Of a stretch of 64,000 bases of DNA, positions 1 through 64,000 are shown one piece after another; position 1 is the first letter of the stretch; every line of letters begins with the position of its first letter. A model generated the notes under the pieces. The model saw nothing but the letters and a program-made list of their open reading frames with translations, made no database searches and had not been told where the DNA came from. Source of the DNA: Caldinitratiruptor microaerophilus. Lineage in GTDB: Bacteria > Bacillota > Sulfobacillia > Symbiobacteriales > ZC4RG38. The stretch covers positions 2,666,001 to 2,730,000 of the forward strand of contig NZ_AP025628.1 in NCBI RefSeq assembly GCF_025999835.1, in the 5' to 3' direction. The position numbers and the translations under genes are program-made.

Positions 1-6
1 TTCCAT

Positions 7-36
7 ATTATACCGCGCCCCGGCCGCACTTCTCAA
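7..36 (-). promoter_or_regulatory. Promoter firing leftward out of the window
   Basis: On the minus strand a -35 TTGAGA (31-36) and a perfect -10 TATAAT (7-12) are 18 bp apart. It would drive a gene beyond the left edge, divergent from the MFS gene at 262. It is seen by eye only; the gene it serves is not in view. Confidence 0.55.
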
Positions 37-199
37 CAGAATACCAGTCCCTTCCATGCACTCCGGCGCCGGACCCCACCCCGGGCACGGGTTGCCGCCA
101 GTTTACTCTTCGGCCGCGTTCCCCGGCCCCCCTGCCGCCAACCGGCCCAGCTGCCTGACGGGCGGCCCGGACGAACCCTGGGTGTCGGGAACACCCTCC

Positions 200-229
200 T
201 TGACAGGCCTGTCAGGGAAAGGCTATAAT
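200..229 (+). promoter_or_regulatory. Sigma-A promoter with overlapping palindromic operator
   Basis: A perfect -35 TTGACA (200-205) and a perfect -10 TATAAT (224-229) with an 18-bp spacer lie 32 bp upstream of the MFS start. The -35 box is embedded in a perfect 14-bp palindrome, TGACAGGCCTGTCA (201-214), and a second inverted repeat, GGGTGT/ACACCC with a 5-bp loop (180-196), sits just upstream. A palindrome over the -35 of an efflux gene is the usual arrangement for repression by a TetR- or MarR-type regulator. The regulator is not identified. Confidence 0.75.
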
Positions 230-261
230 GCGAACATCTGTTCCACGTCGGAGGAATCCCC

Positions 262-1518
262 ATGTCCGGGCCTTCGGCGGCCCGTGCCGCGGTGCTGTTC
301 GCCCCGGTGGCCCAGGGCGCGATCGAGGCGGTCGTGTATGGCTACGGTCCGCTGCACCTGCGCCAGGCGCTCGGCGAGGGCAGCCTGACCGTGGTGACTT
401 TGTTCATGGGCGCGACCGCCCTGGTGACGTTCCTCGTGGCGGGCGCCTGGGGCCGGCTGGGCGATCGGAGCGGGCGGACGCTCGAGCTCATGGCAGGAGG
501 ACTCGCCGGCGCCGGGGTGGGACTGTACCTGCTGCCGGCCGGCCGCACCTCCGCCGCGTTCATCGCGCTGGCGGTCGCGTCGGCGGGACTCCTGGCCGCC
601 GTGGGACCCCTGGGCGTCGCCTGGCTCACGGTGCGCACGCCGCGGCAGCCGGCGCTGGAGGCCGCGCGGTTCTACCGGGGTCGGTCCATCGGGTGGGCGG
701 TCGGGAGCTTCGGCACTAGCTACCTGGTCCGGGCGGGAGGGATCGCCGGCGTCACCCGCGCGTTCTGGGCCGGGGGCGGTCTCGCCCTGGTCGCGGCGCT
801 GACCCTGGCTGCCGCCGCGCTGGCGGGGCGGCGGCCTGCGCCCATCGGTGGTGCCGCGCTGCCCGGCGCCGCACCGGTGCGCCAGCGCGACCCGGGGCCC
901 GCCGGTTCCGAACCGGGTACCCCGGAGCCGGCCGCCGGGCCGGTCTGGCGCAACCCGTTCGTCGCCGGGGTGGCGCTCACGGTGGTCCTGACGGCCACCG
1001 GCAACGAGGCGTTCTTCGCGGTGCTGGCGACCTACCTCACGGAGTTCCTCGGCGGTCCCCCATCGCTGGTGGGCCTCTCCCTGGGGGTCGCCAGCACCCT
1101 GGGCATCGCCGTGATCGGGCCCGTGGGCAACCTGGCCGACCGCTGGGGACCCGAGCGGGTGCTCTTCCTGGGCACTCTCGGATACTTCGCCATGTACGCC
1201 CTCGTCATCCTCGCCCGCGACCCCGTCGCCGTCACGGCGGCGTTCGCCGTTCCCCTGTACCCCTTCCTCTCGACCGGCGCGACCGGGGTACTGGCCCGCC
1301 GGACCTCCGCCCGGAGGCGGGGTGAGGCGATCGGCCTCTACGAGGGCAGCGCGGCGCTGGCAGCGACGGCCGGCAGCCTGGCGGCGGGGCTCGTCGCCGA
1401 CGCGCTCGGTCTCCCGTGGGTCCCGGTCCTGTCGGTCTCCCTGGCGGCGGCCGGAGCGCTCGCCGCGTGGACGCGGGTAGTGCGGGCGGCCGCGGCCGTG
1501 CGCTCACGGTCCCTGTAA
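262..1518 (+). CDS. MFS transporter (multidrug-efflux type)
   Basis: This 418-residue integral membrane protein has the alternating hydrophobic segments of a 12-helix major facilitator. Between helices 2 and 3 it carries a motif-A-like stretch (GRLGDRSGRT, about residues 68-77), and an equivalent loop in the second half reads NLADRWGPERV. A Pro/Ala/Gly-rich hydrophilic loop (about residues 190-230) joins the two six-helix halves. The ATG follows GGAGGA by a good distance. The gene is monocistronic with a consensus promoter and operator just upstream. The substrate cannot be read from sequence; drug or metabolite efflux driven by the proton gradient is the family default. Confidence 0.8.
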   Translation: MSGPSAARAAVLFAPVAQGAIEAVVYGYGPLHLRQALGEGSLTVVTLFMGATALVTFLVAGAWGRLGDRSGRTLELMAGGLAGAGVGLYLLPAGRTSAAFIALAVASAGLLAAVGPLGVAWLTVRTPRQPALEAARFYRGRSIGWAVGSFGTSYLVRAGGIAGVTRAFWAGGGLALVAALTLAAAALAGRRPAPIGGAALPGAAPVRQRDPGPAGSEPGTPEPAAGPVWRNPFVAGVALTVVLTATGNEAFFAVLATYLTEFLGGPPSLVGLSLGVASTLGIAVIGPVGNLADRWGPERVLFLGTLGYFAMYALVILARDPVAVTAAFAVPLYPFLSTGATGVLARRTSARRRGEAIGLYEGSAALAATAGSLAAGLVADALGLPWVPVLSVSLAAAGALAAWTRVVRAAAAVRSRSL

Positions 1519-1598
1519 GAGGGCCGCCCAGCCTGTCCGTCGCCGAAGGCGAGTACCCCCGGTCCGGCGGGAGAACCTAGGACCGGGGAGGGACAGAC

Positions 1599-1877
1599 GT
1601 GGTCGATTGGGAGCAGGTCGACCGGACCGGCCGGGAACTCCGGGAACTGGGGCACCGCCGGGCCGAGCTCGTCCGGCGAATCCGGGAGCTCGAGGCGGCC
1701 GGTCGGAAGGAGCGGTGCGTCGAGCTCACGGACGAACTGGAGGCGATCAGCCTCCAGTGTCAGGAACTCCTGAGCCGGCAGCACGGCATCCTCGCCGCGG
1801 CGTTCCCGTCGCCCGGCCTGGGACCCGGCGCACAGGCGGGCGACGGCTTCGCGACACCGGAGCGGGTCACGTCGTGA
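1599..1877 (+). CDS. Small coiled-coil hypothetical protein
   Basis: A GTG start at 1599 follows the strong ribosome site GGGGAGGGA (1585-1593). The 92-residue product is mostly charged heptad-like helix (about residues 5-65, rich in E, R and L), followed by a flexible Gly/Pro tail. No family is recognised. A hairpin formed by CCCCGGTCC (1557-1565) and GGACCGGGG (1580-1588) covers part of the ribosome site, so translation could be modulated. The gene ends 56 bp before the tRNA-Leu att repeat and is chromosomal, not part of the integrated element. Confidence 0.55.
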   Translation: MVDWEQVDRTGRELRELGHRRAELVRRIRELEAAGRKERCVELTDELEAISLQCQELLSRQHGILAAAFPSPGLGPGAQAGDGFATPERVTS

Positions 1878-1933
1878 ATGGGTGCCGCTCGCGAGTCGGC
1901 CCCCGGCTGGATACCGGGGGCCATTCCGCTTGG

Positions 1934-2002
1934 ACCCGCTTCCCACGCCTGGTGCGAGAGGTGGGGGTCGAACCCACACGCCTTTCGGCACAGGATCCTA
2001 AA
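1934..2002 (-). repeat. Distal att site: 3' fragment of tRNA-Leu
   Basis: These 69 bp match 9617-9685 with six mismatches. On the minus strand they contain the 3' part of a tRNA-Leu: half the anticodon loop, variable arm, T arm with an intact GTGGG/CCCAC stem, acceptor 3' strand, CCA and about 17 bp of flank. There is no 5' half, so this is not a gene. It is the att copy left at the far end when the element entered the tRNA. The shared sequence stops in the anticodon loop, a usual crossover position for tyrosine integrases. Confidence 0.88.
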
Positions 2003-2156
2003 GCCGGTAGGCAGCATTTTCCTGCATCAAGGCGCAGTAACGCGCAGCACGAAGCAAATTCACGGGATTCGCTCCAGAAGCGGCCTTGCGGACTTGGTGT
2101 TGCAAGACGCTGCTGGTAATTGCAAGGCGATGACAGGAGTATTTGTCATGGCAACG

Positions 2157-2177
2157 GTGGTCAGAAGTAGTGGTCAA
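2157..2177 (+). repeat. Left-end paired GTGGTCA heptamers
   Basis: Two GTGGTCA copies (2157-2163, 2170-2176) are 13 bp apart within a 21-bp stretch that recurs exactly at 9553-9573, near the other end of the element. Paired short repeats at both ends of a tyrosine-integrase element fit arm-type binding sites for the integrase N-terminal domain. This is inferred from position and repetition. Confidence 0.6.
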
Positions 2178-2354
2178 AACCGAACATCGCCCTGAGGTGC
2201 TCGAATCCGGTGAATGAGCCGTTCGGACCCGAAAGCCGCTACAGACGCCGCCCGTAGGACTACGGTACACGGGATACTGTTCGCAGGAGCCGAAATATAC
2301 GGTTGTTTTGGCGTGGATAGTTCGGCACAGATTGGGTCTGCGAAGGCGGTGGGG

Positions 2355-2383
2355 TTGACATTCCCTGCAAGCCGTGGTAGTTT
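2355..2383 (+). promoter_or_regulatory. Candidate promoter of the element's replication genes
   Basis: TTGACA (2355-2360) is followed after 17 bp by TAGTTT (2378-2383), a weak -10 preceded by TGG. It lies about 190 bp upstream of the HTH gene and is the best-matching promoter on this strand before the HTH-primase-ATPase run. The -10 is poor, so activity may be low or activator-dependent. Confidence 0.4.
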
Positions 2384-2571
2384 AAAGGCAGCCCGCCACG
2401 GTGCGCTGCACCGCCGCGTTCCGCCGAACTAGGTGCGGCCCGTGCTAGCCGGATTTCAGGCCGACATCGTGCCCGCTGCGGGCTGGCCCCTGCACGGTGT
2501 CGGCTGCCCCGAGGGGCCTCCAGGTCAGTTTTGGCCTGGGGGCCCCTTTCGCTTGCGGAGGAGGTGACGGA

Positions 2572-2778
2572 ATGGAGCTACAGGCCCAGGCTCCGGGCCG
2601 CTTCCTGCGCCGTCGCAAGGCCGCTGAGTACTGCGGGGTCTCCTTGCGGACCTTCGACGGCTGGTTGGCGGCAGGACTTCCCCATCTCAAAATTGGCAAT
2701 ATTATCCTGATCGACCGAGACGAGCTGGAGCGGTGGCTTTCCGCCCACCGCCGGGGTGGCTACACGGCAAGCGCATAA
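2572..2778 (+). CDS. AlpA/excisionase-like helix-turn-helix protein
   Basis: An ATG at 2572 directly after GGAGGAGGTGACGGA is preferred over an in-frame start 75 bp upstream. The 68-residue product is a winged helix of the excisionase/AlpA type: FLRRRKAAEYCGVSLRTFDG forms the HTH, followed by a wing and a C-terminal helix with DELERWL. Such proteins bend att DNA or activate the excision functions of integrated elements. As the first gene of the replication cluster it is the likely excisionase or early regulator. The alternative is a plain transcription factor for the downstream operon. Confidence 0.7.
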   Translation: MELQAQAPGRFLRRRKAAEYCGVSLRTFDGWLAAGLPHLKIGNIILIDRDELERWLSAHRRGGYTASA

Positions 2779-2835
2779 ACACGAGGCCCCTTGGCGCCGC
2801 CACGCCAAGGGGGCCGGTGGGAGGAGGTGAAGCGC

Positions 2836-3099
2836 GTGCCGCTGCGGGACCTTGACCCCATCCTCCGGGACGAGTTCGACGCTGCCGCCCTATACCGACC
2901 CGGCGACCCCGGCTGGCGTGTGTGGAGCGCCCGAAGGGGCCTGGCGCATCTCCCGGAGTGCCACTGGGCTAGGCGCATTTCTCCCGCGAATCGGCAGCGT
3001 GCTAGTCGGGCGGAGGCAATGGCGCTCGTGAAGCGCCCGGCACTGTGCTGCTTGCGGCACGAGGTACTGGAAACGCTGCTGGCCGCGGAGTCCGACTGA
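2836..3099 (+). CDS. Small hypothetical protein of the element
   Basis: A GTG at 2836 follows GAGGAGGTGAAGC and gives 87 residues; an in-frame ATG at 2791 lacks a comparable ribosome site. The protein is basic, with a central WRVWSARRGLAHLPECHW region and three cysteines, two of them adjacent near the C-terminus (ALCCLRHE). No domain is recognised. It sits between the HTH gene and the primase in the same operon, so a replication accessory or DNA-binding role is possible but unproven. Confidence 0.5.
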   Translation: MPLRDLDPILRDEFDAAALYRPGDPGWRVWSARRGLAHLPECHWARRISPANRQRASRAEAMALVKRPALCCLRHEVLETLLAAESD

Positions 3100-3158
3100 G
3101 CGGACGACGAACCCGCCGACCTGTCCGGCGGGCGCTGCGAAGGGGTGAGCAAGTTTCC

Positions 3159-4130
3159 ATGATGGAACCTACCACAAATCAGCAGACTTGTCAACCTGTG
3201 CTGGTGCGGCTCCCGGCAGACCGGGAGCCCACCGGCCCGGCCACCGGCCTTACCACTGGTGGGGCGCACGACGAGGAATCCGCGGGGCTCCGCGACGCCG
3301 CCCTGGCCTACGTGCGCCGCGGTTGGCCCGTCTTTCCGCTCCACGGCATCCGCGATGGACGCTGCACGTGCGGGGACCCCGGCTGCCGGGACGCTGGGAA
3401 GCACCCTCGGGAGCGCGGCGGCTTCCACACCGCACGGGCCAGCGAGGGGCACGTCATCGTTTGGTGGGCGAAGTACCCCGGTTCGAACATCGGGCTGCCG
3501 ACCGGACGCACGAGCGGGCTGGCGGCTATCGACATGGACCCGCGAAACGGCGGGGACGAGACGCTTCGCCAGTTCGAGGAGCGTTTCGCGCCGCTCCCCT
3601 CGACCGTGGAGGCCACGACCGGCGGGGGTGGCCGTCACATCTTCTTCACGTGCCCGCACGGCGGGCTTCCGAGCCGCACTCTCGGCCCGGGGTTGGAACT
3701 CAAGGGGGACGGGTCCTACGTCGTGCTGGCGCCGTCGATGCACCGCTCCGGGCGGCGGTATGCGTGGGCTCCGGGCCGCTCGCCAGATGACATCGAACCT
3801 GCACCCCTGCCGGGGTGGATCATCGAGCGTGTCCAGGCCACCGGCAGGGTAGCCCCCGGCCCCGGGCCGAAGCGACCCGCGGAGTTCTGGCGGGCCCTCG
3901 TGGCCGAAGGGGCCGCAGAGGGGGAGCGGAACGTCCGCCTCGCGCAGCTTGTCGGCCACCTTCTTCGCTGTGGCGTCGACCCCTGGGCGGTGCTCGAACT
4001 GGCGAGGGCGTGGAACGAGGCCCGGTGCCACCCACCGCTCGAAGACAGTGAGGTTGTGAAGGTTGTGAACTCCATAGCTGGAAGGGAACTGCAGCGGAGA
4101 AAGGAGGCCACCCGCCGTGGCCGACGCTGA
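3159..4130 (+). CDS. Primase-polymerase (prim-pol) of the integrated element
   Basis: The ATG at 3159 is chosen because the preceding in-frame stretch is compositionally unlike the protein; a second ATG follows immediately. The 323-residue product begins with a bifunctional primase/polymerase domain: AYVRRGWPVFPL near the start, a Cys-rich zinc-binding patch (CTCGDPGCRDAGKHPR), the metal-binding AIDMDPRNGG, then a GGGGRHIFF strand. The C-terminus (about residues 240-310) matches the helical PriCT-1 type. It would make primers, and perhaps extend them, at the element's origin. Its last 14 bp overlap the next gene, implying coupled translation with the ATPase. Confidence 0.82.
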   Translation: MMEPTTNQQTCQPVLVRLPADREPTGPATGLTTGGAHDEESAGLRDAALAYVRRGWPVFPLHGIRDGRCTCGDPGCRDAGKHPRERGGFHTARASEGHVIVWWAKYPGSNIGLPTGRTSGLAAIDMDPRNGGDETLRQFEERFAPLPSTVEATTGGGGRHIFFTCPHGGLPSRTLGPGLELKGDGSYVVLAPSMHRSGRRYAWAPGRSPDDIEPAPLPGWIIERVQATGRVAPGPGPKRPAEFWRALVAEGAAEGERNVRLAQLVGHLLRCGVDPWAVLELARAWNEARCHPPLEDSEVVKVVNSIAGRELQRRKEATRRGRR

Positions 4131-5925
4131 TACCCGGAACATCGAGGCCCTTGCAGAAGACGCCGCGGAGGTCGAACAGAAGCCGGAGGAGCGCCGGTCG
4201 CAGGCGTCTACTCTGGTCGAGCTAGCGGAGCGGGCCGGTGTTGAACTGTGGCACACCCCTGACGGCGACGGCTTCGGAACGTTCGAGATCAACGGCCACC
4301 GGGAGAACTGGCCGCTCGGGTCGAGGGCCTTCCGCCGCTGGCTGGCCCGGCGCTTCTACGAGGAGCACGGCAAGGCTCCTGGGTCACAGGCGCTCCAGGA
4401 CGCCATCAACGTGCTGGAGGGCCGGGCGCAGTTCGACGGCCCGGAGCACCCCGTCTACGTGCGGATAGCGCAGCACGGCGGGAACGTCTACTTGGACCTA
4501 GCCGACGCGGACTGGCGGGCGGTGGAGATCACCCCGACCGGCTGGCGCGTGGTCGATACGCCGCCCGTCCGGTTCAGACGGTCACGTGGCATGTTGCCCC
4601 TCCCGGCCCCGGTTCCGGGTGCCAGCGTCGAGGAACTGCGTGCCTTCGTGAACGTGGGGTCCGACGATGACTGGCGGCTGCTTGTGTCCTGGCTTGTCGG
4701 GGCGCTGCGTCCATCTGGGCCGTACCCAGTCCTCATCCTCCAGGGCGAACAGGGCAGCGGGAAAAGCACCACCGCACGGCTGGTTCGCCGGATGATTGAC
4801 CCCGCCGTGGCGGACCTGCGTACGGTGCCACGGGACGAGCGCGACCTCATGATCGCTGCCCGCAACGGCTGGGTGGTGGGCTACGACAACCTTTCGGGCC
4901 TGCCGGTGTGGCTGAGCGACGCCCTGTGCCGGGTGGCCACGGGCGGGGGGTTCGGCACACGCACGCTGTACGAGAACACGGAGGAAACGATCATCGATGT
5001 ACAGCGACCCGTCATCATTAACAGCATCGACTCCCTGGCCGAGCGCGGGGACCTGCGCGACCGCGCCGTCGTCCTCTACCTGCCACCGATCCCCGACGGG
5101 CAGCGACAGGACGAGCGCACGCTCTGGACTCGCTTTGAAGAGTCCCACCCGCGCATCTTGGGGGCGCTGCTGGACGCGGTGAGCATGGCCTTACGACGGC
5201 ATGCTACCGTCCGGCTGGAGCGGCTGCCGCGGATGGCCGACTTCGCTATCTGGGTGACGGCTGCCGAACCGGCGCTCCCGTGGGCGGAGGGGGCGTTCCT
5301 GGCCGCGTACGGCGAGAACCGCGCCGAGCAAGAGCGGCAGGCGGTCGAATACGACCCGGTTGCACGGGCCGTCGTGCAGCTTGCGCGATCCGGCGGCTGG
5401 GACCGTACGGCGTCGGAGCTGTACGACGCACTCTCCGGCATGGTGGACGAGCAAACCCGGCGCTCGCGGGCGTGGCCGCGCGGTCCAAACGCACTGTCGA
5501 GCCGGCTGAAGCGGCTGGCCCCCACGCTCCGGGCCGTGGGCGTCGAGATCGGTGATGGGTACATCGGCCGCGGGAACGAGAAGCGCAAGGTGGTCATCAT
5601 CCGTCCGAGTATGCAAAAGATCGACCACATCGACCCCATCGACCCCAAGAGGCCGCAAACCCAGTCTACAAGCGGAATCCAGGCGGGGTCGATGTTGGGG
5701 TCGGTTGCAATGACAACCGACCCCACCGACCCCAGGATCGACCCCGCGGGGTCGGTTGGGGTCGATGTGGGGTCGATTGGGGTCGATACATCGACCCCGC
5801 GCAATCCCGCTTCCAGAGCGGATGGGGCAGATGGGGTCGATGGGGTCGATCTTTCGCAGACATCTTCTACTGCGGGAGGAGAAGCGGGGCGGCAACCTCG
5901 CCGCGTGGTCCGGGTTATGCCCTGA
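4117..5925 (+). CDS. P-loop replication ATPase/helicase with repeat-rich 3' end
   Basis: A GTG at 4117 after AAAGGAGG starts a 602-residue protein. About residue 209 is a Walker A motif, GEQGSGKST, followed by a Walker-B-like VVGYDNLSG and a sensor-like asparagine strand (PVIINSID). The layout resembles SF3-like replication ATPases that pair with prim-pols in phage satellites and integrative elements. The last 100 residues are low complexity (IDHIDPIDP, GVDVGSIGVD) because the DNA there is a dense array of GGGGTCGR octamers. The reading frame survives the array, so the repeats are probably kept for DNA function, perhaps as origin iterons bound by this protein. Confidence 0.75.
   Translation: MADADTRNIEALAEDAAEVEQKPEERRSQASTLVELAERAGVELWHTPDGDGFGTFEINGHRENWPLGSRAFRRWLARRFYEEHGKAPGSQALQDAINVLEGRAQFDGPEHPVYVRIAQHGGNVYLDLADADWRAVEITPTGWRVVDTPPVRFRRSRGMLPLPAPVPGASVEELRAFVNVGSDDDWRLLVSWLVGALRPSGPYPVLILQGEQGSGKSTTARLVRRMIDPAVADLRTVPRDERDLMIAARNGWVVGYDNLSGLPVWLSDALCRVATGGGFGTRTLYENTEETIIDVQRPVIINSIDSLAERGDLRDRAVVLYLPPIPDGQRQDERTLWTRFEESHPRILGALLDAVSMALRRHATVRLERLPRMADFAIWVTAAEPALPWAEGAFLAAYGENRAEQERQAVEYDPVARAVVQLARSGGWDRTASELYDALSGMVDEQTRRSRAWPRGPNALSSRLKRLAPTLRAVGVEIGDGYIGRGNEKRKVVIIRPSMQKIDHIDPIDPKRPQTQSTSGIQAGSMLGSVAMTTDPTDPRIDPAGSVGVDVGSIGVDTSTPRNPASRADGADGVDGVDLSQTSSTAGGEAGRQPRRVVRVMP
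5630..5849. repeat. Iteron-like array of GGGGTCGR octamers
   Basis: Fourteen copies of GGGGTCGA or GGGGTCGG occur in both orientations, starting at 5630, 5639, 5685, 5697, 5717, 5726, 5738, 5748, 5758, 5769, 5779, 5791, 5833 and 5842. From 5738 to 5791 they recur every 10-12 bp, on one face of the helix. The array lies inside the 3' end of the replication ATPase gene. In SaPI-type elements the origin sits beside the rep gene and holds such repeats, so this is a candidate replication origin or autoregulatory site. Confidence 0.6.
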
Positions 5926-5937
5926 CCCCATAAAACG

Positions 5938-5997
5938 GCACAGATTACCAGAAGCCAGCACAGATTGCCAGGACCCAGCACGGATTACCAGCACTGC
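5938..5997 (+). repeat. Three 20-bp direct repeats after the replication gene
   Basis: Three tandem units of exactly 20 bp begin at 5938, 5958 and 5978, each starting GCACRGATTRCCAG. They lie in the short gap after the replication ATPase stop codon. The regular spacing suggests a protein-binding array, perhaps a second part of the origin or the site of an element regulator. Confidence 0.6.
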
Positions 5998-6060
5998 TGC
6001 TGGAAGCCACCCGGCGGGGGGCCGATGACTGCGACCCCCGCCGGCCCGGTAGCACGATAT

Positions 6061-6075
6061 GTTGCCATCAGCAAC
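6061..6075. promoter_or_regulatory. Inverted repeat GTTGC-N5-GCAAC, one of three
   Basis: GTTGC CATCA GCAAC lies just before the ribosome site of the gene at 6092. Close relatives occur at 7880-7894 (GTTGCCATCAACAAC) and 8128-8142 (GTTGCCGATAGCAAC), all inside the element and none seen elsewhere in the window. Three dispersed copies near gene starts look like operators of an element-encoded regulator. Confidence 0.45.
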
Positions 6076-6091
6076 AGAGGAGGACACCGCC

Positions 6092-6337
6092 ATGCTGACC
6101 GTTCGCGAGTACCTGGCCTTCCACCAGCCGCACGTCCTGGCCGTGCTGGTGGCGCGCTACGGTCCCCTCCACAGCCCCCGGCCCCCGAGGCGCTACCGTC
6201 CGGCGGTGCGGCTGGTCGCGGACGGCTGGCCGTCCTGGCGGCTGTGGAAGGCCGTCATGCAGGAGCCGCCGAAGCCGGGGCTCGGGGGGCTGCTGCCGGG
6301 GGAGCACAGCACGGCCCTGGTGGCGTGCCGTCCTTAG
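6092..6337 (+). CDS. Small hypothetical protein of the element
   Basis: The ATG at 6092 follows AGAGGAGGACACCGCC; an upstream in-frame start at 6059 would run through the inverted repeat. The 81-residue product opens with YLAFHQPHVLAVLVARYG and has a tryptophan-rich basic middle (DGWPSWRLWKAV). No family is recognised. Its stop overlaps the end of the convergent membrane-protein gene by four bases. An inverted repeat directly upstream suggests regulation by an element repressor. Confidence 0.5.
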   Translation: MLTVREYLAFHQPHVLAVLVARYGPLHSPRPPRRYRPAVRLVADGWPSWRLWKAVMQEPPKPGLGGLLPGEHSTALVACRP

Positions 6338-6999
6338 GTCTGTGGAGCGTCTCCTTCGGGCGCACGTGCTGTGAGGTGTTGACTGGATTCGCTCGGACCA
6401 CCTGGGGCTGGTGGCTTGGTGCCCGCTGGTTGCGCGTGCGGCCCCTCAACCACCAGGGCGACCATCAAAGCGATGATGGAGAGTATCGCTAGTACGGACG
6501 ATTGCGCTGCAACGGCCAACGCCAGGCCGGGCACCGCGGCAAGCAAAACAAGTCGCGCCCACGCTGGTTTGGAAAACCACCAACGCTCGAACCCACGCTC
6601 AGAAGGGAGCGGCTTCGCTGCTTCCTGTTGCGGCGGTGCTGTTGGGCGGGATTCAGCGCCACTTGCCGGTGTACTCGCCGTCTGGACGCGTTGTTCAGGA
6701 ACCACGGATCGGGCTGATATGTTCCGCAGTGCGTAGGCCACCGCAGCGCCCGCAACGGCGTAAGCGACAAACCCGCCATAGTTCGGCAGGTACGCGTTCG
6801 CCTGCCAGAAGCCAACGCCGCGGAAGGCAGGAACAGTCGTACCCTGCGAGTCTCCGAATGTCCACACGAACCGCCCTGACCGAAGACCAACACTCCACAG
6901 GGCTCTCTCAGTGGCCTCATCGTGCTGCCCGAAGGCCAGGAAGCCGAGGATGAACAGGTAGACCCCATACCATAGCCACAGACGGTCGGTTCGGCTCAT
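6334..6999 (-). CDS. Membrane protein of unknown function
   Basis: The 221-residue protein has about four hydrophobic helices: near residues 8-22, 74-92, 145-163 and 165-183. A Pro/Gln/Ala-rich soluble loop (about 93-140) separates the helix pairs and a proline-rich tail follows. The ATG at 6999 has AGGAG upstream and begins 26 bp after the secreted-protein gene, so the two are one operon. No family is recognised. Pairing with a secreted protein inside a mobile element suggests a surface or exclusion role, but this is only inference. Confidence 0.6.
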   Translation of the reverse strand: MSRTDRLWLWYGVYLFILGFLAFGQHDEATERALWSVGLRSGRFVWTFGDSQGTTVPAFRGVGFWQANAYLPNYGGFVAYAVAGAAVAYALRNISARSVVPEQRVQTASTPASGAESRPTAPPQQEAAKPLPSERGFERWWFSKPAWARLVLLAAVPGLALAVAAQSSVLAILSIIALMVALVVEGPHAQPAGTKPPAPGGPSESSQHLTARAPEGDAPQT

Positions 7000-7025
7000 C
7001 GTGCTGCCTCACTCCTGTACGACGG

Positions 7026-7529
7026 TCACGGAGCCTTGGAGCCGCATAGTGCCGTATACATCCTCCAGGCATCCAGCGTCAACGTAGAGCCTTGCTGTAC
7101 GTAGCCACCAAAGGTCTGGCAGAACTGGAGACGCGCATCGGGAACGTTCAGCTTTACCTTCGCTGGATCGGAGCCGCAGAACTGAACATACTGTGCCCAT
7201 CCCTGCAACGTAAGGGCTGGTTGTGCTTGGTTGAAGGTTTGGCAGAATTGCAGCCGCGCATCGGCAGGGAGCGCAATTGCGACTGTCTTAGTGGAGTCGT
7301 CCCACAACACCTGCGCGCCGAGCGCCTCAGACACGGCCCGAAGCGGGACCATCGTTCGCCCGCCGAGGATTACTGCAGGCACGTCGCTCTGCACGAACCT
7401 GCCGTTCACATACACCGATACCACCGGCAGCCCTTGGAACGTCGCCCCCTGCGCGAAGGCCGCACCGCCGACGAGCAACACCGCCGCCACAACGGCCACC
7501 GCGAGCCTCCTCGTCCGCGTCCTGAGCAT
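7026..7529 (-). CDS. Secreted protein with copper-amine-oxidase-like (stalk) domain
   Basis: The 167-residue protein has a signal peptide (RTRTRR, then AVAVVAAVLLVGGAAFA) and one copper amine oxidase N-terminal-like domain (VYVNGRFVQSDVP, GRTMVPLRAVSEALGA, VLWDDSTKTVAI). This domain is common on the surface of clostridial spore formers and is not enzymatic. After it the peptide DARLQFCQTF occurs twice, about 46 residues apart, each with a further downstream cysteine (QFCGS, ALCGS), so a disulfide-linked two-repeat module is likely. AGGGGAGGAGGA precedes the ATG. It leads the operon with the membrane protein downstream. Surface cargo in a replication-capable element is unusual. Confidence 0.72.
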   Translation of the reverse strand: MLRTRTRRLAVAVVAAVLLVGGAAFAQGATFQGLPVVSVYVNGRFVQSDVPAVILGGRTMVPLRAVSEALGAQVLWDDSTKTVAIALPADARLQFCQTFNQAQPALTLQGWAQYVQFCGSDPAKVKLNVPDARLQFCQTFGGYVQQGSTLTLDAWRMYTALCGSKAP

Positions 7530-8172
7530 CTTCCTCCTCCCCTTCGAGTACGCCTTGCGGTGCGGGTTGTACGCCCTGCGCGTTGGCGATCCCTGCCATC
7601 AGAAGACGGCCGCGTATTCCGTTTTGGAATGCGTCTGACGGTTCTGCATAACACTCATGCATGATTCACCATCCGACCCATTCATTCCACGCATGGTATT
7701 TTGTGGCATAAAGTGCTGGAAATGTATGGGTATGTGACCGAACCATATCGCAGCGCGAAGGTGCATGGTAATGTGTGGCAAAGCCTTGAATCCCTCATGC
7801 TGTGGGCGCACGCCCCCCGACCCCTCCGGCGCGGCGGCGGGACGCCCCCCAGGGGGGCGGTGGACGGCCCCGGCAGGCCGTTGCCATCAACAACACCCCG
7901 CACAGCGGCTGAATTCCGTAAGCTGGAATTGCTGCCAATCCTACCGTCCGTTCTGACGGCCTTCTCGGCGGCGGGGGGCACGGTGGTACTGCCTGCCCCG
8001 CCACAGCGGCCCAGCGAGGCCCACGGAGCCACGGCCCTGCGGGGGCGCGGCTCCGAACCGCACGGCGGCTGTGGGAGGCCGTGGCCGGGAGCACCCCGCG
8101 CCGCGGCGATCTACGGCACGCGCCTTTGTTGCCGATAGCAACATGACGGCGCGGCCAGCCACCGGCAACAGG
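7530..8172. other. Gene-free stretch with inverted repeats
   Basis: No convincing gene is present. Bases 7620-7790 are clearly less GC-rich than the surroundings and may hold the minus-strand promoter of the secreted-protein operon. Bases 7800-8120 are very GC-rich. Two of the three GTTGCC-type inverted repeats are here (7880-7894, 8128-8142). GCGGCTGTGGGAGGCCGT near 8064 resembles a stretch at about 6239 within the gene at 6092, hinting at a decayed duplicate, but no continuous frame supports it. Confidence 0.4.
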
Positions 8173-8202
8173 TTGCACTTGCCAGTAGCACCGTGCTAAA
8201 AT
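8173..8202 (+). promoter_or_regulatory. Integrase promoter with palindrome at the -10
   Basis: TTGCAC (8173-8178) and TAAAAT (8197-8202) are 18 bp apart, about 105 bp before the integrase ATG. The palindrome TAGCACCGTGCTA (8186-8198) overlaps the -10. Further down, two reverse-oriented GTGGTCA heptamers (8267-8273, 8279-8285) sit just before the start codon, so integrase may also repress itself by binding its arm-type motif. Confidence 0.6.
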
Positions 8203-8306
8203 GGTCACGGGATATCCGATCTTGATTCGCGTACTTAGGCCGCTTGTAGAGCCGTATGTAGCTCACTGACCACTACGTTGACCACCACGAAGGGGGGCAT
8301 GGTGCC

Positions 8307-9449
8307 ATGAAGGGCACGATCCGCCAACGCGGGAGGAACTCGTGGCAAGTCCGCATCAGCCGCGGGTACGAAAACGGCAAGAAGCTCCTGGACGAGTACA
8401 CCGTCCGAGGAACCCGTGAGGACGCCGAGAAGTTCCTGCGGGCGAAGCTGCACGAGATCGACAAGGGTTCGTACACGCCACCGGCGCGGCAGACCTTCCA
8501 GCAGCACGCCGAGACGTGGCTCGAAACCTACGCCCGCACGAACCTCCGTCCGACCACAGCGGAAAGTTACGAGGTCCTCCTCCGAAAGCACGCCTTCCCC
8601 GCCATCGGCTCGATCCAGCTTGAGAAGCTGACGCCGCAGCACCTCCAGCGGCTCTACGCGGACAAGTTGGCTGAGGGCCTGTCGCCGCGGCGCGTGCAGT
8701 ACCTGCACCTCGTCATTCATGGGTGCCTGAAGGCCGCCGTGAAGTGGGGGCTGGTTGGGCGCAACGTGGCCGACGCCGTGGACGCCCCGAGGCCCGAGCG
8801 GCGGGAGGTGCCGATCCTCACGAGCGAGGACCTGGACAAGCTCATCCGCGCCGCCGAGGGGACCGACCTGGAGCCGGTGGTCCTGCTGGCGGTGGGAGCA
8901 GGACTGCGACGCGGCGAGGCCCTCGGGCTGAAGTGGGAGGACGTGGACCTGGACGCCGGTGTTGTCCGGGTGCGGCGGTCCCTCGTGCCCACGAAGGAAG
9001 GCGTGCGGTTCCAGGAGCCCAAGACCGCCAGGGGGCGCAGGACGGTGGCGCTGCCGCCCTTCGTGGTGGACGGGCTGAAGCGGTGGCGCAAACGCCAGGC
9101 CGAGGTGCGTCTGCAGCACGGCGAGAAGTACCGGGACCAGGGGCTCGTCTGCGCCCGAGAGGACGGCTCCCCGATGCCCCCCGCAAGCGTGACGCACCGC
9201 TTTGAGCGGCTGGCCGCGAAGGCCGGGTTCGAGGGGCTGCGGCTGCACGACGCTCGGCACGGGCACGCCACCGTGCTGCTGGCGCAGGGCGTCCACCCGA
9301 AGGTGGTCCAAGAGCGGCTCGGGCACAGCACCATCTCCGTGACGATGGACATCTACTCGCACGTCATGCCGGGACTCCAGGAGGAGGCCGCACGGAAGCT
9401 GGACGAGGCCCTGAACCGGGCGCGGGCGCGGTCCCGCCGGTCCTCCTGA
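8307..9449 (+). CDS. int: Tyrosine site-specific integrase of the tRNA-Leu element
   Basis: The 380-residue protein has three parts: an arm-binding AP2-like N-terminus (GTIRQRGRNSWQVRI), a SAM-like core-binding domain (about residues 65-160) and a C-terminal catalytic domain. Catalytic residues are visible: Arg in [14 protein letters not shown], the HDARHGHATVLL box, then His in ERLGHSTI and the nucleophile Tyr in DIYSHVMPG. Family length is normal and the gene appears intact. It lies 170 bp from the tRNA-Leu gene it recombines with. A strong hairpin follows. It catalyses insertion and, with the likely excisionase at 2572, excision. Confidence 0.93.
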   Translation: MKGTIRQRGRNSWQVRISRGYENGKKLLDEYTVRGTREDAEKFLRAKLHEIDKGSYTPPARQTFQQHAETWLETYARTNLRPTTAESYEVLLRKHAFPAIGSIQLEKLTPQHLQRLYADKLAEGLSPRRVQYLHLVIHGCLKAAVKWGLVGRNVADAVDAPRPERREVPILTSEDLDKLIRAAEGTDLEPVVLLAVGAGLRRGEALGLKWEDVDLDAGVVRVRRSLVPTKEGVRFQEPKTARGRRTVALPPFVVDGLKRWRKRQAEVRLQHGEKYRDQGLVCAREDGSPMPPASVTHRFERLAAKAGFEGLRLHDARHGHATVLLAQGVHPKVVQERLGHSTISVTMDIYSHVMPGLQEEAARKLDEALNRARARSRRSS

Positions 9450-9478
9450 CCGCCCACAGCCCCCGCCGCAGAACGGCA

Positions 9479-9502
9479 AGCCCCCGGTTCACGCCGGGGG
9501 CT
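9479..9502 (+). terminator. Hairpin terminator after the integrase
   Basis: AGCCCCCGG (9479-9487) pairs perfectly with CCGGGGGCT (9494-9502) over a six-base loop, 30 bp past the integrase stop. The T run is short, so termination may be partial. It separates integrase transcription from the convergent tRNA operon. Confidence 0.65.
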
Positions 9503-9510
9503 TCACCGCG

Positions 9511-9573
9511 GTGGTCAGGGTCCGGTGGTCAAATTCCTTCGAGAGCCGAACAGTGGTCAGAAGTAGTGGTCAA
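9511..9573 (+). repeat. Right-end paired GTGGTCA heptamers
   Basis: Four GTGGTCA copies lie between the integrase and the tRNA: 9511-9517, 9525-9531, 9553-9559 and 9566-9572, grouped in two pairs spaced 13-14 bp. The second pair sits in a 21-bp block identical to 2157-2177 at the other end. They are the best candidates for integrase arm-type sites flanking the core att. Confidence 0.6.
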
Positions 9574-9616
9574 CCGGCCTTCCAATTCCACCTTCTCCCA
9601 TCACCCGATCCCTTAA

Positions 9617-9685
9617 ACCCGCTTCCCAAGCCTGGTGCGAGAGGTGGGACTTGAACCCACACACCTTTCGGTACAGGATCCTAAA
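9617..9685 (-). repeat. Proximal att site within tRNA-Leu
   Basis: This is the partner of the repeat at 1934-2002, with 63 of 69 positions identical. It covers the 3' half of the intact tRNA-Leu from the anticodon loop through CCA plus about 16 bp of flank. The differences keep the T stem paired in both copies, so the element likely brought its 3' end from a related but different tRNA-Leu gene. Confidence 0.88.
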
Positions 9686-9717
9686 TCCTGCGCGTCTGCC
9701 AGTTCCGCCACTCTCGC
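9633..9717 (-). tRNA. tRNA-Leu (anticodon UAG)
   Basis: The minus strand folds as a class II tRNA: acceptor GCGAGAG/CTCTCGC, anticodon stem CAGGA/TCCTG around loop TTTAGGA (anticodon TAG), variable arm, T arm GTGGG/CCCAC, with CCA encoded. It is the last gene of the six-tRNA operon and the integration site of the 7.7-kb element, whose copy restores its 3' half. Confidence 0.95.
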
Positions 9718-9802
9718 GTACGCCGGAGGGGGCCGGCGAACAGCCGCCGGGGCAGCGGTTCGCTGCCCCGGCACCCTCCGCAGGTCGACGGTGGTTGTCC
9801 GG

Positions 9803-9878
9803 TGGCGGGCCATGTTGGGCTCGAACCAACGACACCCCGCTTAAAAGGCGGGTGCTCTACCAACTGAGCTAATGGCCC
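9803..9878 (-). tRNA. tRNA-Lys (anticodon UUU)
   Basis: The acceptor GGGCCAT/ATGGCCC, anticodon stem CCCGC/GCGGG with loop CTTTTAA, and an encoded CCA give a canonical 76-nt tRNA-Lys. It is fifth of the six tRNAs in transcription order. Confidence 0.95.
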
Positions 9879-9881
9879 GAG

Positions 9882-9957
9882 TGGCTGGGGCGGCAGGACT
9901 CGAACCTACGCATGGCGGATTCAAAGTCCGCTGCCTTACCAACTTGGCTACGCCCCA
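9882..9957 (-). tRNA. tRNA-Gln (anticodon UUG)
   Basis: The acceptor TGGGGCG pairs with CGCCCCA, the anticodon loop CTTTGAA gives TTG, and CCA is encoded. It is separated from tRNA-Lys by only 3 bp, so the two mature from a common precursor. Confidence 0.95.
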
Positions 9958-9978
9958 GTGTGCATGGATGCCCGGTAG

Positions 9979-10055
9979 TGGCGGGCTGTGAGGGACTCGA
10001 ACCCCCAACCTGAGACTTAGAAGGTCCCTGCTCTGTCCAGTTGAGCTAACAGCCC
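9979..10055 (-). tRNA. tRNA-Arg (anticodon UCU)
   Basis: The acceptor GGGCTGT/ACAGCCC, anticodon loop CTTCTAA (TCT) and encoded CCA are all present. About 220 bp of gene-free sequence separates it from tRNA-Gly upstream. Confidence 0.95.
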
Positions 10056-10278
10056 CCAGCCCCGGCGACCTGCGGTACCGGCCAGTCGGATGCAGATGCG
10101 CAGCAGGCCGGAACCGTTCTCCGACCTGCTAACCTGCCATTCGAATCATACCACAGGGGCGGACGCGCTGGCAAGACGGCCTGCCTCCGAGCCCGCTGCC
10201 GGGGCGGTCTCCCGGCGCGCGGCCAGGCACCGGAACGCTTGGGGCCGCCACGCCGGCGGCCCCGGTCAGAACGTCCAG

Positions 10279-10352
10279 TGGAGCGGGTGATGGGAATCGA
10301 ACCCACGTACCCGGCTTGGAAGGCCGGTGCTCTACCATTGAGCTACACCCGC
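10279..10352 (-). tRNA. tRNA-Gly (anticodon UCC)
   Basis: The acceptor GCGGGTG/CACCCGC, anticodon loop CTTCCAA (TCC) and encoded CCA give a canonical 74-nt tRNA. It is second in the operon, 5 bp from tRNA-Pro. Confidence 0.95.
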
Positions 10353-10357
10353 ACGGC

Positions 10358-10435
10358 TGGTCGGGGTGGCCCGATTCGAACGGGCGACCTCAGCGTCCCA
10401 AGCGCTGCGCGCTGACCATGCTGCGCCACACCCCG
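10358..10435 (-). tRNA. tRNA-Pro (anticodon UGG)
   Basis: The acceptor CGGGGTG/CACCCCG, anticodon loop CTTGGGA (TGG) and encoded CCA are present. It is the first tRNA of the operon, starting about 12 bp downstream of the -10 box. Confidence 0.95.
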
Positions 10436-10446
10436 GCAGCATGTCG

Positions 10447-10476
10447 ATTATAGACCCGGACCGGCGGCGGTGTCAA
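10447..10476 (-). promoter_or_regulatory. Consensus promoter of the tRNA operon
   Basis: On the minus strand TTGACA (10471-10476) and TATAAT (10447-10452) are both perfect, with an 18-bp spacer. The -35 overlaps the stop codon of the phosphoesterase gene. This strength suits a stable-RNA operon running Pro-Gly-Arg-Gln-Lys-Leu. Confidence 0.85.
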
Positions 10477-10976
10477 AGGCTCCGGCTGCCGTCGAGCCAC
10501 ACGTGCCGGGCCGCCGGGCCGTCCGGCCCGAGCTCGAGCACAGCGCACGAACCCGGCTTTCCGGGCAAGCGCGGAAACGAGGGGCTGCCCGGGTTCAGGA
10601 GGAGGACCCCCTCGTGCTCCTCCAGGAGCGGCACGTGGGAGTGGCCGAACACCGCCACCCGGCAGCCCAGCTCCCGCGCCCGCAGGTAGACCCGCAGCGG
10701 CCCCTTCTTGGCGTCGTGGCGGTGCCCGTGCACGAGGACGATGCGGACGCCCTCCAGTTCCAGCACCTGCTCGGCCGGCTCCTGGTCGGGGAAGTCGCAG
10801 TTGCCCACGACAGCCGCCACCCGGTCGGGAGGGAGGCCGAAGATGGCCGCACAGGCGCGCGCGTCGGCGTGGAAGTCACCCGCGTGCAGCAGGAAGTCGA
10901 CCGCCCCGAGCCGCCCCCGCAGGAGGCGGACCGGACCGAGGCGGCCATGAGTGTCGCTCAGCACCGCGACGCGCAC
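10473..10976 (-). CDS. YfcE/MJ0936-family metallophosphoesterase
   Basis: A GTG at 10976 after GGAGGGGGA starts a 167-residue calcineurin-like phosphoesterase. The metal ligands are in order: SDTHG at the N-terminus, AGDFH, GNCD, HGHRH and FGHSH. The length is typical. Relatives hydrolyse phosphodiesters or nucleotides and are often found beside rdgB, as here: it starts 40 bp after the racemase-RdgB fusion and is likely co-transcribed. The physiological substrate is unknown. Confidence 0.85.
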   Translation of the reverse strand: MRVAVLSDTHGRLGPVRLLRGRLGAVDFLLHAGDFHADARACAAIFGLPPDRVAAVVGNCDFPDQEPAEQVLELEGVRIVLVHGHRHDAKKGPLRVYLRARELGCRVAVFGHSHVPLLEEHEGVLLLNPGSPSFPRLPGKPGSCAVLELGPDGPAARHVWLDGSRSL

Positions 10977-11016
10977 CGGCAATCCCCCTCCCTGGTCCAC
11001 CGTACCCGACGGCCCG

Positions 11017-12420
11017 TCATGCCGGGCGGCCGACGAAGTCCGGCAGCGCCTCGACTGCCAGGCGGATCGCGCGGCCGCGGTGGCTGACGGCGTTCTTCTC
11101 CTCCGGGTCAAGCTCCGCCACGGTCCGGCCGTCCGGCAGCTCGAAGACCGGGTCGTAGCCAAACCCGCCGGTGCCGCGGGGTGCCGTGGCGATCCGCCCC
11201 TCCAGGGTGCCCCGGAACACGGCCTCGCGCCCGTCGGGGTGGGCGAGGGCGGCGGCACACACGAACCGCGCCCCTCGCGCCGGAGCGGGGACCCCCTCGA
11301 GGCGACGGAGTAGGGCGGCGATGCGGTCCGCATCCGTGCCCGGGACCCACCGGGCCGACCGCACCCCCGGCTCGCCGCCGAGAGCGTCGACCTCCAGTCC
11401 CGAGTCGTCGGCCATCGCCGGCCGGCCCGTGGCTGCCGCGGCCGCTCGCGCCTTCTTCCGTGCGTTCTCCTCGAAGGTGGCGCCATCCTCCTCCACCTCG
11501 GGGGCGAACGGGAACTCCGCCAGGGTCCGGACCCGCACGCCGGCAGGGGCGAGCAGCGCCGCCAGCTCCTTCGCCTTGCCGGGGTTGCGGGTGGCCAGGA
11601 CCAGCTCCGGGGGACCCTCCCACAGGTCGAGGTGCTCGACCTCTCCCGGAGCGCCCGGCCACAGGCGGCGGGCCACCTTCAGAAAGGCGTCCGGCGAGCC
11701 GGTGGTGGCGAAGCGAACGGTACCGCCGGCCCGTCGGGGACCCAAGAGGCCCCGCGTCCGGAGCCACTCCCGGACGGTCCAGGCCGCCTCCCGGCCCGGG
11801 TCGACGACCGTGACCCCGGCTCCGACCTGCCGGGCGATCCGCTCCTCCATGTGGGGAAGGTGGGTGCAGCCGAGCACCAGCGTGTCGATGTCCTCCGCGA
11901 GCAGCGGCGCCAGGCACCGGCGGATCTCGTGTTCCGCCAGCGGCGAGTCCACCTCCCCGTTCTCCGCCAGGGTGACGAGGATGGGACACGGCACCTGCAC
12001 GACGCGCGCGTCGGGTCGCAGGGCCCGGATCGCCCGGGGATACACGCCGGACGCCACCGTGGCCTGCGTGGCCACGACCCCGATCCGCCCGGTGCGGGTG
12101 AGGCGGGCGGCCGCCCGGGCGCCCGGCTCCACCACCCCGACCGCCGGCACCGGCAGGGAGGGCGCGTCGGGCGCGAGGAGGACTGCGGCAGTCGCCGTGT
12201 TGCACGCGACGACCACGAGCCGGGCTCCCGCCTCGGCGAACCAGGCTGCGAAGCGCAGGAAGAAGCCGCGGACCTCCCCGAGCGGCCGCGGGCCATACGG
12301 GAAGTGCGCGCTGTCGCAGGCGTAAAGGAAGTCCTCACCCGGCAGCAGGTCCACCAGGGCCCGCAGGACGGTGAGACCGCCTTCGCCGGAATCGAACACG
12401 CCGATGGGGCCGTCCGCCAA
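11017..12420 (-). CDS. murI-rdgB: Glutamate racemase fused to RdgB/HAM1 nucleotide pyrophosphatase
   Basis: A TTG at 12420 after GGAGGGGGG gives 467 residues. Residues 1 to about 270 are glutamate racemase: GVFDSGEGG, both catalytic cysteines in VACNTATA and LGCTHLP. It makes D-glutamate for peptidoglycan. From about residue 275 an RdgB/HAM1 domain begins (LVLATRNPGKAKELA, FEENARKKA, ADDSGLEVDALGG, GFGYDPVF, NAVSHRGRA), which removes XTP/dITP from the nucleotide pool. No stop or ribosome site separates them, so this is a true in-frame fusion of genes that are separate in most bacteria. The family residues of both domains that I checked are present. Confidence 0.85.
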   Translation of the reverse strand: MADGPIGVFDSGEGGLTVLRALVDLLPGEDFLYACDSAHFPYGPRPLGEVRGFFLRFAAWFAEAGARLVVVACNTATAAVLLAPDAPSLPVPAVGVVEPGARAAARLTRTGRIGVVATQATVASGVYPRAIRALRPDARVVQVPCPILVTLAENGEVDSPLAEHEIRRCLAPLLAEDIDTLVLGCTHLPHMEERIARQVGAGVTVVDPGREAAWTVREWLRTRGLLGPRRAGGTVRFATTGSPDAFLKVARRLWPGAPGEVEHLDLWEGPPELVLATRNPGKAKELAALLAPAGVRVRTLAEFPFAPEVEEDGATFEENARKKARAAAAATGRPAMADDSGLEVDALGGEPGVRSARWVPGTDADRIAALLRRLEGVPAPARGARFVCAAALAHPDGREAVFRGTLEGRIATAPRGTGGFGYDPVFELPDGRTVAELDPEEKNAVSHRGRAIRLAVEALPDFVGRPA

Positions 12421-12544
12421 CCGCCCCCGACCCCCCTCCAGAGACGCAGGGGCTCCTGCGGGAAGTGTACGCCGCCGGCGCGGGCCATGACACGCAGACA
12501 GGAAGCCCCCGGACCGCCGCCGGTCCGGGGACCGAACCGAGAGG

Positions 12545-12997
12545 CTACCCACGCGTCATGAGCTGGTTCAGGAGACCGAGGGTGCGGATCAACTGCTCCT
12601 TGTCCTCCGCACCGAGCTCGGCGAGGACCCGCGCGAGGTAGGCGCGGCGGGCGGCGAGGACTTCCCCGATGATCGAGTGCCCCTTCGGCAGGATCCGTAG
12701 CCGGATGACCCGGCGGTCCGACGTGTCTCGCACGCGCTCGATGAGCTGGTTCCGTTCCATCCGGTCGATCAGGTCCGTGGCGGTGCTGCAGGCCAGGAAC
12801 ATCTTCTGGCACAGTTCGCCCATGGTGAGCTCGCCGTGCTCCCGCAGCACGAGGAGGGCATCGAGCTGGGGCGGGGTGATGTCGAAGTCCGCCAGGATGT
12901 CGCGGCCGCGCTTCTTGAGGATGGTCGCCACCGAACGCAGGAGTTCCTCGATCTCCGCCACCTGGCGATCGGTCTCGGCTGACCGTGTCGTCAGCAA
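12545..12997 (-). CDS. MarR-family transcriptional regulator
   Basis: A TTG at 12997, 7-8 bp after GGGGAGGTGA, starts a 150-residue winged-helix protein. The dimerisation helices at both ends flank a MarR DNA-binding core: LDALLVLREHGELTMGELCQ, the recognition helix CSTATDLIDRMERN, and a wing with DTSDRRVIRLRI. It is the first gene before the murI-rdgB fusion. Two copies of a GGTG-N7-CACC unit overlap its likely promoter, so it probably represses itself. The ligand is unknown. Confidence 0.85.
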   Translation of the reverse strand: MLTTRSAETDRQVAEIEELLRSVATILKKRGRDILADFDITPPQLDALLVLREHGELTMGELCQKMFLACSTATDLIDRMERNQLIERVRDTSDRRVIRLRILPKGHSIIGEVLAARRAYLARVLAELGAEDKEQLIRTLGLLNQLMTRG

Positions 12998-13018
12998 CCC
13001 GTATCACCTCCCCCTCTC

Positions 13019-13058
13019 GGTGCTGGCTTCACCCAGGTGCTGGTTTCACCTAATTGTA
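13019..13058 (-). promoter_or_regulatory. MarR gene promoter with repeated operator
   Basis: A minus-strand -10 TACAAT (13053-13058) is followed by two 16-bp direct repeats, GGTGCTGGCTTCACCC (13019-13034) and GGTGCTGGTTTCACCT (13036-13051) on the plus strand, 17 bp apart. Each has GGTG/CACC arms. They cover the expected transcription start, as an autoregulatory operator would. No good -35 is seen. Confidence 0.45.
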
Positions 13059-13132
13059 CCACAGAGGAAAGGTGATGACGGTAAGACATTCGGCCTCTTC
13101 CAGCGAGTCCGCCGGTACACCCGGCTGAGCCC

Positions 13133-14839
13133 TTACGAACGGACGGCCCGGAAGAAGTCGATCAGGCCCCGGCGGATCCCCTCGGCCGCCCGCCACTGGA
13201 AGGCCGGATCGTTGAGGAGCGCCTCCTCGGCCGGGTTGGAGAGGAACGCCACCTCGACCAGCGCCGCGGGCGCCCGGCTCTCCCGCAACACCACGAAGTT
13301 GGCCGTCCGGACGCCCCGGTCCGCAAGCCCTGTCGCCTCGGCGAGGCGGCGGTGGATGGCGGTGGCCAGGAGGCGGCTCTGCGGGTGGTTCCGCCAGTAG
13401 TACGTCTCGGTACCGCCCGCCGCGGGGCTGGCGGCGGCGTTCGAGTGGACAGAGACGAAGGCGTCGGTGCCGGAGCGGTTCGCCATCGCCGGCCGGTCAT
13501 ACAGTCCGACGGTCGCGTCCCGGTCGCGGGTCATGTGCACGTCGGCACCCGCCAGGACGAGGAGGTCCCGCAGCGCCAGGGCGACCGCGAGGTTCACGTC
13601 CTTCTCCAGCGTGCCCGCCGGACCCCGCGCCCCGATCTCCTGCCCGCCGTGCCCGGGGTCGACCCAGATGTGGCGCCCGTGGAGGGAGGATACCTCGAGC
13701 TCCAGCACCACGGTCCGGCCGCCATCTTCGCTCCGCAACTCGTGGCCCAGGTAATACGGCAGGTCCAGGCGAACCGCCGTGCCGATCCCGGGTGCGCCAG
13801 ACGGCTCGACGGCCAGAGCGGTGAACGCGACCCCCTCCGGCGCGATCACCGGCCCGAGCCCCGGCCCCGGCACCACCCCGGCGAGGTTCAGGGTCAGGCG
13901 GCGCCCGCCGGGGTCGACGGCGACCGTCGCCTCCGCCGGGCGGGTGGTGCGCACGGTGAGGCGGGTGCGGTCCCCGACCGTCTCCCACTCCACGCCGGCG
14001 ACGTACGGGGGCAGCCGCACGGCCAGTCCGCCGGGGATGGGCTCGATCACCACCGGGCGCCGCCCGGCCAGGTCCACCACCACGCGCGCGGTGTCCTCCG
14101 TGAACTGCCCCGCCCGCACCCGGCGGGCGTCCGGGGCGTCGAGGCGCACCTCCCGGGGGGCCAGCGGCGTCAGCCGCGTGCCCGGGAAGTCGATGACCAG
14201 CCGGTCGGGCCCGGCCAGTTCCCGTACCTCGTACCGGTCCAGTTGCCAGCCGCGGATGACCACGGCGACGTCGTCCCCGCCGCCGGACACGAGCCCCAGC
14301 ACGGCGGGCCGCCGGGCAAGTTCCACCACCCGGTCGGCGCCGCGCCAGCCCACCTCCAGCCCCAGCGTCTCGGCCACGAAGCGCAGGGGGACGAAGGTCC
14401 GGTCGCCGACGATCTGCGGCGCCACGTCGAGCGGTACCTCACGGCCGGCCACCCGGGCGGCCGGGTACCCGACCGTGAGGACGATCTCGCCGGCCGCCTC
14501 CGGCACGTCCGGCAGGGGCCGGATGCGCACCTCGCGGCGCTCCGGTAGCCACCGCACGTCCGCGCCGAGGGCCTCAGCGACGAAACGGATGGGAACGAAC
14601 GTGCGATCGCCGGAAATGAAGGACGGCGGGTCGGTCGGGACCGGCCGGCCGTCCAGCTCGAGGCCGACGGTGGGGCCGGGAGACGGGACAGAGGGTGACG
14701 GCGGGGCCGGGCCCTCCGCGAGCGCGACCGGGGCCGGTCCGCCGAAGGTGAGGGCGGCCGCCAGGGCCAGGGCGGCGCCCGCCACCCCGACCCTGTGCCG
14801 TGGGGGTCGCAGCGTCCGTGACCGGAAGGGCTTCGCCAT
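13133..14839 (-). CDS. N-acetylmuramoyl-L-alanine amidase with stalk and AMIN-like domains
   Basis: The 568-residue secreted cell-wall hydrolase has a signal peptide (hydrophobic stretch about residues 16-40). Two copper-amine-oxidase-like repeats follow, each with DRTFVPIRFVAEALGA or DRTFVPLRFVAETLG. Then comes an AMIN-like beta domain (about 190-375) and a C-terminal Amidase_3 domain. Zinc and catalytic residues are visible: VDPGHGGQ, Glu in GTLEKD, VSVHSNA and the Glu of VEVAFLSN. It cleaves the amide between MurNAc and the stem peptide during division or sporulation. The ribosome site before the ATG is weak. The stalk repeats probably anchor it to the wall. Confidence 0.88.
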   Translation of the reverse strand: MAKPFRSRTLRPPRHRVGVAGAALALAAALTFGGPAPVALAEGPAPPSPSVPSPGPTVGLELDGRPVPTDPPSFISGDRTFVPIRFVAEALGADVRWLPERREVRIRPLPDVPEAAGEIVLTVGYPAARVAGREVPLDVAPQIVGDRTFVPLRFVAETLGLEVGWRGADRVVELARRPAVLGLVSGGGDDVAVVIRGWQLDRYEVRELAGPDRLVIDFPGTRLTPLAPREVRLDAPDARRVRAGQFTEDTARVVVDLAGRRPVVIEPIPGGLAVRLPPYVAGVEWETVGDRTRLTVRTTRPAEATVAVDPGGRRLTLNLAGVVPGPGLGPVIAPEGVAFTALAVEPSGAPGIGTAVRLDLPYYLGHELRSEDGGRTVVLELEVSSLHGRHIWVDPGHGGQEIGARGPAGTLEKDVNLAVALALRDLLVLAGADVHMTRDRDATVGLYDRPAMANRSGTDAFVSVHSNAAASPAAGGTETYYWRNHPQSRLLATAIHRRLAEATGLADRGVRTANFVVLRESRAPAALVEVAFLSNPAEEALLNDPAFQWRAAEGIRRGLIDFFRAVRS

Positions 14840-14924
14840 GGAATACGTGGACGGGAGCCTCAGGGTTCGCCACTCCCTGCCTCTTCAACAGCTTGACGTT
14901 CCAACGTTCAAGTGGTTAGACGGT

Positions 14925-14958
14925 AAAACGCCCCAGGGAAGTTCCCCTGGGGCGTTTT
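14925..14958 (-). terminator. Rho-independent terminator of ssrA
   Basis: On the minus strand CGCCCCAGGG pairs with CCCTGGGGCG around a short loop, followed by TTTT. It starts 6 bp after the encoded CCA of tmRNA. The complementary A run makes it potentially bidirectional. Confidence 0.85.
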
Positions 14959-14963
14959 CCAGT

Positions 14964-15374
14964 TGGTGGAGGCGGCGGGGCACTGCCCCCCGCGTCCGAA
15001 GACCCGCCAGACCGGACCTCTCCGAGCGCAGCCCCGGCTTTCGGTCTCGCCGGACGTGGCCCCCCGGGGCAGGGTCCACGTCCCGCCAGCCCCCGCTTGG
15101 CTTCGCCGGCCGGTCAGGGGCACCCCGGGTGCCCCTTGCGGGGCCCGGGTCCCGTTCGGCTAGCCCACGGTCTGACGCTCAACTCCGGCGCGTGGGCGGC
15201 GGCCCGGAGGAGCGTGCAGTCGCTACGCTAGGGAGCGACTGGGCCGCTCAGGCGGCCAGAGCGAGAGAACGCTCGTTGTCGGCACTTATCGGTTGCCACC
15301 TGATTAACGAGGCGGTGACGACCTCGGCTCGCTGTCCGATCCCGCGGCATCCCCGTCGAACCTGTTTCGCCCCC
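14964..15374 (-). ncRNA. ssrA: Transfer-messenger RNA (tmRNA)
   Basis: The 5' end GGGGGCGAAACAGG with TTCGAC in the D-like loop pairs as GGGGGCG with CGCCTCC at the 3' end, followed by ACCA. The resume codon is GCC, and the tag reading frame encodes ADNERSLALAA then TGA, with the usual LALAA ending recognised by ClpXP-type proteases. The molecule is about 411 nt with GC-rich pseudoknot regions. The T-arm stem CGGGG/CCCCG closes a loop GGCAGTG rather than the expected TTCRANY, which is odd. It lies just downstream of smpB, its protein partner. Confidence 0.9.
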
Positions 15375-15395
15375 CCGTGACGGCGCCGTCCGCTT

Positions 15396-15884
15396 TCAGC
15401 GGACCCGGGTGCGGAGGGCCCGCTCGATCTCACGGCGGACGTCCCGTTCGGCGATGGCCTCACGCTTGTCGTACTGGCGCTTGCCCCGGGCCAGGGCCAG
15501 CTCCACCTTGACTCTACCATCCTTGAGGTAGAACCGCAACGGCACGAGCGTGTATCCCTTCTGCCGCACCTGCCCGTACAGGCGCAGGATCTCGTGCTTG
15601 TGCAGGAGGAGCTTGCGCACCCGCTTCGGGTCGTGATTCCACCGGTTGGCCTGCTCGTAGGGACTGATGTGGACATTGTACAGCAGGACCTCGCCGTTCT
15701 CCACCCGGGCGTAGGCATCCTGGAGGCTCACCCGCCCCAGGCGGCAGGACTTCACCTCGCTGCCCAGGAGGGCGATCCCGGCCTCGTGCGTCTCTTCGAT
15801 GAAGTAGTCGTGCCGCGCCTTGCGGTTCTCGGCCAGCGTCCGCTGAGGAGCCGGGCCACGCCGGCCCCGGTCCTGCGCGCCCAT
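15396..15884 (-). CDS. smpB: SsrA-binding protein SmpB
   Basis: The ATG at 15884 has GGAGGTGAGGGG upstream. The 162-residue protein has the SmpB signature throughout: [55 protein letters not shown] and the basic tail [15 protein letters not shown]. It binds tmRNA and carries it to stalled ribosomes for trans-translation. ssrA follows 21 bp downstream. smpB has its own promoter (15913-15941), so it does not depend on rnr, from which it is separated by an insertion sequence. Confidence 0.96.
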
Positions 15885-15912
15885 CGCCCCTCACCTCCGC
15901 CCGGGAGCCTTT

Positions 15913-15941
15913 ATTGTACCGGCCGTCCGGTCCGGTGTCAA
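15913..15941 (-). promoter_or_regulatory. smpB-ssrA promoter
   Basis: On the minus strand TTGACA (15936-15941) and TACAAT (15913-15918) have a 17-bp spacer. It lies between the insertion sequence and smpB, so transcription of smpB-ssrA survives the insertion. Confidence 0.75.
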
Positions 15942-15973
15942 ACGCCGCCCGCCGCTCGGCCGTGTCAAGCTTC

Positions 15974-17513
15974 GGTAGGTGACCCGACAAGGCCCGAATT
16001 TTTTGGTTCGTTATGCACTCCGCGGCAGCGCCCTCACAAGCTCACGTAGCACGTACTTGACCCACGGCGAGCCGGCAGCTGGTCCGCTGAGCGCCGGCAG
16101 GTTCACCCGCAGCCATGCCTCCGGATCATTCAGTTCCCCGGGCTGCACCCGAATCGCCGTCGAGCCGGTTGCCTGGCGCAACACCTCCGACTGCATCGGC
16201 CAGGCCTGCCGCCCCATCACCGCCAATTCCCCGTTCGCCCGGGCCGCCAGCAGCCGCACCAGATGGTCCGCTCCCCTGTCACTCCACTGCGCTCCATGGC
16301 GCTTCATCCGTCGGGCGACATGGTGGAACACCTGCCCCTCAATGGTGCCCAAACTGTCTGCGGCCCCGGAACGGCAGATGCCGTCCCAGTTCTCCTGCAG
16401 GTACTTCCGCAGCCCTGCCACACGCTTGCGCTGCGCCCCACGACTGGCCCGCTCGGCCGTCGCCAGCACCTGCTCCACCTGGCTCCAGTCCTTGACCTTC
16501 AGGGCCTCCACCGCCTTCCGGTAGGCCTCCTCGTCATGCGACAGACCCTCCAGCAGCGCCCGGCGGAGGTGGAACGGGTCCAGCTGGTACCTCGCTCCGG
16601 CAAACGTCCCCGCCCACTGCTTCACCCACGGGGCACCGTCGCCGCCCACCACCACGTCCTGTACCGCACTCAGATCCCACTTGCTGCCGAAATCCGCATA
16701 CGTCTGCTCCGAGAAGACCTCCGCACTGGCCAAGCCTGCGGTCACCCGGCGCTCTACCAGTTGCCACCGGTTTTGCCCGACTTGCTCTTTGCCCTCATAG
16801 CCGACCGCCAGCTTCAGCCCCAGGTGCCTGTGGGCTCCCCGGGGACCACGGCCTTGGACCACCACCTCGTCCACCTCAATCCGCAACCGCTCGGTCCGCC
16901 GCTGCCCCGCCGGCACCTCGCCACGGTCGAACACTGCACGGCGCTGCGCTTCGGCTTGCTCCACCCGTACAGCGCCCACCTCCTGGACCTCACGCCAGAC
17001 GCTCATCGCTCGGACATCCATGCCCCCCAGCGTGAGCTTCGCCAGCACCGCCGCCGCCCGGTGGTACGGCATCTCCGCGGCCATCGCCACCGCCAGTTCT
17101 GTGGCCCACGGCGACAGCCGCTGGCGGGCTGTCCACCCCAGCGCCTCGTCCAGCAGGAAATGGCCTTCCCCGCTCTGACGGTCCCGGTAGTACCGCCGCC
17201 GCACCTGCACCTTCCCAAACGGCGTCACGATCGTCCGCGGCTTGCTGTGCACCAACTCATATCGCGCCGCGTCCCGCCGGCGCATCAGCTCGTCGTCCAG
17301 CCGGTGCAACGCCAGCACCAGCGCCCGTCGCGCCACCTCCTGCACCAGCCGGAAGATCCCCTTCTCCAGTTCCATGAAGTCGTGGCGGGTCCGCAGCAAC
17401 TCCGAGATCCCATGCACCAGCAGCAGGATTAGGTCCATGATCTCACGAACTAGCCACATCGAGACCTCACCCATTACCAGGCCTTGTCGGGATGGTTGCT
17501 ACCGCAACCTACC
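15974..17513. mobile_element. ISLre2-type insertion sequence
   Basis: One intact transposase gene is flanked by related ends. GGTAGGT and CGACAAGGCC near 15974-15993 reappear inverted near 17480-17513 (GGCCTTGTCG, ACCTACC). The ends are estimated by eye and no target duplication is certain. It sits between smpB and rnr, normally neighbours; its right end is only about 10 bp past the rnr stop codon. Confidence 0.7.
16011..17474 (-). CDS. ISLre2-family (UPF0236) transposase
   Basis: The 487-residue protein has features of the ISLre2/UPF0236 transposases: N-terminal helices, a PFGKVQVRRRYYRD segment, DEALG, then EVDEVVVQ, GGDGAPWVKQW and YQLDPFHLRRAL, which carry candidate DDE acidic residues, and a C-terminal SLGTIEGQVFHHVARRMKR. 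The length is typical and the frame intact, so it may be active. It catalyses cut-and-paste or copy transposition of its own element. Confidence 0.85.
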   Translation of the reverse strand: MGEVSMWLVREIMDLILLLVHGISELLRTRHDFMELEKGIFRLVQEVARRALVLALHRLDDELMRRRDAARYELVHSKPRTIVTPFGKVQVRRRYYRDRQSGEGHFLLDEALGWTARQRLSPWATELAVAMAAEMPYHRAAAVLAKLTLGGMDVRAMSVWREVQEVGAVRVEQAEAQRRAVFDRGEVPAGQRRTERLRIEVDEVVVQGRGPRGAHRHLGLKLAVGYEGKEQVGQNRWQLVERRVTAGLASAEVFSEQTYADFGSKWDLSAVQDVVVGGDGAPWVKQWAGTFAGARYQLDPFHLRRALLEGLSHDEEAYRKAVEALKVKDWSQVEQVLATAERASRGAQRKRVAGLRKYLQENWDGICRSGAADSLGTIEGQVFHHVARRMKRHGAQWSDRGADHLVRLLAARANGELAVMGRQAWPMQSEVLRQATGSTAIRVQPGELNDPEAWLRVNLPALSGPAAGSPWVKYVLRELVRALPRSA

Positions 17514-17523
17514 AGGTGAGGTC

Positions 17524-20070
17524 TCATTCTTTGTTGTCCCCACCATCTCCTCCCGAAATGTTATCCGGCCCCGCCGCTCCCTCCCGCCGCTTGCGCCGGC
17601 GCCGGCCGCCGGTGGCCGGTGCGGCCGGCGCGCCCGGTTCGCGGCCAGCCTCCCGGGCCGGCGGCGGGGCCGGCCCGGCCGTCGCCGGGAGGGCGAACAC
17701 CACGCCGACCTGCGCGTCCTCCTCCTCGTCGTCGGGCCGGGGGCGCTGCCGGCCGGCGGGGATGGGGATCCCCCACATGTCGACGGCCGGACGCTCCCTC
17801 GCCGCCCCGTCCGCGCGCGCCCGCTTCGCCGCGCGGCGCTCGGCCCGTCGCCCGCGCCGGCCGCGCCCGTGCCGGCCTGACCCGGCGCCGGACTTCGCCT
17901 CGGGCCCCGTCCGGGATCCGGATTCGACCCGGTCCTCCCCGGGAACCGGCTCCTCCAGCGCGAAGTTCACCTGGCGGGCTTCCAGGTCGACGCTCAGGAG
18001 GCGCACCCGCACCGGATCGCCCAGGCGGAACGTGCGGCGGGTGCGCTCACCGACCAGCGCGTACAGCTTCTCGTGGAAGTGATAGTAATCGTCGGCCAGG
18101 GTGCTGACGTGGACCAGGCCCTCGACGGTGTTCGGCAGCTGGACGAAGAAGCCGAAGTTCGTCACCCCCGAGATGACCGCGTCCCACACCTCGCCGACCT
18201 TGTCGCGCATGAACTGCGCCTTCTTCAGGTCGTACGTCTCCCGCTCCGCCTCCATGGCCACCCGTTCCCGCTCGGAGGACTGAAGCGCCACCTCCGCCAC
18301 CAGACGCTCGAGCCGGGCCGTTCGCCGGGGGGACAGCCGTCCCCCGCCCGCCCATAGCTCCCGGATGATCCGGTGCACCATGAGGTCCGGATAGCGCCGG
18401 ATCGGCGAGGTGAAGTGGCAGTAGTACCGCGTAGCCAGGCCGAAGTGGCCCAGGTTCTCGTGGCTGTACCGGGCCTGCTTGAGCGAGCGCAGCACCACCG
18501 TGTTGACGAGCCCCTCTTCCTTGCGCCCCCGAACCCAGGCGGTGACGGCCTGGAGGTCCCGGGGCTCCACGCCGGCCTTGCCGGGGCGGAGGGTGTAGCC
18601 GAAGAGCCCGAGGAACTCGGCCAGGGCGGCGATGCGGTCCGGGTCCGGCTCCTCGTGCACGCGGTACACGAAGGGGACCTTGAGGCGCGCGTAGTGCTCC
18701 GCCACCGTCTCGTTGGCGGCGAGCATGAACTCCTCGATGATCCGGTGCGCGTCGGTTCGCGCCGCCCGCAACACGTCCAGCGGTTCGCCCCGCTCGCTCA
18801 GCACGAGCTCCGCCTCGGGCAGCTCGAACTCGAGGCTGCCCCGGGCGATGCGCTTCTGCCGCAGCACCCGCATCAGCTCGTGGGCCGTCTCGAGCATGGG
18901 GACGACATCGGCGTACTGCTCTCGCAACGCCGGGTCCCGCTCCTCGAGCATGCGGTGCACGGCCGTGTAGGTCAGGCGGTGACGGCTGCGGATCACCGCA
19001 GGGTAGATCTTGTGGCTGCTCACCCCGCCGCGGGGGCCGATCTCCATCTCGCAGACCAGGACCAGCCGGTCCTCGCCCGGGCGCAGGCTGCAGAGGTCGT
19101 CGGAGAGCCGGGGCGGAAGCATGGGCACGACCCGGTCGGCCAGGTAGACCGAGGTGCCCCGCCTCAGCGCCTCCCGGTCGAGCGCCGACCCCTCCCTCAC
19201 GTACCAGGACACGTCGGCGATGGCGACCCACAGCCGCCAGCGCTTGCCCTCCCGGCGTACCAGCACAGCGTCGTCGAAGTCCTTGGCATCCTCCCCGTCG
19301 ATGGTCACGAACGGCAGCTCGCGCAGGTCCGTCCGCTGCCGGAACTCCTCGGGCGGGATGGTGCCCGGGATGCGCTCGGCCTCTCGCAGCACCCGTGCCG
19401 GGAACGCCTCCGGCAGCTCGTGCCGGCGGATGATGCTGAGCACGTCGACCCCGGGGTCATCGGGCTTGCCGAGCCGCTCCACGACGTGGCCCTCGGCGGG
19501 CCGCCGGCCCTCGGGGTAGCGCGTGATCCGAGCGACGACCTTCTCCCCCGCCTTGGCCCCGCCGGCGCCCCCCCGGGGCACCACGACCGCCGGGCCGTAC
19601 CGGGGGTCGTCGGGGACCACGTAGCCACCCTGCCGGTTCCCCTCGTAGGTGCCCACGATCCGCCTCACGGCCCGCTCGAGGATGCGGATCACCTCGCCGC
19701 CCGTGCGGGCTCGGGGCCGCGACGGCGGGGACAGGCGCACGACCACCCGGTCGCCGTGCATCGCCCCCATCAGGTCCTCCGGACCGATGAAGACGTCCCC
19801 CTCCACCCCCTCGGGCTGCACCTCCGGGGTGAGGAAGGCGAACCCCTTCGGATGGGCCTGGATGCGGCCGACGGCCAGGTTCATCCGCTCCGGCGCACCG
19901 TACCGTCCGGTCCGGGTCCGCACCACGAGACCCTCGGCCTCCATCCGGTCCAGGGCCGCCTGCGCCTCGGGCCGCTGCTGCTCGGGTATCTCCATGGCCT
20001 CGAACAGCTCCGCCGCGGTCAGCGGCCGGTAGGCCTCGCTGCGGATGAATGCGGCGATGCGCTCCTTCAC
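17524..20070 (-). CDS. rnr: Ribonuclease R
   Basis: An 848-residue 3'-5' exoribonuclease. Order: N-terminal winged helix (about residues 1-65), cold-shock OB folds (GFAFLTPEVQPEGVEGDVFI; RPAEGHVVERLG), an RNB catalytic domain with TIDGEDAKDFDDAV (metal-binding aspartates) and YCHFTSPIRRYPDLMVHR, then an S1 domain (GFFVQLPNTVEGLVHVS). A long Arg-rich then Pro/Ala-rich tail of about 130 residues follows. With SmpB-tmRNA it degrades non-stop mRNAs. The GTG start overlaps the stop of the small membrane-protein gene (GTGA), so translation is coupled. The tail is longer than usual. Confidence 0.95.
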   Translation of the reverse strand: MKERIAAFIRSEAYRPLTAAELFEAMEIPEQQRPEAQAALDRMEAEGLVVRTRTGRYGAPERMNLAVGRIQAHPKGFAFLTPEVQPEGVEGDVFIGPEDLMGAMHGDRVVVRLSPPSRPRARTGGEVIRILERAVRRIVGTYEGNRQGGYVVPDDPRYGPAVVVPRGGAGGAKAGEKVVARITRYPEGRRPAEGHVVERLGKPDDPGVDVLSIIRRHELPEAFPARVLREAERIPGTIPPEEFRQRTDLRELPFVTIDGEDAKDFDDAVLVRREGKRWRLWVAIADVSWYVREGSALDREALRRGTSVYLADRVVPMLPPRLSDDLCSLRPGEDRLVLVCEMEIGPRGGVSSHKIYPAVIRSRHRLTYTAVHRMLEERDPALREQYADVVPMLETAHELMRVLRQKRIARGSLEFELPEAELVLSERGEPLDVLRAARTDAHRIIEEFMLAANETVAEHYARLKVPFVYRVHEEPDPDRIAALAEFLGLFGYTLRPGKAGVEPRDLQAVTAWVRGRKEEGLVNTVVLRSLKQARYSHENLGHFGLATRYYCHFTSPIRRYPDLMVHRIIRELWAGGGRLSPRRTARLERLVAEVALQSSERERVAMEAERETYDLKKAQFMRDKVGEVWDAVISGVTNFGFFVQLPNTVEGLVHVSTLADDYYHFHEKLYALVGERTRRTFRLGDPVRVRLLSVDLEARQVNFALEEPVPGEDRVESGSRTGPEAKSGAGSGRHGRGRRGRRAERRAAKRARADGAARERPAVDMWGIPIPAGRQRPRPDDEEEDAQVGVVFALPATAGPAPPPAREAGREPGAPAAPATGGRRRRKRREGAAGPDNISGGDGGDNKE

Positions 20071-20291
20071 CTCGTCCCCTCACCGCCCGTCCCGGCGTCT
20101 TCGTCCCCGACCCGGCGCTCCCGGAACCGCCAGCCCAACCAGGCCGCGTAGGCGCCCGCCGCCAGGGCCGCCTCGGCCAGGGAACGCCAACGTGGAAGTT
20201 CTCCGCGCAGTACCCGAAACACCACATAGCCACCCCCGACCGCGAGGGTGGCTGCGGCCCAGGCGGCCAGCGCCGCCTGCGTGCTGGTCAT
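20067..20291 (-). CDS. Small two-helix membrane protein
   Basis: The ATG at 20291 after GAAGAGG gives 74 residues; a longer in-frame start lacks a ribosome site. It has two hydrophobic helices (TQAALAAWAAATLAVGGGYV and LAEAALAAGAYAAWLGW) and a charged tail. Its stop overlaps the rnr start by four bases. No family is recognised. It lies between ylbJ and rnr in what was probably one transcription unit. Confidence 0.6.
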   Translation of the reverse strand: MTSTQAALAAWAAATLAVGGGYVVFRVLRGELPRWRSLAEAALAAGAYAAWLGWRFRERRVGDEDAGTGGEGTR

Positions 20292-20352
20292 GCGCCTCTT
20301 CACAGGGCCCGCGTGGGCTCCCCCATGCCTTCCGGCTCCTTTCCAGCCGTCT

Positions 20353-21195
20353 TCACCCATTATAGTGGGCACGGCCGGGGCGGACAAGCCGCGCCACGAG
20401 CGCAGCCGCCAGCCCCACGGCCACGAGCAGGGCGGGGACGAGGACGGCTCCGACGGCGGAACCGGCCAGGTGGGGCCAGAAGCCCGGCCCCGGCTCGAGG
20501 GGGCCGAAGACGGGCACGACGGGGAGCCGGGCAGAGGTCGCCGGAACGAGAAGCGGAACGATGTACATCGCCGCGAACAGCGCGTGCAGGACGCGGGCCA
20601 CCACGTAGGGACCCATGCGGACGTCCGTGCCGGTGATCACGCTGGCGACCTGCCCGTGGACGGAGAGCCCGCTCCAGGCGATGATGGCGCTGGCGACCAC
20701 CGCCCGCGGCACGAGTGCCACGGGCGCGACACTGGCGGCCCGGGTGCCCAGGTCGATCTCCAGCAGGCCGGCGATGGCCGCCGGCACCAGCTCCTGGGGC
20801 AGGCCGGCCAGCCGGAAGAGCGCGACGAACGGGGCCGCCACGACCCCACGCAGGCCCACGACCTCCAGCATGCGCACGAAGACGCTGAAGAGCATGATGA
20901 AGCCGCAGATCACGAGCAGGGTGCGGACCGACTCGTGCACGGCGTCGCCGGCCAGCTGGCCCAGGCCCCGTCCGTCCTCCCGTCGGGCCTCCAGGAGGCG
21001 CTCGACGGCCCGGCGCAGGATGTTCCCCCGCCGGGGCGGCTCGGGCCGGGCGGTCTCCTGCTCGCCCGGCCCGTAGAACCGGAAGATGAGCCCCACCGTG
21101 AGCGCGGCGAGGTAGTGGGCGGCCGCCAGCTTGGGGCCGAGCCAGGGCATGCCGAACATGCCCACGGCCACCGCGCCGAGGATGAAGAGCGGGTC
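20353..21195 (-). CDS. ylbJ: ylbJ 3' part (sporulation membrane protein), separated by the 25-kb element
   Basis: The frame from the att core (CCG codon at 21192-21190) to the stop gives 279 residues with several membrane helices and the nucleoside-recognition/YlbJ signature: PLFILGAVAVGMFGMPWLG, YLAALTVGLIFRF, SVRTLLVICGFIMLFSVFV, IAGLLEIDLGTRAAS, IAWSGLSVHGQVAS. The N-terminal 127 residues are missing here and lie at 46603-46986 on the same strand. Alone it could start only at an internal GTG (21171) and would be non-functional. YlbJ is a mother-cell sporulation protein in Bacillus, needed for cortex formation. Joining the halves gives about 406 residues, close to full length. Confidence 0.9.
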   Translation of the reverse strand, partial: DPLFILGAVAVGMFGMPWLGPKLAAAHYLAALTVGLIFRFYGPGEQETARPEPPRRGNILRRAVERLLEARREDGRGLGQLAGDAVHESVRTLLVICGFIMLFSVFVRMLEVVGLRGVVAAPFVALFRLAGLPQELVPAAIAGLLEIDLGTRAASVAPVALVPRAVVASAIIAWSGLSVHGQVASVITGTDVRMGPYVVARVLHALFAAMYIVPLLVPATSARLPVVPVFGPLEPGPGFWPHLAGSAVGAVLVPALLVAVGLAAALVARLVRPGRAHYNG

Positions 21196-21220
21196 GCATA
21201 TCTTCTCTTTGCAATCGTCC
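21165..21220. other. Left attachment site of the ylbJ element
   Basis: The core CGGGTC (21190-21195) is shared with 46603-46608. To its left is ylbJ coding sequence. To its right, an element arm (21196-21220, containing TTGCAA and TCTTCTCTTT) is an imperfect inverted copy of the arm at 46578-46602. The two arms would form one symmetric attP in the excised circle, as serine integrases use. Confidence 0.85.
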
Positions 21221-21636
21221 TTCCGGGGCTCCTCGCGCGAATCGCCGGGGGCTTTTTCGCGTGGCGGTGCCGGCGCGCGGTGTCCCGAATCCGCAGGGCG
21301 TGTCAGGGCATGCGGGTACCCACCACGGAGTACCGATGATGGTGAACGGCACCCGGAAGGGAGTCACTCGGGTACCGGCAGGGGGCGAACCTTCCGAAAC
21401 CCAGCCCTGCACGGTGGCGGCAGCTCAGCTGCCGGTCGCAGGTCGGCGGGCACCCGCACGGGTCGACTGCACCGACCGATGGGGCTGGTATACCGCCTGC
21501 GGCCGGGTCCTGCCGCACGTGCGTCTGGCTGGTCCCATCCTCCTGGCACACCGCCGCCCCCGGGGAGGGTGTCCCCGGGGCTCTTCCTCTCCCGGGCCCG
21601 ATCACCAGAACCCGCGGCGCGAAGGGGGACATCTCC
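21221..21636 (+). promoter_or_regulatory. Leader region of the recombinase operon with hairpin
   Basis: These 416 bp have no gene. They contain several GC-rich inverted repeats; the strongest is CCCCGGGGA (21558-21566) with TCCCCGGGG (21572-21580), followed by CTCTTCCTCT. It could terminate or attenuate transcription before the recombinase operon. No riboswitch class is recognised. The region is a likely place for control of recombinase expression. Confidence 0.4.
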
Positions 21637-21891
21637 GTGATCTTCCAGTTCGGGCGGTGGCGGGTGGAGAACTACGTCCGGACCCCCGGCGGCGAGGTCC
21701 TGCTCGACCAGGCCTCCGAGGAGAAACGCCGCGACCTTGTGCGAAAGCTCTACCTGGCGGCTGCACGGCTGATCGCTCCGGCAGGCGTCGAAATCCTGGA
21801 TGTCCGCCTGGTTCCGGCAAGCATCGCGCTGAGCGTCTCCGGGACACCCGCCCGGGAGGAGGCGCGAAGCCCCGGTGCGTCGCTCCCCTAG
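21637..21891 (+). CDS. Small protein overlapping the recombinase gene
   Basis: A GTG at 21637 after GAAGGGGGA gives 84 residues. It opens IFQFGRWRVENYVRTPGGEV, then has a helix-rich section (EEKRRDLVRKLYLAAARLI) and a beta-like end (GVEILDVRLVPASIALSVSG). No family is recognised. Its last 17 bp overlap the recombinase start, whose ribosome site lies inside it, so translation is coupled. Small genes beside large serine recombinases often encode recombination directionality factors, so an excision-control role is a fair guess, not shown. Confidence 0.6.
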   Translation: MIFQFGRWRVENYVRTPGGEVLLDQASEEKRRDLVRKLYLAAARLIAPAGVEILDVRLVPASIALSVSGTPAREEARSPGASLP

Positions 21892-23434
21892 TCGGCCCGC
21901 CACCTGTGCTCGTCACGCACCGGGCCCGCAGCTGAGGCGTGCCGTCCTCTACATCCGCGTCTCCACCGATGTGCAGGCCCGAGAAGGGGAGTCCATCCCG
22001 GCCCAGAGGGCCCGACTTTCCGACTGGGCGCGCGAGAATGGTTACGTCGTGGTCAGGGAGTACGTCGACGCCGGCGAGAGCGCAAGAGTTGCAGACCGCC
22101 CCGAGTTCGCCAGGATGCTGCAGGACGCGCGCAAGAGCCCGCGCCCGTTCGATGCGGTCCTCGTCTGGAAATGGGACCGTTTCGCAAGGAACGCAGAGGA
22201 CGCCGCGATCTACAAGAGCCTGCTCCGGCGCCAGTTGGGCGTCGAACTCATCGCCATCGGAGACCCGCAGAGCTCCGGCGCGGTCGGAGTGCTCATGGAA
22301 CGCATCCTCGACGTGATCGCCGAGTTTCAGAGCCTCATCACGGCCGAGCACGTGAAGAACACGATGACCTACCTTGCCCGGGACGGAAGGTGGCTCGGCA
22401 AGGTCCCCTTCGGGTACCGGCTGGACGACACGGGCAAGCTGGCCGAGAACGAAGAGGAGGCACCGGCGGTTCGCTGGGCGTTCGAAGAGGTCTCCACCCG
22501 GCGAATGACGGTGTACGCCGTGGCCGAGGAGTTCGCCCGGGGGCTCCGCTTTCCATCCACCGTCGCCAGGGGCTACAGGTGGTCTCCCACCGCCGTGCGC
22601 CAGATGCTCCGGAACCCGGTGTACACCGGCCAGGCGGTGTGGAACCGTCGCTACATGACCGTGGACTCGTCCAGCGGCCTGTCCAAGAAGAACCGGGGCT
22701 TTCGGGACCCCACGGAATGGGTGATCGTCGAGGACGCGCACCCGGCGCTGGTCACTAAGGAACTGTTCGAGCGCACGCAGCGGGTGCTGGACGAAATCGG
22801 CGCCAGGTTCGCCCGCACGCCGAACGGTGACTACCTCTTCCGCGGCCTCGTGATCTGCGGCCGGTGCGGCCACCACCTTTCGTACAGCAATCCGGACCGG
22901 GGTCCCAATCCGAAACTGGTCTGCACGCAATACTACCGAATCCCCTCCGTGGCCTGCCGGCCGATGAACTGCATCCGGCCCCGGGAACTGGAGGAAATCG
23001 TCTTCCGCGCCACGGAGGAACTCCTCGAGTCGACTGGGGCACTGCCGGAACTCGCGATCGCCGCCAAGAAAGAGCCGGCGGCTCTCGAGCCGGCAGCCCT
23101 GCTCCAGAATGTGCGCCACCGCCTCCAGCGGCTCATCGACGCCTACGAGGCCGGCGTGCTCACTCTCGAAGAGTTCCGCGAACGGCGCGCCTCCCTCGAC
23201 CAGGAACGGGCCCGGCTGGAGAAACCGACCGCACAGCCCGGGGAAGGTGCAGTCAACCAGGAAGAGGCCATCAAGGCGCTGCGCGAGCGGATTCGGGACG
23301 TTCTCCCCGTACTGCGTGACCCGCACCGGTCGGTGACCGAGAAGAATGTCGTCCTCGCTGACGTGATCGACCGGATCGTGGTGAATCGCGTCGACGACTC
23401 AGTCCGCATCGTCTGGAGATCCTTACGGGAGTAG
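21875..23434 (+). CDS. Large serine recombinase of the ylbJ element
   Basis: The GTG at 21875 has GGGAGGAGG 11 bp upstream. The 519-residue protein has a resolvase catalytic domain (VLYIRVSTDVQAREGESIPA with nucleophile Ser about residue 30; conserved Arg in ARVADRPEF; WKWDRFARN), a recombinase domain (about 185-300, with VRQMLRNPVYTGQAVWN), a zinc ribbon (CGRCGHHLS ... CTQYY ... CRPMNC) and a C-terminal coiled coil. This is the φC31/SpoIVCA class that recombines attP with attB directionally. It reads away from the left att. A 35-codon piece of a near-identical gene lies at 46443-46550. Confidence 0.95.
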   Translation: MRRSPSRPATCARHAPGPQLRRAVLYIRVSTDVQAREGESIPAQRARLSDWARENGYVVVREYVDAGESARVADRPEFARMLQDARKSPRPFDAVLVWKWDRFARNAEDAAIYKSLLRRQLGVELIAIGDPQSSGAVGVLMERILDVIAEFQSLITAEHVKNTMTYLARDGRWLGKVPFGYRLDDTGKLAENEEEAPAVRWAFEEVSTRRMTVYAVAEEFARGLRFPSTVARGYRWSPTAVRQMLRNPVYTGQAVWNRRYMTVDSSSGLSKKNRGFRDPTEWVIVEDAHPALVTKELFERTQRVLDEIGARFARTPNGDYLFRGLVICGRCGHHLSYSNPDRGPNPKLVCTQYYRIPSVACRPMNCIRPRELEEIVFRATEELLESTGALPELAIAAKKEPAALEPAALLQNVRHRLQRLIDAYEAGVLTLEEFRERRASLDQERARLEKPTAQPGEGAVNQEEAIKALRERIRDVLPVLRDPHRSVTEKNVVLADVIDRIVVNRVDDSVRIVWRSLRE

Positions 23435-23579
23435 CTCCGACCCCCGACTTCGCCCCGCCCGGCCCGGTCTCGGGGGACCGGACAGCCGCCCGCAGCGATG
23501 GCGACGAGTGCGACACGGCGCCTGCCGCGACGGAGCCTCCTTCGGCGGGGCGGGGCGGGGCGCGCCGTCCGGCCCACAC

Positions 23580-24731
23580 TCACCGTGTCAACTCCGTGTG
23601 CGTGATGGTCATGCGCGCGACGTCGATCTCCATCGCCGCCCGGCGGAAGACCTCCGGCCAGCGGGGCTCCAGGTCACGCCACGCGCCGGGGTAGCGAATG
23701 CGGACGCGCTGGGCGAAGTTCCAGACGTCTGCACCCAACGCCTGGGTCCGCCCCAGTGCCCGGGTGATGGCATCGCGCACGTGGGAGGCGAGTGCCTCCT
23801 CCACCTTCGCCAGCGTCTCGGGCTCGCTCACGACGCCCCCGCAGGGCACGTCCGCGATCACGACCTCCCCCCACGCGGTGACGCGGAACCGGACACTCGC
23901 CTCGGAAAGGACGGGGTCGACGGCGGTGAGCCCGCGCTGCACCCGGGCAGAAAGCCGTCGGCCCGGGTTCCCCGGGCACGGCACGGTGAGGACCTGATCC
24001 CGCGCCTGGCCACGGAGCCACATTGCGCCTTCGAGCTCCGATCCCGTCAGCTCCCCCACCCAGCGGTCCCCCCGGAAGATGCCGGCGCCTTCGATCATGA
24101 CCTCGGATGGCGGGGCTCGCCTCTCCCCGGTGGGATGCGGCACGACCCCGACAACCGGGGCCAGCGGGTCCCAACCGGGCTCGACCAGCGCGCGCAGGAA
24201 ATCCTTCAGGTTCACCCGGGGGCTGGCGCGGCTGCGGGTCAGTTCCCCCAGCCCCATCGGCATGACGGACTCGAGGAGCAGGGGTTGGGTGAGCAGATCC
24301 CGGGCGGTACCGCGCGCCACCACGATCTGGCTGGTGAGTCGGACCTCGTGGGCGCGCAGCAAGAAATCGGAGACCTCGCCGATACCCTCTCGGGCCATTC
24401 GCTGCCCGAGCACGATGACCTGGCTGTGCTGGAGCGTCACCTGGCGGGGGATCTTGCGCTGGGAACGCCAGATCGCGTCCGCCAGGGTAGGTGCTCCGGC
24501 GAGGACGAGCACCGTGCCGCCGGCGTCCACACGGAGCTCCTCATCGCCTTTGCCCGGCCCTCCGACGGGATCGGCGATGGCCAGGGTGACCTGAAGATCC
24601 CCTGACTCTGACCGGTCAATCCCCAGTGCCAGCACCACGGCCAGATCGTTGGCTTCCCGCCGGCTCCAGCACCCGGTAAGGAAGAGGAGCGCGACGAGAA
24701 GCCCCAGCGCCGGGACCCTAGGCCGGCCCAC
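23580..24731 (-). CDS. gerC: Spore germinant receptor subunit C (Ger(x)C lipoprotein)
   Basis: A GTG at 24731 after GAGAAGGGGTG gives 383 residues. The N-terminus ALGLLVALLFLTGC is a signal peptide with a lipobox cysteine. The body matches Ger(x)C: REANDLAVVLALGID, QHSQVIVLGQRMAREG, FLLRAHEVRL, LKDFLRALVEPG, GAGIFRGDRWVGEL, and a final domain with NFAQRVRIRYPGAW. It is the lipid-anchored C subunit of a germinant receptor in the spore inner membrane. The start overlaps the B gene by 14 bp. Genes run A-B-C. Confidence 0.92.
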   Translation of the reverse strand: MGRPRVPALGLLVALLFLTGCWSRREANDLAVVLALGIDRSESGDLQVTLAIADPVGGPGKGDEELRVDAGGTVLVLAGAPTLADAIWRSQRKIPRQVTLQHSQVIVLGQRMAREGIGEVSDFLLRAHEVRLTSQIVVARGTARDLLTQPLLLESVMPMGLGELTRSRASPRVNLKDFLRALVEPGWDPLAPVVGVVPHPTGERRAPPSEVMIEGAGIFRGDRWVGELTGSELEGAMWLRGQARDQVLTVPCPGNPGRRLSARVQRGLTAVDPVLSEASVRFRVTAWGEVVIADVPCGGVVSEPETLAKVEEALASHVRDAITRALGRTQALGADVWNFAQRVRIRYPGAWRDLEPRWPEVFRRAAMEIDVARMTITHTELTR

Positions 24732-25833
24732 GGGTCTGCACCCCTTCTCGGCTCCCGCTCCGCCGCCCCCGCATGGTGGACACGACGAGCAGGAGAAGCG
24801 GCACACCGAGTTCGAGGGGAAACGTGATTCGGGTCCACTGTTCCACGCCCCAGTTCGCTTCCGCCGGAAACCCCGCCCAGACCTGGGTCAGCCCGAGGGC
24901 AACACCCGCCAGAACGAGCACGGTCTGCGGCCGGTAGGGAATGCCCAGCGCGTGGCCGACCCCCATTCCCGCCGCCCAGAGGCAAAGCGCGACCTTGACG
25001 AACATGCCGGTGAGCCAGACGCTCACCAGCACGACCTCCACCCGCTCGAAGAATTGCCCGATCCGAACCTGCTGAACCAGCACGAAGATCGGGTACGTGG
25101 ACATGGCCGTGAGCGACGGGCCGAAGACAACGATGCTCAGGAAGGTCACGAGGCTCAGCCAACCCGCGGCGACGGCGTAGCCTCCGAGAGCCCAGCGCAG
25201 CCCCATACGGGGCGGTTCCACGTGGGGAAGTAGAAAGCCCAGGATCACGGACTCGCCGAACCAGCCCAGGGAGGGCAGGGCGCCGTCCCAGACGGCCCGG
25301 AGGCCGGCTTCGACGGCGGGGAGCGCGGACCGGAAGTCCGCCTGGTTCAGGACCAGGAGAATCCCCACGGCTCCCGAGGCAAAGTACACGAACGCCGCCA
25401 GGCCGCCGATCCGGGCCAGGACCTCGATCCCGTCGTAGACGGCGTACGCGGCGAGAAGGGCCATGGAGGCGCCGATGAAGAGCGGCGGCGTTCCCCTCAG
25501 GATGGCCATCCCGAGGAAATCCATCACGTTGCGGATCACCAGGGAACACAGAAAGATGAAGAACGCCGGCCACACGAGGCCCAGCATCCGGCCGGGCCAG
25601 GGGCCCAGCAGGGTCTGGCCGACCTCGACGAGGCTGAGGCCGCGGTGGCGCGAGGCGAGCGCTGACACCACCAGGACGACGGGCAGTGCGGCCATCGCCC
25701 CGACCAGGACGGACAGCCAGGCGTCACGGCCCGCCCGGGCGGCCATGGCAGCCGGCACGAAGAACAAAAGCGCCACGTGACTGTAGAGCGCCAGGAAGCT
25801 GGCGACCTGATACGCCCGGATTCGGTGCCGCAC
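24718..25833 (-). CDS. gerB: Spore germinant receptor subunit B (permease-like)
   Basis: This 371-residue APC-superfamily spore germination permease has about ten membrane helices. Family-like segments: YQVASFLALYSHVALLFFVP, GLSLVEVGQTLLGPWPGRML, FLGMAILRGTPPLFIGASMA, and PYRPQTVLVLAGVALGL. It forms the membrane, ligand-sensing subunit with A and C. A GTG start follows the A gene by 16 bp. The ligand is unknown; in the GerAB family it is usually an amino acid. Confidence 0.92.
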   Translation of the reverse strand: MRHRIRAYQVASFLALYSHVALLFFVPAAMAARAGRDAWLSVLVGAMAALPVVLVVSALASRHRGLSLVEVGQTLLGPWPGRMLGLVWPAFFIFLCSLVIRNVMDFLGMAILRGTPPLFIGASMALLAAYAVYDGIEVLARIGGLAAFVYFASGAVGILLVLNQADFRSALPAVEAGLRAVWDGALPSLGWFGESVILGFLLPHVEPPRMGLRWALGGYAVAAGWLSLVTFLSIVVFGPSLTAMSTYPIFVLVQQVRIGQFFERVEVVLVSVWLTGMFVKVALCLWAAGMGVGHALGIPYRPQTVLVLAGVALGLTQVWAGFPAEANWGVEQWTRITFPLELGVPLLLLVVSTMRGRRSGSREGVQTRGPA

Positions 25834-25849
25834 CCCGACCGCCCTCCGG

Positions 25850-27514
25850 TCACATCCGGGAGTACGCAGGCGGCTTCCCGCCGGGGCTGCGCCGCACGTC
25901 CCGCGGGGCCAGGATGCCGGGGCGGCGCTTCATCCGCCACCACGGCATCCGAAAGACGACGTCTTTCTGCTCGTCCACGGAAAGCGGGGCCAGCGGCGCC
26001 AGGTACGGGACGCCGAACGACCGCAGCCTCGCCATGTGGATGAGGATGGCCATGACCCCGATGAAGATCCCGTAGGCGCCCAGGGTGCCGGCCAGGAGCA
26101 TCATCGGAAAGCGCAGGAGGCGCACGGCCAGGGCCGCATTGAACCGGGGCAGCAGGAACGAGGCGATCCCCGTCAGGGAGACCACGATCACCATCGGTGC
26201 GGAGACGATTCCCGCCCGCACCGCCGCCTCCCCGATCACCAGGGCGCCGACGATGCTCACGGACTGGCCCACCATGCGGGGCAGCCTCAGGCCCGCCTCA
26301 CGCAGGGCCTCGAAGGCAACCTCCATGAGGAGCGCCTCCACGACCGCAGGGAAGGGGATCCTCTCCCGGGCCCGCATGATGGTGAGCAGTAGCGGGGTCG
26401 GGAGCATCTCCTGGTGAAACGTGGTGATCGCGATGTAGAAGGAGGGCCCCAGGAGGGCTACCAGGAGGTAGATCCACCGCAGCAGGCGGATGGCGCCTGC
26501 CGCGGGGTATCGCTCGTAGTAATCCTCAGGCGCCTGGAGCATCTCCGGGAAGACGGTCGGCACGAGGAGCGCGAAGGGCGTACCGTCGGTCAGGATGGCG
26601 ACCCGCCCCTCCAGGAGGTCGGCCGCCACCACGTCCGGCCGCTCGGTGTGCTTGATGAGCGGAAACACCGTCCAGGGCGTGTCCTCGATGAACTCCTCCA
26701 GATATCCGCTCTCCAGCACACCGTCGATCTGGACACCCTGCAGGCGCCGGCGGACTTCCGCCAGGAGGTCAGGAGACACCACCCCGGCCACGTAGAGGAT
26801 GGCCACCCGGGTGCGGGTGACGTTCCCGAACCGAAGCGTCTCGACGCGCAGGCGGGGGCTCCGGATCTTCCGCCGGATCAGGGCGGTGTTGACCACGATG
26901 TCCTCCGTGAACCCCTCGCGGGGCCCGCGGACGACGCTCTCCGTATCCGGCTCCGAAACCCCCCGGCGTTCACCGCCCTCCGTGTCGAGCCGGAGGCAGC
27001 GCGTCGCCCCGGCCACGAAGATCACGCTCTCCCCCTGGCTCAGGGCATCGGCGGCCTCCCGCAGGGACAGGCCCTCCCGTACACGAGGGGCAGACGCCCC
27101 CAGCTGGGTGTACCGGAGCAGGTGATCCTCGGGCCTGGCACCTGCGGGCGGGTGCCACTCGAATGTCAGCGCCCCCACCAGGCGCTCCAGGGAGCGCTTC
27201 TCCACCAGACCCGCCACGTAGGCCAACAGCACCGCCACGTCCCCGCGGTGGACCCGTACTGGCCGGAAGACGACGTCGCTGCTCGAACCGAAGAGAAAGT
27301 GCAGCACCACCTCGTTCTCCTGCAGGTCAGCCGATACCGGCAGTACGAGATCCTGCCGGAGAAGGGCCTCCGCAGCCCGCCGGTGGCGCTCCCCGGGATC
27401 CGGCAGGACCCGCAGGGAAGCGGCAAGCTGCGGGTACCCGTGCTTCTCCAGGTACCGGAGAAGCACGTCGACGTCCCGGGTTGGGGGTTTCAGCCTTCGT
27501 ATCCCGAAACGCAC
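25850..27514 (-). CDS. gerA: Spore germinant receptor subunit A
   Basis: A 554-residue GerA-family protein: soluble N-terminal domains (about residues 1-340, including GREGFTEDIVVNTALIRRKI-like region and LESGYLEEFIEDTPWTVFPL) and a C-terminal membrane domain with RIPFPAVVEALLMEVAFEAL and LRLPRMVGQSVSIVGALVIG. It is the oligomeric ion-channel subunit of the germinosome. A GTG at 27514 after GGAGAGGG leads the A-B-C operon. These genes are normally switched on in the forespore, the compartment whose chromosome would keep the element. Confidence 0.93.
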   Translation of the reverse strand: MRFGIRRLKPPTRDVDVLLRYLEKHGYPQLAASLRVLPDPGERHRRAAEALLRQDLVLPVSADLQENEVVLHFLFGSSSDVVFRPVRVHRGDVAVLLAYVAGLVEKRSLERLVGALTFEWHPPAGARPEDHLLRYTQLGASAPRVREGLSLREAADALSQGESVIFVAGATRCLRLDTEGGERRGVSEPDTESVVRGPREGFTEDIVVNTALIRRKIRSPRLRVETLRFGNVTRTRVAILYVAGVVSPDLLAEVRRRLQGVQIDGVLESGYLEEFIEDTPWTVFPLIKHTERPDVVAADLLEGRVAILTDGTPFALLVPTVFPEMLQAPEDYYERYPAAGAIRLLRWIYLLVALLGPSFYIAITTFHQEMLPTPLLLTIMRARERIPFPAVVEALLMEVAFEALREAGLRLPRMVGQSVSIVGALVIGEAAVRAGIVSAPMVIVVSLTGIASFLLPRFNAALAVRLLRFPMMLLAGTLGAYGIFIGVMAILIHMARLRSFGVPYLAPLAPLSVDEQKDVVFRMPWWRMKRRPGILAPRDVRRSPGGKPPAYSRM

Positions 27515-27637
27515 GCGTCTGCCCTCTCCCCGGGGCCCGCCGGCCGTCGCATGCCGACACCGTGACGCACGTTCCCTTCGGCACCATGGTTTCCCATGCC
27601 CGTCACGGCTATGCGCCCCGCACCGGGACGGCAGCCG

Positions 27638-28402
27638 TCACCGGCCCACCGCCCCGGGGGCGTGGGCGCCCTTCGCGTTCACGAGCCGATCCCTCAGCCG
27701 CACCACCTCACCGATCACCACCGTGGCCGGCGGCCCCAGACCCGCGGCGCGGGCACGCTCGGCGATGTCCGCCAGGGTACCGGTGACCACCTGCTGATCC
27801 GGCCAGGTCCCGCGCCGCACCACGGCAGCCGGGGTCGCTGGTGAACGGCCGGCAGCCATCAGGCGCTGCGAGATCGCGGGAAGGTTCTTCATCCCCATGA
27901 GCAAGACGATGGTGTCCAACCCCGCCGCCGCCTCCCAGGCCGGTCCGGCAGATCCGCTGCAGGTGTGTCCCGTGGCGATCACCACGCTCGTAGCCTGGGC
28001 ACGGTGGGTGACGGGGATCCCGGCGGCGGCCGGCGCCGCGATGGCGGCGCTGACCCCCGGGACCACCTCGAAGGGGATGCTCCGTGTCGCGAGGTACTCG
28101 GCCTCCTCCCCGCCGCGGCCAAAAACGAACGGGTCGCCGCCCTTGAGGCGGCACACCTCCAGGCCGCGGACCGCCAGGCTCTCCAGCATCCGGTTGATGT
28201 CGTCCTGGGAGACGGTCTCCCACCCTTCTCCTTTCCCGACGTAATACAGCTGGGCATCGGGACGGGCCTCGGCCAGCAGCTCGGGGGCCACCAGCCGGTC
28301 GTAGACGATGGCGTCCGCACGGCGGATGCACGCCAGCCCCCGCACGGTGATGAGGCCGGGGTCGCCCGGCCCCGCGCCGACGAGGTACACCTTGCCCGTC
28401 AC
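27638..28402 (-). CDS. cobA: Uroporphyrinogen-III C-methyltransferase
   Basis: A GTG at 28402, overlapping the previous stop as GTGA, gives 254 residues. SUMT motifs are present: VYLVGAGPGDPGLITVRG, DAIVYDRLV, KGEGWETVSQDDINRML, CRLKGGDPFVFGRGGEEAE, VVPGVSAAIAAPAAAGIPVTHR and VVLLMG-like FDTIVLLMGMKNL. It adds methyls at C2 and C7 of uroporphyrinogen III from SAM to form precorrin-2, the entry step to cobalamin and siroheme. It is the last gene of the corrin operon. Confidence 0.93.
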   Translation of the reverse strand: MTGKVYLVGAGPGDPGLITVRGLACIRRADAIVYDRLVAPELLAEARPDAQLYYVGKGEGWETVSQDDINRMLESLAVRGLEVCRLKGGDPFVFGRGGEEAEYLATRSIPFEVVPGVSAAIAAPAAAGIPVTHRAQATSVVIATGHTCSGSAGPAWEAAAGLDTIVLLMGMKNLPAISQRLMAAGRSPATPAAVVRRGTWPDQQVVTGTLADIAERARAAGLGPPATVVIGEVVRLRDRLVNAKGAHAPGAVGR

Positions 28403-28980
28403 AGGCCCTCCTCCTCCCGGGGAAGGCGCCAGGCGCCCCCGTCCGAAGGCCGGCATCGGTCGCCCTCCGAGGCGGGCAGGGCGAATCGCATCCCCGTGGT
28501 CAGCTCCGTGACGGCCGTCTCGAGAACCGCGGCGAGGCGGTCCCGGAGCGCCCGTGCGAGGGAGGGGCTCATACCGCCCGTGCTGATGGCCAACGTCAGG
28601 GACCCCGCCCGGTGAACGGCAGGGAGAATCATGTTGCCGAGCTCCGGTGCCCCCGCCACGTTGACCCAGAGCCCCAGGCCCCGCGCCTCGGCAGCGACGG
28701 CCGCGTCCACCTCCGGCACCCCGGTGCAGGCGAAGACGAGGGCATGCCCGCGCGCGTCTCCGGGGGCGTAGCGCCGCCGCTCCCAGGTCACACGCCCCGC
28801 CCCGGCGAGGGCAGCCAGCTCCGGCGCCGCGTCGGGGCTCACCACGCGGACCGCCGCCCCGGCCCCCACGAGCCCCGAGACCTTGCGTGAGGCGACGGGC
28901 CCGCCGCCCACGACCAGGCAGGGCAGGCCGGAGACATCGAGAAACACGGGGTAGAGCGCGGGGAGAGACTGGTAGGACAT
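28399..28980 (-). CDS. Precorrin-2 dehydrogenase/sirohydrochlorin synthase (CysG N-domain/Met8 type)
   Basis: This 193-residue protein has the Rossmann start YPVFLDVSGLPCLVVGGGPV with ASRKVSGLVGAGA, then VFACTGVPEVDAAVA, WVNVAG and LTLAISTGGMSPSLARALRD. It oxidises precorrin-2 to sirohydrochlorin with NAD+. It may supply the cobalt chelatase CbiX in the same operon, the anaerobic early-cobalt route. Both ends overlap or nearly abut neighbouring genes. Confidence 0.9.
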   Translation of the reverse strand: MSYQSLPALYPVFLDVSGLPCLVVGGGPVASRKVSGLVGAGAAVRVVSPDAAPELAALAGAGRVTWERRRYAPGDARGHALVFACTGVPEVDAAVAAEARGLGLWVNVAGAPELGNMILPAVHRAGSLTLAISTGGMSPSLARALRDRLAAVLETAVTELTTGMRFALPASEGDRCRPSDGGAWRLPREEEGL

Positions 28981-28986
28981 CCCGGC

Positions 28987-29832
28987 TCACTCCTGCCGCG
29001 ACCCGAGGACCCGCTCCAGTTTCTCCGCCGTCAGCGACTCCCACTGGCCGATCCCCTCGCGACGCCGCCCCGCCGCGTCGTACTTGTTGTGATAGCCGCG
29101 GGGAGTGATCATGTAGCCCTTGTACGTGTAGGTGTTGGAGTTCCCGATGAGGATCGTCGTGAGCATCCCGATCTCATGGTCCAGGACGTGGGCCAGGTCG
29201 GTCAGAACCACCGACTGCCTCTCGCGGTACGCGCTCTTGACCAGCGCGCAGGGGGTGGTGGGCGAACGGTACCGGCCGATGACCTCGACCGCCTCGACCA
29301 CCTGCCGCTGCCGCCGACCGCTCGCCGGGTTGTAGAGGGCGATGACGAAGTCGGCGCTGGCGGCCGCATCGAGCCTCCGGAGGATCACGTCCCACGGGGT
29401 GAGGAGGTCGCTCAGGCTGATCGCTGCGAAATCGTGCATGATGGGCGCGCCGACCAGGGCCGCGCACGCGTTCAGGGCGGTGACCCCCGGGACGATCTCC
29501 AGCTCCACGCCCGTCTCGGGGTCCCACCCGCGCCCGGCCAGCACCTCGAGCACGAGGCCGGCCATGCCGTACACCCCGGCGTCGCCGCTGGAGATCACCG
29601 CGACCCTGCGCCCCTGTTCGGCCCGCTCGACCGCGGCAACGGCCCGGGCGATCTCCTCCTGCATCCCGCTGCGGATGACCTCCTTGCCCTCGAGAAGGGG
29701 CCGGACCAGGCCGATGTACGTGGTGTAGCCCACCACCACTTCCGAATCCTCGATCGCCTCCCGGGCCCTCCGCGTGAGATGCGCCTCCGCGCCCGGCCCG
29801 AACCCCACGACGTACAGCTTCCCGCGCCCCAA
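28987..29832 (-). CDS. cbiH: Cobalt-precorrin-3 C17-methyltransferase
   Basis: A TTG at 29832 follows GGAAGGAGG by about 7 bp and is preferred to an upstream GTG without such a site. The 281-residue product has GKLYVVGFGPGAEAHLT, VVGYTTYIGLV, SSGDAGVYGMAGLVLEVL, EIVPGVTALNACAALVGAP, SLSDLLTPWDVILRRLDAA, ALYNPASGRR and a STTILIGNS-like end (LTTILIGNSNT). It methylates C17 and promotes ring contraction. The C-terminal 30 residues extend slightly past the usual domain. Confidence 0.92.
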   Translation of the reverse strand: MGRGKLYVVGFGPGAEAHLTRRAREAIEDSEVVVGYTTYIGLVRPLLEGKEVIRSGMQEEIARAVAAVERAEQGRRVAVISSGDAGVYGMAGLVLEVLAGRGWDPETGVELEIVPGVTALNACAALVGAPIMHDFAAISLSDLLTPWDVILRRLDAAASADFVIALYNPASGRRQRQVVEAVEVIGRYRSPTTPCALVKSAYRERQSVVLTDLAHVLDHEIGMLTTILIGNSNTYTYKGYMITPRGYHNKYDAAGRRREGIGQWESLTAEKLERVLGSRQE

Positions 29833-29882
29833 CCGGATGCCTCCTTCCTCATCCGTGCGATCCACAACCCAACCCGGCGGAC

Positions 29883-30716
29883 CTAGAGCGGACGGGCCGC
29901 CGCTGCCTCCTCGATGCGCTCCCCCAGGATCGGCAGGAAGCGCGGGTGTTCGCCCACGCCCTCCAGCCCGGCCAGCCAGAAGGCGACGCCGGGAGACCGG
30001 CGCGCCCAGTCGGCGGTGATCCGGGCGATCCGCTTGACCAGCACCCCGGTGAAGAGGAAATAGGGCAGCACGACCACCTGGCGGGCGCCCAGGGCCACAG
30101 TGCGCCGCAGGGCGGTGTCCAGGTCCGGCACCGTGACGCCGATGAAGCAGAGTTCCACCCAGTCCACGGCGAGCGGGCCACCGCCGGCCCGCAGCGCCTC
30201 CCACAGGAGACGCCCGACCTTGTAGAAGTCGGAATTGGCCTCGGGGTCGCTCGACCCCCGCCCCACCAGCACCAGCACGGCGGGCGGGTCTGCGATGGGC
30301 TCTGCCGGACGACCGGCGTCCCCGGCCCCCGCCACTGGGCGCGCGGCGGCCAGGTGGTCCAGCAGGATCGGGATGACGGCCGGCTCCACGCCGATCGGCC
30401 GCCCGTACCGGAACACCACGCCGGGATGCCGTTCCCTGGCCGCCTCGAGGTGGCCCGGGATCTCCTCCTTGGCGTGCCCGGCGGCAAAGAGGGTCAGGGG
30501 CACGGTCACCACTTCCTGACAACCGGCCGCCACCAGGGCGTCGATCCCCTCGGGCACTTCCGGATTGGCCAGCTCGATGAAGGATGGCTGCACCCGCCAG
30601 CCGCTCTCCTGGACGCGGGGCAGCCGGGCCGCCCGCTCGACCACCCGGAGGAACTGCGCGTTCCCCTCCGGGTCCCGGCTGCCGTGACCCACGAGCAGCA
30701 GCCCACGCTGCTTCAC
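29883..30716 (-). CDS. cbiX: Sirohydrochlorin cobaltochelatase, two CbiX domains
   Basis: A GTG at 30716 overlaps the preceding stop (GTGA). The 277-residue protein has two tandem CbiX-like domains. The first starts LLLVGHGSRDPEGN and has VPLTLFAAGHAKEEIP with the metal-site histidine; the second starts VLVLVGRGSSDPEANSDFYK and has VVLPYFLFTGVLVKR. In the second half the usual His of GHGS is Arg (VGRGSS) and the GHAK histidine is absent, so only the first half looks catalytic. It inserts cobalt into sirohydrochlorin. Confidence 0.9.
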   Translation of the reverse strand: MKQRGLLLVGHGSRDPEGNAQFLRVVERAARLPRVQESGWRVQPSFIELANPEVPEGIDALVAAGCQEVVTVPLTLFAAGHAKEEIPGHLEAARERHPGVVFRYGRPIGVEPAVIPILLDHLAAARPVAGAGDAGRPAEPIADPPAVLVLVGRGSSDPEANSDFYKVGRLLWEALRAGGGPLAVDWVELCFIGVTVPDLDTALRRTVALGARQVVVLPYFLFTGVLVKRIARITADWARRSPGVAFWLAGLEGVGEHPRFLPILGERIEEAAAARPL

Positions 30717-32638
30717 GCGCCACCACCTCCTGGTTGGACACGTGGTTGGACACGTGCCACCGCCACGGTGCAGTTCCCGCTCTTCACCTTCGGTACGACG
30801 AGGGGGCCACCCGCGGACAGCACCGCCGCCGGCTCCGCGACCCCCCGTGCCCCGACGTAGCGCATGGGCGCCTCGGACGGGCTGGGCACCTCCACGGAAT
30901 TGAGCGCCTCCGCGTCGTAGAAATCGATCCGGAGCCCCTGCGCGGCCGCGTAGGCGAGGAGCCCCGGCTCGTCCTGCTTGCGGTCGATGCTCGCCAGGTT
31001 GCGCACCGAGAGAGGGCTCAGCCCGGCGCCGGCCAGGACGGCCGCCACCGCCCCGGCGATCTCCTCCGCCGGAGTCCCGCGGTTGCACCCGATGCCCACA
31101 ACGAGGCTCTGCGGCCGGTACACCACTGCCTTGCCGAGAAGCGATGCATGTTCGGGCCCGAGGACCCGGTCCGTGATCACGAGCGCGGCCGCGTACTCCG
31201 GCGCGGCGGCCTCTTCCAGGCTGGCCACCCGGCGGATGTTCTCCGGCAGGGGTCTGTCCGGCGGCCACCAGTCCGGTTCGCCCGCGTCCTGGTACACCGC
31301 CACCGGCTCGCCGTTCACCACGGCGGCGCTGGCCGCGGTCACGTTCTCCCAGCCCTCGATCCTCCAGCCGAACTCGTGCCCGAGCAGGTCCACCGCGACG
31401 GTCTCCCGCACGTCCGAGGCCGTCGTGACCACCGGGGTGGCGCCGAGGACCCGCGCCACCCGCCGGGCGAGCGCGTTCGCCCCGCCCAGGTGTCCGGAGA
31501 GGACGGCGATGGCGAAGGTCCCCCGGTCGTCCACCACCACGACCCCCGGGTCCGTCTTCTTGTCCCGCAGGTGCGGGGCGACCATGCGCACCACCGCCCC
31601 CAGCGAGACGAACGCCACGATCCCGTCGTAGCGGCGGAACAGGTCCCCCATCCGCTGGCTGACGGGATCTTCGAAGACCCGGGCGCCCGGCGCCAGGGCG
31701 GCGAACTTGGGGGGGACCCAGTGGTCCGCCTCCGGCAGGGCCGCGGCCAGGCGTGCCGCCAGGGCGGTTCCGTGCCGCGTGATGCTGAGGACGGCGACCC
31801 GTCCCCTCGAGCGGGGCGCTGGTCCTCCCGCGCCGAGCCCGTCGGGCTTCCCGGCCGCGCGCCGGTACCGGTGGCTGAAGGACGCGTCGTAGAGCCGCGA
31901 CCGCCCTTCCACCCGGGCGTGGAGCCCGGAACCGAAGACCTCGCCCACCAGGATCAGCGCGTGCGAGCGGATGCGGGCCTCCCGGACCCGCTGGGCGATG
32001 TCCGCCAGGGTGCCGCGGACGACCCTCTCCTCCGGCCACGTCACCCGGTACACCACGGCCACCGGAGTGTCATCGGGGTACCCGCCCGCCCGCAGCTCCT
32101 CCACCACCCGGTCGATCATCCCCACGCTGAGGAAGAGGCACAGGGTGGTGCGGTGGGCCGCCAGGTCCCGGAGCCGCTCCCCAGGGGGCATGGGGGTGCG
32201 CCCCTCCACGCGCGTGAGGATCACGGTCTGGGCCAGCTCCGGCACCGTGAGCTCTGCTCCCAGGGCAGCGGCCGCCGCGAAGACCGAGGACACGCCGGGG
32301 ACGATCTCGTATGGAATCCCCATCTCGGCCAGGCGGCGGGCCTGCTCGTACACCGCGCCGTACAGGCTCGGGTCCCCCGTGTGCACCCGGGCCACGCTGC
32401 CCCCAACCCGGGCTACCCGGACCATGGCCTCCACGATCTCGTCGTGGGTGAGCGAGGCGCTGCCCAGGACCTCCGCCCCCGGCTTCGCCCAGTCGGTGAT
32501 CGCCGGATTCACCAGCGAGTCCGTGTACAGGATCAGGTCGGCCGACCGGATGATCGCCTCCGCCTTGCGGGTAACGAGGTCCAGGCTGCCGGGGCCGGCC
32601 CCGACGAAGTACACCTTGCCGACCGGCACGGGGCTCAC
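30713..32638 (-). CDS. cbiFG: Fused cobalt-precorrin-4 methyltransferase (CbiF/CobM) and CbiG hydrolase
   Basis: This 641-residue fusion starts with a CobM/CbiF domain (residues 1 to about 255: VYFVGAGPGSLDLVTRKAE, HTGDPSLYGAVYEQ, IPYEIVPGVSSVFAAAAALG), the C11 methylase. After a linker, a CbiG domain (about 285-625) follows: VAVLSITRHGTALAARLA, FVSLGAVVRMVAPHL, VVDDRGTFAIAVLSGHLGGAN, LVVGIGCNRGTPAEEI and the final YVGARGVAEPAAVL. CbiG opens the delta-lactone with release of acetaldehyde in the anaerobic path. The two steps are nearly consecutive, so the fusion may channel substrate. GTG start, GTGA overlap with cbiL. Confidence 0.93.
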   Translation of the reverse strand: MSPVPVGKVYFVGAGPGSLDLVTRKAEAIIRSADLILYTDSLVNPAITDWAKPGAEVLGSASLTHDEIVEAMVRVARVGGSVARVHTGDPSLYGAVYEQARRLAEMGIPYEIVPGVSSVFAAAAALGAELTVPELAQTVILTRVEGRTPMPPGERLRDLAAHRTTLCLFLSVGMIDRVVEELRAGGYPDDTPVAVVYRVTWPEERVVRGTLADIAQRVREARIRSHALILVGEVFGSGLHARVEGRSRLYDASFSHRYRRAAGKPDGLGAGGPAPRSRGRVAVLSITRHGTALAARLAAALPEADHWVPPKFAALAPGARVFEDPVSQRMGDLFRRYDGIVAFVSLGAVVRMVAPHLRDKKTDPGVVVVDDRGTFAIAVLSGHLGGANALARRVARVLGATPVVTTASDVRETVAVDLLGHEFGWRIEGWENVTAASAAVVNGEPVAVYQDAGEPDWWPPDRPLPENIRRVASLEEAAAPEYAAALVITDRVLGPEHASLLGKAVVYRPQSLVVGIGCNRGTPAEEIAGAVAAVLAGAGLSPLSVRNLASIDRKQDEPGLLAYAAAQGLRIDFYDAEALNSVEVPSPSEAPMRYVGARGVAEPAAVLSAGGPLVVPKVKSGNCTVAVARVQPRVQPGGGGA

Positions 32639-33348
32639 TTCCTGACCAGGAGCAGCGAGAGGTACGGCAACCTGCCGCGCCGCGGGAGCGTACGCACGTC
32701 GGTGACAACCTCCTCCAGGCCGGGTGCCGTGGCCTTGTGGACCCAGACCGCCCGGTCCGTGAGACCGGTCCGATCCAGCGCAGCCAACACGTGACGGAGG
32801 GTCGAGTTGACCTTGAAGAAGACGACGCTGTCGAACCGCTGCAGAAGGTCCCGGGCGTCCTCCTCCCCCTCGAGGTCCGTCACCAGCGCCATGCGCTCGC
32901 CACCGGCCCCCAGGGGCATCTGCACGCGGGCCGCGGCCCCGAGGGACGAGGAGACCCCGGGGACGACCTCGATGGGCACTGCCGGGTAACGCTCCCGGAT
33001 CAGGTCGAGGACGTGCAAGAAGGTGCTGTACAGGAGCGGGTCCCCCTCGGTGATGAACACGCAGTCCTTGCCGGCAGCGACCCGCCCGTGGATCAACGTG
33101 GCGTTCCGGTCCCAGCAGGCTGCCAGCTTCTCGGGGTCCCGCGTCATGGGGAACTCCAGCTCGAGGAGCTCCTGCCGCCCCGGGTCGATGAACGGGCGCA
33201 CGATGCGGAGCGCGTAACCGTCGTCCGACAGGTTCCGCTTGGGGATGCAGATCACCGGCGCAGACCGGAGGAGGCGGTGGGCCTTGAGGGTGAGGAGCTC
33301 GGGGTCGCCCGGGCCGACGCCCACGCCGTACAAGGTGCCGTACCCCAT
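32635..33348 (-). CDS. cbiL: Cobalt-precorrin-2 C20-methyltransferase
   Basis: A 237-residue SAM-dependent methylase: LYGVGVGPGDPELLTLKAHR, VICIPKRN, CVFITEGDPLLYSTFLHVLD, VPIEVVPGVSSSLGAAARVQ, FFKVNSTLRHVLAALD. The ATG at 33348 shares one base with the cbiT stop (TGATG). It methylates C20 after cobalt insertion. Confidence 0.92.
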   Translation of the reverse strand: MGYGTLYGVGVGPGDPELLTLKAHRLLRSAPVICIPKRNLSDDGYALRIVRPFIDPGRQELLELEFPMTRDPEKLAACWDRNATLIHGRVAAGKDCVFITEGDPLLYSTFLHVLDLIRERYPAVPIEVVPGVSSSLGAAARVQMPLGAGGERMALVTDLEGEEDARDLLQRFDSVVFFKVNSTLRHVLAALDRTGLTDRAVWVHKATAPGLEEVVTDVRTLPRRGRLPYLSLLLVRK

Positions 33349-34004
33349 CAGGACACCTCCTCGCCCTGCGGCACTTCCCCGGGGGGCGAACCGGAGTCCA
33401 GGTCGTATCCGGCCGTGAGGACGTAGACCGGGTCCAGCGCCTCGAACCGGGTGAGGTCCAGGATGGGGCGGGAACGGGCCACCTGCAGGAGGACGACCTC
33501 CACCCCCATCCCGAAGCCGCGCAGGCTCACCATGGCCTCGTGCAGGTTCTCCACGGTCGCGGCGTTGACCACGATGCGCCCTCCGGGCAGGAGGCGCCGC
33601 GCGGCCACCTCCAGGATGGGCGCCATCGACCCGGCGCTGCCGCCGACGAACACCGCGTGCGGCGCCGGCCAGCCTTCCAGGCCTTCCGGGGCCCGGCCGT
33701 GGATCACCCGGACCCGGCCGGCCACGCCGAACCGCTCGACGTTGCGCCGGGCGATGGCCACGTCCTCCTCGTTCTTCTCGATGGTCCACACCTGCCCCCG
33801 GGGCGCCAGGCGGGCGGCCTCGATGGAGACCGAACCGGACCCCGTGCCGATGTCCCACACCACCGCATCCGGGGCGATCCGCATCTTGCTGAGGCTCACC
33901 ACCCGCACCTCCGCCTTCGTGATCAGCCCGCGCCGGGGCTTTCTCTGTTCGAAGGCCCAGTCGGGAATCCCGGTCACCCAGGGTGCGATACCGGTCGCGC
34001 TCAC
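33348..34004 (-). CDS. cbiT: Cobalt-precorrin-6B (C15)-methyltransferase, decarboxylating
   Basis: A GTG at 34004 overlaps the cbiE stop. The 218-residue Rossmann methylase has GIPDWAFEQRKPRRGLITKAE at its start, the SAM motif VVWDIGTGSGSVSIEAARLA and FVGGSAGSM. It methylates C15 and decarboxylates the C12 acetate. CbiE and CbiT are two genes here, not the CobL fusion of the aerobic route. Confidence 0.92.
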   Translation of the reverse strand: MSATGIAPWVTGIPDWAFEQRKPRRGLITKAEVRVVSLSKMRIAPDAVVWDIGTGSGSVSIEAARLAPRGQVWTIEKNEEDVAIARRNVERFGVAGRVRVIHGRAPEGLEGWPAPHAVFVGGSAGSMAPILEVAARRLLPGGRIVVNAATVENLHEAMVSLRGFGMGVEVVLLQVARSRPILDLTRFEALDPVYVLTAGYDLDSGSPPGEVPQGEEVS

Positions 34005-34639
34005 TCGGTCTCCTCCTCCCGGACCAGCACCACCACGTTGAGGGGAGGGAACTCCCGTGCCGCCATCGCTTCCAGGCTGCCCTCCCAGACCGACTCGCTC
34101 CGCCCCCCGAGGTTGGCACAGACGTAACACCGGTACCCGTGCACCCCCGACGCCAGGAGGGTCCGGGCGATGGCGCGCGGGTTTCGTTCGGGATCGGTCA
34201 GGATGGCGACCTTGAGGTGGCGCCGCACCTCGAGGGCGAGGTCTGTGGGGTCCCGCCCGTGCGCGCTCAGCACGGCGGCATCGTCCCAGGGCTCTGCGAT
34301 CCGGGCGAATGCCAGGGCGACGCTGGTGACGTGAGGGTGGAAGGCCAGGGCGGCCTTCCCGAGCCGCTGCACCAGCAGCCTCCCGATCCCGTAGAAGAGC
34401 GGGTCGCCGGACGCCAGGACCGTGACCCGCCGCCCCTCCTCCCGTGCCGCCCGCAGGCGGTCGACCACCGGCCCGAGCGGCGCCTTCAGAGCCAGCCGCT
34501 CCTCGCCCACTCCCGGAAACAGGGCCAGGTGGCGCTCCCCTCCGGCCAGCACGTCGGCCTCGCGGACGAGCCGGAGGAGACGGGGCGGAAGGCTCTCCGG
34601 GCCGTCGTCCAGCACCCCCACCACGTGGATGGGGTTCAC
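34001..34639 (-). CDS. cbiE: Cobalt-precorrin-7 C5-methyltransferase
   Basis: A GTG at 34639 overlapping the cbiD stop gives 212 residues. Features are IHVVGVLDDGPESLPPRLLR, VLAGGERHLALFPG, VTVLASGDPLFYGIGRLLVQ and FHPHVTSVALAFARIAEPWD. It methylates C5 in the late ring. The N-terminal GxGxG loop reads GVLDDG, slightly different from the common form. Confidence 0.9.
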   Translation of the reverse strand: MNPIHVVGVLDDGPESLPPRLLRLVREADVLAGGERHLALFPGVGEERLALKAPLGPVVDRLRAAREEGRRVTVLASGDPLFYGIGRLLVQRLGKAALAFHPHVTSVALAFARIAEPWDDAAVLSAHGRDPTDLALEVRRHLKVAILTDPERNPRAIARTLLASGVHGYRCYVCANLGGRSESVWEGSLEAMAAREFPPLNVVVLVREEETE

Positions 34640-35814
34640 GGTGGGCTCCCTCCTCTCGCCGCGGAAAGCCCCACATCCGGCCCCGGAGCGGGCCACGGGC
34701 CGGTCTGGGCCCGCCCGAGGACGGCCGGGCCGTCGAAGTCCGTCATGATCACCTCGATCTCGTAGGCCGCCCGGGCGTGATCCCGGCACGCCTCGCAGGC
34801 CAGCTGGCAGAGCCGGTCGAAGAACCCGCTCACCCCGGCCGCCAGGACGATCTCCTGCACGTGCCGGCCCGTGTTCGCCCGGCGGATCTCGTCCACGACG
34901 GACGCGGGGGCGCCGCTGCCGGCCGCCACCTCCGCGAGGAACGCCGGATCGACCTGGGAAGCCCGGGCATGCAGGTGCATGGCGCCCTGGGCCACCTTGG
35001 CGAGCTTGCCGATCATCCCCACGACGGTGAGGCGGCGGACCTGGGGCCTTCTGGCCGCCGTCTTGAGCGTGAACCCCAGGAACTCCCCCATCTCGATGAA
35101 GGCCACCTCCGGCAGGCCGAGGGGCCGGAGGATCTCCATGGCGTACCGCTCGCTGCGCCCGCCGGTGGAGGCCACGAGGTGGGACTGCCCCTGGGCGAGC
35201 GCCACGTCCACCGCCTGGGCGATGGACGCCCGGAAGGCCGCAGTGGAGTACGGCACGACGATCCCGGTGGTCCCGAGGATCGAGATGCCGCCCACGATGC
35301 CGAGGCGCGGGTTCAGCGTCTTGCGGGCCATCTCCTCCCCCCGGGGCACCGAGATCTCCACCCGCACCCCCCGGGTTTCCCCGGCCTCCGCCAGGGCCGC
35401 CTGGACATGCTCGGTGATCATGCGGCGGGGCACGGGGTTGATGGCCGGGCCGCCGATCTCCAGGCCCAGGCCCGGGCGGGTCACGGTACCCACGCCAGGT
35501 CCGCCTGCGAGGTGGACACCCGATTCGGGGTGCCACGAGACGGTAGCCACGATCTCCGCGCCGTGGGTGACGTCCGGGTCGTCGCCGGCGTCCTTGATCA
35601 CCGAGCAGCGCGCCCAGCCCGGCCCGGACTCGGCGGAATGGAGGGCGAACGTGGCCCAGCGGCGGGCGGGAAGCCAGATGGTGACATCCGTCGCGGGGGT
35701 GCCCGTGAGCAGGAGGCGCGTCGCCGCCAGCGCCGCGGCCGTGGCGCAGGCGCCGGTCGTGTATCCCGTGCGCATCTGGCCCCGGTCTCGCCCGGATTCG
35801 CCCATCCGGGTCAC
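34636..35814 (-). CDS. cbiD: Cobalt-precorrin-5B C1-methyltransferase
   Basis: A 392-residue CbiD: RTGYTTGACATAAALAA near the N-terminus, SVIKDAGDDPDVTHGAEIVA, LEIGGPAINPVPRRMI, TLNPRLGIVGGISILGTTGI and FIEMGEFLGFTLKTA. It marks the oxygen-independent pathway. A GTG at 35814 follows cbiC by 4 bp. Confidence 0.95.
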   Translation of the reverse strand: MTRMGESGRDRGQMRTGYTTGACATAAALAATRLLLTGTPATDVTIWLPARRWATFALHSAESGPGWARCSVIKDAGDDPDVTHGAEIVATVSWHPESGVHLAGGPGVGTVTRPGLGLEIGGPAINPVPRRMITEHVQAALAEAGETRGVRVEISVPRGEEMARKTLNPRLGIVGGISILGTTGIVVPYSTAAFRASIAQAVDVALAQGQSHLVASTGGRSERYAMEILRPLGLPEVAFIEMGEFLGFTLKTAARRPQVRRLTVVGMIGKLAKVAQGAMHLHARASQVDPAFLAEVAAGSGAPASVVDEIRRANTGRHVQEIVLAAGVSGFFDRLCQLACEACRDHARAAYEIEVIMTDFDGPAVLGRAQTGPWPAPGPDVGLSAARGGSPP

Positions 35815-35818
35815 CCCC

Positions 35819-36475
35819 TCACCCGAGGTAGCCGTGGATCCCCGTCGCCAGCCGCAGGAGGGCGTTGAGGGCCGCCACCGCCAGGGTCGAGCCGCCCCGC
35901 CAGCCCGCCACCGTGATGCTGGGCACAGCGTCGCGGCGGCGGAGTTCCTCCTTGGACTCCGCCGCGTTCACGAAGCCCACCGGGGTCCCCACCACGAGGG
36001 CGGGGCGGCAGACGCCCGCGTCGACGAGGTCCAGAAGAGCCAGGAGGGCCGTGGGCGCGTTCCCGATGGCCACGACGGCGCCGTCCAGACGCGGTCCCCA
36101 GAGGCGCACCGCCGCGATGGCCCGGGTGGTCCCCTCCGCCCGGGCCCGCGCCGCCACGTCGGGGTGGTCCAGCATGCATTCCACCCGCACGCCGAGCCGC
36201 TCGCAGTGGCCGGGGCTCACCCCCACGGCGATCATCCGGACGTCGGTGACGATGGGCGCCCCGCTGCGGAGGGCCTCGACCCCGGCCTCGACGGCCCGGG
36301 GGTGGATGTGGACGTCCCGGGCGATGGTGGGATCCCCCGCCGCGTGCACCATCCGCACCCGGACCTGCTGCTCCTCCGGTGTGCCCGAAAGGTCGGGGAC
36401 CAGCCCGCGGATGATCTCGAAGCTGCGGCGCTCGATCTCCTCCGGGGGCAGGCCGTAGCGCTCCACGAGCGTCAT
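35819..36475 (-). CDS. cbiC: Cobalt-precorrin-8 methylmutase
   Basis: The ATG at 36475 after GGGGAGGG is chosen over a long 5' extension of low-complexity sequence. The 218-residue protein has IERRSFEIIRGLVPDL, MVHAAGDPTIARDV with the catalytic histidine, TDVRMIAVGV, GNAPTALLALLDLVDAG, VVGTPVGFVNAAESKEEL. It moves the methyl from C11 to C12 to give cobyrinic acid. Its start overlaps the upstream membrane-protein gene by 4 bp. Confidence 0.93.
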   Translation of the reverse strand: MTLVERYGLPPEEIERRSFEIIRGLVPDLSGTPEEQQVRVRMVHAAGDPTIARDVHIHPRAVEAGVEALRSGAPIVTDVRMIAVGVSPGHCERLGVRVECMLDHPDVAARARAEGTTRAIAAVRLWGPRLDGAVVAIGNAPTALLALLDLVDAGVCRPALVVGTPVGFVNAAESKEELRRRDAVPSITVAGWRGGSTLAVAALNALLRLATGIHGYLG

Positions 36476-37413
36476 CCGCAACCCTCCCCGCCGGTGGCTC
36501 TTCGCAACCGGCCGAGGCCCAGCCCCGCGAGCCCGCCTCCGAGGAAGAAGGCCACCAGGACGGCCAGCCCGCGGGCGGTTTCCCACCCCGCAGGCGGGAC
36601 GGGCGGCACCTCCAGCCACCAGTGCACTTCCCCCAGCGACACCCGGTATCGGGCGCCTTCGGGAAACCGGTAGCGCAGCGTGGAGCCTGACCGCACCGGA
36701 GCACTGAGGAGGACGCCGTTCTCGGGGTGGTGGATACCGAGCCACAGCGACTCCCCCCGCGTGCCGGCCCCGCCGGAAGCCGGTGCATCCAGCACGATCA
36801 CCGATACCTCTCGCGCGGGTGACACGCCGCCCGCAGCGGGCGTGCTGTCAGCCCGCGCGGCTCCGGTCCCCACGGACACGGCAACCAGGAACCCGGCGCT
36901 CATCGCGCGCCACCGGGCCCGCGACGGGTTGCCTCCTTCCGCCGCGAGCCCCCGGGGTCGGGGAAGGCGTGCGCTCGTCCACCCGGCGAGCACTCCCAGG
37001 GTCCAGACCAGGACGGCCAGGGCAACAGATCCCCAAAAACGGGCCGCCGGCAAGCCCACCCGAACCACCTGGTCCGGAGAGCCGGTGATCACCACCCGGT
37101 AGAGGCCGGGATCCCAGAAGTTGATCCGCAGGGAGAGCGGGCCGGGGGCGAGCGGTACCTCCAGCACCTCGCCTGGTGGCAGGTACTGCGCGTGGACCCA
37201 GCGGAAAAGCGGCCCCCGGATCTTCTCCACCCGGAGATGCGGGGCAGAACTGGCGGCCACCCGCCCATCGAACCGCGCCGTCTCCCCGGCCCGGTAGGCT
37301 CCGGGCCACCCGCCTGCGGCGAACATGGCCAGGCCGCCCACGAGCACCCCGACCCCGGCGGCGAAAAGCCACAGGTGTACCGGCTTTCTTGTCAACGATC
37401 GACTGGCCCACAC
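36472..37413 (-). CDS. Membrane protein of unknown function in the cobalamin operon
   Basis: A GTG at 37413, ten bases after GGGAGG, gives 313 residues. An N-terminal helix (LWLFAAGVGVLVGGLAMFAA) is followed by a beta-rich outer domain (about 30-115), a helix (SVALAVLVWTLGVLAGW), an Arg-rich loop and another hydrophobic helix, a second outer domain with LWLGIHHPENGVLLSAP and YRFPEGARYRVSL, and a final helix (LAVLVAFFLGGGLAGLGLG). No family is recognised. It follows the CbtB-like gene where CbtA, its usual partner, would be expected, so a role in cobalt uptake is plausible but unproven. Confidence 0.55.
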   Translation of the reverse strand: MWASRSLTRKPVHLWLFAAGVGVLVGGLAMFAAGGWPGAYRAGETARFDGRVAASSAPHLRVEKIRGPLFRWVHAQYLPPGEVLEVPLAPGPLSLRINFWDPGLYRVVITGSPDQVVRVGLPAARFWGSVALAVLVWTLGVLAGWTSARLPRPRGLAAEGGNPSRARWRAMSAGFLVAVSVGTGAARADSTPAAGGVSPAREVSVIVLDAPASGGAGTRGESLWLGIHHPENGVLLSAPVRSGSTLRYRFPEGARYRVSLGEVHWWLEVPPVPPAGWETARGLAVLVAFFLGGGLAGLGLGRLRRATGGEGCG

Positions 37414-37457
37414 GGTAGGAAAACCTCCCGGGAAGGGGCGTGCGCCGCAGGGACCGG

Positions 37458-37664
37458 TCAGTGGCAGGTGAAGAACGCCGTGAAGTGCCGGACGGAATGG
37501 AGGGCGTCGTGAACGGCCGGGATGGGCGCAGCGAAAAGGACGTAGAGCGCCACGGGAACGCTGAGCCACAGTACCCCCTGGAGCAGCAGGTACCGGGGCC
37601 AACCGCCCATGCGAAGATGCCGGACCGCCGTCAGCCCCCGGAGCGAGAGCGAAACCTCGTTCAC
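37458..37664 (-). CDS. cbtB: CbtB-like cobalt transporter subunit
   Basis: A GTG at 37664 after GAGGAGGTGAGAC gives 68 residues with one membrane helix (LQGVLWLSVPVALYVLFAA) and a His-rich C-terminus (VHDALHSVRHFTAFFTCH). This size and tail match the CbtB family, found in B12-controlled operons and thought to bind cobalt at the membrane. The family's partner CbtA is not found next to it. Confidence 0.7.
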   Translation of the reverse strand: MNEVSLSLRGLTAVRHLRMGGWPRYLLLQGVLWLSVPVALYVLFAAPIPAVHDALHSVRHFTAFFTCH

Positions 37665-37727
37665 CGTCTCACCTCCTCGTCGGGCGGGTCGTCCCGACCA
37701 CAGCGTCAGCCCGGCGCGGCGGAACTG

Positions 37728-39164
37728 CTACCCCGTGACCGGTCTGGCCGCAGCCCTTTCCCGGTCAAGTCTGACGGCCCGGTACCGGGCCGCCGCCTGC
37801 ACGAAGCGGCGAGCGGCGTGCGGGTTGGCGACGAAATGCAGGTGCAGGTAGCTCGCCAGAAGCGCCGGGCGGGCGAATCCGTCCTCCTTCCCGTCGACCC
37901 GCCTGCCCCGGAAGCGGTAGGCGGGGGGCCAGTCGGGCGGGTGCGGGTCCGTGACGGACCAGTGGAACTCGTGTCCCAGCACCTCATCCCCGGGGCTTCC
38001 CAGGAGCGTCTCCTGCAGGAACGTCGCCCGGGCGTACCCGAGCGCGGCAAGCCGCGGCTGCATGCGGGCCGAGACCGGCAGGAGGCCCGCCATCGGCCAG
38101 ACCTGCCCGTCCGGATCCACGATCGCCCGGGACAGGTACATGAGCCCGCCACACTCGGCGTAGACCGGCATGCCTGCCCGGTGGGCCGCCTGCACGTCGG
38201 CGCGCAGCTTGTCGTGGGCGGACAGCTCGGCCCGGTACACCTCCGGAAACCCGCCGCCCAGGTAGAGGGCGTCGGTCCCGGGAGGGATCGACTCGCCGGC
38301 CAGGGGGCTGAAAGGAGCCCATTCCACCCCGAGCGCCGCCAGGAGGTCGAGCCCGTCCTCGTAGTAGAAGTGGAAGGCCGCGTCCCGGGCGATGGCGATG
38401 CGGCAGCAACCGGGGGCCGGCCGGTCGGGGAAAGGGCCGGCCCCGTCGGGAACCGTCACCGGACCGGCCGCCCGGGCGATGGCCAGCACCCGGTCGAGGT
38501 CGACCGTCGCCGCCACCGCGTCCGCCACCCGGTCCAGGTAAGGGGCCATGGCCCGGGGGTCCAGGACCGGCACGAGACCCAGGTGGCGCTCGGGCGCCTG
38601 CAGCCCGTCGGCCCGGGGCAGGTAGCCCAGGGCGGGCGGCCCACCGTAGGCGGCCAGGCTTTCCCGCAGGAGTTCGAAGTGGCCCGGGCTGCCGACGCGG
38701 TTGAAGACGACCCCGGCGATCCGCACCCCGGGGTCGAAGGTCGCGTATCCCCGGACCATCGCGGCAGCGCTGCGGGCCATGCCGGAGGCGTCGACCACCA
38801 GGATCACGGGCGCGTCCAGCCAGCGGGCCACCTCCGCCGTGCTGCCGCTGTCGGTGGCCGGGCCCGCGCTGTCGAAGAGGCCCATGACCCCCTCGATGAC
38901 CGCCACGTCCGCCGGGCCGGCCGCCCGGGCGAAGAGGGCGCGCACCAGGTCCTCGCCGCACATCCACCCGTCCAGGTTCCGGCTGGGGCGGCCGGTGGCG
39001 GCGGTGTGGTAGGTGGGGTCGATGTAGTCCGGTCCGACCTTGAACGGCTGCACCCGGAGCCCGCGCCGACGGAGGGCCCGCATGAGCCCCAGCGCCACGG
39101 TGGTCTTGCCGGCTCCGCTCTCCGTACCGGCCACGACAAGGCGTGGCACCCGCATGACCGCCAC
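37728..39164 (-). CDS. cbiA: Cobyrinate a,c-diamide synthase
   Basis: A 478-residue glutamine-dependent amidotransferase. The N-terminal dethiobiotin-synthetase-like ATPase has the P-loop VVAGTESGAGKTTVALGLM and FKVGPDYIDPTYHTAATG. The C-terminal GATase has VYAECGGLMYLSR with the nucleophilic cysteine, a GGGFPEVY element and GHEFHWS. It amidates the a and c carboxylates of cobyrinic acid. It is the second gene of the riboswitch-controlled operon. Confidence 0.95.
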   Translation of the reverse strand: MAVMRVPRLVVAGTESGAGKTTVALGLMRALRRRGLRVQPFKVGPDYIDPTYHTAATGRPSRNLDGWMCGEDLVRALFARAAGPADVAVIEGVMGLFDSAGPATDSGSTAEVARWLDAPVILVVDASGMARSAAAMVRGYATFDPGVRIAGVVFNRVGSPGHFELLRESLAAYGGPPALGYLPRADGLQAPERHLGLVPVLDPRAMAPYLDRVADAVAATVDLDRVLAIARAAGPVTVPDGAGPFPDRPAPGCCRIAIARDAAFHFYYEDGLDLLAALGVEWAPFSPLAGESIPPGTDALYLGGGFPEVYRAELSAHDKLRADVQAAHRAGMPVYAECGGLMYLSRAIVDPDGQVWPMAGLLPVSARMQPRLAALGYARATFLQETLLGSPGDEVLGHEFHWSVTDPHPPDWPPAYRFRGRRVDGKEDGFARPALLASYLHLHFVANPHAARRFVQAAARYRAVRLDRERAAARPVTG

Positions 39165-39165
39165 C

Positions 39166-39393
39166 TCAGCATTCCCCTTCCGACCCGCCGGCCGGGACCT
39201 GGCTCAGGTGAATGGCCCCTGTCGGGCAGGCCTCCGCCGCCCACCAGGCCCGCTCTTCCAGTGACGCAGGAATCCGGGGCCCAAGCCGCAACACGGCGAC
39301 CCGGTGGAGGATGACCCGGAAGAGGGCTGGCGCCAGCCGCTCGCACAGCCCGCAGGCGACGCAGGCCGCCGGGTCGATCCGCCCGGCGATCAT
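39166..39393 (-). CDS. Ferredoxin
   Basis: This 75-residue protein has one iron-sulfur motif, CVACGLC, and a distant CPTGAI, giving four cysteines for a single cluster. It leads the cobalamin operon, 1 bp before cbiA. It may deliver electrons to a ring-reduction or cobalt-reduction step; no cbiJ-type precorrin-6A reductase is in this operon, so an electron donor for a substitute enzyme is worth considering. Confidence 0.85.
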   Translation of the reverse strand: MIAGRIDPAACVACGLCERLAPALFRVILHRVAVLRLGPRIPASLEERAWWAAEACPTGAIHLSQVPAGGSEGEC

Positions 39394-39440
39394 CGCTCAT
39401 ACCCCCGTCGATCCCGGTCGGCCACGGACCCGGGGAATCG

Positions 39441-39465
39441 AAAAGGCGCCGCGGGATGCGGCGCC
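39441..39465 (-). terminator. Terminator between cobalamin riboswitch and operon
   Basis: On the minus strand GGCGCCGC and GCGGCGCC (39445-39452, 39458-39465) form an 8-bp stem followed by TTTT. It lies between the riboswitch and the first gene, so B12 binding could favour termination. Confidence 0.75.
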
Positions 39466-39557
39466 TCAGCGCTCTTCGCCCGGTGCCCCGGGCCCATCCG
39501 GCCAGGAAGACACCATTTCAGCTCCGTCCCCCATCCCGCGAGGGGACCCGAGCCGGA

Positions 39558-39730
39558 ACCGACCGGGCAGGTCTCCTGGCTTGCGGATCCTCACCCTCCG
39601 GCGCCTTCCCATCCAGATCGGACAGTGGCATCTTGCCGGGGACTCCCCGCTCACAGTGGCGCGACCGCGGCGGATTTTCACCGCACTTCCCTTTTCAGCC
39701 CGCACCCGGGGCGCGGGCCACCTGGTCGGC
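39558..39730 (-). ncRNA. Cobalamin (AdoCbl) riboswitch
   Basis: On the minus strand the conserved pieces occur in order: a G/C-rich P1-P3 start, AAAAGGGAA, GTGCGGTGAAAATCCGC, GCGCCACTGTGAGCGGGGA, a second GCCACTG, and the B12 box AGCCAGGAGACCTGCC (39567-39582). It controls the operon from the ferredoxin gene to cobA through the terminator at 39441. High cobalamin should switch the pathway off. Confidence 0.93.
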
Positions 39731-39769
39731 TTCGGTATGCGGTTGATCGGCAGTCGGTGACTCGCCCAG

Positions 39770-39799
39770 AGGATACCATGTGCCCCGCAGGGCTGTCCA
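39770..39799 (-). promoter_or_regulatory. Cobalamin operon promoter
   Basis: On the minus strand TGGACA (39794-39799) and TATCCT (39770-39775) are 18 bp apart, about 40 bp upstream of the riboswitch. The boxes match consensus at 5 and 4 positions. Confidence 0.5.
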
Positions 39800-39897
39800 G
39801 AGCGATCAGGGGTTCGACCTCGCCCCGCAGTGCAGGTCAGGTGGCAACACCGCCTCGCGGCTCCGGATAGACGGGCCACAGCGAGGCCCGTGGCATC

Positions 39898-39926
39898 TTG
39901 CCTCTCTCTGCCGGGTAGCCTACAGT
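39898..39926 (+). promoter_or_regulatory. Promoter of the first fluoride-riboswitch unit
   Basis: TTGCCT (39898-39903) and TACAGT (39921-39926) are 17 bp apart. Transcription would begin about 39933, ten bases before the riboswitch, reading into the dynamin-like GTPase. Confidence 0.55.
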
Positions 39927-39941
39927 AAGAGTTAAGAACAT

Positions 39942-40016
39942 GAGGCGATGGGGCTCGCCGGAAGTGCTGCCACGCAGCTGATGGCCCCTACCCGGGACTC
40001 GGGTAGGGGCCATTTT
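39942..40016 (+). ncRNA. Fluoride (crcB-type) riboswitch with terminator, copy 1
   Basis: The conserved blocks are in order: GGCGATGGGGCTCGCC (39944-39959), GGAAGTGC, then GCTGATGGCCCCTAC (39977-39991). The last block is also the 5' arm of a perfect stem, TGGCCCCTACCC with GGGTAGGGGCCA (39982-40012), followed by TTTT. Fluoride binding should hold the 3' block and prevent the terminator. It precedes the dynamin-like GTPase by about 50 bp. Copy 2 is at 44774-44860 on the other strand. Confidence 0.85.
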
Positions 40017-40064
40017 CCTTGTGTCAGGTACCGCACCACGAGCATGCGCAGGGGGGAAGCGGTC

Positions 40065-41834
40065 GTGGGAACCCGGGCGGCAGGCAACACACGGCTCACC
40101 CGAGTGTGGGAGATCCTGCAGGCCGTTGCGCAAAGGCTGGGAGACCCGGCGGTCAGCGACGCGGTTGCCCGCGCCGGTCGAAAACTGACGGGGAAAGAGT
40201 TCAACCTCGTCGTGCTCGGCCAGTTCAAGCGAGGCAAGTCGACCCTGGTCAACGCCCTCGTCGGCGAGCCGCTGCTTCCGACCGCGGTCGTGCCCCTCAC
40301 CTCCGCCGTGACGATCCTGCGGTCCGGCCCGAAGCCGGAGATGACCGTCCACTTCCTCGACGGGCGCCAGGTACCAGCGCCTGTTCAGGATCTGCCGCTG
40401 TACGTGACCGAGAGAGAAAACCCGCGCAACGTCCGCGGGGTGGGTGCAGTGGAAATCCGTCACCCTTCCCCCTTGCTCGCAGAAGGGGTGCGGCTGGTGG
40501 ATACCCCGGGTGTGGGTTCCGTGTACGAGCACAACACCCGCACCACGCTTCAGTTCCTTCCCGATGCCGACGCGGCCATCTTCGTCCTTTCCGTTGAGCC
40601 GCCGCTCACGGCCGCCGAAAGGGAGTTCCTCGACGAGGCACGGCAGTACGCGGGGAAGTTCCTCTTCGTCCTGAACAAGATCGACGCCCTTTCGCCGGCG
40701 GAAACGGCTGAGAGCCTGGCTTTCACCCGGAGCGTCCTCGAGGAGGCGACCCGGCAGGATTCCGTCCGCCTGTTCGCACTGTCGGCCAGACAGGCCCTGG
40801 AGGCACGGATGGCCGGCGACGCGGACGGGTTGGAGCGAAGCGGGCTCCTCGATCTGGAGAGGGAAATCCGCCGCCTGGTGGTTGCCGATCGCGAAACGGT
40901 CCTCGGGGAATCCGCGCGCCTGGCCCTGGAGCGGGCACTGCTGTCCCTCACCACGGCGCTGACCCTCGAGCAGCAGGCTCTGCGGGTGTCCGCGGAGGAG
41001 ATCCGGCAGCGCCGCGATCGACTGGAAAGATACCTGGCTTCTGCACGCAGCGAGGCGGAGGACCTGGAGCCCCTGATGCGGAGCGGGCTCGCCCGAATCG
41101 TGCAGGAAGCCGACGGGCGACTCCGTCTCTTCCGCCAGAGCCTCGAACCCGACCTTCACGAACGGGCACTGCGGCGGCTGAACGCCACGACCGGAGGGGC
41201 CGCCGAACTCGTGCGCGACCTGGAGAAGTTCCTCGCCGAAAACATCCCCGCTGCGTTCGACCGGTGGATCGCCGAGGAGAACCGGCGGCTCGAAGCAGCC
41301 GTTCGCGCCATGGCGCGGCGGCTCAGCGAGCGGGCGGCTGCGGTGGTGGAAGGGTTCATCGAGCTGGCCGGCACGCTGTTCGCCGTGGAGTTGCCGCCAC
41401 CCCAGCCGGATCCGAACCTGGTCGACGACGTGCGCCTGACCTACCGGATCGGCGAGGACGAGGGGTTCCTCATGCCGCGCTCCGACCGGCTGGTTGCCCT
41501 GTTACCGCGCCCCCTGGCGCTGCGGGTGCTGACGAGCGGTCTCCGCCGGCGGATCGCCGAACAGGTGGACCTCAACGCCGGCCGGGTTCGGGAGAACCTC
41601 GTCGAGCGCCTCGACCAGACCGCCAGGCAGGTGCGGTCCGGTCTCGATGCCTACCTTGAGGCGGCTGCCCTGGGCATCCGGGAAGCACTGACCCGGGCGG
41701 AACGGCTGCAGGAGGAGCGCGGGCCTGCCCTGGAGAGACGGCGCCAGGAGGTGGCCGACGACCTGGCCAGCCTCGCTGAGGCCCGTCGCCTCCTCGAGGA
41801 AGGCGGCCGCGCGCCGGTGGAGCGGACGGGTTGA
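40065..41834 (+). CDS. Dynamin-like GTPase under a fluoride riboswitch
   Basis: A GTG at 40065, 7 bp after AGGGGGGAAG, gives 589 residues; an ATG at 40044 is an alternative. G motifs of the bacterial dynamin-like class are present: G1 VVLGQFKRGKSTLVNAL, G2 threonine in PLTSAVT, G3 VDTPGVGS, G4 VLNKID. After the GTPase domain (to about residue 260) long helices follow, as in BDLP/DynA-type proteins, with a short hydrophobic segment (LVALLPRPLALRVL, about 470-490) that may touch membrane. Family members reshape or protect membranes. Control by fluoride is unusual for this family. Confidence 0.82.
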   Translation: MGTRAAGNTRLTRVWEILQAVAQRLGDPAVSDAVARAGRKLTGKEFNLVVLGQFKRGKSTLVNALVGEPLLPTAVVPLTSAVTILRSGPKPEMTVHFLDGRQVPAPVQDLPLYVTERENPRNVRGVGAVEIRHPSPLLAEGVRLVDTPGVGSVYEHNTRTTLQFLPDADAAIFVLSVEPPLTAAEREFLDEARQYAGKFLFVLNKIDALSPAETAESLAFTRSVLEEATRQDSVRLFALSARQALEARMAGDADGLERSGLLDLEREIRRLVVADRETVLGESARLALERALLSLTTALTLEQQALRVSAEEIRQRRDRLERYLASARSEAEDLEPLMRSGLARIVQEADGRLRLFRQSLEPDLHERALRRLNATTGGAAELVRDLEKFLAENIPAAFDRWIAEENRRLEAAVRAMARRLSERAAAVVEGFIELAGTLFAVELPPPQPDPNLVDDVRLTYRIGEDEGFLMPRSDRLVALLPRPLALRVLTSGLRRRIAEQVDLNAGRVRENLVERLDQTARQVRSGLDAYLEAAALGIREALTRAERLQEERGPALERRRQEVADDLASLAEARRLLEEGGRAPVERTG

Positions 41835-41855
41835 AGAAGCGGGGTGGGAGGCGCC

Positions 41856-42683
41856 GTGACCGACACGCTCGCCGAGTGGGAACTCCGCCAGGCATTCCGA
41901 CACCCAGGATGTCCCATCTGCACCGTGATCCAGAACAACACGGAGCGCTTTTATCGCTGGTTCATCTTGGAAACCTACGGCCAGCTGCCGATGTTGGAAA
42001 CGCTGAGTCGGGGCGGCTTCTGCCCGATCCACGGCTGGGAGGTTGCCGTGAGGGCCGGGCAGCGGATCAGCTTCACCTACGAGTTTGTGGTTCAGGACCG
42101 CGCCGCCCGGCTCCGATCGGCGTTGACTTCCGCGCGGGCGTACGCGTGGTGGCCCGTTTCCGTCCTACGGGCGGCGGCCCTGGGGCGTCGTCTGACCGGC
42201 TGGATGGCCCGGAGACGCCGCGAACGGCTTGCTCGCGCGATCCGCCTTTCTCTGGCGCCCTCTCAGCCATGCCCGGTGTGCGATCAGGTGAAAGGCGACG
42301 AACGATACGCCTATCGGGTCCTCGCCCGCCTTCTCGAGCACGACGAAGAACGAGCGGCTTACCAAGCGTCGGCAGGCCTTTGCTGGCACCACCTCACGGG
42401 CGCGCTCCCCGTGGCCACCCCGACGGTGGCCACGTTTCTTGCCGAGGATGGCCTACGGCGTCTCGAGGCGCTCGGGCAGGACTTTCGGGAGTACTTTCGG
42501 AAACTGGATTACCGCTTCGCATCTGAGCCCCGGGGTGCCGAACAGCGCGCCTGGCTCCAGGCGGCACGGTATCTCGCTCCGATGGGACACCTTCCCGCGT
42601 GCCTGTCCGAAGCCCTGGATCCGAATTCTCCGCTCGGGCCGCTGCTGCGCGAGCGTACGCGGGACCTGGCGGCCAGCACGTGA
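41856..42683 (+). CDS. DUF6062-like protein with paired cysteine motifs
   Basis: A GTG at 41856 after GGGAGGC gives 275 residues. Four Cys/His sites suggest metal binding or disulfides: HPGCPICTVIQ near the N-terminus, GGFCPIHGWE, QPCPVCDQVKGDER in the middle and GLCWHHLTGAL. The rest is helical. This pattern resembles DUF6062, whose function is unknown. It begins 21 bp after the GTPase, so it belongs to the same fluoride-controlled operon. Confidence 0.65.
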   Translation: MTDTLAEWELRQAFRHPGCPICTVIQNNTERFYRWFILETYGQLPMLETLSRGGFCPIHGWEVAVRAGQRISFTYEFVVQDRAARLRSALTSARAYAWWPVSVLRAAALGRRLTGWMARRRRERLARAIRLSLAPSQPCPVCDQVKGDERYAYRVLARLLEHDEERAAYQASAGLCWHHLTGALPVATPTVATFLAEDGLRRLEALGQDFREYFRKLDYRFASEPRGAEQRAWLQAARYLAPMGHLPACLSEALDPNSPLGPLLRERTRDLAAST

Positions 42684-42697
42684 GGAGGGACCCGGTC

Positions 42698-42838
42698 GTG
42701 GTTCGGTACTGTTTGAACTGCTGGTACCCGAACCCGGCCGTACGGGAAAGGGCGGCGGACCTCCTTCGCCTGCGGGCCTGCCTCGACGGCAACAGCGGCA
42801 GTCCCGGCCCACTCAGACCCGGCGATGCCTCGCGGTGA
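42698..42838 (+). CDS. Short CxxC protein at the end of the GTPase operon
   Basis: A GTG at 42698 follows TGAGGAGGGAC and gives 46 residues: YCLNCWYPNPAVRERAADLL with a CxxC, a short helix, and a polar tail. No family is recognised. It is 14 bp from the DUF6062-like gene and its end overlaps the convergent MFS gene by 26 bp. The ribosome site is strong, so it is probably translated. Confidence 0.5.
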   Translation: MVRYCLNCWYPNPAVRERAADLLRLRACLDGNSGSPGPLRPGDASR

Positions 42839-44108
42839 GTTCCCTCTGCAGGAGCAGGAGAAGAGGCACCGCGACGGCTTGTGCCAGCACCGAGAACAGG
42901 ATCACGAGAGCGGTGGATCGGTTGTAGAGGAAGCCCATCGCAGCGCTGCCCACGAACCACGCGACGCCGAAAGCGGTGTTGAAGAGTCCATAGGCCCTCC
43001 CGCGCACCGCAGGGGGCGCCAGGTCGGCGACCGCGGCCCTCATGATCGTTTCCTGGACACCGAGCACCGCGCCCCAGACCACGACGCCCGCCCAGGCCGC
43101 GACGGCGGAACTGCCGAAGGCCAGGACGGTGGCCGGAACGATGCCGAGGGGGAGGGCAAACAGTGCGCCGACGCCCAAGCGATCATAGAGCTTGCCTGCC
43201 ACCACGGCGGCCAGGGCGTCGACTGCCATGGCCACGGCGAAGGCCAACGGAATGACCGGGTCGGGCAGAAGCCCGCGGGCTTTCAGGTGGAACGAGATCA
43301 ACTGAAAGTGGGCAAAACCGAGCACGGCCGTGGACGCAAAGAAGACGTAGAGCCAGAAGTCACGGCCGAGGCGTGGCAAAGTCGCTGCGCCCGGCCCCTC
43401 AAGCTTTGGTTCCGTCCGGTTCCCACCCCGATCGGACGGACTTCCGTCCGGAACTGGGCCTCTCTGCTCACCCGGCCCTTCAAACGCTTCCGGAGCCGGG
43501 AACTGAACCCATGCCGCTGCCAGGGTCGCCAAGGCGAGCAGGGCGGGGATGAGCAACACGGCGAAGCCGCGGCGGTACCCTTCGCCGGCGAAGAGGACAC
43601 TGGCCACCAGAAGGGGGCCCACAACCGCGCCGATCTGGTCCAGGAGCTCGTGCAGCCCGAAGCCAAGCCCTCGCCCGACCGCACGGGTGGCAAAGGAGAG
43701 CATGACGTCCCGGGACGGTGTGCGAACGGCCTTGCCCATCCGCTCGAGGAGGACGAGTCCGGCGGCCACTTCCCACCGCCCCGCCAGGGCGAGCAGGGGA
43801 ACCGCGAGCAGGTTCGTGACGTACCCGAGGGCAGTGAGAAGCCAGTACTGCCGCAACCGGTCGGTCAGATAACCCGACGCGAGCCGGATGGCATATCCGA
43901 GGAACTCCCCGAGCCCGGCAACCACCCCCACCACGCTGGCGCTGGCGCCGAGCGACAGCAGGAACGGCCCGGTGGCGCTGCGCGCCCCTTCATAGGTCAT
44001 GTCAGCAAAAAGGCTGACAATGCCGAGGAGCACGACGAAGCGCATCGCCTGAGCGCGGCGGGCGGTGGCAGACCCACCGAGTGCCGGACCTTCACGTGTG
44101 GACTGCAT
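42813..44108 (-). CDS. MFS transporter
   Basis: The ATG at 44108, 7 bp after GGTGGAGGT, is preferred to an in-frame GTG at 44123. The 431-residue protein has 12 predicted helices. MFS signatures include RLASGYLTDRLRQYWLLTAL (motif A region), ERMGKAVRTPSRDVMLS and GFGLHELLDQIGAVVGPLL. A charged Gly/Pro loop (about 205-240) divides the halves. It lies downstream of the fluoride-riboswitch unit on the same strand after a 250-bp gap, so co-control is possible. The substrate is unknown. Confidence 0.8.
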   Translation of the reverse strand: MQSTREGPALGGSATARRAQAMRFVVLLGIVSLFADMTYEGARSATGPFLLSLGASASVVGVVAGLGEFLGYAIRLASGYLTDRLRQYWLLTALGYVTNLLAVPLLALAGRWEVAAGLVLLERMGKAVRTPSRDVMLSFATRAVGRGLGFGLHELLDQIGAVVGPLLVASVLFAGEGYRRGFAVLLIPALLALATLAAAWVQFPAPEAFEGPGEQRGPVPDGSPSDRGGNRTEPKLEGPGAATLPRLGRDFWLYVFFASTAVLGFAHFQLISFHLKARGLLPDPVIPLAFAVAMAVDALAAVVAGKLYDRLGVGALFALPLGIVPATVLAFGSSAVAAWAGVVVWGAVLGVQETIMRAAVADLAPPAVRGRAYGLFNTAFGVAWFVGSAAMGFLYNRSTALVILFSVLAQAVAVPLLLLLQRELTARHRRV

Positions 44109-44374
44109 CCGCGTGACCTCCACCGAAAAGGTGCTGCCTCAGTCCGGCTCTTGCCCTGGCCGGACCCAGCGTGACCGGTCGCTTGGTCACCTCGCTCATG
44201 GCGCGCAGACCTTGTGGCAGCCTTGCAGCTATGTTCGCCGCCCGAACCGGACTCCACGCAACCCTCCACGGTGGTCGCGCGGTTTCGGCAGGGAATCCGC
44301 CACCCGGGTCCGGAAACCCGGAAATCGGGGGGTGCCCGCTGCGTTAGACAGGACGCCGGTGAAACCACTACCGG

Positions 44375-44563
44375 CTACGAACGCGGCCGGTCGTGGAGCA
44401 GGGCAAACACCCCGGTGGCCACAAACCACACAACGATGCCGCCGACCCAGGCGGCAGCCGTACTCCGTATCCCCAACCTTGGAATCAGAAGACCGGCCAT
44501 GGCGATCGTCCCTGTAGTAATCGCCCACAAGGTGAGAAACCGGGGCCAGCTGAGCCGCCGCAT
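44375..44563 (-). CDS. 62-residue membrane protein under a fluoride riboswitch
   Basis: The ATG at 44563 follows TGGAGGGGAACGCG. The 62 residues contain two membrane helices (RFLTLWAITTGTIAMAGLLI and AAAWVGGIVVWFVATGVFAL) and a charged tail. It is too short for the usual four-helix Fluc/CrcB fluoride channel and lacks its motifs. It is the second ORF downstream of the minus-strand fluoride riboswitch. Confidence 0.65.
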   Translation of the reverse strand: MRRLSWPRFLTLWAITTGTIAMAGLLIPRLGIRSTAAAWVGGIVVWFVATGVFALLHDRPRS

Positions 44564-44637
44564 CGCGTTCCCCTCCACTGGCGCCGGGCGGTTGGACAAC
44601 TGCTGCGTGCAACGCTTCACGCGGTAAGCCCAGCGTC

Positions 44638-44715
44638 CTACCGTGCGCACACGGCCGCCGCAAGCGCCGGGACCAAGATGCCCCAGTTCCATGGACCCGC
44701 CCCCTCAGACGACAC
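44638..44715 (-). CDS. 25-residue hydrophobic peptide under a fluoride riboswitch
   Basis: A GTG at 44715 follows the very strong site AGGAGGGGGAGGTGCAACA. The peptide is short: a polar start (SSEGAGPW) then a helix-like NWGILVPALAAAVCAR. It is the first ORF after the terminator of the second fluoride riboswitch. It may be a membrane micropeptide or a leader that sets ribosome entry to the 62-residue gene. It is too short to judge by similarity. Confidence 0.45.
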   Translation of the reverse strand: MSSEGAGPWNWGILVPALAAAVCAR

Positions 44716-44773
44716 TGTTGCACCTCCCCCTCCTGGATCGGGACCACCGCGGGATCCCACGGTCCCTCGGAAC

Positions 44774-44860
44774 AAAAAACCGATAGCCCCTACCCTTCAC
44801 CGGAAAGGGTAGGAGCTATCAGCTGCGCAGGCAGCGGTTCCGGCGAGCTCCATCGCCTGC
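44774..44860 (-). ncRNA. Fluoride (crcB-type) riboswitch with terminator, copy 2
   Basis: On the minus strand: GGCGATGGAGCTCGCC (44842-44857), GGAACCGC, then GCTGATAGCTCCTAC ending near 44810. The stem GATAGCTCCTACCCTT with AAGGGTAGGGGCTATC, followed by GTTTTTTG, is an intrinsic terminator. It is the same architecture as 39942-40016, with different terminator loops. It controls the small membrane proteins and perhaps the MFS gene. Confidence 0.88.
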
Positions 44861-44864
44861 CGTG

Positions 44865-44894
44865 ATTCTACCACAAACCTCACCGCCGATGAAA
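44865..44894 (-). promoter_or_regulatory. Promoter of the second fluoride-riboswitch unit
   Basis: On the minus strand TAGAAT (44865-44870) is preceded by TGTGG as an extended -10, with TTTCAT (44889-44894) 18 bp upstream. The expected start falls a few bases before the riboswitch. Confidence 0.6.
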
Positions 44895-44974
44895 GCACAG
44901 AACGTGGCAAGAGCAGAGCAGGGAATGACGCCGGTCCGGAGGAAAGAGGCGATGGAGGGCCGTAACGGTTTCCT

Positions 44975-45095
44975 GTGGAGCTCCGCCGCCATGGTCATGA
45001 CCTGAGCCCCGGCACGTTGTACCCTGCCCTCCACACCATGGAGCAGGCCGGGTACTTGCGGCGGGAGCAACGCGGGACCATCGTGGAGGTGTGCC
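44975..45095 (+). pseudogene. Remnant of a PadR-family regulator
   Basis: One frame encodes the core of a PadR winged helix, ELRRHGHDLSPGTLYPALHT followed by MEQAGYLRREQRGTIVE. Neither the first helices nor the C-terminal dimerisation helices are present, and the frame then runs into the start of chrA as a shadow. PadR genes often precede chrA-type transporters, so this is most likely the wreck of its regulator. Confidence 0.7.
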
Positions 45096-45098
45096 GCC

Positions 45099-46316
45099 GT
45101 GACCCGGGAGCCAGCCGAACCATCGGGGATTGCCGCGCCCGTCCGCTATCGGGACCTGAGCCCGGCGGCAAAGCGAGAACGGTTGCGGGAACTGGCGCTT
45201 CTGTTCCTGAAACTGGGGACTATCTCCTTCGGCGGCCCCGCCGCCCACATCGCGATGATGAACGAGGAGGTGGTGAAACGCCGCCAGTGGGTGGATCAGC
45301 AAACGTTTCTCGACCTCCTGGGAGCCACCAACCTCATCCCGGGTCCGAACTCAACCGAACTCGCCATCCACATCGGCTACGAGCGGGCCGGATGGCGAGG
45401 GCTGATCGTCGCCGGGGCGTGCTTCATCCTGCCGGCCATGCTCGCCGTTTGGACGCTGGCGGCGGTGTACGCCAGGTACCGGACCGTGCCCGAAATCGGT
45501 TGGCTGCTCTACGGGGTCAAGCCGGTGATCATCGCGATCGTACTGCAGGCCCTCTGGGGTCTGGGAAAGTCCGCTATCAAGAACGTGCCGACGGGCGTGG
45601 CCGCCGTCCTCGTGATCTCTCTTTCGCTCGTGGGTCTGCACGAAATCCTCCTGCTGTTCCTGGCCGGTCTCGCCGTGATGGTCGTGACCAGCTGGCGGGC
45701 CATCGTAACCCGCACCGGGGTCGGATCGTGGGTCATCCCCATACCGGGTCTGCTCACGCAGGCCGCCATCGCACCGTTGGCGGCCTACGACCCGACGCTG
45801 CCCAGGGTCTTCGGGTTCTTTCTGAAGATCGGATCCATCCTTTACGGGAGCGGGTACGTGCTCCTGGCGTTCCTTCAGAAAGACCTGGTCGACCGCTGGC
45901 ACTGGCTCAGCTCTCAGGAGTTGCTCGATGCCGTGGCGATCGGTCAGTTCACCCCCGGCCCGGTCTTCACCACGGCGACGTTCATCGGGTACTTGCTGGC
46001 AGGGAACGCGGGCGCCATCGTCGCTACCCTCGGGATCTTCCTGCCATCCTTCGTCTTTGTCGCGGCCATCAATCCCTGGGTCCCGAAGCTCCGCCGCTCA
46101 CCCTGGGCGGCCGGGTTTCTCGACGGCATCAACGCCGCTTCCCTGGCGCTCATGGCGGTCGTCACCTGGACACTCGCACGAGCGGCACTGATCGATCCGT
46201 TGACGGTGGCCATCGCGCTCGTCAGCCTCGTGGCGCTGTTCCGTTTCAGGGTGAACTCGGCCTGGTTGATCCTGGCCGGCGGCGCCCTCGGCGCGCTGTC
46301 CCGCGCCCTGCTGTGA
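45099..46316 (+). CDS. chrA: ChrA-family chromate transporter
   Basis: A GTG at 45099 after GTGGAGGTG gives 405 residues: two homologous CHR domains joined by a loop. First half: LFLKLGTISFGGPAAHIAMM, FLDLLGATNLIPGPNSTELA. Second half: FFLKIGSILYGSGYVLLAFL, LLDAVAIGQFTPGPVFTTAT. The FGGP and PGP motifs are typical of long-chain ChrA exporters. The substrate may be chromate, sulfate or another oxyanion. It is the last intact gene before the right att site. Confidence 0.92.
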   Translation: MTREPAEPSGIAAPVRYRDLSPAAKRERLRELALLFLKLGTISFGGPAAHIAMMNEEVVKRRQWVDQQTFLDLLGATNLIPGPNSTELAIHIGYERAGWRGLIVAGACFILPAMLAVWTLAAVYARYRTVPEIGWLLYGVKPVIIAIVLQALWGLGKSAIKNVPTGVAAVLVISLSLVGLHEILLLFLAGLAVMVVTSWRAIVTRTGVGSWVIPIPGLLTQAAIAPLAAYDPTLPRVFGFFLKIGSILYGSGYVLLAFLQKDLVDRWHWLSSQELLDAVAIGQFTPGPVFTTATFIGYLLAGNAGAIVATLGIFLPSFVFVAAINPWVPKLRRSPWAAGFLDGINAASLALMAVVTWTLARAALIDPLTVAIALVSLVALFRFRVNSAWLILAGGALGALSRALL

Positions 46317-46408
46317 CATCATCCAGTCCGGAGGCTGTTTCGCGCCGCATGCGCTCTTGCCGGACCTCCTGCCGTTCCCGCTGAAGTTCGAGGGCTTGAC
46401 CGTACAGG

Positions 46409-46428
46409 GGCCGCCCACACGGGCGGCC
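46409..46428 (+). terminator. Hairpin after chrA
   Basis: GGCCGCCC (46409-46416) pairs with GGGCGGCC (46421-46428) over ACAC, followed by TTCGTT. It is a plausible weak terminator between chrA and the recombinase remnant. Confidence 0.5.
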
Positions 46429-46442
46429 TTCGTTACCCGCGT

Positions 46443-46550
46443 CGGTCGGTGACCGAGAAGAATGTGGCTCTCGCTGCCGGGATCGACCGGATCGCGGTCA
46501 ATCGAATCGACGACGGGGTCCGCGTCGTCTGGAGCGCACTGCCGGAGTAG
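46443..46550 (+). pseudogene. 3' remnant of a second serine recombinase gene
   Basis: These 36 codons (RSVTEKNVALAAGIDRIAVN, then RIDDGVRVVWSALPE and stop) align with the last 35 residues of the intact recombinase (RSVTEKNVVLADVIDRIVVN ...), and the DNA match continues for about 12 bp past the stop. Nothing upstream matches. It lies 53 bp from the right core, so a related recombinase gene once ended at this border. Confidence 0.85.
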
Positions 46551-46577
46551 CTCCGACCGTTGACCCCTGCCTCCCGC

Positions 46578-46630
46578 GGACGGTCACTTGCAAGAGAAAG
46601 ATCGGGTCTGCCGTGTTGGAGAACGACAGC
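46578..46630. other. Right attachment site of the ylbJ element
   Basis: Element arm 46578-46602 (with TTGCAA and GAGAAAGAT), core CGGGTC (46603-46608), then ylbJ coding sequence. The arm mirrors 21196-21220. Replacing the element by a single core gives codons for SNTADPLFILGAVAVGMFG, a normal YlbJ stretch. Confidence 0.85.
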
Positions 46631-46986
46631 ATGCGTTCACCCTCGACCCGGGTGCACATGCCGCTCCGGCGGAACTTCGCGGTGATCACGGCGTCCATGG
46701 GGTACCCCGCCGCCAGCCCCATGGACAGGACGAAGGCCCCTTCGCCGGGCACGTTGAAAAGCGGACGCATCAGGGGCTCGAACAGCACGCCGATGAAGTG
46801 CACCACGCCCAGGCCCAGCAGGATCTCCGACAGGATGAAGAACGGCAGAAGGGACGGGAACACGATCTCGAAGAAGATCCGCATTCCGTCCCGGGCTGCA
46901 CGGAAGCCTTCTTCGGGGTAGATCGCCAGGATGAGAGTGAGCGTCGCCGCTGCGGCCGCCAACACCAGGGGTGGTAGCCGCTTCAT
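46603..46986 (-). CDS. ylbJ: ylbJ 5' part (sporulation membrane protein), separated by the 25-kb element
   Basis: The ATG at 46986 follows GGGAGGAGGGCGGTGG. Residues 1-127 before the core are the N-terminal half of YlbJ: a first helix (PLVLAAAAATLTLILAI), FFEIVFPSLLPFFILSEILL, MRPLFNVPGEGAFVLSMGLA, AGYPMDAVITAKFR and MLSFSNTADP. In the present DNA the frame runs on into the element as unrelated residues and stops at 46498. A sigma-E-like -10 (GTATACAT) is visible upstream but its -35 is unclear. The rest of the gene is at 20353-21195. Confidence 0.9.
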
Positions 46987-47118
46987 CCACCGCCCTCCTC
47001 CCGCTGCACGTGCCGTCGTGCATGTATACGGGCGGGCAGCCGGAGGTCAGTACAACCGGGACTCCGGAGTAACCGGGGCGCGCGGCGCGGAAACGCATCT
47101 TTTGACTGAATATGAGAA

Positions 47119-47134
47119 GGTGATCACGATCACA
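47119..47134. promoter_or_regulatory. CRP/FNR-family binding site upstream of the NO reductase
   Basis: GGTGATCACGATCACA contains TGAT-N4-ATCA and fits the CRP/FNR half-site pattern GTGA-N6-TCAC exactly. It starts 72 bp before the reductase ATG, with a TTGACT box at 47102-47107 just upstream. FNR, NNR or DNR-type regulators commonly turn on NO reductase genes when oxygen is low or NO is present. Confidence 0.65.
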
Positions 47135-47190
47135 TATGCCCGGGTGGCAGGGCACTACCATCGAAGCGAAAGCCCAAGGGGGGATCGACC

Positions 47191-49491
47191 ATGCAGACCG
47201 AACGCGGCCGGCCGGTATCCATGCCCCGCTCGGGCCCCTGGAAGCGGGCTCTCGTCGCAACGCTCGTGCTCGCCCTCGGGATCCTGGCGGCCGGCGGACT
47301 TCTGACCAGCAGGGGTAAGCCGCCCATCCCGCAGGTGGCCGTCGGCCCGGACGGCAGGACGGTGTTCACCGTGGCGGACGTCCGCGCAGGGCAGGCCGTC
47401 TTCCAGCGTTACGGCCTCATGGACTACGGCTCGATCCTGGGTAACGGCGCCTACCTCGGCCCAGACTTCACGTCGAGGGCCGTAGAGGCCATGGTGGCCG
47501 CCGAGCGCGAGGCCATCGCACGGGAACAGACCGGTCGCTCCTACGCCGACCTCGACGAGGCCGGCCGGGCCCAGGTCGACGGTCTGGTCCGGACCAGCCT
47601 GAAGGCCAACCGGTACGACCCGCAGACCGGAACGCTCACCCTCACCGCGGGCCAGGTCGCCAGCCTCGACCGGATCCGGACCGACCTCCGGGAGACCCTC
47701 CGGCTGGCCGCCGGCGGCGACCGGCTCAGCCCGCAGGAACTCGACCAGCTGGCGCGATTCACCTTCTGGACGGCCTGGGCGTCCACTGCCACCCGCCCCG
47801 GGAGCACCTATTCGTACACGAACAACTGGCCTTACGCGCCGGCGGCGGGCAACGAGGTCACGTTCGGGTCGGTCTGGACCAGCGCGGTGAGTGTGGTCCT
47901 GCTGCTCCTCGCCCTCGCCGTGATCCTTTTCGTCTACCGCCACTATGGGCTCGAGATGGAGCCCGACGGCGACCCGCGGCATGTGCGCGTGCCGGACGCG
48001 CCGCCCACGCCAACCCAGCGGATGGCGCTCTGGTTCCTCGCCGTCGCGGCCGGGCTGTTCCTCGTCCAGACCCTGCTGGGCGGGTACATGGCCCACAGCT
48101 ACGTGGAGCCCACGTTCTTCGGGATCGACCTGCGGGCTCTCCTGCCCTTCCAGGTTGCCCGCAGCTGGCACCTGCAGCTGGCCGTCTTCTGGATCGCCAC
48201 CGCCTGGATGGCCGCCGGCCTCTACCTGGCGCCCCTCCTCTCCGGTGAGGAGTCGCCCGGACAGGGGACCCTGACCCGGGTGCTGTTCGGCGCCCTGATC
48301 GTCGTGGCCGTGGGCAGCCTCCTGGGCGAATGGCTCGGCGTGCAGGGGCGGCTCGGCCGGCTGTGGTGGTACCTCGGCCACCAGGGCTGGGAGTACCTCG
48401 AGCTCGGCCGGATCTGGCAGGTACTGCTCCTGCTCGGGCTGGGGCTGTGGCTCGTGATCGTCGGCCGGGGCCTGCGGGCGGCGCTCCGCCGCGAGGGCGA
48501 CCGGGGCGGCCTGAGCCACCTCCTCCTCTACAGCGCCGCGGCGATCCCGCTCTTCTACGCCACGAGCCTCATGATCGGCTCGGGGACGCACATCACGATC
48601 GCCGACTACTGGCGCTGGTGGATGATCCACCTCTGGGTCGAGGGGATCTTCGAGGTCTTCACGGTCGTGGTGGTGGCGCACCTCCTCACGGCCCTCGGCC
48701 TGGTCCGCAAGGCCTCGGTCCTGCGCGCGGTGTACTTCCAGCTGATCCTTCTCCTGGGCAGCGGGATCGTCGGCACGGGGCACCACTACTACTGGACCGG
48801 CACCCCGGAGATCTGGCTGGCGCTGGGCGCTGTCTTCTCGGCCCTCGAGGTGATCCCGCTCACCCTGCTCCTCCTGGAGGCGTACGAGCAGTACCGGATC
48901 ATCCGACAGGGCGGCACGCAGTTCCCGTACCGCGGCACCTTCCTCTTCCTCGTCGCCACGGCGGTCTGGAACCTGGTCGGCGCCGGCGGCCTGGGCTTCC
49001 TCATCAACCTGCCGGTCGTGAACTACTTCCAGCACGGCACGTTCCTGACCCCGGCGCACGGCCACGCCGCGCTCGCCGGCGTGTACGGGATGCTGGCCAT
49101 CGCCCTGCTGCTCTTCGTCCTGCGGGGCGTCGCCCGCCCCGAGGCGTGGAGCGAGCGGCTCGTGACCCTCTCGTTCTGGAGCCTACAGGCCGGCCTCGCC
49201 GGGATGACGTTCCTGACGCTGGTACCGGTCGGGCTGCTCCAGCTCGGGCGGGCCGTGGCCGCCGGCTACGACGCCTCCCGGAGCCTGGCGTTCTACCAGG
49301 AGCCCCTCGTGCGGGCCCTCCTCTGGCTCCGCATCGTACCCGACTCCGTCTTCATCGCCCTGGGCGTGGTGCCGCTCCTCATCCTCACCCTCCGGGGGGC
49401 GATGCGGCCGAGGGCCACGGCCGCGGCGGCACCCGAGCCCCAGCGCCGCCGGTCGCCCGGCCGCGAGCCGGCCTGGACGGCGCACGACTGA
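47191..49491 (+). CDS. norZ: Quinol-dependent nitric oxide reductase (qNOR)
   Basis: A 766-residue single-subunit NO reductase. An N-terminal helix precedes a soluble domain resembling NorC without heme (VFQRYGLMDYGSILGNGAYL, NNWPYAPAAGNEVTFGSVW). The NorB-like catalytic part follows, with heme and iron ligands in RSWHLQLAVFWIATAWMAAG, MIHLWVEGIFEVFTVVVVAH, GTGHHYYWTG and LTPAHGHAALAGVYGML. It reduces two NO to N2O with quinol as donor, for denitrification or NO defence. Good ribosome site AAGGGGGGA. It lies outside the ylbJ element, next to the ylbJ 5' end. Confidence 0.95.
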   Translation: MQTERGRPVSMPRSGPWKRALVATLVLALGILAAGGLLTSRGKPPIPQVAVGPDGRTVFTVADVRAGQAVFQRYGLMDYGSILGNGAYLGPDFTSRAVEAMVAAEREAIAREQTGRSYADLDEAGRAQVDGLVRTSLKANRYDPQTGTLTLTAGQVASLDRIRTDLRETLRLAAGGDRLSPQELDQLARFTFWTAWASTATRPGSTYSYTNNWPYAPAAGNEVTFGSVWTSAVSVVLLLLALAVILFVYRHYGLEMEPDGDPRHVRVPDAPPTPTQRMALWFLAVAAGLFLVQTLLGGYMAHSYVEPTFFGIDLRALLPFQVARSWHLQLAVFWIATAWMAAGLYLAPLLSGEESPGQGTLTRVLFGALIVVAVGSLLGEWLGVQGRLGRLWWYLGHQGWEYLELGRIWQVLLLLGLGLWLVIVGRGLRAALRREGDRGGLSHLLLYSAAAIPLFYATSLMIGSGTHITIADYWRWWMIHLWVEGIFEVFTVVVVAHLLTALGLVRKASVLRAVYFQLILLLGSGIVGTGHHYYWTGTPEIWLALGAVFSALEVIPLTLLLLEAYEQYRIIRQGGTQFPYRGTFLFLVATAVWNLVGAGGLGFLINLPVVNYFQHGTFLTPAHGHAALAGVYGMLAIALLLFVLRGVARPEAWSERLVTLSFWSLQAGLAGMTFLTLVPVGLLQLGRAVAAGYDASRSLAFYQEPLVRALLWLRIVPDSVFIALGVVPLLILTLRGAMRPRATAAAAPEPQRRRSPGREPAWTAHD

Positions 49492-49504
49492 GTGGCCGGC
49501 TGGC

Positions 49505-49537
49505 GGAGAGCCGGGGGACCTGTGCCCCCGGCTCTCC
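49505..49537. terminator. Bidirectional terminator between norZ and the ArsD-like gene
   Basis: GGAGAGCCGGGGG (49505-49517) pairs perfectly with CCCCCGGCTCTCC (49525-49537) over a seven-base loop. It lies between two convergent genes and touches the stop codon of the minus-strand one. Confidence 0.75.
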
Positions 49538-49888
49538 TCATCCCGCCGCCTGGCTGGCCAGCACGAGGTCCTCTGCGGCGATCCGCTCGAGCTCCGCGCA
49601 GCACGGGAAAGCGCCGGTCTTGGCCACCCGGCCGTTCACCAGCACGACCGGGAGCACCGCGCCGCCGCGCTCCCGCAGGAGGGCGGCGATGGCCGGAAAG
49701 CGTGCGCAGGTCTCCGGGTCCTTGCCCGTCACGTGCCACCGGACCCGGACACGTCCCGCGTTCTCGCGGTGCAGACGGCCCAGCTCCTGCAGCCAGACGA
49801 CCAGGTCGGCGTCCGGGCACGGGCCCTCGGTTGCGGCGCGCTCCGGCAGGGTCACGTCGAAGATGTCGATGTGGAGGTGGCCGTCCAC
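49538..49888 (-). CDS. ArsD-like thioredoxin-fold protein
   Basis: A GTG at 49888 after GAAGGGAGGCGGGATC gives 116 residues. IDIFDVTLPERAATEGPCPD, the helix VVWLQELGRLH, RWHVTGKDPETCARFPAIAA and VLPVVLVNGRVAKTG follow the ArsD fold. The paired N-terminal cysteines that bind As(III) in ArsD are absent (only PCP), while a CC pair appears near the end (AFPCCAELE). It may be a metallochaperone or redox protein rather than an arsenic sensor. No ars genes are nearby. Confidence 0.6.
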   Translation of the reverse strand: MDGHLHIDIFDVTLPERAATEGPCPDADLVVWLQELGRLHRENAGRVRVRWHVTGKDPETCARFPAIAALLRERGGAVLPVVLVNGRVAKTGAFPCCAELERIAAEDLVLASQAAG

Positions 49889-49929
49889 GATCCCGCCTCC
49901 CTTCTGCAGTTCCAACATTCCGACGTGTT

Positions 49930-51441
49930 CATGGTACCCGCACGGCGCATAGACTCACCAGACTCAAAGGAGGTGGTCCCCGGGGCTACCGGAGTGGACC
50001 CATCGGCCTCACGGCCCGCCAGTTCAACGCCATCACCTACGAACTGAAGGGCAAGGTCCGGGCCGCGGAGGAGTGGCGGCAGCAGCGGACACGCACCTTG
50101 CAAGGCCAGATCGAGGCCACGGAGAAGGCCATTCGCAAGCTGCAGCGGGAGGATGCGGCCCTGGCCAAGGGGAGCGGGCACGCGCGTCCGCTGCAGCCCC
50201 ACGAGCGGGCCGGGCGGCGGCAGCGGGTCCGCTTCCGCCTGCACCAGAAGAAGCGCCGGCTCGGTTCTCTCCGGGACCGGCTAAAGGCTCTGGAAGCGGC
50301 GAAGGGTCCCCCGTCCCTCTGCTTCGGCTCCCGGCGGCTCTTTCGTGCCCAGTTCCACCTGGAGGAGAACGGTTTCGCCAACCACGAGGAGTGGCTTCAG
50401 GCCTGGCGGGAGGCCCGCAGCGACTCGTTCTTCTGCCTCGGGTCGAAGCACGAGACCGGCGGCAACCAGACCTGCACCCTCCTACCGGGCGGCACCCTGC
50501 GGCTACGGGTCCCGAACGCCCTGGCCGGCGAGTACGGCACCCACGTGCTGATCCGGGGCGTTCGTTTCGCCTACGGCCAGGACGTGCTGGGCGCCGCCCT
50601 GGCGGCCGGGCAGGCCATCTCGTACCGGTTCGTGCGCAACGACGGTACCTGGTACCTCTACGCCACCACGGAGCGGATGCCTGCACCGGTGGTGACGCGC
50701 CGGCAGGCGGGGGGCGTCGGGGTGGACCTGAACCCGGGCCTGGTGGCGGTGGCGGAGATCGACCGCTCCGGCAACCCGGTGGGGACCCGGCACATCCCGG
50801 TGCCGATCCAGGGCCGGCGCAAGGAGCAGGTCCTGGCCACCCTGGGAGAGGCTGTGGCGGACGTGGTGGCCTGGGCGAAGGCCGCCGGAAAGCCCGTGGT
50901 GGTGGAGCGCCTGGACTTCCGGGCGAAGAAGGCCCGGCTGCGGGAGGTCTCCGACCGGCACGCCCGGAAGCTGTCGCACTTCGCCTACGCCTCTTTCCAC
51001 GCCCTGCTCATCGCCCGTGCGGAACGGGAAGGCGTGGAAGTGATCACCGTCAACCCAGCGTTCACCAGCGTGATCGGGAAGTTCATGGCCCGGTACGGGC
51101 TGTCGCCGCACGCTGCGGCGGCGGTGGCGATCGCCCGGCGGGGCCTGAGGTTTGGGGAGCGGCTCCGGTCCGGAAACGCCCGTCCGCTACCTGCAAGGAA
51201 TCGCGGGCGGCACGCCTGGGGCGACTGGCGCCGGATTCTCCCCGGCGTGCGTGGGCGGAAGCTGACGCACGCTTTATACGAGTGTCCCTCCGAGGGAGGC
51301 CCAGGCAGGGGGGTACCCCTATCCGCTCCGGCACCGGCGGGTGCAGGCTCGCACGGCCCGGAGCGGGATGGTCTGGCTTGGGTCCCGGGGTGCGATCCCC
51401 CGGCGCGAATCGTCGGGAGCACCGTTCGCCCGGCGTCGTAA
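49930..51441 (+). pseudogene. tnpB: TnpB-related nuclease gene, 5' end unclear or lost
   Basis: The plus frame from about 49930 to 51441 encodes a TnpB-related protein: QFNAITYELKGKVRAAEEWR with a long coiled helix, FGSRRLFRAQFHL, a WED-like part (YRFVRNDGTWYLYATTERM), RuvC-like motifs GVGVDLNPGLVAVAEID and VVVERLDFRAKKARL, then NPAFTSVIGKFMARYGLSP. No ATG/GTG/TTG with a ribosome site is found in the right place and the usual N-terminal residues are missing, so it is probably 5'-truncated. The GC-rich 3' end (51150-51470) could contain an omega-RNA. No tnpA is nearby. Confidence 0.65.
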
Positions 51442-51566
51442 GCTGAGGTTTACTTGTCAACGCTTGCGTTTAGGAACGCTGGCTGGGCCTGCTCCGGACG
51501 AAAGTCGCCGCCGGGGGCACGCTGGCCCCGACGGCGACCCTTCCCGTACGGAGCGATCCGGACCGC

Positions 51567-51803
51567 TCAGGCTCCGCGCTTCATCACGATGGTGAGCGCG
51601 ATGGACGTGACCACGAACAGGATCGCAAAGGCCGTGCTCACCTTCGCGAGGAGGTCGTCGAGCCCCCGCTTCTTGCCGAACAGCTGCTCGGCGCCGCCGG
51701 TGATCGCACCGGAGAGGCCCGCGCTGCGACCGGACTGCAGCAACACGGTCGCAATCAGACCGATGGCAAAGATCACGTGGAAGACGGTGATCGCAGCCAG
51801 CAA
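51567..51803 (-). CDS. secG: Preprotein translocase subunit SecG
   Basis: A TTG at 51803, 10 bp after GAGAGGAG, gives 78 residues; another TTG at 51812 is too close to the ribosome site. Two membrane helices flank the conserved LLQSGRSAGLSGAITGGAEQ loop followed by LFGKKRGLDDLLAKV. It assists SecYEG-mediated export. It normally lies between eno and rnr; here rnr is 31 kb away. Confidence 0.93.
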   Translation of the reverse strand: MLAAITVFHVIFAIGLIATVLLQSGRSAGLSGAITGGAEQLFGKKRGLDDLLAKVSTAFAILFVVTSIALTIVMKRGA

Positions 51804-52086
51804 CGTGGACAAACTCCTCTCGGCCGGACCGGCAGATCCCAGCCCGGATGGCCCGGATGATCGCGTGCTCAAGCAGCGGCCATTGTAGCACAGGCCCAGG
51901 CTTGCCACAACAGCGCCCCGGGGCCTCCCCTCTGACGCTCCAAACTCCCCCGCTCGCCGCCGATTTTCCCCCGTTCCGGCGGCGGTGCAGGACCCACGCC
52001 CGGAGATGAATAATTCGTCCTACCATCCAGGTCCGTACGGCTTCGGCATAAACAATGAAATCGGCGCGAGCAGGGGGGAGAGGGTC

Positions 52087-53829
52087 ATGTTGCGGAACGT
52101 TGCCGAACTGCGGTCGGAGGGCGCAGCAGAGCAGGTACCGTCCAGCAGCGGGGAACCGGGCCCGGAGGGAGCGGCTCTTGCCACCCTGGTGCGGTCGGTC
52201 GAGAACGCCCTGGCCCAGCTCGCACAGCTGGATGGGCAGGGGCCGGCGCTGCAGGGCCCGGAACTCGAGCGGATCTCCCGGATCTTGCAGGACTTCCGGG
52301 CGCAGCTGCGGGCCTCCCTGGTCGGGCTCGAGGGGGTGATCTCCCGTGCGGCGGTGGGCGCTGCCCGGAGTTCGGTCCGCATCCGGACGGTCGCCGGCCA
52401 CATGGAGGAGGTCCACCGCAGCGTGGAGACCCTCGCCGAGTCGACCCGGCAGGTGCAGGGCGGCGCCGATCAGGTCGCCCGGGCGGCCACGGAGGCGGCA
52501 GGCCTGGCGGCGCAGGTCGAGCGGATGACGGGTGAGGGGCGCCAGATCACGGCCGAGGCCCTGGCGGCCATCCGGCGCCTGCGCGACCAGAGCCAGGCCA
52601 TGGCGGAACGGCTGGGCCAGCTCGTGGAACGCATGCGCGAGATCACCCAGGTGAGCGGGGTGATCGAAAGCATCGCCGCCCAGACCAAGCTCCTAGCGCT
52701 CAACGCCGCCATCGAGGCGGCTCGGGCCGGCGTCCACGGACGCGGGTTCGCCGTGGTCGCCGACGAGGTGCGCAAGCTGGCCGAGGGCACGGCAAAGCGG
52801 GCGCGGGAGATCGGCGGGCTGGTGCAGGCCATCCGGACCGAGCTGGAGCCCTCTCAGCAGCTCATCCGGGAGGCGGTGGAGCAGGCCCGCGAGGGGGCCG
52901 GCCGGGCGGAGGCAGCCGGGGCGGCACTGGAGGCCATCGACCGTCTGGCACGGGAGACCGCGGGGCACATGCAGGACATCGCGTCGGCGGTCGAAGAGCA
53001 GAACGCGGCGACGGAAAGCGTGTTCGAGGCCTTGCGGGACACCGTCGGGCGCATCCGGTCCGTGAAGGAGGAGACGGAGAACGTGAGCCGGGAGACGTTC
53101 ACGCTCTCGGCCCTGACCGAGGAGGCTTACGGCTACCTCGGGCCCTTCCGCACCGGAACGATCTTCCACCGGGCGCTGGCGCTGGCCCGGGAGCTCGACC
53201 GGCGCTGCCGGGCGGTCTTCGAGGAGGCGATCGACCAGGGGCGGATCTCCCTGGAGTCCGTCCTCGAACTGCGCTACACGGAGATCAAGGGGGCGGCCGT
53301 CCGCCGGCTGGCCCGCCTCTTCGACGTCAGCCGGGTGCCGCCCCAGGGCTTCACCCCGCCGAAGTACAGCACCGCGTACGACGCCGTGGTCGACGAGGCG
53401 CTGCAGCGCCACATGGACGAGATCCTCGGCCGGGAGCCGAAGCTCATCTTCGCCCTGGTGATCGACCTCAACACGTACGCCCCGATCCACAACTCCATCT
53501 ACTGCAAGGACTGGACCGGCGTGCCCGAGAAGGACCTCGTGGGCAACCGCATCAAGCGCTTCTTCCACGACCAGGGCGTGCTGGTGCGGGGGGCGCGGGT
53601 GGGTCTCGGGCCGGCGGCGCTGCGCCTCCCCAACGTGGCGTCGCGCGAGGACTTCCTCCGGGCCGGGTGCGACCTGCGCGAGCCCCCGGGCGGGTCCCAG
53701 GACTTCCTCGTGCAGACCTACGCGCGCGACACCGGCGCCGTCACGGCGGCCCTCACCATCCCGTTCTTCGTGAAAGGCCACCGCTACGGCGCCGTACTGC
53801 TCGGCTGGACGGACGACGGCAGCCGCTGA
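52087..53829 (+). CDS. Cytoplasmic methyl-accepting chemotaxis protein
   Basis: The ATG at 52087 follows GGGGGAGAGGGTC. The 580-residue protein has no membrane helix. Helical MCP signalling region about 100-370, with the hairpin tip [20 protein letters not shown] and [22 protein letters not shown]-terminal sensory domain (about 390-580) has [32 protein letters not shown], and [10 protein letters not shown], a fold often found after soluble MCP domains. It would signal through CheA to flagella in response to an intracellular cue. It is transcribed toward eno, convergent. Confidence 0.88.
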
Positions 53830-53848
53830 CGAGGGTGACCCCGGTGCG

Positions 53849-56703
<2,855 letters not shown>

Positions 56704-56714
56704 CTCCGACGGGC

Positions 56715-57266
56715 CTATTGTACGCCACGCTGCGGCGGTCTACCAGCCACGCCCGGAAGGCGGGGACGGGCCCCCTCCATCCGCAGGAGCTGCGCCTTGC
56801 GGGCGGGCCCGCCGTACGCGAAGCCCTGCAGGCGCCCGGCCGACGAGACAACCCGGTGGCAGGGGATGAGGAGCGGGAGGGGGTTGCGACCGAGCGCCGC
56901 CCCCACGGCCCGAGCCGCCCGGGGCCGCCCCAGGGCCCGGGCGATCGCCCCGTAGGTCTCGACCTGTCCCCGGGGGATGCGGCGGGTGTACTCGAGCACC
57001 TCCCGCTCGAAGGGGGTGAGCCCGCTCAGGTCCAGGTCCACCGCCACCTCCTGCCCCGCCAGCCAGCGCTCCACCAGGGAGTGCAGCTCTCCCCGGCGGC
57101 CGTCGTCCCGCAAGGCATCCCGGCCGGTGCGCGCCCGCACCCGGGCGAGGAACGCCTCCTCGGGCTCGTCCTCCAGTCCCAGGCAGGCGAGCCCGCGCTC
57201 GGTCCAGGCCGCCCGGACGGTGCCGAGCGACGTCTCACACGCGGTGTACGTGACGGCCGCTGTCAC
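56715..57266 (-). CDS. ogt: Methylated-DNA-protein-cysteine methyltransferase
   Basis: A GTG at 57266 after GGAGGGGGGG gives 183 residues. The C-terminal domain has LTPFEREVLEYTRRIPRGQV, TYGAIARALGRPRAARAVG, and the active site LLIPCHRVVSSAGRLQGFAYG. It removes alkyl groups from O6-guanine in a suicide reaction. An AraC-type HTH remnant overlaps its start, as if an Ada-like unit had broken apart. It sits inside the glycolytic cluster without functional relation to it. Confidence 0.93.
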   Translation of the reverse strand: MTAAVTYTACETSLGTVRAAWTERGLACLGLEDEPEEAFLARVRARTGRDALRDDGRRGELHSLVERWLAGQEVAVDLDLSGLTPFEREVLEYTRRIPRGQVETYGAIARALGRPRAARAVGAALGRNPLPLLIPCHRVVSSAGRLQGFAYGGPARKAQLLRMEGARPRLPGVAGRPPQRGVQ

Positions 57267-57479
57267 GAAAACCCCCCCTCCGGTACTCTCCGGGCGCCAC
57301 GCCGAGAACGCGCTGGAAGGCGGAATAAAACGCGCTACTGCTCTCGAACCCGACCGCGCCGGCGACGTCCAGGACGGACAGGCGGCTGGCGCGCAAGAGT
57401 CCGGCCGCTCGCAGCACACGCCGGCGCACAATGTACTCGTGCACAGGGACGCCGGCCCATCGCCGGAACAGCCGGTGAT
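57235..57479 (-). pseudogene. AraC-type HTH fragment upstream of ogt
   Basis: One frame reads NHRLFRRWAGVPVHEYIVRR, then RVLRAAGLLRASRLSVLDVA, GAVGFESSSAFYSAFQRVLG and VAPGEYRR: most of an AraC/XylS DNA-binding domain including the second helix-turn-helix. The first helices and any start codon with ribosome site are missing; upstream the frame is only the shadow of tpiA. It overlaps the ogt start by 32 bp. It looks like the 3' end of a lost AraC or Ada regulator. Confidence 0.75.
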
Positions 57480-58259
57480 TCAGGCCCGTCGCCCCCGGGC
57501 CGCCTCGGCGGCCGCGCGGACCAGGGCGGCGAAGCCCTGCGGGTCGAGGGAGGCGCCCCCGACCAGTGCCCCGTCGATGTCCGGGTCGCGGGCGAAGTCG
57601 GCGATGTTGTCCGCCTTGACGCTGCCGCCGTACTGGATGCGGAGGCCCCTGGCGGCCCGGTCGCCGAAGGCCGCGCGGATGCGGTCGCGGATGAGCCGGC
57701 ACACCGCGCCGGCGTCGGCCGCGGTGGCCGCGCGCCCTGTGCCGATCGCCCAGACCGGCTCGTAGGCGATCACCAGCCGCTCGACCTGTGCCGCCTCCAG
57801 TCCGGTGAGGGCGGCCTCCACCTGCCGGGTGACGACCGCCTCGGTCCGGCCGGCCTCCCGCTCGGCCAGCTGCTCGCCCACGCACAGGATCGGGGTGAGG
57901 CCGTGGCGGAAGGCGGCGGCGACCTTCGCCCGGACGAGCTCGTCGGTCTCGCCGAAGAGCGTCCGCCGCTCGGAGTGGCCGACGATGACGTAGCGGACGC
58001 CGAGCTCGGTCAGCATCCCCGGGGCGATCTCGCCGGTGAAGGCGCCCCTGTCCTCGTGGTACAGGTCCTGCGCCCCGAGGGCCACCGCGCTGCCCGCGAG
58101 GAGAGGACCAACGGCCGCCAGGGCAGTGAAGGGCGGGCAGAGGGCGATGTCGGCCCCCTCCAGGCCCCGGACGGCCGGAAGGAACGCCTCGACGAACGAC
58201 CGGGCCTCGGCCACGGTCTTGTGCATCTTCCAGTTGGCGGCGATGAGGGGCGTGCGCAT
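57480..58259 (-). CDS. tpiA: Triosephosphate isomerase
   Basis: A 259-residue TIM barrel: LIAANWKMHKTV at the start, catalytic His in VIVGHSERRTLFGE, catalytic Glu in VIAYEPVWAIGTG, and phosphate loop IQYGGSVKADN with GALVGGASLDP. It interconverts dihydroxyacetone phosphate and glyceraldehyde 3-phosphate. The ATG follows pgk by 15 bp. Confidence 0.97.
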   Translation of the reverse strand: MRTPLIAANWKMHKTVAEARSFVEAFLPAVRGLEGADIALCPPFTALAAVGPLLAGSAVALGAQDLYHEDRGAFTGEIAPGMLTELGVRYVIVGHSERRTLFGETDELVRAKVAAAFRHGLTPILCVGEQLAEREAGRTEAVVTRQVEAALTGLEAAQVERLVIAYEPVWAIGTGRAATAADAGAVCRLIRDRIRAAFGDRAARGLRIQYGGSVKADNIADFARDPDIDGALVGGASLDPQGFAALVRAAAEAARGRRA

Positions 58260-58274
58260 GGGCGGGGCTCCTTC

Positions 58275-59483
58275 CTACCCGGCGGGCGGGGTCACGTCGG
58301 GCTTGGTCTCCAGGACCGCCACGCCGGGCAGCTCGCGCCCCTCCAGGAACTCCAGGGTGGCGCCGCCGCCCGTCGAGATGTGGGTGATGCGGTCGGCCAC
58401 CCCGGCCGCGTGCACGGCGGCCACCGAGTCGCCGCCGCCGACGATGGTGAGCCCCGGCGAGCCGGCCACGGCTTCGGCTACGGCGAAGGTGCCGCGGCTG
58501 AACGGCTCGACCTCGAACACGCCCATGGGCCCGTTCCAGACGACGGTCATCGACTGCCGGATCGCGCCGGCGAAGCGGCGCGCCGTGTCCGGCCCGATGT
58601 CCACCGCCATCCAGCCATCGGGGATCTCTTCCTTCTTCACGATGCGGTGTTCGGCGTTCGGGTCCAGGGCCGTCGCCACCACCAGGTCCTCCGGCAGCCA
58701 CAGGTCGACGCCCCGCTCCTTCGCCTTTTCGAGGAGCTTGCGGGCCTGGTCGACCTTGTCCTCCTCCACGAGCGACTTCCCCGTGCCGTGGCCGAGCGCC
58801 CGCAGGAACGTGTTGGCCATCCCGCCGCCGATCAGCAGCCGGTCGACCTTGCCGAGGAGGTTCTCGATCACCCCGATCTTGTCGGACACCTTGGCCCCGC
58901 CGAGGATGGCGAGGAACGGCCGGTCGGGGTTGGCGAGGGCCTTGCCCATGACGTCGACTTCCTTCTGCAGGAGGAAGCCCGCCACGGCGGGGAGGTACGC
59001 CGCCACGCCCGCGGTCGACGCGTGCGCCCGGTGAGCCGTCCCGAACGCGTCGTTCACGTAGAGGTCGGCCAGGTCGGCGAGTTCCCGGGCAAAGCCGGGG
59101 TCGTTCGCCTCCTCCCGGGGATCGAAGCGCAGGTTCTCCAGGAGCATGACGTCCCCGTTCCGGAGCCGGGCGCCCAGGGCGCGGGCCGAGGGCCCGGTCA
59201 CGTCCTCGGCGATCCGCACCTCTCGCCCAATGAGCTGCCCCAGCCGCACCGCGCAGGGCTTCAGGCTGTAGCGCGGGTCCACCTTGCCCTTCGGGCGCCC
59301 GAGGTGGCTGCAGAGCACCACCCGGGCGCCCTGGTCCACGAGGTAGCGGATGGTCGGCAGGGCGGCCCGGATACGGGTGTCGTCGGTGATCTCGCCGTCG
59401 GGCGAGAGGGGCACGTTGAAGTCGACGCGGACGAGGACACGCCGCCCCGTCACGTCCACGTCGCGCACGGTCTTGAGCGGCAC
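58275..59483 (-). CDS. pgk: Phosphoglycerate kinase
   Basis: A GTG at 59483 after AAGGGGGATC gives 402 residues. [74 protein letters not shown] and [13 protein letters not shown] are diagnostic. It makes ATP from 1,3-bisphosphoglycerate. Confidence 0.97.
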
Positions 59484-59572
59484 GCGCGATCCCCCTTGCT
59501 GACAGGCGGCGACCCGCGCGCTCCGGGACGCGGCCCGCCCGGAGGCACGACTCGCCACCCGCTGTCTCCCGG

Positions 59573-60583
59573 TCACAAACCCCGCGTGGCGATGTACGTC
59601 ACCAGATCTGCCAGCCGGCTGGAATATCCCCACTCATTATCGTACCAGGCGACCACCTTCACAAGATCGTCGCCCTGGACCAGGGTCGACAGGCCATCCA
59701 CGATCGAGGACCGCGGGTCGCCCTTGTAGTCGACCGACACCAGCGGCCGGTCGCTGAAGCCGAGGATGCCCCGGAGATCCCCTTCCGCGGCGGCGCGCAG
59801 CCGCTCGTTCACCCCGTCGGCGGTCACCTTGCGGCGCACCCGGCAGGTGAAGTCGACGATGCTGACCACCGGCACCGGTACCCGCAGGGCGAAGCCGTTG
59901 AGCTTCCCCTTGAGCTCGGGGATGACGAGGGCGACCGCCCGGGCGGCGCCCGTGGTCGTCGGGATGATCGACAGCGCCGCCGCCCGGCCTCGGCGCAGGT
60001 CCCGGTGCGGGTAGTCCAGGACGACCTGGTCGTTGGTGTAGGCGTGCACGGTATTCATGAGGCCGTGCTCGACCCCGAACTCCCGGTGCAGGACGTGCAC
60101 GACCGGCGCCAGGCAGTTCGTCGTGCAGGAGGCGTTGGAGATCACGTGGTGGCGAGCAGGGTCGTAGCTGTGGTGGTTGACCCCCATGACCACCGTCACG
60201 TCCTCGTTCTTGGCGGGCGCCGAGATGATGACCTTCTTCGCGCCCCCGCCGTCCAGGTGCGCCCGGGCGAGCGTGGCGTCAGTGAAACGGCCGGTGGCCT
60301 CGACGACGACCTCCACCCCGAGCTCGCGCCACGGCAGCCGCCCCGGCTCCTTCTCGGCCAGCACGCGGATGGGGCGCCCCTGCACCCGCAGTTCGCCCTC
60401 GCCCGCCTCCACGGGCACGTGCCAGGTACCGTAGTTCGAGTCGTACTGGAGCAGGTGCGCGAGCGTCTGGGGGGTGGTCAGGTCGTTGATCGCCACCACC
60501 TCGATGTCCGGCCGGTCCCAGGCGATCCGGAAGAATCGCCGGCCGATGCTGCCGAAGCCGTTGATCCCCACGCGAACAGGCAT
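59573..60583 (-). CDS. gap: Glyceraldehyde-3-phosphate dehydrogenase
   Basis: The ATG at 60583 follows GAAGGAGGAAGC. The 336-residue enzyme has [18 protein letters not shown] for NAD binding, the active-site cysteine in [34 protein letters not shown] and [16 protein letters not shown]. It is the first gene of the glycolytic cluster. Upstream, where CggR is usual in Bacillota, there is a divergent LysR gene instead. Confidence 0.97.
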
Positions 60584-60691
60584 GGCGCTTCCTCCTTCGC
60601 CGGCAGCGGGCGCGGCCGCCGCCCGGCACCGTCGCACCGTCATTGTGCCCGCGAGGGCCGAAAAAGCGGACGCGCCGCCGGCGCCCGGACG

Positions 60692-60720
60692 TTGACAGCG
60701 GATTCAGCGAAATCTATAGT
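60692..60720 (+). promoter_or_regulatory. Promoter reading toward the LysR gene
   Basis: A perfect TTGACA (60692-60697) and TATAGT (60715-60720) are 17 bp apart. The LysR start is 250 bp further on, so there is a long untranslated leader (60727-60970) with GC-rich inverted repeats but no riboswitch class recognised. No gene is seen in this leader. Confidence 0.65.
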
Positions 60721-60970
60721 GACAGGGGAAAGACCGCGAACTTTTCTATGGCTGGGCCGGCGGCCGGGCCGGGGAGGAAGGCAGGTCCCAGGGGACCAGG
60801 CAAGCCCTGTCGCCGCTCTTCCAGGCTCGGTCGGCGCCGGGGATTCGCAGTTATCCGACAAAAGTCCTACGTACCCCCTGGACCTTCGTCTGATTCGACG
60901 GGCACGTCCTCTATCGTAAGGTGAAAGGGCATAGACAGAATCGCGTGCAGCGGGTAGGGGGGACAAGGAG

Positions 60971-61891
60971 ATGGACGTTCAGGAACTCGAGGCGTTCTGG
61001 TGGATCGCACAGACCGGCAGCTTCAACCGCGCCGCGGAGCGCCTCTACCTAACCCAGCCCTCGGTGACCGCCCGCATCCAGTCACTGGAAAAGGAGCTGG
61101 GACAGGTTCTCTTCGAGCGCAGGCCCCGCGGCGTCCGGCTGACCGACGCCGGCCGGGCGCTCCTGCCGCACGCCGAGCGGGTGCTGCAGGCCATCCGCAA
61201 AGCCCGGCAGGCCGTCTCCGACCTGGTCTCCGCCACCGGCGGAACCCTGGCGGTCGGATCGGCGCTGACCACCTCGACCTACATCCTCCCGGAGATCCTC
61301 GCCCGGTACAAGGCGGCCTACCCGGGAGTCGAGATCATGGTCCGGACCGGACGGTCCCAGCAGATCCAGCAGCTCGTCCTCGACGACACCGTCCAGCTCG
61401 GCCTGGTTCACGCGCCCGTGGCCCCGAATCCCGAACTGCTGACGGTCCCGCTTTACGCGGAGACGATCGTGACCGTGGCGCACCCCGACCATCCGCTGGC
61501 CGGACGCGGCGAGATCACGCTCGAGGAGCTGGCCGGCGAGCCCTTCCTCACGCCGGACCGCTCCTCAGGGTACTGGAGCGTGGTCGAGCAGTTCTGGGCC
61601 AGCGCCGGCCTCGTCCCGCACGTCACCATGGAGCTCGACTCCATCGAGGCGGCGAAGCGGATGGTCATGCACGACCTCGGGATCACCATGCTGCCGCGCT
61701 CGTGCGTCGAGCGGGAGATCAAGCTCGGCCAGCTGGCGGTCCTGCGGGTGCGCGACGCGGAGAAGCTCACCCGCGAGACGGTGCTCATCCACCGGCGCGG
61801 GAAGGTCTGGTCGGGACTCGTCCGTTCCTTCCTCGGCGTGCTGAAGGACATGTACGGGGTGGACATCGACCTGGGCGCCCCGGCCGCCTGA
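60971..61891 (+). CDS. LysR-family transcriptional regulator
   Basis: A 306-residue protein with the LTTR winged helix at residues 1-60 (ELEAFWWIAQTGSFNRAAER, LYLTQPSVTARIQSLEKELG), a linker helix, and a two-lobed effector domain (about 90-295) with LAVGSALTTSTYILPEILAR and HPDHPLAGRGEITLEEL. The nearest functional relatives by layout are CysL/CbbR-like regulators, which sense small metabolites. It is divergent from gap and may regulate the glycolytic cluster; this is inferred from position only. Confidence 0.88.
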   Translation: MDVQELEAFWWIAQTGSFNRAAERLYLTQPSVTARIQSLEKELGQVLFERRPRGVRLTDAGRALLPHAERVLQAIRKARQAVSDLVSATGGTLAVGSALTTSTYILPEILARYKAAYPGVEIMVRTGRSQQIQQLVLDDTVQLGLVHAPVAPNPELLTVPLYAETIVTVAHPDHPLAGRGEITLEELAGEPFLTPDRSSGYWSVVEQFWASAGLVPHVTMELDSIEAAKRMVMHDLGITMLPRSCVEREIKLGQLAVLRVRDAEKLTRETVLIHRRGKVWSGLVRSFLGVLKDMYGVDIDLGAPAA

Positions 61892-61919
61892 CGTCCGGCC
61901 GCGCTCGGCGGCGGGGAAA

Positions 61920-61949
61920 GGCCCCGGCACGATGAGCGGTGCCGGGGCC
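61920..61949. terminator. Bidirectional terminator between LysR gene and rpoN
   Basis: GGCCCCGGCAC (61920-61930) pairs perfectly with GTGCCGGGGCC (61939-61949) over an eight-base loop, between two convergent genes. Confidence 0.8.
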
Positions 61950-61965
61950 TTGCGCTACTCACAAC

Positions 61966-63342
61966 TCACGACTCATAACGGCGCCGCCGGGCCGAGGAGG
62001 GGATCCCTGCCTCCTCCCGGTACTTGGCCACCGTCCGCCGGGAGATGCGGACGCCCTGGCGCGCCAGGGCCCGGGCGATCTCCTGGTCGCTCATCGGCCG
62101 CAGGGGGTTCTCCGCCGCCACGAGGTCGGCGATGAGCCGCTTCACGCTCTCGGCCGAGATCCCTCCGTCGTGGCTCTCGACGCCGCTGGCGAAGAAGAAC
62201 TTCAGCTCGAACAGGCCGTGCGGGGTCTGCACGTACTTGCCGGCGGTGGCCCGGGAGACCGTCGACTCGTGCACCCCGAGTTCTGCGGCGACCTGCCGCA
62301 GCGTGAGGGGCTGGAGGTGCCGGGGCCCACGCTCGAAGAAGGGGCGCTGGAGCCGTACGATCGCCTCCGTGACCCGCAGGAGGGTCATCCGGCGCTGTTC
62401 GATGCTCCGTAGCAGCCAGAGCGCGCTGTGAAGCTTGCGTTCGAGGAAGCTCCGCGTCTCGGGGTCGACGCCCGCCCCGGCGGCCAGCAGGCGCCGGTAG
62501 GACGGGCTCAGGACCAGCCGGGCCGATGGCGCCTCGTTGACCAGGACCACGAAGTCGGGGCCGACCCGCTCCACCACGACGTCCGGATAGATGTAGCGGG
62601 TGTCGCCCGGGCGGCCGAAGCGGCGCCCCGGCTTGGGGTCGAGGGCGCGCAGGGCGTCAGCGGCGCGCTGGACGGCGCCGGGGGTGACACCGAGGGCCTC
62701 GGCGATCCGGCCGATCCGGCCCGCCGCCAGGTCGTTCAGGTGAGCGCGGATCAGGAGCGGCACCAGCGGGTTGCCGTCGCCCACGACCTCCCACTGCAGC
62801 AGAAGACACTCCTCGAGGCTCCGGGCACCGACCCCGACCGGGTCGAGACCCTGCACCGTCCGCAGCGCCCGAAGAACCACCGGCAGCGGCTGTCCGCAGG
62901 CAGCGGCCGCCTCCTCGAGGTCCAGCGTGAGGTAGCCGTTCTCGTCCAGGCTGTCGATGAGAAAGCGCGCCGCCGCGCGCTCCGGCGCGGGCAGGTCGAG
63001 GAGCCGGAGCTGGTCGTGCAGGTGCTCGTAGAGCGTCGGCGCGGGGGCGGCGAACCCCGCAGGGCCGTCCCCCTCGTCCTCGGTCCCCTCCGGCAGCGCG
63101 ACCTCGGGCTCCTGACCCAGGTAGTCCAGCCACTGCCGTACGAGGTCCGGACTTCCCGGTCCCGGCACCGGGTCGTCCCCGTCCTCCCGCACCTCCAGGA
63201 CGGGGTTCTCGAGGAGCTGCTGCTGGACGTACTGCTCGAGCTCGGCCACCGGCAACTGCAGGATCGCGAGGGCCTGGCGGAGCTCGGGAGTCATCAGAAG
63301 CTTCTGCTGCTGCTGAAGTGCAAGCTCGTACCCGAGCCGCAT
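61966..63342 (-). CDS. rpoN: RNA polymerase sigma-54 factor
   Basis: A 458-residue sigma-54. Region I is Gln-rich and binds activators (LALQQQQKLLMTPELRQALA, ILQLPVAELEQYVQQQLLEN). The core-binding region is about 90-230 (DSLDENGYLTL, GLDPVGVGARSLEECLLLQ). The DNA-binding part has LTLRQVAAELGVHESTVSRA and the RpoN box RRTVAKYREEAGIPSS. It needs enhancer-binding AAA+ activators. No activator gene is in view. Placement next to gap is common in Bacillota. Confidence 0.96.
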   Translation of the reverse strand: MRLGYELALQQQQKLLMTPELRQALAILQLPVAELEQYVQQQLLENPVLEVREDGDDPVPGPGSPDLVRQWLDYLGQEPEVALPEGTEDEGDGPAGFAAPAPTLYEHLHDQLRLLDLPAPERAAARFLIDSLDENGYLTLDLEEAAAACGQPLPVVLRALRTVQGLDPVGVGARSLEECLLLQWEVVGDGNPLVPLLIRAHLNDLAAGRIGRIAEALGVTPGAVQRAADALRALDPKPGRRFGRPGDTRYIYPDVVVERVGPDFVVLVNEAPSARLVLSPSYRRLLAAGAGVDPETRSFLERKLHSALWLLRSIEQRRMTLLRVTEAIVRLQRPFFERGPRHLQPLTLRQVAAELGVHESTVSRATAGKYVQTPHGLFELKFFFASGVESHDGGISAESVKRLIADLVAAENPLRPMSDQEIARALARQGVRISRRTVAKYREEAGIPSSARRRRYES

Positions 63343-63383
63343 GGCGGGCGGACACCCCCCGGCTCACCCGCTGTCGCGTACCA

Positions 63384-63412
63384 ATTGTAAAGCGCATTCT
63401 CGGGCCAGTGAA
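63384..63412 (-). promoter_or_regulatory. Candidate rpoN promoter
   Basis: On the minus strand TTCACT (63407-63412) and TACAAT (63384-63389) are 17 bp apart, 42 bp upstream of the rpoN ATG. The -35 is imperfect. Confidence 0.45.
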
Positions 63413-63534
63413 GATTCGCCGCGGCGCGGGTGGTTTCCTCCGAGGCCTGCGCGCGGGCGCCCGCCCCGACCCCCACAAACGCCGCACGGCGGACGAACCC
63501 CCTCTGGCGGAAACCCGCGAAGGAGGCGAGCGCC

Positions 63535-64000
63535 GTGCGACTCCCGAGGCTCCTGACCCCCGTGCTGGCCCTCACGGTGGCGCTGGGCTCCATGGCCACC
63601 CCGGCCCTGGCCGCCCCCAAGGGCAAGGCGGTGGGGTACTGGAAACATGAGGGCCGCTTCTACATGCAGCAGTTCTTCGATCTTGGCGGCTACGACTGGG
63701 CCCTGCCGGGCATCGCCCGGATGGCAGCGTTCGGGCTGATGAAGGGCGTCGGGCAGGGGCAGTTCCAGCCGAACCGGCCCACCACCCGCCAGGAGGCCGT
63801 CGTGGTGGCCGTCCGCCTGATGGGCCGCGAGGACGAGGCGAAGGACGCAGGCCGGGTGACCGCCCGCGACCTGGCCGGGTACTTCACCGACGCGAACCGT
63901 ATCGCCGACTGGGCGCTCCCCTACGTGCTGGAGGCGGTGAAGCAGGAGATCGTGCCGGTGGCGGAGGACGGCCTGCTGCGGCCCCACGAACCCGCCTCCC
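63535..64000 (+). CDS. Secreted SLH-domain protein, cut by the window edge
   Basis: A GTG at 63535 after GAAGGAGGCGAG starts a signal peptide (LLTPVLALTVALGSMATPAL, cleaved near ALAAP). The visible 155 residues include one S-layer homology motif (GIARMAAFGLMKGVGQGQFQ, PNRPTTRQEAVVVAVRLM) and the start of another (DWALPYVLEAVKQEIVPV). SLH domains bind pyruvylated wall polymer, so it is likely an S-layer or wall-associated protein. The remainder lies beyond the window. Confidence 0.85.
   Translation, partial: MRLPRLLTPVLALTVALGSMATPALAAPKGKAVGYWKHEGRFYMQQFFDLGGYDWALPGIARMAAFGLMKGVGQGQFQPNRPTTRQEAVVVAVRLMGREDEAKDAGRVTARDLAGYFTDANRIADWALPYVLEAVKQEIVPVAEDGLLRPHEPAS

Follow-up and report, generated by a model that had tools for sequence, protein, structure and literature searches.

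Within the stretch of the Caldinitratiruptor microaerophilus genome analyzed here (64,000 nucleotides; contig NZ_AP025628.1, positions 2,666,001 to 2,730,000; hereafter the window), an initial annotation described two fluoride riboswitches that face each other around genes for neither CrcB nor CLC-F, and suggested that these genes form a new fluoride-response system. The locus raises the question of what the two switches control, and whether their targets constitute a system of their own or belong to the fluoride regulon already known. The features are as follows, in window coordinates; their order is the one originally described, i.e., dynamin, DUF6062 and CxxC ORF on the plus strand and 25-aa ORF, 62-aa ORF and MFS on the minus strand.

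39935..39997, plus strand: fluoride riboswitch aptamer 1 (RF01734; 44.0 bits, E 6.5e-9, Rfam cmscan)
39980..40014, plus strand: intrinsic terminator 1, 16-pair hairpin, tail TTCCTTGT; overlaps the 3' pseudoknot strand of aptamer 1 (expression platform)
40065..41834, plus strand: dynamin-like GTPase, 589 aa, GTG start, SD AGGGGGG; first gene after switch 1
41856..42683, plus strand: DUF6062 protein, 275 aa (PF19538, 40.1 bits, cut-off 27, residues 1-232)
42698..42838, plus strand: CxxC ORF, 46 aa; no family
42813..44108, minus strand: MFS transporter, 431 aa (MFS_1, 121 bits)
44375..44563, minus strand: two-helix ORF, 62 aa, good SD GGAGGGG; no family
44638..44715, minus strand: 25-aa ORF, GTG start
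44778..44824, minus strand: intrinsic terminator 2, 20-pair hairpin then T6, tail TTTTTTGTTCC; overlaps aptamer 2
44803..44866, minus strand: fluoride riboswitch aptamer 2 (RF01734; 52.3 bits, E 1.2e-11, Rfam cmscan)

The two switches and the genes behind them

The initial annotation had asked for a search with the Rfam crcB covariance model, and both leaders exceeded the gathering cut-off of RF01734 (34 bits), confirming the two facing aptamers. With a custom 29-sequence covariance model, aptamers 1 and 2 scored 61 and 67.5 bits, respectively. Across 29 aptamers (these two and those of related loci), 98.3% of the cells in P1 and the pseudoknot (loop-3' strand) were paired, compared to 46-62% in slid controls, and the compensatory changes in P1 and the pseudoknot were matched by none of 500 shuffles. 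The two window copies differ as GGGGC/GCCCC vs. GGAGC/GCTCC. The terminator claimed to overlap each leader was also found; folded alone, hairpins 1 and 2 reach -31.5 kcal/mol (z -6.2) and -25.5 kcal/mol (z -5.2), and folding showed that both absorb the 3' pseudoknot strand of their aptamer. An aptamer overlapping a strong terminator is the anatomy of a transcriptional ON switch, and it is present at both leaders. Given what is established for the crcB motif, readthrough at both would be expected to depend on fluoride.

The dynamin-like GTPase gene starts 50 nt downstream of terminator 1. Its product matched Pfam Dynamin_N (PF00350, 97.8 bits) as well as profiles of BDLP (2j68, E 2e-45) and IniA (6j72, E 2e-26), and it has the G1-G4 motifs of the family, with P-loop GQFKRGK[ST], DTPG and NKxD invariant. 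An AF2 model (pLDDT 82) resembles IniA, BDLP and mitofusin, with a predicted IniA/BDLP-like helical stalk. The putative membrane-binding tip region (440-500) shows only weak hydrophobicity, and part of it is modelled with low confidence. By its sequence, the GTPase is a bacterial dynamin-like protein of the BDLP/IniA type. It is the sole full-length Dynamin_N protein in the C. microaerophilus genome; most relatives checked have no second one either, and dynamin is absent from a near relative that is without the island (G001).

The DUF6062 protein matches PF19538 over nearly its full length. It contains two CxxC...CxxH motifs (C19, C22, C56 and H59; C139, C142, C176 and H179), whose eight Cys/His residues did not vary across sets of 8 and 13 homologues and which are predicted to form two zinc sites. 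Its AF2 model is all-helical (pLDDT 84), and a Foldseek search returned nothing below E 0.001; the best VIA Z was 5.2. These results are uninformative on fold novelty.

The remaining genes were more uneven as candidate targets. On the plus arm, where dynamin, DUF6062 and the CxxC peptide had all been proposed as controlled genes, the first two recur with aptamers (see below), but the 46-aa CxxC ORF had a single weak match (E 0.04, 40% across 30 aa). The matched segment is the N-terminal zinc ribbon of a HEAT protein from the related island L054/L119, and the ORF is possibly a remnant of such a protein. On the minus arm, the MFS is the more credible target: some 180 loci contained no relative of the 25-aa or the 62-aa ORF, and these two were therefore not counted among the parts of a conserved system. 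The MFS, whose orthologues are 44-57% identical and in several cases lie within fluoride islands, is likely the last gene on the switch 2 transcript. Since the family is frequently found outside islands (inside one in roughly ten of 31 phylum genomes), and since the two unsupported small ORFs and 265 nt intervene, the MFS is a plausible target of switch 2, less certain than dynamin and DUF6062 at switch 1. The 265-nt MFS leader had no Rfam match up to E 1 that would indicate a third RNA element. No solved structure matched a four-sequence MFS profile at E 1e-5, and the substrate can therefore not be read off. A ChrA gene at 45099 was considered as an island member and rejected, as it faces away from switch 2 and had no relative in the first 20 aptamer loci. 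A half-size ChrA relative adjoins the aptamer in L054/L119 only.

Recurrence with fluoride aptamers and relation to CrcB

A protein-only search of 299 genomes drawn across the phylum found 31 other carriers of the dynamin. In 24 of these, an aptamer precedes the gene on its own strand at a distance of up to 3 kb, and in 13 it does so within 117 nt. The binomial p of this linkage is below 1e-29 when the background is set generously, at five aptamers per genome; the calculation ignores kinship, and the counts exceed the number of independent events because some of the genomes are close kin. Seven carriers have no aptamer nearby: two are on contigs no longer than 5 kb, three have tandem dynamins of a different type, and two still have fluoride-type neighbours. 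Within the class, all nine dynamin matches (with four genomes that are absent from profile A5) and all 14 DUF6062 matches (11 genomes, five of them absent from profile A1) were near an aptamer. A protein search for DUF6062 covering 84,980 species, with a single genome each, gave 14 loci. An aptamer is present on the contig in 13 of them, though weak in two, and the hosts included Bacillota, a deltaproteobacterium, Thermomicrobium, Chloroflexi and Armatimonadetes. No aptamer was found at 15 loci picked on grounds other than island genes, namely CLC loci, MFS copies outside islands and one CrcB locus. Neighbours in the related loci included CrcB, a Na+/H+ antiporter, enolase, H+-PPase, USP and MutS; such neighbours are known fluoride genes (PMC11139923). 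On these comparisons, the association of dynamin and DUF6062 with fluoride aptamers is not a local chance, and both can be counted as dedicated members of the fluoride regulon in the phylum, DUF6062 also beyond it.

The module encodes neither CrcB nor CLC-F, as originally stated. A third fluoride riboswitch of the genome, 0.8 Mb away, precedes CrcB (Fluc) at C1:3513664-3514194. CrcB is encoded only there (C1:3513832), and it is followed by DUF190 (126 bits). The sole CLC match (C1:975091) is without the CLC-F signatures GNNLI/GMGLI (taken from PMC11139923). Since a riboswitch-controlled CrcB is present, the organism is not without an exporter and the module is an extra fluoride-controlled locus. 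In L054/L119, one weakly scoring aptamer is followed on one strand by dynamin, DUF6062, CrcB and DUF190, so the supposed separation of the module from CrcB finds no support. CrcB is absent from 15 of the 25 class genomes having fluoride aptamers. Eight of these 15 were checked further and none had a CLC bearing CLC-F signatures: two had no CLC (G008, G026), two had sub-threshold fragments only (G032, G041), and four had a CLC of the canonical GGSxGxEGP type (G010, G033, G043, G051).

Proposed role of the island and alternatives

We consider it likely that the locus is a fluoride-stress island in which the dynamin/DUF6062 pair acts as a dedicated, riboswitch-controlled effector, one that may maintain the membrane under HF/acid stress. 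Riboswitch regulation and island membership of the pair are well supported by the comparative evidence; its biochemical function we infer. Rising intracellular fluoride, bound as Mg-F, would stabilize each aptamer and block the overlapping terminator, and RNA polymerase would then read into dynamin and the double-zinc-site DUF6062 (switch 1) and into the MFS on the opposite strand (switch 2). The cytoplasmic membrane would come under stress as HF enters, the cell acidifies and the proton-motive force is lost; the GTPase may then assemble on this membrane and seal or remodel it, assisted by DUF6062 as a zinc-stabilized partner. Ion and proton balance would be restored by the MFS and, at other loci, by the antiporter and H+-PPase, and CrcB would expel fluoride. 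The assignments of membrane sealing, ion balance and export draw on family membership, and we put them forward tentatively. The effects of fluoride listed in PMC11139923 include those on membrane integrity and on proton-motive force. A GTPase of the dynamin fold could also act otherwise, its membrane role being a matter of family resemblance.

Fluoroaluminates mimic the gamma-phosphate in GTPases, and as an alternative, dynamin and DUF6062 could supplement or replace housekeeping proteins that are sensitive to fluoride, the cell making more of the GTPase once GDP-AlFx or Mg-F locks it. Overcoming inhibition in this way has been proposed for enolase and PPase (PMC11139923), which occur in the same islands. 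However, as no second full-length Dynamin_N protein was found in this genome or most relatives checked, and islandless G001 has no dynamin, the GTPase does not duplicate an essential protein, and this explanation appears improbable. Export of fluoride could instead fall to the MFS, or to the NhaP-type antiporter of other islands, with dynamin and DUF6062 merely organizing the surrounding membrane. The MFS occurs in several islands, and many aptamer-bearing class genomes have no CrcB, nor, in the eight checked, a CLC with CLC-F signatures; yet C. microaerophilus itself encodes CrcB, orthologues of the MFS are often found away from islands and with no nearby aptamer, and the MFS profile gives no hint of a substrate. 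We therefore regard an MFS exporter as quite unlikely. It is also rather doubtful that dynamin-DUF6062 and the island MFS or antiporter make up a fluoride-resistance machine able to work without Fluc or CLC-F. Island genes do occur in several nearly complete genomes that bear aptamers and have neither known exporter family, so the island may encode an exporter not yet recognised or confer an export-free, dynamin-run membrane tolerance.

Dynamin-like proteins (LeoA/LeoBC, DynA) also occur in phage defence, and DynA shields B. subtilis from phage (PMC8844932); in a defence module, the fluoride aptamers would be incidental. The PADLOC LeoA and LeoBC models indeed matched the GTPase (61 and 48 bits). 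These matches, however, reflect the shared dynamin core: one GTPase weakly matches both models, the next gene is DUF6062, and no complete Leo system was found. With fluoride-stress genes as neighbours and an aptamer linkage far too regular, a defence role is very unlikely. Riboswitch classes can change specificity, and the crcB-like leaders might sense another ligand; their core and pseudoknot fully match the fluoride class, however, and the same aptamer class precedes CrcB in this genome, making another ligand hardly credible. A fluoride-stress island with dynamin/DUF6062 as its effector pair is thus the reading that we prefer.

Comparison with known fluoride and dynamin systems

As a fluoride-stress island, the locus would provide a concrete inducer and cellular context for two families of open role, a bacterial dynamin clade and the probably zinc-binding DUF6062. 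It suggests that fluoride disturbs the membrane so much that bacteria retain a dynamin dedicated to this stress and controlled by a riboswitch, and the recurrence points to an unrecognised part of bacterial fluoride survival. The comparison also brings out genomes that have aptamers and neither of the known exporter families, in which a search for other resistance mechanisms becomes directly testable. A text search of open-licence papers found none bearing on a link between dynamin or DUF6062 and fluoride riboswitches, and no report of fluoride-riboswitch control of a bacterial dynamin.

The window switches share aptamer class and terminator-overlap ON logic with the known crcB motif regulon (PMC2864571; PMC11139923), and the related loci share its partners CrcB, Na+/H+ antiporter, enolase, pyrophosphatase and MutS. 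Unlike the targets named in those papers, a dynamin-like GTPase, DUF6062 and an MFS lie directly behind the switches here. The proposal of a new fluoride-response system can therefore be kept in part: relative to those targets, dynamin and DUF6062 are new effector families behind aptamers, but they extend the known regulon rather than form a separate system, given the CrcB riboswitch in the same genome, the L054/L119 linkage and the lack of support for the small ORFs. What sets the DUF6062 described here apart within PF19538 is its linkage to fluoride switches, seen at 13 of the 14 loci identified through the protein, and its two invariant CxxC...CxxH sites. The GTPase shares the Dynamin_N domain and a predicted long helical stalk with BDLP of Nostoc, IniA of mycobacteria, the Campylobacter DLP pair, and DynA, which in B. 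subtilis gathers at damaged membranes (PMC8844932); by AF2 model and profile, IniA, BDLP and the mitofusins are nearest. Unlike BDLP, IniA, the Campylobacter DLPs and DynA, the GTPase described here is a single-copy protein of 589 aa that lies behind a fluoride riboswitch and is paired with DUF6062.

The two switches and the genes they bracket

The initial annotation had placed two crcB-motif leaders on facing strands and called for a crcB covariance-model search. Both leaders match the Rfam model above its curated cut-off, and the coordinates and the reading of the motif proved correct. At both switches a long terminator hairpin takes the 3' pseudoknot strand of the aptamer as its 5' arm, an overlap known from the crcB motif as a transcriptional ON arrangement (PMC2864571). 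Across 29 aptamers from these and related loci, P1 and pseudoknot pairing was kept despite two-sided changes; slid controls fell to about half.

Fluoride riboswitches and associated genes (window positions unless a contig is named)
39935-39997 (+), fluoride riboswitch aptamer 1 (Rfam fluoride model, over curated cut-off)
GTG start 40065 (+), dynamin-like GTPase, 589 aa, first gene after switch 1 (SD AGGGGGG)
41856-42683 (+), DUF6062, second gene after switch 1
42698-42838 (+), 46-aa CxxC ORF, third after switch 1, downstream of DUF6062
42813-44108 (-), MFS transporter, reached from switch 2 past the next two ORFs
between switch 2 and MFS (-), 25-aa and 62-aa ORFs
44803-44866 (-), fluoride riboswitch aptamer 2 (Rfam fluoride model, over curated cut-off)
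C1:3513664-3514605 (locus L033, 5665-6606), third fluoride riboswitch, then CrcB, then DUF190 (P-II-like)

The 46-aa ORF is weakly similar to the N-terminal zinc ribbon (CPYCWSPN) of a HEAT protein from a relative's fluoride island (L054 4175(-); L119 4928-5440(+)) and may be what is left of a truncated zinc-ribbon/HEAT protein. A terminator-like hairpin lies within the DUF6062 coding region (42410-42434, +; 10 pairs, tail TTTCTT). A chromate transporter (45099-46316, +) adjoins switch 2, pointing away from it, and L054 has a half-size relative (4335-4895, -) downstream of an aptamer that shares its strand. About 200 nt from switch 1, a cobalamin riboswitch (39549-39740, -; 126 bits) apparently heads a minus-strand cluster that includes a ferredoxin-like ORF of 75 aa and, at 37728-39155, a cobyrinate-amidase-like gene. 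The window also carries a cluster of six tRNA genes and a tmRNA gene (9636-10435 and 14964-15374, both -).

Recurrence of the linkage

We searched 61 genomes of the class with dynamin and DUF6062 profiles. Dynamin matched once in each of 9 genomes, always near a fluoride aptamer, and it is the first gene behind the aptamer in G026 and G042, two genomes outside the profile build. All 14 DUF6062 matches, in 11 genomes (5 not in the profile build), were likewise near an aptamer; in G024, G040 and G058 the match begins within ~150 nt of it. G008, from another family, has the same convergent plan: one strand carries a switch, a DUF6062 fragment and dynamin, and the opposite strand a Na+/H+ antiporter (typed by clustering with the Pfam-typed antiporter of L041) with its own switch. 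Two members of the window's own family, G001 and G002, have CrcB and gave no aptamer, dynamin or DUF6062 match.

Scanning across species, one genome each, yielded 14 DUF6062 loci, from Bacillota (one Desulfofundulus), a deltaproteobacterium, Thermomicrobium and the related Bacterium HR28, Chloroflexi and Armatimonadetes. An aptamer exceeded the Rfam cut-off in 7 of the 12 newly seen loci; our own model found one in 13 of the 14 (weakly in L053 and L064). Among 299 genomes spread over the phylum, 31 further dynamin genomes, from many families, were found, with a same-strand upstream aptamer within 3 kb in 24 and within 117 nt in 13 (binomial p < 1e-29 against five aptamers per genome, a value overstated by kinship among the genomes). 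Of the remaining seven, three have tandem dynamins of a different type, two are on contigs of <=5 kb, and two nonetheless lie beside antiporter and USP genes. No aptamer was found at 15 loci taken without regard to island genes (CLC, MFS copies outside islands, one CrcB). The aptamers, terminators, gene order and recurrent linkage are observed, and the window's module is well supported as a real fluoride-controlled island.

Exporters and island companions

That the module contains no CrcB, as originally claimed, holds for the module, where neither CrcB nor CLC-F was found; CrcB lies elsewhere, behind the last of the three aptamers in this 3.6-Mb single-contig genome, and the CLC-family match at C1:975091 has no CLC-F signature. 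CrcB is absent from 15 of the 25 aptamer-bearing class genomes. Eight of these 15 (G008, G010, G026, G032, G033, G041, G043, G051; 93-99% complete) were checked by signature, and all eight lacked CLC-F too; most surveyed bacteria possess one or other exporter (PMC11139923). Assembly gaps could explain single cases, and would less easily explain all eight; these genomes may have a further mechanism for exporting or tolerating fluoride.

Island genes include CrcB (often with DUF190), Na+/H+ antiporters, USP, enolase and membrane H+-PPase, as well as MutS-like pairs, HEAT proteins and MoxR/DUF58/DUF4129 sets. In L119/L054 dynamin, DUF6062, CrcB and DUF190 lie on one strand behind a single weak aptamer (25.5 bits with our own model and under the Rfam cut-off). 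MoxR recurs in L042, L046, L052, L074, L075, L087, L122-L124, L126 and L135, mostly with DUF58, in several cases with DUF4129, and several times directly behind an aptamer. Pairs of ~500-aa proteins, the one protein typed having MutS domain V, recur in L048, L049, L050, L126, L130, L138, L144 and L145.

A possible role at the membrane

By profile and by structure model (pLDDT 82), the GTPase groups with BDLP, IniA and mitofusins; it is the one full-length Dynamin_N protein of its genome, two other matches spanning the P-loop region alone. DUF6062 is predicted to be all-helical, with no clear relative among solved structures. Both of its CxxC...CxxH sites are invariant and their spacing is similar, as a duplication would leave them; from these residues it is predicted to bind zinc. 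It is likely a partner of dynamin, since the genes adjoin in the window and in L054. Given the riboswitch class, fluoride would open both transcripts, and dynamin, to judge from its family, would work at the cytoplasmic membrane. As a weak acid HF gets into the cell, where it acidifies the cytoplasm and reduces the proton-motive force, and changes in membrane integrity also figure among the listed effects of fluoride (PMC11139923); DynA collects at damaged membranes (PMC8844932).

Less likely rival readings include phage defence, a role in target duplication, and export by the MFS protein, which is found in several islands and adjoins dynamin in L127, L134 and L142, and which has many relatives outside islands.

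Fluoride riboswitches are already established as regulators of exporters, antiporters, pyrophosphatase and enolase (PMC11139923) and of mutS (PMC2864571). Both switches here are ordinary members of this known class; the new part is the dynamin/DUF6062 pair under the predicted control of switch 1.
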